From: Actinomycetota bacterium
GTDB lineage: Bacteria > Actinomycetota > Acidimicrobiia > Spongiisociales > UBA5794
Length of the DNA stretch: 37,558 nt
Assembly (NCBI GenBank): GCA_030123765.1
Contig: JASJXX010000016.1
Span: forward strand, 1 to 37,558
Direction of reading: 5' to 3'
Shown here: positions 1 through 37,558 of the stretch, piece after piece
Layout of the letters: each line of letters starts with the position of its first letter
How positions within the stretch are numbered: position 1 is the first letter of the stretch
Position numbers and translations under genes: made by a program
Notes under the pieces: model-generated
Seen by the model: the letters and a program-made list of their open reading frames with translations, nothing else
Told to the model about the DNA's origin: nothing
Databases searched by the model: none

Positions 1-752
1 CCGTGGCGACCCTCACCTGCTTTGAAGCGGTCGGCGCCCGCGCCAGTCTCCCCCGAGGCAACCGTCTCCATCCCCAATTCGAACTCTCTCCCCATCGCGT
101 CATGCGTCGGCGCCCCGACTCCCTCGAGCAGTGCATAGCGATCGTTGCGCAGGCAGATCTGGGGGAAGCCTGCAATATCTCGAGCAAGCGCCTCAGACTC
201 CTCGCGGGCGTAGCCGCCAGGAACGATGCGGTTGATGAGTCCCATGTTCTTCGCCTCGCGTGCAAGCACCTCGCGACCCGTCAGGATCATGTCCAGAGCG
301 TGCCCCACCCCGACGATCTGAGGAAGGCGCACCGTGCCCCCGTCAACGAGCGGCACCCCCCAACGCCGGCAGAAGACGCCGAAGAGGCTCGTCTCGGACC
401 CCACCCGTAGGTCGCACCACAACGCGAGTTCAAGGCCTCCCGCAACCGCGTATCCTTCGATCGCGGCAATAACCGGCTTCGACATGACGAGCCGGGTCGG
501 CCCCATGGGGCCCGCTCCCGCTGCCTCGAATCTGTTCGTCCGCTCGCTGCCGATGGCGTGCAGATCTGCACCGGAGCAGAACGTGCCACCACTCCCCCAC
601 AGCACACACACAGAGATCGTGTCATCCGCGTCGAGCTCGACGAAGGCACCGTGCAGCGCCTCAGCGGTAGGCCCGTCAACTGCGTTCCGAAAAGCGGGAC
701 GGTCCAGGATCACGGTCCCGACCGGACCGCTTCGTTCAATCGTGACTCCCAC
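1..752 (-). CDS. Crotonase / enoyl-CoA hydratase family protein, 3' end cut by the window edge
   Basis: Members of this family act on acyl-CoA thioesters, classically hydrating enoyl-CoA in beta-oxidation. About 250 residues are visible, so little of a typical 260-residue protein is missing. The start is GTG at 752, preceded by GGAGGT at a good distance. Family marks are the N-terminal GPVGTVILDRP, the oxyanion-hole segment FCSGADL (about residues 58-64) and AVAGGLELALWCDLRV (about 102-117). Glu108 in GGLE matches the first catalytic Glu of rat hydratase (Glu144). The second (Glu164, normally in a FGxPE motif) is replaced: the sequence reads FGVFCRRWGVPL with Cys128 there. Classical hydratase activity is therefore doubtful, and a different crotonase reaction is possible. 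The family call is secure; the substrate is unknown. It is divergent from ychF. Confidence 0.88.
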   Translation of the reverse strand, partial: MGVTIERSGPVGTVILDRPAFRNAVDGPTAEALHGAFVELDADDTISVCVLWGSGGTFCSGADLHAIGSERTNRFEAAGAGPMGPTRLVMSKPVIAAIEGYAVAGGLELALWCDLRVGSETSLFGVFCRRWGVPLVDGGTVRLPQIVGVGHALDMILTGREVLAREAKNMGLINRIVPGGYAREESEALARDIAGFPQICLRNDRYALLEGVGAPTHDAMGREFELGMETVASGETGAGADRFKAGEGRH

Positions 753-909
753 GCTACCTCCTTGGTCTCTCCATACGCTACCGATCTGACGCCGATTGGG
801 GTCGCGCCGCCGTATCATCTCAGCACACGAGAATCGCGGTACGGCGTTTCTCCTCCTCTTCTTCCGCTCCCTCTCGCGGAACCAACGCGATCGATGACCG
901 GAGACACCT

Positions 910-2001
910 ATGGGAATCAAGTGCGGAATCGTCGGCCTCCCCAACGTGGGAAAGTCGACGATCTTCAACGCGCTCACTGATGGGAAGATCGCCGCTGAGA
1001 ACTACCCGTTCACGACGATTGACCCCAACATTGCCGCTGCGTTGATCCCCGACCAACGACTCGACGCTATCGCGCAGATCGTGAAGCCGAAGCGGATCGT
1101 TCCCAACGTCGTCGAATTCGTCGATATCGCCGGACTCGTCGCAGGCGCATCCAACGGTGAAGGCCTCGGAAACCGATTTCTCAGCCACATCAGGGAGACG
1201 GACGCGATCGCCCACGTGGTCAGGTGTTTCGCAGACGATCGCGTCGTCCACGTTGACGGACGCGTCGATCCTGTCTCCGATGTCGCCACCATCAATACCG
1301 AGCTCGCGCTTGCTGACCTTGAGACCGTCACGAGATCACTCGACAAACAGATCCGGAGAGCGCGGTCAGGGGACAAGGTCGCTTCGAGCGCGGCGGCTGT
1401 GCTTGAGCGGTTGCATGCGCAGTTGGCTGAAGGAGATCCGGTCCGCGCCCTGGGATTCACCTACGCGGAACGCAGCATCGTGGACGAACTGTTTCTCCTG
1501 ACGTCCAAACCGACGATGTACATCGCCAACGTCTCCGAAGGGGGTTGGGAGGAGAATCCTATGGTCGATTCTCTCCGCGAGATCGCTGCGTCTGAGGGGT
1601 CGGGGCTGGTGGTGATCTGCGGCGCGCTCGAATCTGAATTGGCGACTCTCGAGACGTCGGACCGTGCCGAGATGCTCGGCGAGTACGGGCTCAGCGAGCC
1701 GGGACTCCACAACGTGGTCCGGGCGGCTTTCGATCTGCTCGGGCTTCTCACCTACTTCACCGCTTCTGAGAAGGAGCTCAGGGCGTGGACCGTGAGGCGA
1801 GGAGCGACGGCTCCGCAGGCGGCCGGAGTCATCCACACAGACTTCGAGAGGGGATTCGTCAAGGCCGAGGTGATCGCCTACGACGACTTCATCGCGTTCT
1901 CGGGGGAGGCTGGAGCGAAAGATGCGGGCAAGTGGCGCATCGAGGGCAAGGAGTACATCGTCACCGAGGGTGACATGATCCGCTTCAGATTCGCCCTCTG
2001 A
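910..2001 (+). CDS. ychF: Redox-regulated ATPase/GTPase YchF (Obg family)
   Basis: YchF (OLA1) is a ribosome-associated P-loop NTPase that prefers ATP; it is implicated in translation and oxidative-stress response and acts in the cytoplasm. The 363-residue length is standard. Visible are the Walker A/G1 motif GLPNVGKST (residues 9-17), the switch II motif DIAGLV and the following SNGEGLGNRFL segment typical of YchF, a coiled-coil-like middle section, and the C-terminal TGS domain (TYFTASEKELRAWTVRRG onward, with FERGFVKAEVI). The ATG at 910 starts the family's usual MGIKCGIVGLPN. Only a modest GGAG lies upstream. It is transcribed alone, away from the crotonase gene and converging on udk with 19 bases between stop codons, which leaves no room for a clear terminator. 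Confidence 0.97.
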   Translation: MGIKCGIVGLPNVGKSTIFNALTDGKIAAENYPFTTIDPNIAAALIPDQRLDAIAQIVKPKRIVPNVVEFVDIAGLVAGASNGEGLGNRFLSHIRETDAIAHVVRCFADDRVVHVDGRVDPVSDVATINTELALADLETVTRSLDKQIRRARSGDKVASSAAAVLERLHAQLAEGDPVRALGFTYAERSIVDELFLLTSKPTMYIANVSEGGWEENPMVDSLREIAASEGSGLVVICGALESELATLETSDRAEMLGEYGLSEPGLHNVVRAAFDLLGLLTYFTASEKELRAWTVRRGATAPQAAGVIHTDFERGFVKAEVIAYDDFIAFSGEAGAKDAGKWRIEGKEYIVTEGDMIRFRFAL

Positions 2002-2020
2002 CCTCAGCTCGACGCGAGCT

Positions 2021-2701
2021 CTACCCCCTCTGCGCGAGGAAGTGGAGGAGCATCGAGGAGACCGTACCGATCGCCCCCGTATTGATCCCCTCGGGGATGA
2101 TGATGTCCGCGTAGCGCTTGGACGGCTCGACGAATTGGTAGTGCATCGGGCGCACCGTCTTCTCGTACTGGGCGAGCACAGACTCGATAGATCGGCCACG
2201 CTCAACGATGTCGCGTTGGATCCTGCGTATCAATCGAATGTCTGCCTCAGTGTCGATGTACACGCGGACATCGAAACGTTCGCGCAGCTCCGCGTCGGCG
2301 AGCAGCAGAATACCCTCGACGATCACTGCCGGTTCGGGATCAAGTGTGATGGTCTCGTCGGTCCTCGTGTGAGATGCGAAGTCATACACGGGCCGTTCGA
2401 TCGAATGGCCGTCGCGAAGCAGATCGAGATGCTCCGTCAGAAGCTCCAACTCAAGGCTGTCAGGGTGGTCGTAGTTGATCTTGAGCCGATCTTCGAACTC
2501 CAGGTGGGACTGATCGCGGTAGTAGGCGTCCTGCTGGAGGTAGATGACTTTGTCGCGACCCACGAGATCAACCACCGAGCGGGCGATCGTCGTCTTACCT
2601 GACCCGGATCCGCCGGCGATGGCGATGAAGAGCGGCCGTTCCTCCCCTGCGGCGGGTCCGAACTGATGACCAGCGATGATCTCGTCAATGTTGAGCGGCA
2701 T
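2021..2701 (-). CDS. udk: Uridine kinase (uridine/cytidine kinase)
   Basis: Phosphorylates uridine and cytidine to UMP and CMP in the pyrimidine salvage pathway, in the cytoplasm. The 226-residue product has the P-loop GGSGSGKT at about residues 30-37, then YLQQDAYYRDQSHL, the NYDHPDSLE motif that is diagnostic of uridine kinases, the YDFASHTR segment, and VIVEGILLLAD, where the EGI strand precedes the lid. RRIQRDIVERGRS contributes the lid arginines. The N-terminus is about 20 residues longer than in E. coli Udk. It lies 35 bases downstream of the DUF4097 gene on the same strand and may be the last gene of that operon; no functional link between them is evident. Confidence 0.95.
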   Translation of the reverse strand: MPLNIDEIIAGHQFGPAAGEERPLFIAIAGGSGSGKTTIARSVVDLVGRDKVIYLQQDAYYRDQSHLEFEDRLKINYDHPDSLELELLTEHLDLLRDGHSIERPVYDFASHTRTDETITLDPEPAVIVEGILLLADAELRERFDVRVYIDTEADIRLIRRIQRDIVERGRSIESVLAQYEKTVRPMHYQFVEPSKRYADIIIPEGINTGAIGTVSSMLLHFLAQRG

Positions 2702-2736
2702 GACTGATAACGCTAGTCGCCGGACGTGCGCTGTAG

Positions 2737-3507
2737 CTACCAGGGACGGCGCAGCGTGGCGTTCCCGCTGAAGGACTTCATCGTCAAGGACATTCGATGC
2801 TTCTTCTCGCCATCAGAGGGTGTCAGCGTGCTCCGGAATTCGCCCGACATCAGCGCGACCTTCACGTCAACTGTCATGCCTGCCACGAGTCCGACGACAG
2901 CGTCTCCGCTCATTGTCTTGATATCGAGGTCGACGCCCTTGAACTCATGGATATCAACATCTCCAGAAGCCGCCCTGATCTTCGCTGTATTGGTGACCGT
3001 GCCAAGGTCGATGGTGCCGGAGGCTGTGTGGACGACGACGTCGCGAACGATGTCGACATGAATGTCGCCGCTCGCGGACGTGAGAACCGCGTCATCTACG
3101 GACCCGACGATCGTCAGATCGCCCGCTGCGATCTTGACCCTCACATCCCCAACTGCTTCATTGAGGTGTACGTCTCCTGCCCCGGTTTTCACGTTGACGC
3201 TCTCGAGCCTCACCGCGATTGCGACGTCGCCCGCTCCAAGGTTCACTCGAACGATCCCGCCGGGTGGCGTGGTGATCACGACATCCATCGTCTTGAACAG
3301 CCACCGATGCTTCTGATGGCCCGAGCGGACCGACACTGTCCCGGTCGTGGCTTCGATCTGCGTCGTCTCAACCGTCTCGTCGTCACCGGAGAGCGCAACC
3401 GTGACGGCATCTCCGTCGGCTTCGCGAATGATCACGTCGCCTGCTCGTAACGAAACTTCAATACGTGGCGGTCCAGAGACGTCGAACGATTCAGTGCGCG
3501 AGGTCAT
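2737..3507 (-). CDS. DUF4097 beta-strand-repeat protein
   Basis: The 256-residue protein is almost entirely short beta strands carrying a recurring GDV/SGD pattern (GAGDVAI, GAGDVHL, AAGDLTI, ASGDIHV, ASGDVDI, MSGDAVV). This is the signature of the DUF4097 family, predicted to fold as a right-handed beta-helix-like solenoid. No signal peptide, membrane segment or lipobox is visible, so it is probably cytoplasmic. The molecular role is not known; some DUF4097 proteins are associated with envelope or stress regulons, which cannot be tested here. Its ATG overlaps the TGA of the upstream ribbon-helix-helix gene by four bases (ATGA), so the two are probably translationally coupled. The family call is firm; function is open. 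Confidence 0.85.
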   Translation of the reverse strand: MTSRTESFDVSGPPRIEVSLRAGDVIIREADGDAVTVALSGDDETVETTQIEATTGTVSVRSGHQKHRWLFKTMDVVITTPPGGIVRVNLGAGDVAIAVRLESVNVKTGAGDVHLNEAVGDVRVKIAAGDLTIVGSVDDAVLTSASGDIHVDIVRDVVVHTASGTIDLGTVTNTAKIRAASGDVDIHEFKGVDLDIKTMSGDAVVGLVAGMTVDVKVALMSGEFRSTLTPSDGEKKHRMSLTMKSFSGNATLRRPW

Positions 3508-3953
3508 GTCTCGACCGTCCCTTCAAAAGTCGACCGTGAGGACTTCCTGAACGCGTCCGCCGATCCGCTGAGTGCTCGCACAACGAACGCGTTCACGGAG
3601 TCGCCAAATTCAGACGCTGCCGCCTCGAGATCCCCCTTCAGGTCTTCGGGAAGGCGCACAGTCATGCGCGCATCGCAATCTTCCGTGCTGATCTTGACAG
3701 CCTCCGTGCTCGGCCTCACCACCAGCATCGGCTGACCGTCGGAGAGCACCACATCGACGCTCGACGTCGGAAGCTGTGCACTCACTTCGGCCGCTGCCTG
3801 TTCAGCGAGATCGAAGGCAACCCGGTGCATCGCGGGCTCAAGTGCGGCGAGGACTGCCTCTCCCGCGGCCGCAACAGCGGGATCGCTCCCCGCAATGCGG
3901 AGTTGACTCTCTACGACGTTCCTCAGTTCTCCCATCACGCTCTCAATATCCAT
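3504..3953 (-). CDS. Ribbon-helix-helix (Arc/CopG-like) protein, partner of DUF4097 gene
   Basis: A 149-residue protein whose C-terminal third carries a likely ribbon-helix-helix fold. MTVRLPEDLKGDLEAAA at residues 97-113 would be the DNA-contacting strand and first helix, and FGDSVNAFVVRAL (116-128) the second helix, ending near residue 130. The N-terminal 60 residues are alanine-rich and helical, and the middle (64-90) looks like short beta strands. RHH proteins usually bind operator DNA as dimers, so a regulator of its own operon is a reasonable inference. A non-DNA-binding scaffold is also possible. The start overlaps the small upstream ORF by 11 bases and the stop overlaps the DUF4097 start by four. 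I do not recognise a named orthologue. Confidence 0.75.
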   Translation of the reverse strand: MDIESVMGELRNVVESQLRIAGSDPAVAAAGEAVLAALEPAMHRVAFDLAEQAAAEVSAQLPTSSVDVVLSDGQPMLVVRPSTEAVKISTEDCDARMTVRLPEDLKGDLEAAASEFGDSVNAFVVRALSGSADAFRKSSRSTFEGTVET

Positions 3954-4101
3954 GCGTCTCCCTGGTGATCCGGCTCTCTGTTCCGACTGCCTCTCGCCCT
4001 GCGCGCACGAGACGCATCAGCCTGTCTCCTCCACCCCTCATTGAGGCGACCCTTCTGTCGTGAGCGGCCCATACGATCTCTGGATTGTTCTGCCACAACA
4101 T
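3943..4101 (-). CDS. Small basic protein, 52 residues, unknown function
   Basis: This short reading frame begins MLWQNNPEIVWAAHDRR and ends in an arginine-rich stretch. Its ATG at 4101 is preceded by a perfect GGAGG (4109-4113) with a 7-base spacer, the strongest ribosome site in this operon. An in-frame ATG at 4140 would give 65 residues but sits inside the predicted promoter, so I prefer 4101. The frame overlaps the ribbon-helix-helix gene start by 11 bases, as expected for coupled translation. The product has no membrane segment or known motif that I can see. It is either a real small first gene of the operon or a translated leader peptide. Confidence 0.5.
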   Translation of the reverse strand: MLWQNNPEIVWAAHDRRVASMRGGGDRLMRLVRAGREAVGTESRITRETHGY

Positions 4102-4130
4102 AACGCAGCCTCCATTCCTTTGTCGTCGTG

Positions 4131-4159
4131 TTGATGTCATTATGATGTCACTCTATAGT
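4131..4159 (+). promoter_or_regulatory. Predicted promoter of the TPP-riboswitch/thiamine operon
   Basis: TTGATG (4131-4136) and TATAGT (4154-4159) are separated by exactly 17 bases, a good sigma-70-type arrangement. Transcription would begin near 4166, about 45 bases before the riboswitch aptamer. A closer TATGAT at 4197-4202 is an alternative -10 but lacks a convincing -35 at the right distance. Confidence 0.45.
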
Positions 4160-4170
4160 CATTCTGTCAA
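4142..4170 (-). promoter_or_regulatory. Predicted promoter of the small ORF/RHH/DUF4097 operon
   Basis: On the minus strand a perfect -35 box TTGACA (4165-4170) is followed after 17 bases by CATCAT (4142-4147), which matches the -10 consensus at four of six positions. A second possible -10, CATAAT (4139-4144), would need a 20-base spacer. The predicted start lies about 35 bases before the GGAGG of the small ORF. It physically overlaps the plus-strand promoter reported at 4131-4159. Confidence 0.55.
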
Positions 4171-4209
4171 GACCTATTTACGGCCCCGCTCTCCGCTATG
4201 ATCTGTCTA

Positions 4210-4309
4210 CTTCCACACCGGGGAGCTCGGAGATACCGGGCTGAGAGGGTGGCACTGCACTGCATAGCCATCGACCCGTTGAACCTGAGCTGGGTAATGC
4301 CAGCGGAGG
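4210..4309 (+). promoter_or_regulatory. TPP riboswitch (THI box)
   Basis: The leader contains the hallmark conserved elements of the thiamine pyrophosphate aptamer: ACACCGGGGAGCTC near 4215, the CTGAGAGGGT pyrimidine-sensor region (4241-4250), and GAACCTGAGCTGGGTAATGC followed by CAGCGGAGGG (4281-4310), the pyrophosphate-sensor half. CTTCC (4210-4214) can pair with GGAGG (4305-4309) to close helix P1. That GGAGG lies 10 bases before the ATG of the next gene and abuts a second AGGAG (4311-4315). Ligand-stabilised P1 would therefore hide or crowd the ribosome site, which argues for translational control. I see no U-tract terminator between the aptamer and the gene. Binding of TPP would switch off the kinase and transporter downstream. 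Confidence 0.97.
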
Positions 4310-4319
4310 GAGGAGTGGC

Positions 4320-4970
4320 ATGAGCACAGCACGGGCCCGGATCGTCATCATCACTGGCGGAGACCTCTTAATCGAGCCTGCCGTCGAAGACGCTGACTTC
4401 GTGATCGCCGTCGATTCGGGATACGACCACGCCATGGCCAGGGCCATTCACGTCGATCTCCTCGTCGGCGACATGGACTCGATCACACCCGGAGGGAGAG
4501 ACCACGCCGTCGCGTGCGGAGTCGTCATCGAGGAATATCCCGGGGACAAGAATGAGACCGACCTCGAGATCGCGATCGGCGCAGCGGTGTCGCGAGGCGC
4601 TACCTCCATCGACATATACGGCGGCGAGGGCGGACGTCTTGGACACCTTCTCGGCATCGCGCTGAGTACTGCCGGCCCGAAGTGGCACTCAGCCAACCTC
4701 ACCTGGCACACCCGCACGGGCTCCCTGCGAACAGCAACACCGGGGCGTCCTGTCACCCTCCCAACCTCAGTTGGGGAGATCGTGACGCTCCTACCGGTTG
4801 GCGATGTTCACGGTGTGACCGCGACCGGGGTGCGCTGGCCGCTCACCGACGCGTCGCTCACGCTCGGTACCACACGCGGCGTCAGCAACGAGGCGACACA
4901 GGCATACGTGACAATCGAGGTTGGCGACGGCACTCTCCTCGTCATCCAGGAAGGACCATCTATCCCATGA
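4320..4970 (+). CDS. Thiamine pyrophosphokinase
   Basis: Transfers a pyrophosphoryl group from ATP to thiamine, giving TPP directly. The 216-residue length fits the family. Visible are AVDSGYDHA (about residues 30-38), the metal-binding GDMDS motif (about 50-54), GDKNETDLEIAI, which matches the family's KD-x-TD-x-E-LAI motif, and the GGEGGRLGHLLGIAL segment. In most family members that last motif reads GGRLDH or GGRFDH; here the Asp is Gly. The C-terminal half forms the beta sandwich with SNEATQAYVTIEVGDG. The gene lies directly behind the TPP riboswitch and its TGA overlaps the ThiB start (ATGA). This context makes the assignment secure. Whether the Asp-to-Gly change lowers activity is unknown. 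Confidence 0.93.
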   Translation: MSTARARIVIITGGDLLIEPAVEDADFVIAVDSGYDHAMARAIHVDLLVGDMDSITPGGRDHAVACGVVIEEYPGDKNETDLEIAIGAAVSRGATSIDIYGGEGGRLGHLLGIALSTAGPKWHSANLTWHTRTGSLRTATPGRPVTLPTSVGEIVTLLPVGDVHGVTATGVRWPLTDASLTLGTTRGVSNEATQAYVTIEVGDGTLLVIQEGPSIP

Positions 4971-6007
4971 ACAGACGACTCCTCCGAACTGCTTCAGCAT
5001 TCGTTGCGACACTCCTTGTCGCGACCGCATGCACTTCGGATTCGAAACCGGACAAGATTGTGCTTCTCACACACGACTCCTTCGCGCTCAGTGAGGGAAC
5101 GCTTGAAGCCTTCACGGAGAAGACCGGGGTCACGGTCAGCGTCCACACGGCTCGTGACGCAGGCACGATGCTCAACCAGGCGATCTTGACGCTCGACAAC
5201 CCGATCGCCGACGTGATCTACGGCATTGACAACGCCTTTCTGTCACGAGCCATCGACGCAGGATTATTCATCCCCTACACCGCTGAAGCGATCGACACCG
5301 TCGATCCGCTCCTAAGAGTTCCTGGCGACATCGTCACACCGATCAACTTTGGTGACGTCTGCGTCAACTACGACATCGAGGGCCTCGACACACTCGGGAT
5401 CCCTGCCCCCCAAACACTTGAGGACCTCCTCGACCCGACGTATGACGGCTTGCTCGCCGTCCAGGACCCGGCAACGTCCTCGCCAGGCCTTGCGTTTCTG
5501 CTCGCCACGATCGTCGCCTTTCCCGAAGGAACCGACTACGACTGGAGGGCGTACTGGACCGACCTGTTCGCGAACGGAGTCGTTGTCACATCGGACTGGT
5601 CCGAGGCCTACTACACGCGCTTCACGCGAGCCGGCGGCGGCCAACCGCTCGTCGTCTCCTACGCGTCGTCACCACCGGCCGAGGTCTTCTTCGGTGAGCT
5701 CTCTCAGGCCCCCACCGGAGTCATGACGCAGGGGTGCTTCCGTCAGATCGAGTACGCGGGCATCCTCAAAGGGACGGAGCACGAGTCGGCAGCTCGACAA
5801 CTCATCGACTTCCTGCTCTCCCAGAGCGTGCAGGAGGACATCCCTCTCAACATGTTTGTGTATCCGGCCAATAGGGATGCAGCGTTGCCAGAGGTATTCA
5901 CTCTCTTCGCGACGTTGCCCGAGAACCCGGCCGTGATGGCACCCGACACGATCAGGGAGAACCGAGAACGGTGGATCAGAGAGTGGACAGCAATCGCTCG
6001 CTCATAG
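4967..6007 (+). CDS. thiB: Thiamine ABC transporter, substrate-binding lipoprotein (ThiB-like)
   Basis: Captures thiamine or its phosphates outside the membrane and delivers it to ThiP. The 346-residue product starts MNRRLLRTASAFVATLL and has a lipobox ending at Cys22 (VATAC), followed by a Ser/Asp/Lys-rich linker, so it is a predicted lipoprotein. The mature part follows the iron/thiamine-type binding-protein pattern: KIVLLTHDSFALSEG at the start, ADVIYGIDNAFLSRA, PINFGDVCVNYD, VSYASSPPAEV, and the NMFVYPANR motif near the C-terminus that is typical of TbpA/ThiB. The ATG overlaps the kinase stop by four bases; a purine-rich GGAAGGA lies about 12 bases upstream. It overlaps thiP by up to 37 bases. 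Confidence 0.92.
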   Translation: MNRRLLRTASAFVATLLVATACTSDSKPDKIVLLTHDSFALSEGTLEAFTEKTGVTVSVHTARDAGTMLNQAILTLDNPIADVIYGIDNAFLSRAIDAGLFIPYTAEAIDTVDPLLRVPGDIVTPINFGDVCVNYDIEGLDTLGIPAPQTLEDLLDPTYDGLLAVQDPATSSPGLAFLLATIVAFPEGTDYDWRAYWTDLFANGVVVTSDWSEAYYTRFTRAGGGQPLVVSYASSPPAEVFFGELSQAPTGVMTQGCFRQIEYAGILKGTEHESAARQLIDFLLSQSVQEDIPLNMFVYPANRDAALPEVFTLFATLPENPAVMAPDTIRENRERWIREWTAIARS

Positions 6008-7638
6008 GAAGGAGCCCCTTCGGCGGCGCCGGTACCGCAGCAGTCGTCGCGGTACCGGCCCTCTTCCTCGCGTACTTCTTCCTCTACCCGGTCGCAACCA
6101 TCACGTACCGCGGCTTGACCACAGATGGCCGTTTCAATCCCGCCGTGCTCGGGGACATCCTCTCCGATCCCACACTCCAGGGGGTGGCAGCTTTCACCCT
6201 CTGGCAGGCCGTGATCTCGACCGTGTTGACAGTGTTGGCCGGGCTCCCCGCAGCCTGGATCTTCGCGCGCTTCGACTTCCCAGGGAAGTCCCTGATGCGT
6301 GCGGCAACACTCGTGCCTTTCGTTCTTCCGACGCTCGTCGTCGGCACCGCGTTTCTCGCACTCATCGGGCCACGGGGCGTCACCGGCGTCGATCTCACAG
6401 GGACGCTCGCGATAATCGTGATAGCCCACGTCTTCTACAACTACGCGATCGTCGTGCGCGGCGTCGGCACATACTGGGAGCGCATCGACCCGTCACTCGA
6501 GGAGGCGGCCCGGAGCCTCGGGGCTTCACGGACGCAAGCGTTTCGTACGATCACACTCCCCCTCCTTCGACCGGCGATCGCATCCACGAGTGCGCTCGTC
6601 TTCCTGTTCTCCTTCACCTCCTTCGGTGTCATCCTCCTTCTCGGCGATATCCACCACTCAACGATCGAGGTGGAGATCTGGCGCCAGACGACCGCCTACC
6701 TGCGGCTCGACATCGCGTCAACGCTCGCCGTCATGCAACTCATCGGAGTCGGCCTGATCCTCATGCTCTACGGCAGGTATCAGATGCGAACCACCGTGCA
6801 GTTCTCCCACAGGGCTTCGCTCCCCCCGAGGCCGGCGAATCGCCACGAACGTACCGCGGTCTGGTCCATCCTTGGAATCTCCGGTGCGCTGGTGGGACTC
6901 CCTCTCGGCATCCTGATTGCCCGATCGATGATGCAGCCACAGGGCGGGATTGGATTCGCGAACTACCTCAACCTGTTCCGGCTTACGGCCAAGAGCGGTG
7001 CGTTTGTCCACCCGGTTGAAGCGATCGTCAACTCCCTCAGCTTCGCGGTCATCGCCGCCGTCATCGGCGTGACCATCGGAGTTCTCGCATCCGCAGGCCT
7101 CTCGTACGCACGGCCACGCGTCGCGCGCACCTTCGACCTCCTCGTGATGCTCCCCCTCGGAACCTCGGCCGTGACCATCGGATTCGGATTCCTTGTCGCG
7201 TTGGACTGGCCAGTCGATCTTCGCACATCTCTCATCCTGATTCCGATCGCCCACGCACTGGTTGCGATCCCCTTCGTCGTCAGGACTATCAGCCCCTCCA
7301 TGGGGAGCGTGCAACACCACCTTCGAGAGGCAGCAGCAACCCTCGGCGCCACTCCAGCGAAGGCCTGGTGGACCATCGACCTCAGGTTGGTCTCGCGTTC
7401 GATCCTTGTCGGCGGAGCGTTCGCCTTCGCCATCTCCATGGGTGAGTTCGGCGCGACCTCCTTCATCACCCGACCCGACACGCCGACGATTCCCATCGCC
7501 ATCTTCCGCCTCCTCGGCCACCCCGGCTCAACGCCATTCGGTGCTGCAGTCGCGCTCAGCGTCCTTCTGATGTTCATCACCGGCATCGCCGTGCTCATCA
7601 TCGACTCACTCCGCAGACCGACAGCAGGTGAGCTGTGA
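5971..7638 (+). CDS. thiP: Thiamine ABC transporter, fused double permease (ThiP-like)
   Basis: Forms the membrane channel for thiamine import. The 555-residue protein is a tandem fusion of two permease halves, each with about six membrane segments, as in E. coli ThiP. Both ATPase-docking EAA loops are visible: EEAARSLGASRTQAF (about residues 177-191) and REAAATLGATPAKAW in the second half. The first membrane segment is TAAVVAVPALFLAYFFLYP. GTG at 5971 is the longest start; GTG at 5983 is an equally possible start that would shorten it by four residues. Its TGA overlaps the GTG of thiQ by four bases. Gene fusion and the operon context separate it from iron-type FbpB permeases, which are otherwise similar. 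Confidence 0.92.
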   Translation: MDQRVDSNRSLIGRSPFGGAGTAAVVAVPALFLAYFFLYPVATITYRGLTTDGRFNPAVLGDILSDPTLQGVAAFTLWQAVISTVLTVLAGLPAAWIFARFDFPGKSLMRAATLVPFVLPTLVVGTAFLALIGPRGVTGVDLTGTLAIIVIAHVFYNYAIVVRGVGTYWERIDPSLEEAARSLGASRTQAFRTITLPLLRPAIASTSALVFLFSFTSFGVILLLGDIHHSTIEVEIWRQTTAYLRLDIASTLAVMQLIGVGLILMLYGRYQMRTTVQFSHRASLPPRPANRHERTAVWSILGISGALVGLPLGILIARSMMQPQGGIGFANYLNLFRLTAKSGAFVHPVEAIVNSLSFAVIAAVIGVTIGVLASAGLSYARPRVARTFDLLVMLPLGTSAVTIGFGFLVALDWPVDLRTSLILIPIAHALVAIPFVVRTISPSMGSVQHHLREAAATLGATPAKAWWTIDLRLVSRSILVGGAFAFAISMGEFGATSFITRPDTPTIPIAIFRLLGHPGSTPFGAAVALSVLLMFITGIAVLIIDSLRRPTAGEL

Positions 7639-8612
7639 GCCTTGAGCTCAGCCAGGTCACGGTCACGTACGACGGAACCCGGATCGTCAAGGACATCGAA
7701 CTCTCGGTGGCAAGCGGAGAGCGTTTCGCCATCATGGGTCCCTCCGGGTCGGGGAAGAGCACCTTGTTGCGCGCCATTGCAGGACTCGCTCCCATCAGCT
7801 CAGGCACGGTGCATATCGATGGTGCAGACGTCTCCTCGGTGCCAGCGCATCGGAGGCGTGTCGGGCTGATGTTCCAGGACTACGCCCTCTTCCCCCACAT
7901 GTCCGTACTCGAGAACGTCGCCTACGGGCTTCGCATGGGGGGTGTGACATCGGCCGAACGAGCAGAACAGAGCCGCACTCTTCTTGATCTCGTCGGTCTC
8001 GGAACATTTGCCGACCGACGGCCGGACACGCTCAGTGGAGGGGAGCGGCAACGAGTCGCCCTCGCTCGTACTCTCGCCCCGTCACCGGCGGTTGTGCTTC
8101 TCGACGAGCCGCTCGGCTCGCTCGACATCTCGCTCAGGGAGTCCTTGCTGGGCGAGACGCGTTCAATTCTCGACTCTCTTGGGGCGACGAGTGTGTACGT
8201 GACCCACGATCGGAGTGAAGCGTTCGCGTTCTGCGATCGTATGGCGATCTTGAACGAGGGGCGAGTCGTCCGACTCGGGGCGCCGGACGAGATCTGGCAT
8301 AATCCGGGATCGGAGTTCGTTGCACGCTCCATCGGCCAGACGAACCTCGTACCGTGCAGAACAATCAACGCCGGGAACCGGGGAGTCTGCTTCGTCCCCC
8401 TCGATGCCGTGCAAGTACACAGCGAAGGCGAGCTGAAAGGTGTTGTGACTTCGACACGTTTCGAGGACGGGAGCCACATCGTCAGCGCCGTTATCGAACC
8501 CGGCGGCGGCGCACTTGAGATGCCGGTTCCTCACCCGATGTCACAGGGGAGAGAGATCAGATTTGACGTCAACCGGGACAAGCTGATTCTGGTGTCAGGT
8601 GACGAGATCTGA
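7635..8612 (+). CDS. thiQ: Thiamine ABC transporter, ATP-binding protein (ThiQ-like)
   Basis: Hydrolyses ATP to drive thiamine import through ThiP. Visible are Walker A GPSGSGKS (residues 35-42), the Q-loop FQDYALFPHMSVLENV, the signature LSGGERQRVALARTL, Walker B VVLLDEPLGSLD, and the switch histidine in YVTHDRSEA. At 325 residues it is about 90 longer than E. coli ThiQ; the extra C-terminal part (from about residue 235) resembles the TOBE-like regulatory domain of PotA/CysA-type ATPases. The start GTG overlaps the thiP stop (GTGA), with AGGTGA just upstream. Its 3' end overlaps the convergent isochorismatase gene by 18 bases. Family similarity alone would allow an iron or polyamine transporter, but the riboswitch and kinase argue for thiamine. 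Confidence 0.9.
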   Translation: MSLELSQVTVTYDGTRIVKDIELSVASGERFAIMGPSGSGKSTLLRAIAGLAPISSGTVHIDGADVSSVPAHRRRVGLMFQDYALFPHMSVLENVAYGLRMGGVTSAERAEQSRTLLDLVGLGTFADRRPDTLSGGERQRVALARTLAPSPAVVLLDEPLGSLDISLRESLLGETRSILDSLGATSVYVTHDRSEAFAFCDRMAILNEGRVVRLGAPDEIWHNPGSEFVARSIGQTNLVPCRTINAGNRGVCFVPLDAVQVHSEGELKGVVTSTRFEDGSHIVSAVIEPGGGALEMPVPHPMSQGREIRFDVNRDKLILVSGDEI

Positions 8613-9152
8613 CGTTCGAACAACTGTGCCGAAATCGGATTCGATCGAGAGCTGGCTGAAACGCGAAATCTCCCGTGCGCGATACACCTTGTGCGTCTCG
8701 GTGACGAAGTCGAACGTGTAGGTCGCATCTCCGACAAAGAGCACTTCATAGCCAAGGTCAGAGGCCATCCGAGCAGTCGTCTCGCAGCAGAGGTTCGTCT
8801 GGATCCCGCAGATGGCCACGCCCGTGATCTTGTACAGCTTCAACCAGGCATCCAGGTTGGGATCACCGTAAAACGCAGAGTGGACGTTCTTGACGACGAG
8901 GAGATCCGGCTTCCCGGAGAGAACGTCCTTGAACTTATTTCCGCTGGCCTTGGGGGCCAGAGGTGAGGACGCCAACGTAGAATCGTGACGAACGTAGACA
9001 AGTGGCCAGCCCTGTTTACGCCAGGCATCGATCAGTAGTCCGATGTTCTCCTCACACTCCGGGTTGTTGCGAGGTCCCCAGTGCTCGTCGTCGTCGAAAC
9101 CCTTCTGCACGTCAACGACGATGAGTGCGGTGCTTCCGTTCCAATCGCTCAC
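8595..9152 (-). CDS. Isochorismatase-like cysteine hydrolase
   Basis: A 185-residue cytoplasmic hydrolase of the isochorismatase/nicotinamidase superfamily. The Asp-Lys-Cys triad can be placed: Asp14 in ALIVVDVQKGF, Lys88 in LLVVKNVHSAF, and Cys122 in GIQTNLCCETTARMA. The substrate cannot be read from the sequence; amide or ureido compounds are typical. Translation most likely begins at GTG 9152, which overlaps the stop of the upstream folate-cyclo-ligase fusion by four bases (GTGA). A longer frame exists upstream, but it lies inside the preceding gene and does not look like this family. Its 3' end runs 18 bases into the end of the convergent thiQ gene. Confidence 0.88.
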   Translation of the reverse strand: MSDWNGSTALIVVDVQKGFDDDEHWGPRNNPECEENIGLLIDAWRKQGWPLVYVRHDSTLASSPLAPKASGNKFKDVLSGKPDLLVVKNVHSAFYGDPNLDAWLKLYKITGVAICGIQTNLCCETTARMASDLGYEVLFVGDATYTFDFVTETHKVYRAREISRFSQLSIESDFGTVVRTSDLVT

Positions 9153-10219
9153 TTCAGCCCCAGATCCGTAACGTCTGCCCAGCGTGCCCCACTGGCCGCA
9201 ATCAGCCGATCGAGAGCGACCGGGTACAGCGTGTCGGGCGTCCCCCCCGCCGACCACACCCAACGGTAGCGTGCGAGATCACCGTCTGCGACAACTTTTA
9301 TCGGAGTGTCCAGACCGAGGCTCGGCGTTCCGCCCGCAACAAAACCGGTCACCCCCCTCACAACGTCGAGCGAGGCGACACGAGCAACACTTCCGCCCAG
9401 GTGATCCGCGAGTTTGGTCTCGCTGATCCGACGATCCCCCGAACAGATCACAAGCACTGGTTCGCCATCGACTTCGAACAGAATGCTCTTGGCGATCTCA
9501 CCGAGCTCGGCACCGACGGCGGCCGCTGCGTCGGCGGAGGTCTTCGTCCCCTCCTCGAAGCGACGCACGTCGGGAGCAACCCCGAGCTCTACCGCCCGAG
9601 CAACAACCCACTGAGCGGCGTCAGGCAGAGGATCCCCTGCTCGCACGACACCGCTCTCAGTCGCTATCCAAGCAACACGCTGGTCATACGACTCGGAGGG
9701 GAGCTCGTTCACCACAAGCGCGTCGACTGTGACCCCGATCCGGATGACTCCCGGAGGCAGATCGGCGAGGAGGGAGTCGTAGTAGCCCTTCCCATGGCCG
9801 AGCCGGTGCCCGGACCGGTCGAAAGCGAGCCCTGGCACGAGCACTACGTCAATGTCGTCCAGAGGGATCTCAGGGGTGCCCCGCGTGGGTTGTTCAAACC
9901 CGAGCCGGTGCTGCTCAAGTCGATCAGGCTCATAGATGTGGAGAGTGAGCGGACCGTTGGAAGGTGTCCTCGTCACGGCAATCTGGCAGTGGCTGAGTTC
10001 GTGGATCGAGCCGAGATCTATCTCACGAGGCATCGCTAGATACGACAAGACGGTGCCGTGGAGCGGCGGCCAGTCCGCGAGGGAGCGCGCGACCCGACCA
10101 GCTGCTGCGAGGCGATCCACCCCACGCGCCCAGCTCCGCAACTCTGCCTTCGTCTTCAACGTCCGTGGCTCCACAGAGAGAACGCTAGACGAATCCCCGA
10201 TCATGTTCTGCAAGCCCAC
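9149..10219 (-). CDS. Fusion of 5-formyltetrahydrofolate cyclo-ligase and YbaK/ProX-type aminoacyl-tRNA deacylase domain
   Basis: The 356-residue product joins two known domains. Residues about 20-195 match 5-formyltetrahydrofolate cyclo-ligase (ATP-dependent conversion of 5-formyl-THF to 5,10-methenyl-THF): KTKAELRSWARG at the start, the MPREIDL strand, and the diagnostic LVPGLAFDRSGHRLGHGKGY (127-146) followed by YDSLL. Residues about 200-350 match the YbaK/ProX family, which hydrolyses mischarged tRNAs: EIAKSILFEVDGEPVLVIC with the conserved Lys, SETKLADHLGG, and VTGFVAGGTPSLG. The frame is continuous with no sign of a join error. The start may be GTG 10219 or ATG 10204; both have weak ribosome sites. 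The downstream isochorismatase gene overlaps it by four bases. Confidence 0.87.
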   Translation of the reverse strand: MGLQNMIGDSSSVLSVEPRTLKTKAELRSWARGVDRLAAAGRVARSLADWPPLHGTVLSYLAMPREIDLGSIHELSHCQIAVTRTPSNGPLTLHIYEPDRLEQHRLGFEQPTRGTPEIPLDDIDVVLVPGLAFDRSGHRLGHGKGYYDSLLADLPPGVIRIGVTVDALVVNELPSESYDQRVAWIATESGVVRAGDPLPDAAQWVVARAVELGVAPDVRRFEEGTKTSADAAAAVGAELGEIAKSILFEVDGEPVLVICSGDRRISETKLADHLGGSVARVASLDVVRGVTGFVAGGTPSLGLDTPIKVVADGDLARYRWVWSAGGTPDTLYPVALDRLIAASGARWADVTDLGLK

Positions 10220-10240
10220 GGAGACAGCGAACGAATCATG

Positions 10241-11422
10241 TCAGAACCGCCGACCGAGTTCGATCGCGAGGTTCCCCCTCTCCCCCACCTCAACGTCGGT
10301 CAGGCCAAGCCACGAGGCGAACGTCACGAGTTCGGTCGCGAGCGCCCGAGCCACGCGTGCGGCGCTGCACCCCTCCTCGCGCCACGCCGATCTCACGAGC
10401 AGTACCCCGCGTTCGCGGTCGGCCTTGAGATCGACCCGACCAACGAGCTCACCATCGACCAGGAGAGGGAGCACGTAGTAGCCGTACACCCTTTGCGGCT
10501 CCGGTACATAGATCTCGATGCGGTAGCGGAATCCGAAGAGCCGCTCTGCCCGCTCGCGGTACCAGGTGACCGGGTCGAACGGGCTCAGGAGCGTCGCGCC
10601 GTCGATCCTGTGTGGCCGCACAGCTTCGACGTCCATGTACACCGGCGCGCTCCACCCGGGAACCTCGACCTCATCGATCTCTCCCCTTGCGACCATCCTG
10701 GCCAGCATCGGAGCAGCGCGCGACGGATGCAGCCTGAAATAGTCGGCAACGTCACCAAGTGTCCCTACGCCAAGATGGCGCACGGCGTCGCGCAGAAGGA
10801 TCCGATGCGCGTCTTCCTTCGATAGCTCAGGTGCTTCGAGGTGATCCCTCTTGATCATGCGTTCGGGGACGTCGTAGAGACGAACGAAGTTTCTGGTTCG
10901 CAGGGCAGCAATGTCGCCCTTCGCGAACAGCACCTCAAGAGCCACCTTCCCCGGCCCGTAACCCCACCATGGTTCGCTCCGCTGGTTCGGCGCGTCGAGC
11001 TCCCGCACGGTGAGCGGTCCACGCTGGCGAACCTGGCCGAGCACCTCTCCGAGCAGTCGGGGGTGCGCATCAAGAAGTTCCTGAGCTCCTCTCCAGATTT
11101 TCGACTCATCCATCCTCCAACGCCACAGCGGGTAACGGTCCACGGGCAGAACCGCCGCAGCGTGGGCCCAGTACTCGAAGTGCTCGCCGCTGGCGTTCAA
11201 CCACGCGTCGAGTGAGGAGCGGTCGTAGGGACCGAGACGCGAGTAGAACGGCATGTAATGCGTCCGGACGCATACGTTGACGGAGTCGAGCTGGACGAGC
11301 CCGATCGTGGCCATTACCCGCCTAAAGTGCCGAACATCGATCCGGCCTGTGGGCCGCACCCCGCCGAACCCTTGGGCGCTGAGCGCGATGCGCCGCGCCG
11401 CGTCGATCGGTATCTTCCTCAT
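10241..11422 (-). CDS. Winged-helix DNA glycosylase, YcaQ/AlkZ family (HTH_42)
   Basis: Members of this family unhook interstrand DNA crosslinks or excise bulky alkylated bases. The 393-residue length and layout fit: tandem winged-helix domains and a C-terminal beta domain. The catalytic QxD motif of the YcaQ subgroup is seen as Gln44-Leu-Asp46 in GLVQLDSVNV; the AlkZ subgroup has QxQ instead. Further family segments are RTHYMPFYSRLGPYD, FEYWAHAAAVLPVDRYPLW, and near the C-terminus LLSPFDPVTWYRERAERLFGF with YYVLPLLVDGELVGRVDLK. It is divergent from the acyltransferase gene with only 15 bases between the starts, so their promoters must overlap one another or the coding ends. The 5-FCL/YbaK fusion gene follows 21 bases after its stop. 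Confidence 0.9.
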   Translation of the reverse strand: MRKIPIDAARRIALSAQGFGGVRPTGRIDVRHFRRVMATIGLVQLDSVNVCVRTHYMPFYSRLGPYDRSSLDAWLNASGEHFEYWAHAAAVLPVDRYPLWRWRMDESKIWRGAQELLDAHPRLLGEVLGQVRQRGPLTVRELDAPNQRSEPWWGYGPGKVALEVLFAKGDIAALRTRNFVRLYDVPERMIKRDHLEAPELSKEDAHRILLRDAVRHLGVGTLGDVADYFRLHPSRAAPMLARMVARGEIDEVEVPGWSAPVYMDVEAVRPHRIDGATLLSPFDPVTWYRERAERLFGFRYRIEIYVPEPQRVYGYYVLPLLVDGELVGRVDLKADRERGVLLVRSAWREEGCSAARVARALATELVTFASWLGLTDVEVGERGNLAIELGRRF

Positions 11423-11437
11423 CCATCCACCTTCTCC

Positions 11438-12229
11438 ATGGCGTCTACGCTACCGATCATGCTCCGCACTACGCTCGCCGGGATCCGAACGTTCATCCTT
11501 CTTCCGCTCTTTCTTCTGCTCACGATGGTATTCGCCGCGTTCATGGTGGCGTACGGCGCTCTGAGGCCTGGTGCACCGGTTCACGACAGGATTCTCAAGG
11601 TGTGGTCCATGCTGTGGTTGAAGATCCCGCCGATGCGTGTCGATATCGAAGGTGTAGACAAGATCGATCCGAACCAACGATACATCGTCGCATCGAATCA
11701 TCTCTCAATGTTCGACATCCCACTGCTGCTTCACACCCTCCCGTTGCACGGCCGATTCCTCGCGAAGAAGGAGGTGTTCCAGATTCCTCTCGTCGCTCAG
11801 GCGATGCGCACGGTCGGCATCATCGAGATCAACCGTGCGGACGGCCGTTCGACGCGCCGGGCCATCAATGAAGGGGTACGCGTCGCGGCGGAACGGGGCT
11901 ATTCGCTGCTCGTCTACACCGAAGGCACGAGAGGTTCCGGTGGTGAGCTCCTTCCTTTCAAGAAGGGAGCGTTCCGCATCGCCATCGACACAGGTCTCCC
12001 GCTGCTCCCGGTAGTGATCGAAGGCACGGAGCGCATCTCCGCACCAGGGTCGAAAGTGTTCTACCGCGGACGCGCTTCCCTGCGTGTTCTCGATCCGATC
12101 GAGACGGCGGGCATGACGAACAAGGAGAACCTCAAAGACCTTGTCACCCAGGTCGAGTCTTTGATGGGCACGACCTACTCTGAGATGCGAGAGTGCGAAA
12201 GCAGAAGACGACTGGCAACTGACGACTAA
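11438..12229 (+). CDS. 1-acyl-sn-glycerol-3-phosphate acyltransferase (PlsC-type)
   Basis: Transfers a fatty acyl chain to lysophosphatidic acid, making phosphatidic acid at the inner face of the membrane. The 263-residue product has a hydrophobic N-terminal anchor (about residues 18-40), the catalytic H(x)4D motif in SNHLSMFD (His88, Asp93), the FLAKKEVFQIP segment, EINRADGRST, and the substrate-binding EGTRGSGGELLPFKKGAF. ATG 11438 gives this length; ATG 11459 would remove seven residues. Neither has a good Shine-Dalgarno sequence, and the 15-base gap to the divergent glycosylase start leaves little leader. Specificity within the PlsC superfamily is inferred from the motifs only. It converges on imuB with 31 bases between stops. 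Confidence 0.9.
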   Translation: MASTLPIMLRTTLAGIRTFILLPLFLLLTMVFAAFMVAYGALRPGAPVHDRILKVWSMLWLKIPPMRVDIEGVDKIDPNQRYIVASNHLSMFDIPLLLHTLPLHGRFLAKKEVFQIPLVAQAMRTVGIIEINRADGRSTRRAINEGVRVAAERGYSLLVYTEGTRGSGGELLPFKKGAFRIAIDTGLPLLPVVIEGTERISAPGSKVFYRGRASLRVLDPIETAGMTNKENLKDLVTQVESLMGTTYSEMRECESRRRLATDD

Positions 12230-12260
12230 CGACCGGTTCGGATCCGGCCTCTGCACTCTC

Positions 12261-13571
12261 TCAATCGTAAACCCCCAACAGATACGTCCTGCCATCTCGC
12301 ACCTCGCAGAGGTACGCGCCGGCCGGGGTAACGATCTGATAACGATCTGACGCCCCCTCCCCCTCCCACCAACGACCCACCTTGCGCCACGGGCCTGCCC
12401 ACGACAGAACAGGTACGCAGGAACTGCGGAGTCGTACCTGGTCTGGTACCCCCTCAATCCACGTGACAGCAAAAGGGATGGGCTCTGGAGGAATGAGCGC
12501 CGGAGCGGGACCGGGTATCCGCCCCGGCCACGGCGCTGTCAGGTCCCGATCTGCTGTATCCGCTTCGTCGCCCCACCGGCTCCAGGACACCTGCTCACCC
12601 GGGTCGCGACCGCCCTGAGGCCTCGCTACGAGCATGTTTTCCCTCCCCGCGATCGTCTGCACCTCCATGAACGCCCGCTGGGTCTCCTCAACCCCTTTGG
12701 CGTCCTCCTCAAGGGCCATCTGGCGCCCGGAACCTGACAGGTCCCCTGGCTCCAATCGCAGCGTGATGAGTCCATCTCTGATCCCCGCTGAGGACCCGTC
12801 GATCCACGATCGAAGCTGCCAACGCACCCGCTCGACGAGGCTGCGCTCAGAGAACGGGTCAGCGCTCCGCCACGTCCGCGAGCGAGCGGTGCCATCAGCG
12901 GCGATGGCAGTGACAATTACCCGATGCGGGGCGATCCTGTACGGGGCAAGGTTCCCCATGAGACGCTGGGCGAGGTTCCGGGCAGCGAACGAAGCCTGCT
13001 CGAAGTCATCGATCGGTGGATCAAAATGCGACTCAACCATCGGGTCTTGAGGGATGCTCCTCGGGCTGGCATCACGGTCGGTACCGCTCGCCCTACGGTG
13101 TGCTTCGAGACCAGGACGCCCGAAGCGGGCGATGACCGCATCACGAGGTAACTCGGCGAGAGCACCCAGGGTGGTAATGCCAAGCCATCGGAACGTCCCA
13201 GCGAGCTCGTCACTCCCGATACTCGACACGTCGAGGCCCGCAAGGAACGCTGCATCATCTCTGACGATGTGGATCGGCTTGGAACGGGTCGTCATTCTCG
13301 CTGCCTGGTAGGAAGCGAATGGCCCCGCTGCAACCCCTATACGACAGTCACCTCCGAATGGATCAAGCTCTCTCTCAATCTCCTCACAGAGTGCCTCTTC
13401 ACCTCCGTAGTACTCGACTGCGCCAGCTATCGGCACGAAGTACGTGCCCGGTTCCGAGATCTCTACCCGCGGGACGAGAGACTCGATCGCCCGTGCTGGT
13501 TTATCCTGCGACAACCAGGGATGTCTGAGTGCCCACGTGGGATACCACACGCAGATCGTTCGTTCCATCAT
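12261..13571 (-). CDS. imuB: ImuB-like catalytically degenerate Y-family DNA polymerase
   Basis: In mycobacteria and other bacteria ImuB is an inactive Y-family polymerase that links the error-prone polymerase DnaE2 to the beta clamp during SOS mutagenesis. This 436-residue protein has the Y-family layout, but the acidic catalytic residues are absent: the first motif reads ICVWYPTWALRHPWL where active enzymes have DxDxFFA, and the SxDE region reads GAVEYYGGEEAL. The helix-hairpin-helix part (FRWLGITTLGALAELP) and little-finger region follow. The C-terminus ends in SDRYQIVTPAGAYLCEVRDG, as in other ImuB proteins. It starts 71 bases inside the end of the imuA-like gene, so coupling is likely. 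No dnaE2 gene lies in this window. Confidence 0.85.
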   Translation of the reverse strand: MMERTICVWYPTWALRHPWLSQDKPARAIESLVPRVEISEPGTYFVPIAGAVEYYGGEEALCEEIERELDPFGGDCRIGVAAGPFASYQAARMTTRSKPIHIVRDDAAFLAGLDVSSIGSDELAGTFRWLGITTLGALAELPRDAVIARFGRPGLEAHRRASGTDRDASPRSIPQDPMVESHFDPPIDDFEQASFAARNLAQRLMGNLAPYRIAPHRVIVTAIAADGTARSRTWRSADPFSERSLVERVRWQLRSWIDGSSAGIRDGLITLRLEPGDLSGSGRQMALEEDAKGVEETQRAFMEVQTIAGRENMLVARPQGGRDPGEQVSWSRWGDEADTADRDLTAPWPGRIPGPAPALIPPEPIPFAVTWIEGVPDQVRLRSSCVPVLSWAGPWRKVGRWWEGEGASDRYQIVTPAGAYLCEVRDGRTYLLGVYD

Positions 13572-14160
13572 CCTCCACTTCGATCATCCGCCACATCCCC
13601 CCGGTTGCCCTCCCCGACACCTCGAACAACGTTCGACGAAACATCAGGCTCCCGTGACCGGCCTCGGTGCCCTCCCACAGGACCTCGCGGGCTTTGAGGT
13701 ACAGGTGTGCAACCCCGCTCGGGAGCTCTCCTGTGATGGGACGGAGCACCAGCGGAGTCCGCTTGATCCTCGCCTTTGCCGCAAGCCTGTACAGCGCCTG
13801 ATCCCTGACCCCTGCCGGCACCTCGGCGTACACACCTCGGGCGCCATCAAGGAGGATCGCAACGATTCTTCCCCACGCCACGAGGTCACTGCTGCGAACA
13901 ATGACGAGTCGGTCGTGAGGTATCCCCATCTCCCATGCTGCCAACGGGCTCGCCCAGCCACGCACGTCGAGGTACGCAAGGGGTCCATGTGCCGCATAGG
14001 GGGCCAGGAGGGAGAGGCCGATGCGGGTGAGGCCCGAACCGGGGATCCCTTTCAACCCGGCGATCTGCCCGGGAGCGAGTGACAACAGATCCTTGACCTG
14101 TGCAAAGTCCCGCTGGTGGTAGGTCGATGAATCGACCATGCGTTGAAGGGTGGCCGCCAC
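13501..14160 (-). CDS. ImuA-like RecA-fold protein of the SOS mutagenesis cassette
   Basis: A 219-residue protein encoded directly before imuB, in the position of ImuA or ImuA' in mutasome operons. LSLAPGQIAGLKGIPGSGLTR carries a degenerate P-loop-like GIPGSGLT without the usual Lys, followed by RecA-like strands (GPLAYLDVRGW, RLVIVRSSDLVAWGRIVAILLDG, TPLVLRPI). ATP binding is therefore doubtful, as in other ImuA' proteins. GTG 14160 is preceded by AGGAG with a 7-base spacer, far better than the longer GTG start at 14187. The gene lies behind a LexA box. Identification rests on the partner gene, the operator and the fold pattern rather than on a strongly conserved motif. Confidence 0.75.
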   Translation of the reverse strand: MAATLQRMVDSSTYHQRDFAQVKDLLSLAPGQIAGLKGIPGSGLTRIGLSLLAPYAAHGPLAYLDVRGWASPLAAWEMGIPHDRLVIVRSSDLVAWGRIVAILLDGARGVYAEVPAGVRDQALYRLAAKARIKRTPLVLRPITGELPSGVAHLYLKAREVLWEGTEAGHGSLMFRRTLFEVSGRATGGMWRMIEVEDDGTNDLRVVSHVGTQTSLVVAG

Positions 14161-14213
14161 CGCTGGTCTCCTCTCGAGCGTCCTCACCAGCGTGTGCTCT
14201 CCGCTGGAAGGTC

Positions 14214-14242
14214 ACAATAGTCGAACGTGTGTTCGACTGCAA
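14214..14242 (-). promoter_or_regulatory. Predicted SOS-regulated promoter of the imuA-like/imuB operon
   Basis: On the minus strand TTGCAG (14237-14242) and TATTGT (14214-14219) are separated by 17 bases. The LexA box occupies almost the whole spacer, so repressor binding would directly block RNA polymerase. The predicted transcript start is about 50 bases before the GTG of the imuA-like gene. Confidence 0.65.
14221..14236. promoter_or_regulatory. LexA operator (SOS box)
   Basis: TCGAACGTGTGTTCGA is an inverted repeat with the core CGAAC-N4-GTTCG, the consensus for LexA in actinobacteria and Bacillus-type organisms. It lies upstream of DNA-damage mutagenesis genes, the expected target. It is the only full match to this pattern I noticed in intergenic DNA of the window. 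Confidence 0.9.
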
Positions 14243-14356
14243 GTGTGGGGGCTGACAGCAGTGGCCGAAGGCTGAGAGCTTAACCTCTCTACCCACACCT
14301 GGTCCCCCGGTGTACTCTGGTCGTAGAGCTCTTCGGCTAGCAAAGGAGCATCGAAC

Positions 14357-14560
14357 GTGTCAGTAGCGAAGGTGATCGAGATCACATCTACTTCCCCCGG
14401 GTCCTTCGAGGACGCCATCCGAAAAGGCATCGCCAAGGCGAACCAATCCATCACCGGAATTCGGGGAGCCTGGATCTCCGAACACAAAGTTGAGATCGCC
14501 GAGGACGGAACGATCGATCACTTCCGTGTCGATATGAAATTGACGTTCGTCCTCGAGTAA
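14357..14560 (+). CDS. Dodecin family flavin-binding protein
   Basis: Dodecins assemble into hollow 12-subunit spheres that bind flavins, thought to buffer free flavin and limit photodamage. This 67-residue protein is the usual size and has the pattern MSVAKVIEITSTSPGSFEDA, the helix AIRKGIAKANQSI, the strand with the flavin-stacking Trp (GAWISEHKVEI, Trp39) and the last strand FRVDMKLTFVLE. The position that is Gln in halophilic and mycobacterial dodecins (YQV or FQV) is Arg here, a variation I believe also occurs in other bacterial members. The start is GTG 14357 with AGGAG eight bases upstream. It stands alone, divergent from imuA and convergent with pnp. Confidence 0.92.
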   Translation: MSVAKVIEITSTSPGSFEDAIRKGIAKANQSITGIRGAWISEHKVEIAEDGTIDHFRVDMKLTFVLE

Positions 14561-14592
14561 CGGCGCGCCGCCACCTCCAATACCCAAAACGA

Positions 14593-14624
14593 GAGGAGGC
14601 CCCGGATCGCTCCAGGGCCTCTTC
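14593..14624. terminator. Shared hairpin terminator between dodecin and pnp genes
   Basis: GAGGAGGCCC (14593-14602) can pair with GGGCCTCTTC (14615-14624), one G-T pair included, around a 12-base loop. Read from the minus strand the stem is followed by CGTTTTG, a modest U-run suited to ending pnp transcription. The plus-strand side has no clear U-run, so it would end dodecin transcription less efficiently. Confidence 0.7.
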
Positions 14625-14646
14625 GCTGATCTGCTTCGGAAGCTCG

Positions 14647-17016
14647 TTAGATCCCGGACTCGAAGTCGTCTTCGAACGACACGACCTTACGGCCGGGCTT
14701 CTCCGCAGGCTTGTCATCGCGGCTGCGATCACGATCCCTGTCGCGGTTACGGCTGCGATCGCGGTTACGGCCGCCGTCGCCACGGTCTCTCCGCTCTCCA
14801 CGGTCCTGGCGGTCGTCGCTCCTCTTCTCCTCACGAGGAGGAGCCTCCGAGCTTCCACCGGCATCACCTGACGGTGCGTCGGCCATATCCAGGCTGACCT
14901 TGCCGCGGTCGTCGATCTCACGAACAACCACCTTCACCGAGTCGCCGAGCGAGAGCTCGTCTTCGACCCTGTCGATGCGCCTGCTCCCACCAATCTTGGA
15001 GATGTGCAGGAGGCCGTCGCGACCAGGCAGAATGTTCACGAACGCACCGAACTTGGTGATGTTCACGACTTCCCCGTCGTAGACCTCGCCAACCTTCGCC
15101 TCAGGCGGGAACCCGATCGCAAGGATGCGTTCCTTCGCAAGGTTCATCGACGCCGTGTCAGGTGCGCCAACTCGCACGGTACCGTCGTCGTCGATCTCGA
15201 TCGTCGCTCCGGTCTCTTCCTCAAGCTCACGAATCGTCTTGCCCTTCGGGCCGATGACCTCACCGATCTTGTCCTTGGGGACCATGACCGCTTCGATCTT
15301 CGGCGCCTTCGCCGCGAGTTCGCTCCGTGGCTCCGCAATGACTGCAGCCATAGCATCGAGGATGAAGAGACGTGCCTCGAGCGCCTGGTTCATCGCACTG
15401 ATGAGCACGTCGGCGGGCAGCCCCTCAATCTTCGTGTCGAGCTGAAGCGCCGTGATCATGTCAGCGGTACCCGCGACCTTGAAGTCCATGTCACCCAGGT
15501 GATCCTCAACGCCGAGAATGTCGGTGAGGGTCGCGAACTTGCCGTCCTGGTAGATGAGGCCCATGGCGATGCCCGCTACTGGCGCGTGGATTGGAACACC
15601 CGCGTCCATGAGGGAGAGCGACGATCCGCAGACCGAGGCCATCGAGGATGAGCCATTCGACATCAGCACCTCAGAGACGAGGCGGTACGCGTAGGGGAAG
15701 TCCTCGACAGGTGGGATCACGGGGAGCAGCGCCTTCTCAGCGAGCGCACCGTGGCCGATCTCGCGGCGCTTCGGGCCACGCATGAATCCGGCCTCACCCG
15801 TCGCGTACGGCGGCATGTTGTAATGATGCATGTACCGCTTCGCGTCTTCGGGCGAGATCGTGTCGAGCATCTGCTCCATCTTCAGCATGCCGAGTGTCGT
15901 GATGTTCAGTACCTGCGTCTCACCACGCTGGAACATGCCAGAACCATGGACGCCAGGAATCAGACCGACTTCAATGGTCAACTCGCGGATGTCCGTCAGG
16001 CCGCGACCGTCAACGCGGACGCCCTCGTTGACAACGCGGGAGCGCATGACGTTCTTCTGCACCTTCGAGAACGCTGCCTTGGCCTCTCTGAGACCGGCGC
16101 TGTCGCCCTCGTCGAGGCCGAGTGCTTCAATGGCCTCGTCCCTGATGGCGGACTCTGCATCCTGGCGTTCGTGCTTCTTGACGATCGTGCCGAGTGCCTC
16201 GAGTTTCGCCTTGGCAGCTTCTTCAATCTTCGCGTAGACCTCGTCCGAGCAGTCCACCACAACCTGCCACTCGACGGGCTCGGGTGCGCCGTGCTTCTCG
16301 AGAAGTTCAAGCTGGAGGTCGATGAGCGTCGCGATGTACTCCTTCGCAAGCTCGAGCCCCGCAGCAACCGTGGCTTCGTCTGAGGCCTGCTGGCCCTCCT
16401 GGACGAGCCGGTATCCATGCTCGGATGCACCCGCCTCGACCATGTTGATGTCGACGTTGCCTGCGGCATTGCGTTTTCCGGCGACAACGATTTCGAAGAC
16501 GGCTTCTTCACCCTGCTCGTAGGTCGGGAACGGAATCCATTCGCCGTCGATGAGTGCAAGCCGGATTGCTCCGATCGGTCCTTCGAAGGGGATCGGGCTG
16601 AGCGTCAGGGCAGCAGATGCTCCGTTGAGCGCTATGACATCATGTGGGTTCTCTAAGTCTGCGGCAAGAACTGTCGCAACGACGTGGGTGTCGTGGCGGT
16701 ATCCCTCCGCGAAGTTTGGGCGCAGTGGACGGTCGATGAGTCGATCCGACAGGATCGCGTTCTCCGAGGCACGTCCTTCACGCCGGAAGAATGAACCCGG
16801 TATGCGACCAACGGCGTAGGTGCGTTCCTCGACGTCAATGGTGAGCGGGAAGAAGTCCACGCCCTCCCTGAGGCTGCGCTTAGCGGTTGCGGTCACAAGG
16901 ACCTCGGTGTCTCCGATGCGGACATCTACTGCCCCATCAGCGAGCTGTGCGAACTTACCTGCACTCAGTGAGATCTCTGCCTCACCTATGCGTACGCGTA
17001 CGGTGGTCTCTGCCAC
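14647..17016 (-). CDS. pnp: Polyribonucleotide nucleotidyltransferase (PNPase)
   Basis: Phosphorolytic 3'-to-5' exoribonuclease of mRNA turnover, working as a trimer in the cytoplasm. The 789-residue protein has two RNase PH domains (about residues 10-140 and 320-455), the linking all-helical domain, a KH domain with KDKIGEVIGPKGKTIRELEE, and an S1 domain beginning VGEVYDGEVVNITKFGAFV. The second core carries the conserved FMRGPKRREIGHGALAEKAL. After S1 comes an unusual tail of about 80 residues rich in Arg-Asp repeats (RDRGDGGRNRDRSRNRDRDR) ending FEDDFESGI, likely disordered and perhaps RNA- or RNase E-binding. The start is GTG 17016 behind AAGGAG. rpsO lies directly upstream. Confidence 0.97.
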   Translation of the reverse strand: MAETTVRVRIGEAEISLSAGKFAQLADGAVDVRIGDTEVLVTATAKRSLREGVDFFPLTIDVEERTYAVGRIPGSFFRREGRASENAILSDRLIDRPLRPNFAEGYRHDTHVVATVLAADLENPHDVIALNGASAALTLSPIPFEGPIGAIRLALIDGEWIPFPTYEQGEEAVFEIVVAGKRNAAGNVDINMVEAGASEHGYRLVQEGQQASDEATVAAGLELAKEYIATLIDLQLELLEKHGAPEPVEWQVVVDCSDEVYAKIEEAAKAKLEALGTIVKKHERQDAESAIRDEAIEALGLDEGDSAGLREAKAAFSKVQKNVMRSRVVNEGVRVDGRGLTDIRELTIEVGLIPGVHGSGMFQRGETQVLNITTLGMLKMEQMLDTISPEDAKRYMHHYNMPPYATGEAGFMRGPKRREIGHGALAEKALLPVIPPVEDFPYAYRLVSEVLMSNGSSSMASVCGSSLSLMDAGVPIHAPVAGIAMGLIYQDGKFATLTDILGVEDHLGDMDFKVAGTADMITALQLDTKIEGLPADVLISAMNQALEARLFILDAMAAVIAEPRSELAAKAPKIEAVMVPKDKIGEVIGPKGKTIRELEEETGATIEIDDDGTVRVGAPDTASMNLAKERILAIGFPPEAKVGEVYDGEVVNITKFGAFVNILPGRDGLLHISKIGGSRRIDRVEDELSLGDSVKVVVREIDDRGKVSLDMADAPSGDAGGSSEAPPREEKRSDDRQDRGERRDRGDGGRNRDRSRNRDRDRDRSRDDKPAEKPGRKVVSFEDDFESGI

Positions 17017-17052
17017 TCGTTTCTCCTTTTGTATGAGAGGAGGCCCAATTGG

Positions 17053-17095
17053 CAGTGGTCGACATTCGAGGGATTGATTCGAATAGCGACCACTG
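17053..17095 (-). promoter_or_regulatory. Long stem-loop in the pnp leader
   Basis: CAGTGGTCG (17053-17061) pairs perfectly with CGACCACTG (17087-17095), and inside it ATTCGA (17064-17069) pairs with TCGAAT (17079-17084), separated by a 2-by-2 internal loop and closed by a 9-base loop. The structure ends 36 bases before the pnp start. In E. coli a comparable leader stem is cut by RNase III and then degraded by PNPase for autocontrol. The same role here is an inference from position and shape. Confidence 0.65.
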
Positions 17096-17143
17096 ACAAC
17101 TGGATCACTTCCTCCGTCGTGCTGTCATCTAGATAGGGATGAA

Positions 17144-17159
17144 GGCAGCTCAAGCTGCC
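17144..17159 (-). promoter_or_regulatory. Small hairpin just after rpsO
   Basis: GGCAGC and GCTGCC form a 6-base-pair stem with a 4-base loop, starting 12 bases after the rpsO stop. No U-run follows, so it is more likely a weak terminator, an RNA 3'-end protector or a processing site than a full terminator. Confidence 0.45.
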
Positions 17160-17171
17160 CTCAGGTCGGTG

Positions 17172-17429
17172 CTAGCGACGCAGTCCCAAACCAGATATCA
17201 GGGATCGGTAGCGCTCCACGTCTTGATTCTGGAGGTACCGAAGCAGTCGCCGACGCTTACCCACCATCATGAGTAGACCTCTCCGGCCGTGATGATCCTT
17301 CTTATGGATCTTCAGGTGCTCGGTGAGATGGTTGATACGCTCGGTCAGCAACGCGACCTGAACCTCGGGCGAGCCGGTGTCCTTGTCGTGTGTGCCGAAC
17401 TTCTCTACAACAGATTGCGTATCGTTCAC
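17172..17429 (-). CDS. rpsO: 30S ribosomal protein S15
   Basis: Primary 16S rRNA-binding protein of the small-subunit platform. The 85-residue product has the near-invariant S15 core: [60 protein letters not shown], ending GLGLRR. I place the start at GTG 17429 ([14 protein letters not shown]), giving a protein four residues shorter than the common 89. The frame is open further upstream, but that sequence does not look like S15. The ribosome site is weak (AAGAAAG). It precedes pnp on the same strand, the widely conserved rpsO-pnp arrangement. Confidence 0.96.
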
Positions 17430-17477
17430 AAGGTACTTTCTTACGAGTGTAAGTGGTCGGGCGACTGCCCAAGATGC

Positions 17478-17486
17478 AGGATAGCA
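17478..17486 (-). promoter_or_regulatory. Possible extended -10 promoter for rpsO
   Basis: On the minus strand TGCTATCCT has the TGn extension plus a TATCCT -10 box, about 50 bases before the rpsO start. No good -35 box is visible. A GGGC/GCCC hairpin (17459-17470) follows in the leader and might be an S15 autocontrol site, but this is speculative. Confidence 0.35.
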
Positions 17487-17534
17487 CTCTGCGGCTCTAT
17501 CCAACACTGGTCTGCAGCTACCCACGCGACGGCT

Positions 17535-17918
17535 TCACCCGATAACGGCGTCAACTTCGATCTCGACGCGCCATCTCGGATCGAGGAGTGCCGATATCAC
17601 AACCATCGTTGCAGCAGGCTCGGATCCGCCGAACAGTTCCTTGTGGGCACGCCCGATGTCGTCCGCGTCGCCGACGTCTACGATGAACGTCCTTGTGCGC
17701 ACAACGTCGGCCATCGATCCTCCGAGGGACTCGATCGCGTCCTGCGCTATCCGGCCGCACCGCAACATCTGGTCGTAGGCTTCCTCGGCCAGGTTCTCGC
17801 CCGACTCGGGAACCGGTGCCGTCCCCGCAACGTAGATCGTGTCGCCGACGCGCAGCGCACGGGAGAACCCGTAGGCAGATTCATAGGGGGACACACCATG
17901 GTGACGTCTTCGTGGCAT
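17535..17918 (-). CDS. Rid family (YjgF/YER057c/UK114) protein lacking the RidA arginine
   Basis: A 127-residue trimer-forming Rid-family protein. RidA members hydrolyse reactive enamine/imine intermediates made by PLP enzymes. Matching segments are VGDTIYVAGTAPV, YDQMLRCGRIAQDAIESLGG, VVRTRTFIVDVGDADDIGRA and the C-terminal RWRVEIEVDAVIG. In RidA a catalytic Arg sits in the PAR-x-x-V segment; here that segment reads PAATMVVISALL, so the Arg is missing and deaminase activity is unlikely. This matches Rid subgroups of unknown role. The ATG at 17918 has a poor ribosome site; GTG eight codons later is an alternative. It lies downstream of rpsO's start region on the same strand. Confidence 0.85.
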   Translation of the reverse strand: MPRRRHHGVSPYESAYGFSRALRVGDTIYVAGTAPVPESGENLAEEAYDQMLRCGRIAQDAIESLGGSMADVVRTRTFIVDVGDADDIGRAHKELFGGSEPAATMVVISALLDPRWRVEIEVDAVIG

Positions 17919-18228
17919 GAGAAGAAGCGTAGACGGTCACCACGTCCTCCCTTGCGCATCAGGCAGGGCGTCGCGTTCGCGTAAGAGTGGGTCGTTCTTC
18001 CCGCACCGACCGTCTCACACGGGGCTGGGACAGAGCGCTCTCGCGACGAATACTCTCAGTAGCAGAGCACCCGATCCGCTTCGAGAGTGAGTTCGACAAA
18101 CTTCGCAGGTGTGGCGAATTCAGCATCCTTCCCCTTCGAGATCGACTTCGTCGACTCCCCTAGCTTGAGAGGACCTGCCCGAGACGAAGATCGGTACGTT
18201 CGGTTGAGTGGCGTCAGATTGTGGACGG
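17919..18228. other. Non-coding gap of 310 bases
   Basis: Between the Rid-family start and the thioesterase stop I find no convincing gene, tRNA or repeat. The only structure is a small stem, GAG-A-TCGAC paired with GTCGA-CTC around TTC (18138-18157), without a U-run on either strand. It may hold the promoter of the Rid gene and a weak terminator of the thioesterase gene. Confidence 0.5.
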
Positions 18229-18732
18229 CTATCCGGTTCCTGGGTTGACGAGTAAGCAGGTCGCCGTGGCCCGGGCCAGAATCCGTCCCGACCCGTCAAC
18301 AAGATCGGCCTCAGAGACTGCCACCGTTCGCCCCAGTGACACAACCTTGCCGAGGCAGCGAACCGGGCCAGTCTCAGTCGTGATCGCATGGAGATAATTC
18401 ACTGCGAGGTTGAGCGTGGCGTATCCAACTCCCGCCGGTAACCGCGTCTGGATGGCGCACCCCGTGGCGGTGTCGAGCAGAGTCGCAATCAAACCGCCAT
18501 GGACCATCCCGTAGGGGTTGTAATGAAACTCGTCAGGAGTGCAACCGATCTCGACGCAACCGTCACCGACATCTGTTAACTCGAACCCCAGAGTCGCAGC
18601 AATCGGTGGTGTCACCTCACCCTTCGACCACGCATCCAAAAACTCCCGACCTGACAACGATCGCAGCGACCGAGCAAGGTCGACCGGTTCGCTCCACGTG
18701 TGGGTTCTCGTTCGTGACCGAGTCTGTTCCAC
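18229..18732 (-). CDS. PaaI-like hotdog-fold acyl-CoA thioesterase
   Basis: A 167-residue protein of the PaaI/4HBT hotdog superfamily, which hydrolyses acyl-CoA thioesters as tetramers. Key segments are IAATLGFELTDVGDGCVEI, the active-site strand-helix NPYGMVHGGLIATLLDTATG with the HGG motif and Asp nearby, GYATLNLAVNYLHAI, and GPVRCLGKVVSLGRTVAVSE followed by RATATCLL. The N-terminal 40 residues are an extra arginine-rich, helical extension. GTG 18732 is preceded by AAAGGGA at a suitable distance; the frame continues upstream but without family character. The physiological substrate is not evident. It is divergent from the NIPSNAP-like gene. Confidence 0.88.
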   Translation of the reverse strand: MEQTRSRTRTHTWSEPVDLARSLRSLSGREFLDAWSKGEVTPPIAATLGFELTDVGDGCVEIGCTPDEFHYNPYGMVHGGLIATLLDTATGCAIQTRLPAGVGYATLNLAVNYLHAITTETGPVRCLGKVVSLGRTVAVSEADLVDGSGRILARATATCLLVNPGTG

Positions 18733-18994
18733 CGTGGATCCCTTTCGAAGCGACACCCGACACCGTACAACCTTCTCGACGTCTGCATAGCCAGACGAAC
18801 CCCCACAACGCTGATGCGGAAGCGAGACGGCCCGAGGTACGAGGGTCAGCAAGTTCTACGTGGCACGCATCTCCCTCCAAGACCCCGCCCATCTCCGACA
18901 AGCCCCCTATCCTCGATATGTGCAAAGAAGACCGCCCACCTCGGAGCGGGTGCGCTCGGTGCCGTAACCCGACGAGTGCCCCGCAGGAGTGTCT

Positions 18995-19288
18995 ATGCAG
19001 TATCAGATGCGCCGTTATCGGATCGCCGACGGCGAGCTCAAAGAGTTCGTCGACGCGTGGTTGACAGGTGTCGTACCGCTACGGGAGCAGTTCGGTTTCC
19101 GATTCCACGGCGCGTGGTCGATCGAAGAGTCGAACGAGTTCGTATGCGTAATGAGTTATGCCGGTTCGGAGGGCTTCACTGCGGCTGACGCGGCCTACTA
19201 CGACTCGGAGGAACGCCGCCAGCTCTCACCGGATCCGGCAGTGCACATCGTGAGCAGCGACGAACGTTCAGCACACCAGGTCCTCTGA
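18995..19288 (+). CDS. NIPSNAP-like small protein
   Basis: A 97-residue protein starting MQYQMRRYRIADGELKEFVD. The pattern of an RxYRI strand, a helix with FVDAWLTGVVPLREQFGF, a strand GAWSIEESNEFVCVMSY, then a helix with AAYYDSEER, is that of the ferredoxin-like dimeric alpha/beta barrel fold of NIPSNAP proteins. The reaction or ligand is unknown. ATG 18995 is chosen over GTG 18989 because the AGGAG at 18985-18989 lies five bases before the ATG and would overlap the GTG. It is a single gene between divergent and convergent neighbours; no promoter stands out in the 262 bases upstream. Confidence 0.8.
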   Translation: MQYQMRRYRIADGELKEFVDAWLTGVVPLREQFGFRFHGAWSIEESNEFVCVMSYAGSEGFTAADAAYYDSEERRQLSPDPAVHIVSSDERSAHQVL

Positions 19289-19352
19289 GCCGCGCTACCA
19301 CGCAGATCAGCACAACCCCGGCCAGCCCGCGGAATCGTCGCGAGGAGACTGC

Positions 19353-20390
19353 TCACTCCAGTATCACGTGCCCGCCACCTCCGCCACCTCCGCCGCCTCC
19401 TCGCCACACGGGATCTGCCCGGCGACCGTCATCCCACGAGCAGGAGCCTGCTTCAGCGACCTCCGCAGCGATGCAGTCAGCCACAGCGTCGTGCCTGAGC
19501 ACAGACGTGTGCGCCTGCCACGCCCTGCTGAATGCGATGATCGGGCTGATAGGTAGAAAGTATCGAGCCGGAATTCCACCGTCGTAGATGAGGTCGAGAA
19601 CCCTGAGACCCGGCGGTTCATCCCTGAAGTTCATGAATTCCGCGTCCAGGTTTCGGATGGCGATCACCTCGACACCCGACGCGTCCCCCAGGTTCTCTCG
19701 CACATCCCTGCAACTGCCGTCCGTGCACCGTTCAACGTTGAAGCCACCGTTGTCCGGCACCAGGGAGCTCACCCCTCCCATGCGCTGTAAAGATCCGAGC
19801 CAACCCGCGCCGATCGCAGGATCGAGAAGTGCCGCACCGACGTATCCCGGGATGCGAGGGCGGGTGCCGTCATCCAAAGCCCCGATCATCGTCACACCCA
19901 CAGCGCCACCGCGCGAGTGGTGAATCGAGTAGATGTTCCCGTGTTCACGAGCGAGCTCACGTATGAACTTGTCGAGGGCCTCGGCCGCGCGCTCAGTTGA
20001 CGCGGTGCGGCTCGCCTCAGTCGACGAATTGCCTGCTGCGACAGCGCGGTAGTCGAAGACAGCAACCTGGTCTCCGGGGACACCGAGTTTGGCGAGCAGC
20101 TGGTCGAAATCATCCGCTGAGCCACCGCTGCCGTGCACAAGGACGAAGAACGGCTCCTCGTCCTTCTTCGAGCGTGCCCTCGACAGCACGCCTGCTCCGG
20201 TGACGGCGATCGCTCCAACGGCCACAGCGATCGGGGGCGCCGTCGGCCGCGATCGTTCCGTGGGAAGCCTGACCGGCGACCGCACGACAGGTGTTGGCGA
20301 CAGGACGAGGCCGTCCCCCGGTGCAATGGGCTCCTCCGACACGCCAACCGGGACCGAGAGGAGTAAGCCGGCAACGACGAGAGAGAACAT
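19353..20390 (-). CDS. Exported or membrane-anchored alpha/beta hydrolase with poly-glycine C-terminus
   Basis: A 345-residue protein. MFSLVVAGLLLSVPVG is a signal-like start, and IAVAVGAIAVTGAGVLSRAR (about residues 55-74) a possible membrane segment followed by positive charges. The hydrolase core has FFVLVHGSGGSADDFDQLL with the oxyanion-hole HGSGG, and a nucleophile elbow IHHSRGGAVGV, where Ser replaces the usual G-x-S-x-G context with H-x-SRGG. LLDPAIGAGW and the late AWQAHTSVLRHD provide candidate acid and His. Four cysteines lie in two regions (CTDGSC and DC...SC), which suits disulfides outside the cytoplasm. Near the end are ten consecutive Gly, then HVILE. ATG 20390 has GGAG just upstream. 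The substrate is unknown. Confidence 0.75.
   Translation of the reverse strand: MFSLVVAGLLLSVPVGVSEEPIAPGDGLVLSPTPVVRSPVRLPTERSRPTAPPIAVAVGAIAVTGAGVLSRARSKKDEEPFFVLVHGSGGSADDFDQLLAKLGVPGDQVAVFDYRAVAAGNSSTEASRTASTERAAEALDKFIRELAREHGNIYSIHHSRGGAVGVTMIGALDDGTRPRIPGYVGAALLDPAIGAGWLGSLQRMGGVSSLVPDNGGFNVERCTDGSCRDVRENLGDASGVEVIAIRNLDAEFMNFRDEPPGLRVLDLIYDGGIPARYFLPISPIIAFSRAWQAHTSVLRHDAVADCIAAEVAEAGSCSWDDGRRADPVWRGGGGGGGGGGHVILE
19372..19401. repeat. 9-base tandem repeat encoding poly-glycine
   Basis: CCGCCACCT occurs twice in tandem, followed by CCGCCGCCT and CCT. Read on the minus strand it encodes a run of ten Gly near the end of the alpha/beta hydrolase. The repeat unit is a multiple of three, so slippage would change the glycine number without shifting the frame. 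Confidence 0.85.
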
Positions 20391-20470
20391 CTGGCTCCTC
20401 ATGGGAAGCGCGGCAACACTCCCACAATGCACTTCTCCGGCGCCGAAAACAAGAGGCTCGAAGCTATTCG

Positions 20471-21394
20471 CTACTCGGCGAGAATCTGCCTGGCGCGGAT
20501 AACATCGCTCTTGATCTGGGCCACAAGAGCATCCGGGGAAGTGAAGTGCTGCTCGTTGCGTAACCGATCGATGAACCGCACGCGCATGTTCCGCCCGTAC
20601 AGGTCGACATCGACGTCCAGGAGGTGCACCTCGATAATCTCGTCTCCTCCCCCGAATGTCGGACGTGTACCCACGTTACTCACACCGTCGTACGTCACGC
20701 CGTCCACGTCGCAACGCACCACGTATACACCCGTGGCAGGGCGAACAAGACCGTCAGGCATCGTGATGTTCGCCGTTGGGAAGCCGATGCTGCGGCCACG
20801 AGCGTCGCCAGCGACCACCGTGCCCTCAATCTCAAACGGCCTACCCAACATCCGTGCAGCGAGAGCCACTCCCCCTGACGCTATCGCAGCTCTGATCGCG
20901 CTCGAGCGGACCTCCGTACCGTGAAGGTCGACGATCGGGGTCTCAATGACCTTGAATCCGTGCTCCTGGCCGCAGAGGCGTAGCGTGTCAACATCTCCCG
21001 CCGCGTCGTAACCGAACCGGAAGCCCACACCGACCGCGACGAGCGCGGCGTTCAGCCCCTCAACGAGGTACTCCGTCACGAACGCGGCCGGCGCAAGCTG
21101 GCGCACTGCCTCGTCGAATTCGATCACCGCGACACCTTCGATACCTGTATGAGCGAACATCTCGATCCTTCTCTTCAAAGGAGCGAGGGCGGGCGGGCCA
21201 GGAAGCCCGGTGACGATCGACACCGGGTGGGTGGCAAAGGTCATGGCGATAACGGGTAGGCCCTCTGATCGCTCACGCAGCCGCTCTAGCACAGCGAGGT
21301 GTCCACGATGAACTCCATCAAAGACACCGATGGCGACAGCGGTCTGCCGGGCACCGACATCCCACGCCGACGGGTCACCTCTGTACACCTTCAC
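20471..21394 (-). CDS. ribF: Bifunctional riboflavin kinase / FAD synthetase
   Basis: Converts riboflavin to FMN and then FAD. The 307-residue product has the N-terminal FAD synthetase (nucleotidyltransferase) domain with AIGVFDGVHRGHLAVL carrying the HxGH motif, MTFATHP, and RFGYDAAGDVDTL. EVRSSAIRAAI is the equivalent of the second nucleotide-binding motif. The C-terminal kinase domain shows GDARGRSIGFPTANI (the PTAN motif) and GVSNVGTRPTFGG, then EVHLLDVDVDLYGRNMRVRF. GTG 21394 overlaps the truB stop by four bases, so translation is coupled. It follows truB as in many bacteria, but here rpsO does not follow directly. Confidence 0.96.
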   Translation of the reverse strand: MKVYRGDPSAWDVGARQTAVAIGVFDGVHRGHLAVLERLRERSEGLPVIAMTFATHPVSIVTGLPGPPALAPLKRRIEMFAHTGIEGVAVIEFDEAVRQLAPAAFVTEYLVEGLNAALVAVGVGFRFGYDAAGDVDTLRLCGQEHGFKVIETPIVDLHGTEVRSSAIRAAIASGGVALAARMLGRPFEIEGTVVAGDARGRSIGFPTANITMPDGLVRPATGVYVVRCDVDGVTYDGVSNVGTRPTFGGGDEIIEVHLLDVDVDLYGRNMRVRFIDRLRNEQHFTSPDALVAQIKSDVIRARQILAE

Positions 21395-22281
21395 GAGAGC
21401 ACCACTTCCGGATGCAGCGCTGCGCTCTCGCGACGGTATACGGCGATCAGCTCACCGCCGCGGTCCGAGATCCGGATCGTTGTGACGGCCTTCTCCCCCC
21501 GAGGCATCAGAATCCCGGGAAGTTCCCTGCCGTTCCTCACCGCTGCGGCCATCGCTTCGTCGACACGAATCTCGGGAAAGTCGGAGAGCACCACGCCAGG
21601 TGCAAGCAGAATACGATCGATCTCCTGAGCGTCGGCCGCGTCGACCACCTCATCGACCGTCACGGCATCGTTGACGTGAAGGTTGCCGACACGAACTCGC
21701 CGTAAGGCCGTCAGATGTGCCCGGCCTCCGACCGCCCGTGCGATATCGTCCGCAAGAGTGCGCACATAGGTACCGGTTGAACAGACGGTCCGGAAGGTGA
21801 CCTCGGGATAGTCCGACGGCGCAAGGTCGACGAGTTCGAGCTTGTCGATCGTCACGGAGCGAGCCTCGCGTTCTACGACCTTGCCCTCCCTGGCAAGCTC
21901 GTAGAGCCTGCGGCCCTCCACCCTTCGAGCGGAGACCATGGGAGGGATCTGCATGATCGAGCCACGGAACCGTTCCATTGCTTGAGCGACCTCTTCATGT
22001 GTGACAGGGAGAGGGTCTCGGGACAGGATCGCGCCGTCCGCGTCGAGGGAGTCTGTCGCGACGCCGAACAAAGCCGTCGCGAGATACTCCTTCTCTGTAC
22101 CTTGTACGAACCGGAGCAGGCGTGTGGCGCGTCCAACGCCGAGCACGAGAAGCCCGGTCGCCATCGGGTCAAGCGTGCCTGCGTGGCCCACCTTCCCCCC
22201 GATGTGCCTCCTCACCTCTGCCACGACATCGTGTGACGTCCAACCTTGCGGCTTGTCGACGAGGAGGAACCCGGTCGTCAT
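21391..22281 (-). CDS. truB: tRNA pseudouridine-55 synthase
   Basis: Makes pseudouridine 55 in the T-loop of tRNAs. The 296-residue protein starts MTTGFLLVDKPQGWTSHDVV and carries GGKVGHAGTLDPMATGLLVL, whose Asp in GTLDP is the catalytic residue. KEYLATALFGVATDSLDADG, VSARRVEGRRLYELAREG and CSTGTYVRTLADDIARAVGG, the RNA-binding core, follow. The C-terminal part (from about residue 230) resembles a small PUA-like domain. ATG 22281 is the family start and lies eight bases after the nrnA stop; the open frame upstream overlaps nrnA and is not used. Confidence 0.96.
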   Translation of the reverse strand: MTTGFLLVDKPQGWTSHDVVAEVRRHIGGKVGHAGTLDPMATGLLVLGVGRATRLLRFVQGTEKEYLATALFGVATDSLDADGAILSRDPLPVTHEEVAQAMERFRGSIMQIPPMVSARRVEGRRLYELAREGKVVEREARSVTIDKLELVDLAPSDYPEVTFRTVCSTGTYVRTLADDIARAVGGRAHLTALRRVRVGNLHVNDAVTVDEVVDAADAQEIDRILLAPGVVLSDFPEIRVDEAMAAAVRNGRELPGILMPRGEKAVTTIRISDRGGELIAVYRRESAALHPEVVLS

Positions 22282-22289
22282 CGCCGCGG

Positions 22290-23255
22290 TCACGGCAGGT
22301 GAGCCACGATCTGTTCGATTATGTCGGAGGGTTTGGCTGACGACGTGAACCCCGCCGCGTTGTGGTGACCCCCACCGCCGAAGGATCCGGCGATCGCTGC
22401 AACGTCGACACGGCCTCGGGACCTGAGGCTCCCCTTGATGACGCCGGCCTCTCTCCGTTTGAGGAGACACGCGACCTCAGTCCCTCTCGCCATACGAACG
22501 AGATCGATGAGCCCATCGGTCTCGTGGTGTCCAAGGCCAGCAGACTCAAGGTCCTCCAGCTCCATGATCGACCACACAAAGGCGCGGTCCTCGTCCAGCA
22601 CCGCACGACCGAGAACGCGGGCAACCACTTCGTAGTATCCGAAAGGCGCTTCCTCATACAGTTTCTGGCCGATGACATCCGTCTCGACTCCCCTGCCGAG
22701 AAGGTCCGCGGCGATCTCATGGGTGCGCGCCGACGTGCTGGAGTATTGGAATCGGCCGGTGTCCGTCACCAGTCCCGTGTACAGGGCAACGGCGACGGCC
22801 CGGTCTATCGGCCAGTCGAGCCGCTTGATCAACGTGTACACGAGTTCGGTTGTCGCCGCCGCTGAAGGGTCGATCAGCACGACGTCCCCCCACAAGCCGT
22901 CAGAGATGTGATGGTCTATGACCGCGAGACGACCCGCGCGTTCCATCGCATTCGCAAGAGATCCGACCCGGGCACGGTTCGAAGTGTCGACCGCGACAGC
23001 GAGATCCAGATCACGCGGAAAGTCACCGGGTGCCACAAGAACCGAAGTGTCGAGAAAGTCCATCTCGGACGGCACAATGAACGGCTCATCGAAGGAGGCA
23101 ACGGCCTCTCTGCCTGCGAGCCGTGCAGAGAGCGCGAGCGCAATCATGGAGCCGAGCGCGTCACCGTCCGGGCCGATGTGGCCTACCACGCCGATTGACC
23201 GCGCCGCTTGCAGCGCGTCCGCAACAACCTCGATTCCCTCTTCGATTTCAGACAT
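22290..23255 (-). CDS. nrnA: DHH-family bifunctional oligoribonuclease / PAP phosphatase (NrnA-like)
   Basis: NrnA degrades short RNA oligomers and in many bacteria dephosphorylates 3'-phosphoadenosine-5'-phosphate or cyclic dinucleotide products. The 321-residue protein shows the DHH metal site: HIGPDGDALGS (His26, Asp30, Asp32), AVAVDTSNRARVG, VIDHHISD (the DHH signature), and VTDTGRFQYSSTS. The DHHA1 substrate domain ends with SFGGGGHHNAAGF. ATG 23255 overlaps the end of rbfA by eight bases. Placement between rbfA and truB is common in actinobacteria and other Gram-positives. Exact substrate preference cannot be told from the sequence. Confidence 0.93.
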   Translation of the reverse strand: MSEIEEGIEVVADALQAARSIGVVGHIGPDGDALGSMIALALSARLAGREAVASFDEPFIVPSEMDFLDTSVLVAPGDFPRDLDLAVAVDTSNRARVGSLANAMERAGRLAVIDHHISDGLWGDVVLIDPSAAATTELVYTLIKRLDWPIDRAVAVALYTGLVTDTGRFQYSSTSARTHEIAADLLGRGVETDVIGQKLYEEAPFGYYEVVARVLGRAVLDEDRAFVWSIMELEDLESAGLGHHETDGLIDLVRMARGTEVACLLKRREAGVIKGSLRSRGRVDVAAIAGSFGGGGHHNAAGFTSSAKPSDIIEQIVAHLP

Positions 23256-23628
23256 CTTCGTCACCTGAGTTCGCGAGTTCTTCGTCCGCGAGGGTGGCGA
23301 GGATCCGCGAAATGCGGATCCCTTCGTCAATCGACGCGTCAACCTTGAACGTGAGCTTGGGCGTGTAGCGCAGACGTGTCTCGCGTCCGAGCGCTCTCTG
23401 GATACGCGGGGTAGCGCTCTTGAGAGCGTCGGCCGTTGCCGCCTTCTCTTCTGCGCTGCCGAGCACCGAGTAGTAGATGAATGCGTAGCGGAGATCCGGG
23501 CTCGTCTCCGCCCCGGTGATCGTGAGGAACCCGATTCTTGGATCCTTCAGGTCGACAACGGTCTCAGCGACGACCTCGCGAACGAGTTCGTTGACCTTAC
23601 GCATTCTGGGACTCTTCTGCCGTGCCAT
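23248..23628 (-). CDS. rbfA: Ribosome-binding factor A
   Basis: Assists late maturation of the 30S subunit by binding 16S rRNA. The 126-residue protein has a KH-like fold with the typical pattern RMRKVNELVREVVAETVVDL, KDPRIGFLTITGAETSPDLR, YAFIYYSVLGS, and RLRYTPKLTFKVDASIDEG. ATG 23628 has AGAGGCAG just upstream. It lies 55 bases after infB and overlaps nrnA, in the standard infB-rbfA order. Confidence 0.96.
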   Translation of the reverse strand: MARQKSPRMRKVNELVREVVAETVVDLKDPRIGFLTITGAETSPDLRYAFIYYSVLGSAEEKAATADALKSATPRIQRALGRETRLRYTPKLTFKVDASIDEGIRISRILATLADEELANSGDEDV

Positions 23629-23683
23629 ACTGCCTCTTCGAACGTGTATGCGGGTCTAGCTTGTACTCTCGCCCGCCGCGCCG

Positions 23684-25750
23684 TCAGGTGCGGGCGATCT
23701 CGTGCACTTCGTACGATTCGATGGTGTCGCCGACCTTGATGTCTCTGAACTTCGCGAGGCCGACACCACACTCGAATCCGGTTGCCACCGACGCAACATC
23801 GTCCTTGAACCTCCGCAGCGAGGCGATCCTGCCGTCATAGACAACGACGCCATCACGCACAAGACGCGCTCTGGCGTTCCGGTTGATCGAACCCTCTGTG
23901 ACGTAGGAGCCAGCGATGAGCCCGAGCCTCGGCACCCGGAACACTTCGCGTACCTCCGCGACCCCCAGGAACTTCTCGACCTCTTCAGGCAGCAGCTCCC
24001 CGACAAGGAGTGCTTCGACGTCATCGAGCAGCTCGTAGATGATCGAGAACGTTCTGATGTCGATGGCAGCCTTCTTCGCCTCCGCTCTCGCAGGTGCGTC
24101 GGGGCGGGCATTGAATCCGTAAATGATCGCATTCGCGGCCTCGGCAAGGGTGACATCGTTCTTCGTCATCCCACCGACACCCGCGTGGACGATCGTGACG
24201 AAGCCGTCATCGCGACTGATCTTGGCGATCGAATCCTTGATCGCGTCGAGGGAACCGTGCGTGTCCGCTTTGATGATGACACGGAGCTCGGAGTGATCCT
24301 TCGTCCTGAGTTGTTCAATGAGCAGACCGAGACGATCGATGGCTGACGGCACAACGAGCTCATTCGCTCTGAGGTCATCAACTTTCACCTGGGCGATCTT
24401 GCGCGCGGTACGTTCGTTCTTGACAACCTCGAACATGTCGCCTGCGGCCGGAATCTCGTCCCACCCCATAACAACGACCGGCGCCGACGGACCGGCATCC
24501 TTCACCTGTTCACCCTGGTCGTCAAAGAGCGCCCGCACTCGGCCCGACACCGGGCCAGCAACGATGGCATCGCCACGCTTCAGAGTGCCGCGTTGGACGA
24601 TCACCGTTGCAACCGGTCCGCGCCCAACCTCGATCTGTGCTTCGATCACGGTGCCTACGGCGGCAGCTCGCGGGTCTGCTTGGAGTTCCTCTACCTCGGC
24701 GACGAGAGAGACCATCTCAAGGAGGTCGTCGATATTCGTACCCTTGAGCGCGGAGATCTCAATGGCGGGTACGTCACCTCCGAGATCCTCAACAACGATC
24801 TCGTACTGAGTCAGCGCAGCGCGCACCGAATGAGGATCGGCAGATTCGAGATCCATCTTGTTGATCGCGATGATTATCGGGACGTCTGCCGCCTTGGCGT
24901 GGTTGATAGCCTCAACTGTCTGTGGCATCACCGAGTCGTTCGCAGCGACCACGACGATCACGATGTCGGTGACCTCGGCGCCCCGTGCACGTAAAGCTGT
25001 GAATGCCTCGTGACCCGGAGTGTCGATGAACGTGATCAAAGTGCCTTCGTACTCGGCCTGGTACGCACCGATGTGCTGGGTGATCCGCCCGGCTTCGCCC
25101 TCAATGACATTGGTGTTGCGGATCGTGTCAAGGAGCTGTGTCTTACCATGGTCGACGTGCCCCATGATGGTGACAACGGGAGGCCTCGTCTCGAGCTTCG
25201 CTGGATCGTCCTCGTACTCAACGATGAATCGCTCGCGACCCTTCTCCTCGTCTTCCTCGTCGTCTGACTCCTCGACGAGGAACTCCCATCCAAGCTCACG
25301 TCCGAGCGGCTCGATCGCGCTCACGGGAATCTCACCACCCCCGGGGACCATCTCGCCCATGGACATAAGGGTCTTGACGATCTCGGCCGTACGGATCTGG
25401 AGCATTCTCGCGAGATCGTGCACGGTGATGCCTGGTTGGATGAGGAGAACCTTCTCCTCCTTTGACTCCGAGTCCTGTGTCTCCTCGACGCTCTCGAGCG
25501 GCGGCTCCTGGTCCTCCTCGACCGGTGCAACGTCGTCAACGACTACTTCTTCGGACGTTGCGCTCGCTGAAGGGTCCTGTGGGGCATCCACACTCTCCGC
25601 GTAGGACAGTCGAACGAGTTCTGCAGCATCTTCATCGAGCCCGGATGAAGCTGTCTTGGCATCGATACCGAGCTCCTGGACTCGCGCGAGCACATCCTTG
25701 GATTCCAAACCAAGATCTCGTGCTAACTCATATACGCGTGTCTTAGCCAC
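23684..25750 (-). CDS. infB: Translation initiation factor IF-2
   Basis: GTPase that recruits fMet-tRNA to the 30S subunit and promotes subunit joining. The 688-residue protein begins with an IF2-N domain ([20 protein letters not shown]), a short acidic linker, then a second IF2-N-like part ([20 protein letters not shown]). The G domain shows [16 protein letters not shown] and NKMD. Domains II, III and the C-terminal fMet-binding domain follow, with [16 protein letters not shown] and FECGVGL near the end. Actinobacterial IF-2 proteins often exceed 900 residues with long disordered N-terminal parts; this one is compact. GTG 25750 is chosen because GGAGGTGAGC precedes it and it starts the family sequence. 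nusA lies 29 bases upstream with no ylxR between. Confidence 0.97.
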
Positions 25751-25779
25751 GCTCACCTCCGGTCGGGGTTCCGGCTCGA

Positions 25780-26943
25780 TCACTCGTTGTGATCGGCCGA
25801 GTCGTCATTCGTTGTCTCTGAATTCTCATCTTCGTGGGTCGCCTCATCTTGGTCGGACGTGTCCTTGGGAGCGGTGTCGGATGCGTCGGTATTCGACTCT
25901 CCCCCTGACTCGCTGCCGTCACCCTCATCGACCGTCTCGTACTCCACTGCGTCTTCCTCGTCATCCACATCAAGGCCAAGATCCTGCGACTCCGATCGAA
26001 TGTCGATTCGGTATCCGGAGAGCCGAGCGGCGAGACGGGCATTCTGGCCCTCTCTCCCTATCGCGAGGGAGAGCTGGTGGTCAGGAACGATCACGATGGC
26101 AGTGTCCCCGCCCTCGTCAAAACGCACCTCGTTCACCCTGGCAGGACTCAGCGCCTCAGCTATGAATCGTGCTGGGTCGTCATCCCACTCGACGATATCC
26201 ACTTTCTCTCCCTTGAGCTCGTTCACGACTTGGCGGACGCGCGAGCCACGGGCGCCGACACAGGCGCCAACGGGATCGATGTTGCGATCGTTCGAGAACA
26301 CCGCGATCTTGGTGCGGTGCCCGGCCTCTCGCGCGATCGCCTTGATCTCGATGTCACCATCGAGGAGCTCGGGGACCTCGAGCTCGAACATCGCCCGAAT
26401 AAACTCAGGATGGCTCCGAGATACCACGATCTGAGGGCCTTTACCCTCGCCTCGCACCTCGAGAATCCAAGCCTTCACACGGTTCCCTCGTTCAAGGCGC
26501 TCGTAAGGGATCTTCTCCGATCCGGGAAGAATCGCCTCTGCATCTCCAAGATCGAGAATGGCGTATCGGTGGTCTGACTGCTGGATGATCCCCGTTACAA
26601 GCTCCCCCTCCCGGTCTCGATAGAGCTCGTACACCTGTTCACGCTTGGCGTCGCGCAGTCGCTGCAGGATGACTTGCTTCGCCGTCTGAGCCGCTATGCG
26701 TCCGAAATCACCCGGCGTATCTTCCCACTCGTCTGTGACGTTGCCGTCCTCATCGAGTTCCTGGCCGTAGACTTTGATCTCGCCCGTATCGGCATCGATT
26801 GTGACACGGGCCTCTTCCGCCGCCCCGGGTGTCCGTTTGTATGCCGAGACAAGGGCGTTCGCTAGAGCTTCGAGGATCGTGTCCCGCGGCACTCCCTTCT
26901 CGCGTTCTAGCATCTCGAGCGCATCCATGAGGTTGTAGTCCAT
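25780..26943 (-). CDS. nusA: Transcription termination/antitermination factor NusA
   Basis: Binds RNA polymerase and RNA to control pausing, termination and antitermination. The 387-residue protein has the N-terminal polymerase-binding domain (MDYNLMDALEMLEREKGVPR), an S1 domain (ELVTGIIQQSDHRYAILDLG), then KH1 and KH2 with DPVGACVGARGSRVRQVVNE and AIGREGQNARLAARLSGY. After KH2 comes an acidic, Ser/Thr/Asp-rich tail of about 65 residues, with no second AR-type domain as in E. coli. ATG 26943 has GGAGAG just upstream; a longer frame exists but lacks family sequence. It is eight bases after rimP. Confidence 0.97.
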   Translation of the reverse strand: MDYNLMDALEMLEREKGVPRDTILEALANALVSAYKRTPGAAEEARVTIDADTGEIKVYGQELDEDGNVTDEWEDTPGDFGRIAAQTAKQVILQRLRDAKREQVYELYRDREGELVTGIIQQSDHRYAILDLGDAEAILPGSEKIPYERLERGNRVKAWILEVRGEGKGPQIVVSRSHPEFIRAMFELEVPELLDGDIEIKAIAREAGHRTKIAVFSNDRNIDPVGACVGARGSRVRQVVNELKGEKVDIVEWDDDPARFIAEALSPARVNEVRFDEGGDTAIVIVPDHQLSLAIGREGQNARLAARLSGYRIDIRSESQDLGLDVDDEEDAVEYETVDEGDGSESGGESNTDASDTAPKDTSDQDEATHEDENSETTNDDSADHNE

Positions 26944-26951
26944 AGTCTCTC

Positions 26952-27431
26952 CTACGCGTCCTTGCCCGGTCGCGGGCTCTTCTCCCACACAAAGACTGTC
27001 CGTGCCGATGACACGTCTTTGTATCGGAACTTCCTTTCAGATCCATCGACATCAACGGTGAATCCGCCTTCATCCGCCGACACGAGCACCCCCTCGTGAC
27101 GCTTCTCGCCGTCAACGTACGCGAATGTCTTCAGCTTGACCTCTCGCCCGATCGATTTGGCGTAGTGGCTCACTCTCTTCAGTCTCCTCTCGAGACCCGG
27201 AGTCGAGACCTCAAGTGTGTACGAGCTCGTGAAGGGATCATCGTCTTCAATCAGACGACCGATTCCCTTCGAGATCTCCGCTATCAGATCAATACCAAGC
27301 GGTTCCTTCGCATCGATAGTGACGCGCACGATCTGGCCGCCACCGAGAATCTCGATGTCGTCAAGTTCTATACCCTCGGCCGCGACGTATGGATCTATTC
27401 GATCCCACAGTTGCTCCTGCACGTTTGCCAC
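26952..27431 (-). CDS. rimP: Ribosome maturation factor RimP
   Basis: Needed for 30S assembly. The 159-residue protein has the N-terminal domain with YVAAEGIELDDIEILGGGQI and VRVTIDAKEPLGIDLIAEIS, the family motif YTLEVSTPGLERRLKRVSHY, and the C-terminal SH3-like domain with GREVKLKTFAYVDG. GTG 27431 is preceded by AAGGAG. It is the first gene of the rimP-nusA-infB-rbfA-nrnA-truB-ribF operon, behind an extended -10 promoter and a leader hairpin. Confidence 0.95.
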   Translation of the reverse strand: MANVQEQLWDRIDPYVAAEGIELDDIEILGGGQIVRVTIDAKEPLGIDLIAEISKGIGRLIEDDDPFTSSYTLEVSTPGLERRLKRVSHYAKSIGREVKLKTFAYVDGEKRHEGVLVSADEGGFTVDVDGSERKFRYKDVSSARTVFVWEKSPRPGKDA

Positions 27432-27473
27432 CGCACTCCTTACACGCCAAAAAAGCCTCTACCAAAGTAAATA

Positions 27474-27491
27474 GGTGGGCCACGGCCCACC
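27474..27491. terminator. Hairpin between proS and rimP, terminator or leader attenuator
   Basis: GGTGGGC and GCCCACC form a perfect 7-base-pair stem with a 4-base loop. On the minus strand it is followed by CTATTTACTTTGG, a U-rich but broken run, then a TTTTTT run about 20 bases on. It could end proS transcripts. Because it lies downstream of the predicted rimP promoter at 27519, it could also attenuate the rimP-nusA operon. Confidence 0.6.
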
Positions 27492-27518
27492 ACGGCAGAG
27501 ATCTCGGTTCGCCGCGGC

Positions 27519-27527
27519 AGTATACCA
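27519..27527 (-). promoter_or_regulatory. Extended -10 promoter for the rimP-nusA-infB operon
   Basis: On the minus strand TGGTATACT combines the TGn extension with TATACT, a five-of-six match to the -10 consensus. The -35 region (TTCGCC at 16 bases) is weak, as is usual for extended -10 promoters. Transcription would start near 27512, giving a leader of about 80 bases before rimP. Confidence 0.55.
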
Positions 27528-27553
27528 GTGCGCGGGAGATGGCGAATGTTGTG

Positions 27554-29266
27554 TTACACGACGCGAGGTTCGAGAAAGGCGTGAACTCTTGCAACGGCAT
27601 CGCCGATGCCCACGTCGCTCTGGACTCCGGTGCGCCTCTCGACAAATTCGACGATGCCGCCGTCGAGCCCGCGAGGCCCGATAGTGATACGCAGAGGGAT
27701 CCCGATCAGCTCGGCGTCAGTGAACTTCACGCCAGGACGCTCTTTTCGGTCGTCGAGGAGTACCTCGATCCCTCCCCCGACGAGCTCGTCATAAAGTTCG
27801 GTACTCACTTGTCGGGAACGTTCGTCGTCCGGACGCACGACGGTGATGACCACTTTGTAGGGAGCAAGTTCGATAGGCCAGACGATCCCCCTTTCGTCGT
27901 GGTTCGCTTCGATCGACGCGGCGATGCTTCTCTCAACACCGATGCCGTAAGACCCCATCACGATCGGGACGGCTCTGCCACTCTCATCAAGTACCGAGAG
28001 TCCGAGCTTCTCCGCGTAGAAAGTGCCGAGCTTGAAGATGTGGCCCACTTCGATGGAGGGGTAGACGTCGAGCACTCCACCGCATTCGGGACACGGTTCG
28101 CCGGATTCGATGGTGCGAAGATCGAGCCACTCAGTCACCGCGATGTCCCGGGCGACATCGACGCCTCGAACGTGGACATCGTTGCGGTTCGCTCCGGTAG
28201 TCATCCTGGAACGGCCCCGAAGCGCTTCGTCGGCGAGTACGCGTATGCCCTCGACTCCTACCGCGCCGAGACTGCCTGGGTCTGCGCCGAGCGCTTCGGC
28301 GATCTCGTCGGGACGGGCAGCCCGCACATCGATGGAGCCGGTGGCATCACTGAGCTTCTGTTCCTGGAGCCCATGGTCTCCTCGCAGAAGCACAAGCGTC
28401 ACCTCACCATCGAGGAGGTACACCAGAGTCTTGATCTGGCGAGCCGCTTCGGCCCCCCCGTCAAAGAATTCGAGGTCAGCGATCGTGCGAACCCCCGGAG
28501 TGTCAAACCGTTCGAGTTCTCGGGCGCCTTCAGAGTCCATGATAGGAGGAAGTGTTGACGTCGCGGTCTCGAGGTTTGCTGCGTAGTCACACGAGGCGCA
28601 CACGGCAATCTCGTCTTCACCCACCGCACTCCGGACCATGAATTCGACAGATTCCTTGCCGCCCATGGCCCCTGACGACGCCCGCACCGCGACCACATCC
28701 ATTCCGAGCCGGTCAAATATCCGTTTGTACGCTTCGTGGTGGCGGTCGAACTGCTCATCGAGTCCGGCGAAGTCCACATCAAAGGTGTACGAGTCCTTCA
28801 TAGTGAACTCCCGGACACGCAGCAGACCCGACTTTGGTCTCGCTTCGTCCCGGAACTTCGTCTGGATGTGATACCACAGCTGGGGTAGATGCTTGTAGGA
28901 CGTCAGCTCGGTTGCAACCGTCGCGAAGATCTCCTCGTGAGTCGGACTGAGCACGATCCTGGCTCCCTTGTTGTCCTCAAGGGACATGAGGATGTCCTTC
29001 ATCGTTTCGATCCGGCCTGTCTCCTCCCAGATGGCTGCCGGGTGAAGCTGCGGCAGAAGGAACTCCTGGCCACCGATCGCGTCGATCTCCTCCCTGAGGA
29101 TCGCCATGACGTTCTCGCGCACCCTCTGACCCAGTGGCAGCATTGAGTAGACGCCGGCCATGAGCTGCCGGATGTAGCCGCCGCGGACGAGCAGCTTATG
29201 ACTGATCGCTTCGGCGTCCGCGGGGTCCTCGCGAAGGGTGGGAATGAATGCTTGTGACCAGCGCAC
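27554..29266 (-). CDS. proS: Prolyl-tRNA synthetase, bacterial type with editing insertion
   Basis: Charges tRNA-Pro with proline in the cytoplasm. The 570-residue protein is the standard bacterial type: MRWSQAFIPTLREDPADAEA, GGYIRQLMAGVYSMLPLGQR, class II motif 2 in FRDEARPKSGLLRVREFTMK, and motif 3 in GSYGIGVERSIAASIE. Between motifs 2 and 3 lies the YbaK-like INS domain that removes mischarged alanine (RQIKTLVYLLDGEVTLVLLR, KLSDATGSIDVR). The anticodon-binding domain is at the end (APYKVVITVV, ELYDELVGGGIEVLLDDR). GTG 29266 has ACGGAG upstream. It lies 48 bases after ispG. Confidence 0.97.
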   Translation of the reverse strand: MRWSQAFIPTLREDPADAEAISHKLLVRGGYIRQLMAGVYSMLPLGQRVRENVMAILREEIDAIGGQEFLLPQLHPAAIWEETGRIETMKDILMSLEDNKGARIVLSPTHEEIFATVATELTSYKHLPQLWYHIQTKFRDEARPKSGLLRVREFTMKDSYTFDVDFAGLDEQFDRHHEAYKRIFDRLGMDVVAVRASSGAMGGKESVEFMVRSAVGEDEIAVCASCDYAANLETATSTLPPIMDSEGARELERFDTPGVRTIADLEFFDGGAEAARQIKTLVYLLDGEVTLVLLRGDHGLQEQKLSDATGSIDVRAARPDEIAEALGADPGSLGAVGVEGIRVLADEALRGRSRMTTGANRNDVHVRGVDVARDIAVTEWLDLRTIESGEPCPECGGVLDVYPSIEVGHIFKLGTFYAEKLGLSVLDESGRAVPIVMGSYGIGVERSIAASIEANHDERGIVWPIELAPYKVVITVVRPDDERSRQVSTELYDELVGGGIEVLLDDRKERPGVKFTDAELIGIPLRITIGPRGLDGGIVEFVERRTGVQSDVGIGDAVARVHAFLEPRVV

Positions 29267-29314
29267 GTTGCTCCGTTGCTCCTTGGGTTGAGGACGACGT
29301 TAGTTGTCGGCCGG

Positions 29315-30532
<1,218 letters not shown>

Positions 30533-30550
30533 AGGCCCGAGAGTACCTAC

Positions 30551-30582
30551 GTGATACGCAATACGTGCACTGCGCGTATCAC
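30551..30582. repeat. Perfect 9-base inverted repeat between rseP and ispG
   Basis: GTGATACGC (30551-30559) and GCGTATCAC (30574-30582) can form a 9-base-pair stem with a 14-base loop. It overlaps the rseP stop codon and ends about 19 bases before the ispG start. No U-run follows on the minus strand, so it is not a classical terminator. RNA processing, stabilisation of the rseP part, or a protein-binding operator are possible. Confidence 0.65.
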
Positions 30583-31739
30583 TGGATCGGCCTGACGATG
30601 TCGAGATACACCGCCATCAGCCCGAGGCTGACCAGGAAGATGAATACGACAGCAGCGAGCGGAACCAACTTCTCGACGTTCGGCGTTCGGCCGGTGATCT
30701 TCTCGTACGCGGCGACCGCAAAGTGGCCCCCGTCGAGCGGGTAGAGCGGAACGAAGTTGAGCACACCGACGAATACGTTTACCAGAGCAAGCAGCAGGAT
30801 GGTGGTCTCCATCGGTCCGGCCAGTTGCACCAATCCGATCGGGCTGATCGGGCGAACCGTGTCGAGAATCTCGTCGTCGCCGCCAAAGAGAGACATGACC
30901 AACTTCGGAAACCCGACGACCATCTGCCAGAGACCGCGACCGCTCATAACGGCCGCCTCACCCATTTGTTCGGCAGCGATCGGAATCATTGCTATCGGAC
31001 CGATCCTCTCCCTCTGCGCCTTCGGCGTCACGCCGAAGAACCCGGCCTCATGCGTCACCCGTTCCCCATCGGGCCCAATGACGAAGTCGCCGTCAACGAT
31101 GCGGGGACGCTCGATGATCGCGAGCGTCGCCGGCAGGTCGATGACCTCGTCCTCCCTCTGAATCGTGATGACGACGTCCTCACCACCATGTGTCTCGGCG
31201 AAACGTCCGAACTCGTCCCACGTCACGATCGGGTCTCCGTTCACAGCAATGATGATGTCACCTGGAACGATGCCCGCGGTGAAGGCGGGAGAAGGTTCGT
31301 CCGTGTTGGGAAGGACCTGGCTCACTGCGGCGATCGTCGTCGTGCGTTCCGGGAGGCCGTCGGCGTCGTGCACGACTACTCCCCAGAAGGCACCGACGAA
31401 CCATAAGAGCAGTAGAGCGACCACGAAGTGGGTTAACACCCCGGCGAGGACGACGACCGCCTTCTTCCAGAATGGGGCGGCGCGGTAGGTTCTCGACTCG
31501 TCCTCGTCTTCAGCGAGCTCCTCGAAGGGATTCATGCCGATGATGCGGACGTATCCCCCCAGCGGGATCGCCCGGATGCCGTACTCGGTCTCACCCCTCG
31601 TAATCGACCACAGTTTCGGTCCGAAGCCGAAGAACGCCTTCGTCGCCTTCATCCCGAACGCCTTGGCCGCGACGAAGTGGCCACCCTCGTGGATGACGAT
31701 CATGGCCACGATGCCGGCGATCATGACGAAAGAACCCAT
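30579..31739 (-). CDS. rseP: Site-2 zinc metalloprotease RseP
   Basis: Intramembrane protease that cuts membrane-bound anti-sigma factors and signal-peptide remnants. The 386-residue protein starts with the zinc motif HEGGH (residues 17-21, HExxH type) in the first membrane segment. PLGGYVRIIGMNP, a second membrane segment (VVVLAGVLTHFVVALLLLWF), a PDZ domain with FTAGIVPGDIIIAVNGDPIV, and the second active-site motif NFVPLYPLDGGHFAV with the third zinc ligand Asp follow. ATG 31739 has AGGGGAAC just before it. It is followed by ispG, as in many actinobacteria; the usual upstream neighbour dxr is here separated by an ABC exporter. Confidence 0.96.
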   Translation of the reverse strand: MGSFVMIAGIVAMIVIHEGGHFVAAKAFGMKATKAFFGFGPKLWSITRGETEYGIRAIPLGGYVRIIGMNPFEELAEDEDESRTYRAAPFWKKAVVVLAGVLTHFVVALLLLWFVGAFWGVVVHDADGLPERTTTIAAVSQVLPNTDEPSPAFTAGIVPGDIIIAVNGDPIVTWDEFGRFAETHGGEDVVITIQREDEVIDLPATLAIIERPRIVDGDFVIGPDGERVTHEAGFFGVTPKAQRERIGPIAMIPIAAEQMGEAAVMSGRGLWQMVVGFPKLVMSLFGGDDEILDTVRPISPIGLVQLAGPMETTILLLALVNVFVGVLNFVPLYPLDGGHFAVAAYEKITGRTPNVEKLVPLAAVVFIFLVSLGLMAVYLDIVRPIQ

Positions 31740-31794
31740 TGTGTTCCCCTACCTCAGTTCAGCCAGACCGTACGGTACTCAGCCATACGCCTAA

Positions 31795-34347
31795 CTACTC
31801 GTTACTGATCGCATCGAGGATGTTCATGCGAGACGCCTTCCGCGCCGGCCACACCGCGGCGAGAACGCCTGAAAATGCTGCCAGGACCAGAGCGAGGATG
31901 ACCTGGCCGACAGGGACGCGGAACGCGCCGAAGCCCTCGTCGGCGAGCGCGCGCACGACGGCCCATCCCAGGATGATGCCGATCCCGACACCAAGCATCG
32001 CACCAAACGTAGCGATGATCACCGCCTCCCAACGGATCATCCTGCGAACCTGACGACGCACCATCCCGACTGCGCGCAGGAGCCCTATCTCGCGTGTGCG
32101 CTCATAGATCGAGAGCGTCAAGGTGTTCGTGATGCCCAGTACCGCGATCATCACAGCGAAGAGCAGCAGACCGGTGAAGAGCGCGAGCGCCTGGTCGATC
32201 TGACCCTCGGCATCTTCGACGATCTCAGACTTTGTCTGCGCCTTGATGTTTCCGAACGTCTCGACCGTCGGCGAGATCGCATCCTGAGCCGCGAGCACGC
32301 TGACCCCGTCGGCGGCATTCACAAACACGAAGCTATCGCCCATGTATCGAAAGTTCGCCAGGTATGTGTCGCTGGACAGAAACAGCTTCCCGAAGTCGCC
32401 ATGCTCGTAGGTGCCGACGATCGTCAGGGCCACCTCCCCCGTATGGGCAAACTCCGCGGTCACGGTATCTCCGACAGCCCATCCACTCTCCTCGAGGAAG
32501 CTGGCGCTCACGATCACTGAGTCTCGCGCGGCTACAGCAGCCACAGCGTCTCCGATGGCGTCCAAGACGATCACCTGCTCGATCGTCTCTGGGTCAAACG
32601 CTCCGATAATCTGCGTTTCGCCCTCTATCACGACTCGACCAAACTGCATCGCCGACACGACGCTGAGTTCGTCGTAGACGCCGAGTCTTTCAGCAAAGGC
32701 GGGACTGATCGGTGCACGCAGCTCCGGATCGGTCTGGCTGGTCGACGAGAACGTCAGATCGGCGGGGAACAACTCGAAGATCGTCTCGTTGATCGAGGCT
32801 TTAGTCGACGACCCGAAGACGGCGAAGAAGACAACGAGAGCAACACCGACCATCAACGCCGACGCCGTGGACGCTGTCCTGCGTGGTTGGCGCTTGGTGT
32901 TCTCCCTGGCGAGTTGACCGGAGATCCCGAAGAGGCGAGGCAGCGGCCAACCGATGAAGTCTGCAAGGGGACTCGCAGCGAGAGGCGCGAGCACTGAGAT
33001 GCCCATGAATGCGATCGCCGCTCCTGCTCCCACGTACGCGATCGATCGACCGATGTCAACGAAGAGGCCGAGTCCTATGAGGAGGACGCCGAGGCCGGTG
33101 ATGACGCTGCCGGCGAGCGCTCGAGTGTGCAGGCTGCGGCGTGGCGTCCTTGCCGCTTCCTCTCGCATCGCCGCGACCGGCGATATTCGGGATGCCTGCC
33201 GCGCCGGGAGCAGCGATGAGAGCAACGTGAGGATCATGCCGACAAGCATCGCCGCGATGACTGCGCGGGGGAGCAGAACGAGCGCTCCCAACGGGATACC
33301 CATTCCAGCTGCATTCATCATGCCTCGGATCGCGAAGGCCATGGCGAACCCGAACCCGACTCCCAAGACCGAACCGACAATGCCGACGACCAGGGCCTCG
33401 ATGATGACCATCGAGCGGATCTGCCGCCCGGTCGCGCCGATCGCGCGCAGCAGGGCGAGCTCACGAATGCGCTGGGCAACAACGATGCGGAAGGTATTCT
33501 GGATGATGAAAGCACCGACGAACACGGAGACTCCGGCGAACGAGAGCAGACCGATACTGAGAAAGCTCAGGGCTTCGTTGATTTCTGCGACCTGCTCGTT
33601 GCGTTCGGTCTCTCCCGTCACGGCTTCGACGCCGGCCGGAAGCACGAGGGAGATCCGTTCCGTTAGTTCCTCGGCGGTGACACCGGCTTCCGCCTGGACG
33701 CTGATTCCGGTGTACTCGTCGCCATACCCGAAGAGCTCCCTAGCTTTTTCCAGATCGAACAGGACGATGGTTGCACCAAGCAGACTGTCCTGGTCGCCGA
33801 AGGAAGCTATGCCGACGAGCTCGAACTGCTCCGGCCCCGAGAGACCGACAACCGTCACGGTGTCGCCCAGGGCGAAGCCCGCGTTCGCGACCGTATTCGC
33901 ATCGAGCACGATGTCCTGCGACCCTGTCGGGGCTCTTCCGGCGCCCTCCTTGATGCGCATTGGAGTCAGGGAGGGAACCTCGGCCCACGAGAAGCCGAGC
34001 GTCGGCGGCCCCCGCCCACCGATCGGATCGCCCTCCTTATCGAGCACCCCCGTAGCCAGTGATGTCACCCCACCCTCAGCAATTTCGACTCCCTCGACAG
34101 CGAGAACGATATCGAGCACATCGCCGGGGAACGGCTCGGTCTCTGCACGGAAGTCGCCCACGTCCGCGCGAACACTCACGTCGATACCCGAATAGATGTC
34201 CTCAAATAGATCGTCGAACTGGGCGTCGATCGTGTCAGTAAATATGAAGGTGCCTGCCACGAGGCTCACACCGAGAACGATCGCCACAGCCGTGAGCAGG
34301 AATCGCACCTTGTGGGCAAGGAGCGACTTGAGTGATATTGCGAGCAT
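31795..34347 (-). CDS. ABC transporter permease with two FtsX domains (MacB/LolC-type)
   Basis: An 850-residue membrane protein of the FtsX/MacB type, probably exporting lipids, peptides or hydrophobic compounds, or acting as a mechanotransmission device. An N-terminal membrane segment (FLLTAVAIVLGVSLVAGTFI) is followed by an extracytoplasmic MacB-PCD-like domain (about residues 40-240). The first FtsX domain has VGAFIIQNTFRIVVAQRIRE and ALLRAIGATGRQIRSMVIIE. Two further membrane segments lie around 410-465, then a second extracytoplasmic domain. The second FtsX domain is at the C-terminus (NTLTLSIYERTREIGLLRAV) and the protein ends PARKASRMNILDAISNE. It is three bases downstream of its ATPase. 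The substrate is unknown. Confidence 0.92.
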   Translation of the reverse strand: MLAISLKSLLAHKVRFLLTAVAIVLGVSLVAGTFIFTDTIDAQFDDLFEDIYSGIDVSVRADVGDFRAETEPFPGDVLDIVLAVEGVEIAEGGVTSLATGVLDKEGDPIGGRGPPTLGFSWAEVPSLTPMRIKEGAGRAPTGSQDIVLDANTVANAGFALGDTVTVVGLSGPEQFELVGIASFGDQDSLLGATIVLFDLEKARELFGYGDEYTGISVQAEAGVTAEELTERISLVLPAGVEAVTGETERNEQVAEINEALSFLSIGLLSFAGVSVFVGAFIIQNTFRIVVAQRIRELALLRAIGATGRQIRSMVIIEALVVGIVGSVLGVGFGFAMAFAIRGMMNAAGMGIPLGALVLLPRAVIAAMLVGMILTLLSSLLPARQASRISPVAAMREEAARTPRRSLHTRALAGSVITGLGVLLIGLGLFVDIGRSIAYVGAGAAIAFMGISVLAPLAASPLADFIGWPLPRLFGISGQLARENTKRQPRRTASTASALMVGVALVVFFAVFGSSTKASINETIFELFPADLTFSSTSQTDPELRAPISPAFAERLGVYDELSVVSAMQFGRVVIEGETQIIGAFDPETIEQVIVLDAIGDAVAAVAARDSVIVSASFLEESGWAVGDTVTAEFAHTGEVALTIVGTYEHGDFGKLFLSSDTYLANFRYMGDSFVFVNAADGVSVLAAQDAISPTVETFGNIKAQTKSEIVEDAEGQIDQALALFTGLLLFAVMIAVLGITNTLTLSIYERTREIGLLRAVGMVRRQVRRMIRWEAVIIATFGAMLGVGIGIILGWAVVRALADEGFGAFRVPVGQVILALVLAAFSGVLAAVWPARKASRMNILDAISNE

Positions 34348-34350
34348 GGT

Positions 34351-35094
34351 TTAGCCCCCGAGGCTCTTGAGGCGATCGAGGACCGAGTCCGCCGTCGGGT
34401 CATACATCTCGTCAACGATCCTGCCGTCCTCAAGAAAGATGATTCGGTCTGCGTACGCCGCCGTACCAGGGTCATGAGTAACCATTACGATCGTCTGGCC
34501 GAACTCGTCGACGGCGTGACGCATGAAGCCAAGCAACTCAGCGCTTGCCTTTGAGTCGAGGTTGCCGCTCGGTTCATCCGCAAAGATGATCTCGGGCTGA
34601 GAAACCAGCGCGCGTGCCGCAGCGACTCGCTGTTGCTCTCCCCCTGAGAGCTCCGAAGGACGATGCGTGAGCCTGGGCCTGAGACCGACAGTGTCGAGGA
34701 TTGTGCCGTACCAATCTTCGTCCGGTTGCTTCCCACCGATGGAGAGCGGAAGCAAGATGTTCTCCTCTGCCGAGAGCGACGGAATGAGGTTGTACGACTG
34801 GAAGATGAACCCGATGCGTTCGCGCCGAAGCAGTGTGAGATCCCGGTCCTTCAGCGTAGAGAGATCGATCTCGCCGATGTACGCGATTCCGGACGTGAGG
34901 GTGTCAAGCCCTGCGATGCAGTGGAGCAGCGTCGATTTTCCTGAGCCAGACGGCCCCATGATGGCAGTGAATCGCCCCCGTTCGAACTCAGCCGTTGCGC
35001 CGTTGAGCGCGTGAATCGCAGTGTCACCCTCCCCATACGTCTTGACGCCATTCTCAAGGCGTGCGGCGTATCGAACAGCCACATCTCCCGTCAC
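34351..35094 (-). CDS. ABC transporter ATP-binding protein (MacB/LolD-type)
   Basis: The ATPase partner of the FtsX-domain permease. The 247-residue protein has Walker A GPSGSGKS (residues 47-54), the Q-loop FIFQSYNLIPSLSAEENILL, the signature LSGGEQQRVAAARALV, Walker B EIIFADEPSGNLDSKAS, and the switch His in VMVTHDPGTAAYADRI. The FQSYNLIP and SGNLDSKAS stretches are typical of the LolD/MacB subfamily. GTG 35094 is chosen for its GGAGGG a few bases upstream; the frame continues to an earlier ATG without family sequence. It starts 62 bases after dxr on the same strand, with no terminator between. Confidence 0.93.
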   Translation of the reverse strand: MTGDVAVRYAARLENGVKTYGEGDTAIHALNGATAEFERGRFTAIMGPSGSGKSTLLHCIAGLDTLTSGIAYIGEIDLSTLKDRDLTLLRRERIGFIFQSYNLIPSLSAEENILLPLSIGGKQPDEDWYGTILDTVGLRPRLTHRPSELSGGEQQRVAAARALVSQPEIIFADEPSGNLDSKASAELLGFMRHAVDEFGQTIVMVTHDPGTAAYADRIIFLEDGRIVDEMYDPTADSVLDRLKSLGG

Positions 35095-35156
35095 GGACCC
35101 TCCCTCTGTCTCCGAGAGCATACCGCCAGCACCCACGTCCGATACCGCCCATCGTC

Positions 35157-36314
35157 TCAGGCTCCCAGCGTCCCGCAAACCTCCCGAGCGTACGTTCTCG
35201 CTTCGGCATCTGCCTCTTCAACTTCTTCGACGCTCCCCGGTCGAATCGCCGTGTGCCTCCCAAGCGCCGTTGCTACAACCTCGGGAATGTCCACGAACCG
35301 GATCCTGCCGTCGAGGAACGCCTCGACCGCTACCTCGTCGGCAGCGTTCAGGACGGCGGTCGCTGTCCCCCCGATCCTGCCAGCTTCGTATCCCAGGTCG
35401 AGACAGGGGAAGGCTGCGCGATCTGGTTCCTCGAAGGTGAGTGTCCTGCCTGCAAGATCGAACGGGGCATGCGCTGTCGAGATGCGGGACGGTCCTGTGA
35501 TGGCGTACTGGAGTGGCTTCCGCATATCGGGGTGCCCCATCTCAGCCTTGACAACACCGTCAGAGAATTCCACGAAGGAGTGCACAACACTCTCGGGGTG
35601 AATGACGACATCGATGTCGTCATAATCGAATCCGAATAGGTAGTGGGCCTCGATCACCTCGAACGCCTTATTCATGAGAGTCGCCGAGTCCGTTGTGATC
35701 CTCGGTCCCATCGACCACGTCGGATGATGCAATGCCTCAGCAATCGTCACGGACTCAAGCGCCTCCTTCGTCATTCCCCTGAAGGGCCCCCCTGACGCCG
35801 TCAGGATCAGCCGTTTGACGTCTCCCCGGGACTCACCAGCGAGACACTGCCAGATCGCTGAGTGCTCAGAGTCGACCGGAACCAGCTCGCCACCTCCCTC
35901 AGCAAGCGCGTCCAGCATGAGCGGGCCACCCGCGACCAGGCTCTCCTTGTTCGCAAGAGCGAGCCTGTTCCCTGCCCCAAGAGCGGCGAGGGATGCGCGA
36001 AGCCCGGCAGATCCGACGATCCCATTGACAACGATGCTTCCTCGAGTCCCGGCGACGGCAACGATCTCCTCCGGTCCGAACCGCACCCGCGCCCCGAACG
36101 CGTCCTCGAAACGCGCGCGACCATCACCCGGGTTCGCTATGCACACGATCGCGTCGGGGTGCTCCAGAGCGATGTCATGGAGATCTCGAGATGCGCGATT
36201 TGCTGCGACTGCATAGATCGGCGCACCGATCCGCTCAGCGACGTCGAGAGTCTGTCTGCCGATCGAACCCGTCGCTCCGAGAACGATGAGCGGTTTCAGA
36301 GGACGCCTGCCCAC
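35157..36314 (-). CDS. dxr: 1-deoxy-D-xylulose 5-phosphate reductoisomerase
   Basis: NADPH-dependent second step of the MEP pathway, converting DXP to MEP. The 385-residue length is standard. The NADPH-binding GATGSIG is at residues 13-19. NGIVGSAGLRASLAALGAG and LALANKESLVAGG follow, with PVDSEHSAIWQCL carrying metal ligands (Asp and Glu of VDSEH) and LTASGGPFRGM the flexible catalytic loop. HPTWSMGPRITTDSATLMNK and the substrate-binding FEVIEAHYLFG complete the site. GTG 36314 overlaps the end of cdsA by 19 bases. Together with ispG it marks the MEP route as the isoprenoid source here. Confidence 0.97.
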   Translation of the reverse strand: MGRRPLKPLIVLGATGSIGRQTLDVAERIGAPIYAVAANRASRDLHDIALEHPDAIVCIANPGDGRARFEDAFGARVRFGPEEIVAVAGTRGSIVVNGIVGSAGLRASLAALGAGNRLALANKESLVAGGPLMLDALAEGGGELVPVDSEHSAIWQCLAGESRGDVKRLILTASGGPFRGMTKEALESVTIAEALHHPTWSMGPRITTDSATLMNKAFEVIEAHYLFGFDYDDIDVVIHPESVVHSFVEFSDGVVKAEMGHPDMRKPLQYAITGPSRISTAHAPFDLAGRTLTFEEPDRAAFPCLDLGYEAGRIGGTATAVLNAADEVAVEAFLDGRIRFVDIPEVVATALGRHTAIRPGSVEEVEEADAEARTYAREVCGTLGA

Positions 36315-37558
36315 AGGAATATCACCCAGGCAGCCGGGACCACGAACAAGAGACCGTCGATTCGGTCCAGGAATCCTCCGTGGCCGGGGAGCACCGAGCC
36401 CATGTCCTTGAGGCCAAGTGACCGTTTCGCTGCAGACATGGCGAGATCGCCGATCGGGGAGAACACAGCGACTGCGGCACCGATCGCCAGGCCGGAGGTG
36501 AGCTCGAGCGGATGGAAAAAGTGCAATATCGATCCAACGCTCAGGGCCGCTATAACACCGGCAACGAGGCCTTCAACGGTCTTGTTGGGTGACACCCACT
36601 TTGCTAGCCGACGGCGTCCGAGAAGTCGGCCGAAGAAATACTGAGCAACATCCATCGCTACGACGACGACCACGATGGCCGCAATGAGTGTTCGGTACGA
36701 ATCTGCTCGAGCGATCAAGAGGGCGAAGGACCCAAGGCCGACCCACGCCATCACAGTTACGGTGAGGGCGAGGTTGCCCATTGGGTCCACCCTGCCGGGC
36801 ACCACTGCGTAGAACAGCAGCAGCATGGTCGTGGCGATGATGAACGATATCGGGATCGACAGCGCGCCCAGGAAGAAAGCGCCAAGCGATGCTCCAATGA
36901 TGCCGACGAATCCGAAGAGGGCGATCGGTTTACGACCTGAACGCACGAGCGCCGTGTAGAACTCGCCTGCACCAAGCACAAAGACGATGACGAAGAACGC
37001 GACGAGTGCCGGTCGCCAGAGAAGTGAAGCGCCGAGAGCGACAGCGAGGACGAGACCCGTGACGATACGAGCAACGAGATCACCTGAAGCCGCCGCCCTG
37101 ACTCTGTGATGCCCCTCGGCCTTTACGACGTCCTCGAAACCGACAACGGTCGCGTCAAGGCCGGGGATCGGGGCGGCGAGAGCAACCTGCTGGGTCTCCT
37201 CTTCGTCGGCCAGGGCGATCGATTCAGCGAGTCCTTCGTGTTCGCGCGTCGCAGTCTGGACGTATGTCTCCTGGGAGAGATCAAATAACTCGCGCGAGGC
37301 CCCCGAGGATTGGGACCCACCGCTCTCGTCATCGTCGACATTCCACGGATCGCCGAACCCGGGAGCATCCGCTTGCGTGAACCCGCCGGTCAGATCGTCA
37401 CCCCCCGGCGACGCGCTCTCAACCACCTCGAGCTCCCCCGTGTCGTCGTCTCCACCAATCACGTCAACATCACCGACGTGACCGTCACCCACCTCGTCAT
37501 CTCCGACGACCGCAGCCACAATCTCCGCGGTCACACTCTCTTCAGACCCCTCATCATC
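36296..37558 (-). CDS. cdsA: Phosphatidate cytidylyltransferase (CDP-diglyceride synthase), 5' end beyond window
   Basis: Makes CDP-diacylglycerol from phosphatidic acid and CTP, an integral membrane step of phospholipid synthesis. At least 420 residues are visible. The C-terminal half has about eight membrane segments, the metal-binding AKWVSPNKTVEGLVAGVI, and the family signature SAAKRSLGLKDMGSVLPGHG continuing GFLDRIDGLLF. The N-terminal 150 or so residues are hydrophilic and strongly acidic (DDEVGDGHVGDVDVIGGDDD and onward), absent from E. coli CdsA and probably disordered in the cytoplasm. A GTG at 37534 could be a start, but the frame stays open and acidic (DDEGSEES) to the window edge, so the true start probably lies outside. 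Confidence 0.94.
   Translation of the reverse strand, partial: DDEGSEESVTAEIVAAVVGDDEVGDGHVGDVDVIGGDDDTGELEVVESASPGGDDLTGGFTQADAPGFGDPWNVDDDESGGSQSSGASRELFDLSQETYVQTATREHEGLAESIALADEEETQQVALAAPIPGLDATVVGFEDVVKAEGHHRVRAAASGDLVARIVTGLVLAVALGASLLWRPALVAFFVIVFVLGAGEFYTALVRSGRKPIALFGFVGIIGASLGAFFLGALSIPISFIIATTMLLLFYAVVPGRVDPMGNLALTVTVMAWVGLGSFALLIARADSYRTLIAAIVVVVVAMDVAQYFFGRLLGRRRLAKWVSPNKTVEGLVAGVIAALSVGSILHFFHPLELTSGLAIGAAVAVFSPIGDLAMSAAKRSLGLKDMGSVLPGHGGFLDRIDGLLFVVPAAWVIFLWAGVL

What the first reader, a model, noticed from the sequence alone, without database searches (positions are those of the whole stretch)
2737..4170. Small-ORF / ribbon-helix-helix / DUF4097 operon of unknown purpose
Three genes overlap end to end (11 bases and 4 bases), implying coupled translation in fixed ratio. 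A predicted DNA-binding RHH protein paired with a cytoplasmic beta-solenoid DUF4097 protein and a 52-residue basic protein is not a named system I know. It has the compact form of a regulatory or sensing module: solenoid as sensor, RHH as regulator. This role is inference.
Basis: partly seen in the sequence, partly recalled or inferred. Interest (0 to 1): 0.55.

Follow-up and report, generated by a model that had tools for sequence, protein, structure and literature searches.

The report
Self-regulating RHH–Toastrack operon with microprotein
Three small overlapping bacterial genes form a conserved regulatory unit whose DNA-binding protein very probably recognises a repeated 8-letter DNA word in front of its own operon and, in related bacteria, in front of efflux-pump genes.

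Summary
The trio is real and conserved. A 52-aa basic microprotein, a 149-aa ribbon-helix-helix (RHH) protein and a 256-aa Toastrack (DUF4097) protein form one minus-strand operon. RHH and Toastrack sit together in all 30 nearest loci, with the 4-base ATGA overlap in 29 of 30. The microprotein is under protein-level selection, but its 11-base overlap with rhh is not conserved.

The main result is the operator. Tandem 8-bp near-palindromes TGAYRTCA, 11 bp apart, lie on the promoter at 4132-4150. They occur once exactly in the 2.2-Mb genome, and 59 of 138 genomes of the order hold the pattern (reversed control: 0 of 138). The operator word follows one residue of the RHH DNA-contact strand: Thr98 goes with TGAYRTCA, Asn98 (Streptomyces-type) with TGGYRCCA. 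This held in loci fetched after the rule was set, but only 2-3 evolutionary switches underlie it.

Elsewhere in the order the operator marks 25 other places; 17 are at MFS efflux-like genes and 3 at DrrA-like ABC genes. The window's own family shows no second site.

Best reading: an autoregulated RHH repressor with a co-translated Toastrack partner, wired to efflux in relatives. Toastrack as sensor, and the microprotein's role, remain inference. A 2024 paper already notes RHH-Toastrack-ABC operons in Actinobacteria.

The parts
2737..3507 (-). Toastrack (DUF4097) protein, 256 aa, beta-solenoid; begins M-T-S-R with no signal peptide or membrane segment seen by eye, so read as cytoplasmic
   Evidence: PF13349 E 1.5e-19; AlphaFold model mean pLDDT 96, all beta; Foldseek to 3lyc, 3pet, 4qrk, 4opw, E 1e-8 to 4e-6
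3504..3953 (-). RHH regulator, 149 aa: N-terminal helical hairpin plus beta hairpin (1-81), C-terminal RHH (95-138) with contact strand A95-R96-M97-T98-V99-R100
   Evidence: PF05534; profile hits to DUF1778-type, KacA and CopG chains at weak E 0.0055-0.06; model; Foldseek prob 0.98-0.99 to AtaR and Arc, E 0.3-0.6
3943..4101 (-). basic microprotein, 52 aa (MLWQNNPEIVW...)
   Evidence: conserved M-L-W-Y-N-N-P start in relatives; pS > pN in 13 of 13 pairs; 62 of 77 loci against 8.4 expected
3504..3507 (-). ATGA stop/start overlap of rhh and Toastrack
   Evidence: 29 of 30 nearest loci; 70 of 107 distinct loci
4132..4139 (.). operator box TGATGTCA / TGACATCA
4143..4150 (.). operator box TGATGTCA / TGACATCA, 11 bp from the first; the pair is the only exact tandem in the genome
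4121..4128 (.). possible degenerate third box, 11 bp further on (2 mismatches)
4142..4170 (-). promoter TTGACA (4170-4165), 17 bp, CATCAT (4147-4142), overlapped by the boxes
   Evidence: the same register (TTGAC[AT] to box = 20 bp) occurs 52 times over the loci with a box, and CATCAT at 17 bp in 51 of 55 in-register loci
4109..4113 (-). GGAGG ribosome-binding site of the microprotein
4131..4159 (+). promoter-like site towards thiN (TTGATG, 17 bp, TATAGT), also covered by the operator
   Evidence: consensus scan only
4209..4329 (+). TPP riboswitch of the divergent neighbour thiN (4320-4970); neighbour, not part of the module
   Evidence: RF00059, 64.4 bits; thiamine diphosphokinase TIGR01378
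2021..2701 (-). uridine kinase gene next downstream on the same strand; neighbour, perhaps co-transcribed
   Evidence: TIGR00235 and NF004018 above cut-off

Best explanation
The operon encodes an autoregulatory repressor module. (1) RHH dimers bind 8-bp boxes (TGAYRTCA) placed one helical turn apart across the promoter, like the tandem met boxes of MetJ (MetJ recalled, not from a call), and repress their own operon; strongly supported by sequence, not shown biochemically. (2) In related families the same operator lies on the promoters of MFS efflux-like and DrrA-like ABC transporter genes, so the module governs an efflux response there; in Streptomyces-type relatives an ABC transporter gene follows Toastrack in the same locus. 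(3) Toastrack is made in step with RHH by the ATGA overlap and most likely binds it as a cytoplasmic co-regulator that releases repression when the envelope or an exported compound is sensed; inferred. (4) The microprotein is a real peptide, perhaps a third interacting component or a regulatory leader; inferred. In the window's own genome only the autoregulatory site is seen; a divergent thiN promoter-like site lies under the same operator.
For: Operator: TGACATCA in 50 of 74 upstream regions against 0.8 in shuffles; at least one TGAYRTCA in 90 of 107 upstream regions against 2 of 107 just downstream of the rhh start; spacing exactly 11 bp in 74 of 84 successive gaps in the T98 group. Genome-wide: one exact tandem in the own genome; 30 of 60 and 59 of 138 genomes hold it, reversed-pattern control 0 in all. 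It goes with RHH: 29 of 41 genomes with RHH, 1 of 19 without (from the tables). Residue 98 and operator: T 89 TGAYRTCA, 0 TGGYRCCA, 2 tied, 8 none, of 99; N 23 TGGYRCCA, 1 none, of 24. Among loci fetched after the rule was set: N 16 of 16 with TGGYRCCA (13 new), T 11 of 11 with TGAYRTCA. Other targets: all 25 non-operon exact sites of the 138 genomes were looked at: 17 MFS (one a fragment), 3 ABC, 2 ATP-grasp, 3 unclear. Eight of the 17 MFS and 1 of the 3 ABC came from genomes fetched after the hypothesis was noted. DrrA-like ABC within the fetched flank in 20 of 30 actinomycete loci.
Against: No binding, expression or interaction data. The T98/N98 switch rests on few events: 3 residue changes and 2 operator changes on the tree, 1 independent pair on well-supported branches. 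The window's own family has no second exact operator, and its MFS homologues lack one; the own genome's three other two-mismatch sites lie inside ORFs. G052 has operators but no RHH found. Nothing here shows that Toastrack touches RHH or senses anything. 16 of 60 relatives gave no RHH match.
Confidence: 0.7

Rival explanations
1. A toxin-antitoxin pair: the RHH protein is a HicB/TacA-like antitoxin and DUF4097 or the microprotein is the toxin.
For: RHH matches PF05534 HicB and weakly DUF1778/AtaR-type antitoxins; operator-overlapped promoter and overlapping genes are typical of such pairs.
Against: No toxin family on any of the three proteins. DUF4097 is a Toastrack solenoid. The pair keeps a thiN-like gene nearby in 22 of 30 nearest loci and shares its operator with transporter genes.
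Confidence: 0.07
2. The operator is bound by another regulator (TGACGTCA is a general palindrome) and the RHH-Toastrack operon is only one of its targets.
For: No binding data; G052 has three operator places and no RHH found.
Against: Operator presence follows RHH presence, 29 of 41 against 1 of 19. The operator letters change with the RHH contact residue. In 6 of 8 actinomycete genomes of 4.6-9.7 Mb the triple-box pattern has one match and it is at the rhh start; the other 2 have none.
Confidence: 0.08
3. Toastrack is not a sensor but a scaffold or effector (membrane repair, adhesion) that is merely autoregulated together with RHH.
For: [quoted passage not shown]
Against: Tight ATGA coupling to a DNA-binding protein across many loci suggests complex formation; no direct test.
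Confidence: 0.3
4. The small ORF is a translation-attenuation leader peptide rather than a working protein.
For: It lies between operator and rhh, varies strongly between lineages, and efflux genes are the relatives' targets.
Against: Conservation is strongest at its N-terminus, with an R-L pair about 33 columns on and a variable C-terminus; no terminator-like hairpin at 3850-4330; purifying selection on the amino acids.
Confidence: 0.3

Closest known systems
Actinobacterial RHH-Toastrack-ABC operon of PMC11237479 (passages read)
   Same: RHH factor next to a Toastrack gene; the DrrA-like ABC version was seen here in Streptomyces-type loci
   Different: In the window no ABC gene follows; microprotein, operator, residue-98 code and MFS targets are not in the passages read (supplement not read)
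MetJ / Arc / CopG ribbon-helix-helix repressors (recalled, except Arc and CopG hits)
   Same: RHH fold, basic beta strand, tandem short palindromic boxes over the own promoter
   Different: extra N-terminal helical-hairpin domain, Toastrack partner, 8-bp boxes at 11-bp pitch (MetJ boxes abut at 8 bp, recalled)
Lia/Psp Toastrack proteins (LiaG, YvlB; Listeria lmo0601 and lmo2487)
   Same: Toastrack domain co-encoded with regulators or stress partners; lmo0601 lies in a PadR-repressed operon (passages of PMC6624303)
   Different: RHH instead of PadR or a two-component system; no Psp partner within the locus read
HicB/TacA-type antitoxins
   Same: RHH DNA-binding segment
   Different: no toxin partner found; efflux genes as further targets in relatives

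Membership tests
RHH (MetJ/Arc) transcription factors | beta strand plus two helices with basic contact strand | tested here: met
RHH (MetJ/Arc) transcription factors | binds tandem operator half-sites as dimers | not testable with these tools
   predicted from operator conservation and residue-98 covariation
Toastrack (DUF4097) | PF13349 match and beta-solenoid fold | tested here: met
Actinobacterial RHH-Toastrack-ABC operon | RHH gene directly next to Toastrack gene | tested here: met
Actinobacterial RHH-Toastrack-ABC operon | ABC transporter genes in the same operon | tested here: not met
   udk follows in the window; the ABC gene is present in Streptomyces-type relatives
HicAB toxin-antitoxin | adjacent HicA mRNA-interferase toxin | tested here: not met
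   neighbours are Toastrack and an unmatched microprotein
Psp/Lia envelope-stress system | PspA, PspC or LiaRS in the operon | tested here: not met
   genes 2021-4970 are udk, Toastrack, RHH, microprotein and thiN; the rest of the genome was not searched for them
LiaG family protein (NF049997) | score above curated cut-off 285 | tested here: not met
   53.6 bits

The most novel reading that the evidence does not exclude
A phylum-wide split one-component regulator: Toastrack senses envelope or drug stress in the cytoplasm and strips or tunes an RHH repressor that reads an 8-bp, 11-bp-pitch operator with a one-residue specificity switch (Thr98/Asn98 for A:T/G:C), releasing efflux pumps; a dedicated microprotein is a third signalling component in the Acidimicrobiia version.
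Probability: 0.35. Interest if true: 0.75.

Novelty: new variant of a known kind. Interest (0 to 1): 0.62.

Why it matters
Toastrack proteins are widespread in bacteria and their molecular role is open. A short operon in which one is co-translated with a DNA-binding protein of predicted operator makes that role directly testable with two purified proteins and a 40-bp probe. It would also give a control circuit for efflux genes in actinobacteria and a clean case of a one-residue, one-base-pair specificity switch in an RHH family.

Tried and rejected
Toxin-antitoxin reading: no toxin family found. The window's thiamine genes as the module's purpose: a thiN-like gene is found in 22 of 30 nearest loci, but the operator occurs without it. 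A further regulon in the own genome: three two-mismatch sites (L081, L083, L084) lie inside ORFs, and the own MFS homologue fragment (L227) has no operator. PDB relatives of the MFS protein by sequence: none at E 0.001. NCBIfam shows the MFS proteins nearest TIGR00900 and Mef(A), and the ABC proteins nearest drrA, all below curated cut-offs, so no substrate is claimed. Fold search of the RHH model's N-terminal part gave no convincing relative. Paper searches: DUF4097 with HicB, 0 papers; DUF4097 alone, 13; Toastrack, 4; HicB, Streptomyces, ABC transporter and ribbon-helix-helix together, 1 (listing only); two broader RHH searches showed nothing on this operon in their listings. In Rubrobacter-type loci the microprotein-like frame is open straight into RHH; a fusion was considered, but RHH has its own GGAGG-like site and GTG there, so it is left open.

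Full report
What is there. Pfam gives PF13349 (1.5e-19) and PF05534 (7.5e-5, above its cut-off); the microprotein matches nothing. The neighbours are uridine kinase downstream and, divergently, a TPP riboswitch with thiamine diphosphokinase.

Conservation. RHH relatives occur in 44 of 60 nearest genomes at E 1e-3. All 30 loci fetched have Toastrack directly after RHH, 29 of 30 with the same ATGA overlap. With a profile, 29 of 119 genomes of the class and 35 of 296 of the phylum match; with a Streptomyces-type profile, 101 of 296 of that genome's class. Of the 49 loci L031-L079 (some re-fetches of earlier ones) 44 hold a Toastrack hit within the short flank; L048, L050, L051, L077 and L078 do not. 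Among the 52 named relatives found by a scan of genome contigs are Acidimicrobiia, Rubrobacter, Euzebyaceae and Ilumatobacter records. A few carry other phylum names (Armatimonadetes, Acidobacteria); I take these as possible bin labels and did not check them.

The microprotein is a gene. Homologues begin M-L-W-Y-N-N-P in the window's family and take other forms elsewhere. An SD-preceded ORF of 22-75 aa starts a median 35 nt after the last operator box in 62 of 77 loci, against 8.4 in shuffles. Synonymous exceeds non-synonymous divergence in 13 of 13 pairs. In the operator-at-the-start-codon loci of Streptomyces type there is little or no room for it.

The operator. Across 107 distinct loci (deduplicated from 185 with an RHH hit), 90 have at least one TGAYRTCA within 400 nt upstream, against 2 of 107 in the 400 nt downstream of the rhh start. 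In the T98 group 74 of 84 successive spacings are exactly 11 bp. In 55 of 90 loci with a box, TTGAC[AT] stands in register with a box, and 51 of those 55 have CATCAT at 17 bp. The exact tandem occurs once in the 2.2-Mb genome, in 30 of 60 relatives and in 59 of 138 genomes of the order; the reversed-pattern control gave 0 throughout. It follows the RHH gene: 29 of 41 genomes with RHH (E below 1e-10) have it, 1 of 19 without.

A recognition switch. Relatives with Asn at position 98 of the contact strand lack TGAYRTCA (0 of 10) and have TGGYRCCA (9 of 10); T98 relatives show the reverse (83 of 88 and 4 of 88). Thirty more loci were then fetched, 27 of them new: N98 16 of 16 with TGGYRCCA (13 new; one, L257, also has a TGAYRTCA), T98 11 of 11 with TGAYRTCA (one, L266, has one box of each kind). 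Two S98 loci have hybrid boxes, and L265 could not be typed by the script's pattern. On a 134-row alignment: T98 89 TGAYRTCA, 2 tied, 8 none; N98 23 TGGYRCCA, 1 none. The tree, built without the strand columns, needs only 3 residue and 2 operator changes and gives 1 independent pair on supported branches, so this is a strong association from few events. In 6 of 8 actinomycete genomes the triple-box pattern (one mismatch allowed) occurs once, at the rhh start codon; in the other 2 it is absent; control 0.

Other targets. All exact tandem sites outside the rhh operon in the 138 genomes of the order, 25 places, were read. First set (14 places, L114-L127): 9 MFS transporter, 2 DrrA-like ABC, 2 ATP-grasp protein, 1 unclear. 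Second set, from genomes fetched after the efflux idea was written down: 11 places, 8 MFS (one, L188, only a fragment), 1 ABC, 2 unclear. The MFS start codon often stands within 30 bp of the site. MFS proteins match PF07690 and PF05977 and are nearest TIGR00900 and Mef(A) below cut-off. The window's own family does not share this: its MFS homologues lack the operator and no second exact site exists in the own genome. In actinomycete loci a DrrA-like ABC gene lies within the fetched flank in 20 of 30, as seen in longer stretches for L233 and L234. So the efflux link is by shared operator in trans in several families of the order, in cis in Streptomyces-type genomes, and not visible in the window's family.

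Structure. The RHH model has a confident N-terminal helical hairpin and beta hairpin and a C-terminal RHH (mean pLDDT 83); Foldseek finds AtaR and Arc (prob 0.98-0.99 but E 0.3-0.6). The Toastrack model is all beta at pLDDT 96, nearest 3lyc, 3pet, 4qrk and 4opw.

Mechanism. Shown by sequence: operator, promoter overlap, covariation, co-encoding. Inferred: RHH represses; Toastrack, made in step with it, modulates it; the microprotein takes part or regulates translation. In the window the operator also covers a promoter-like site facing thiN, so thiamine genes may be co-controlled; this rests on a consensus scan alone.

Known or new. PMC11237479 (passages read) unifies DUF4097, DUF2154 and DUF2807 as Toastrack, argues it is intracellular and a docking platform, and says in one sentence that an RHH factor replaces a GntR factor in an ABC-Toastrack operon of Actinobacteria; its supplement was not read. 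PMC9866976 (passages) lists DUF4097 genes in an antibiotic gene cluster, one beside DrrA-type transporter genes, function 'unknown'. PMC6624303 and PMC12791056 (passages) show DUF4097/Toastrack genes under PadR control or induced by a bacteriocin in Listeria. The microprotein, the operator, the residue-98 switch and the MFS targets appeared in none of these passages, nor in the listings. Hence: new variant of a known kind.

Noticed in passing
window 4131-4159 (+) and 4209-4329 (+): A promoter-like site towards the TPP riboswitch and thiN lies under the same operator, so RHH might also affect thiamine genes; consensus scan only.
   Followed up: partly
L246, L032, L034, L035, L178 (Rubrobacter-type loci), upstream of rhh: A microprotein-like frame is open without a stop into the RHH frame, possibly a natural fusion; RHH keeps its own ribosome-binding-like site and GTG.
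   Followed up: partly
L114, L116, L183: A P-type cation ATPase gene is divergent from the operator-linked MFS gene, so one operator may serve both (family search done for L114 only).
   Followed up: partly
L118, L120, L125-L127: The operator-linked MFS gene sits beside small proteins that look by eye like bacterial-microcompartment shell and EutN-type genes.
   Followed up: no
L117, L122: The operator also precedes an ATP-grasp (PF24923/PGM1_C) protein near an acyltransferase-3 membrane protein in two genomes of one genus.
   Followed up: partly
L123, L190, L192, L194, L188: In one family the MFS gene lies next to a gene whose start looks by eye like DNA polymerase III alpha (PHP domain), with the operator nearby or between them.
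   Followed up: no
G052: Three operator places but no RHH gene found in a 92%-complete assembly: a missing contig or lost regulator.
   Followed up: no
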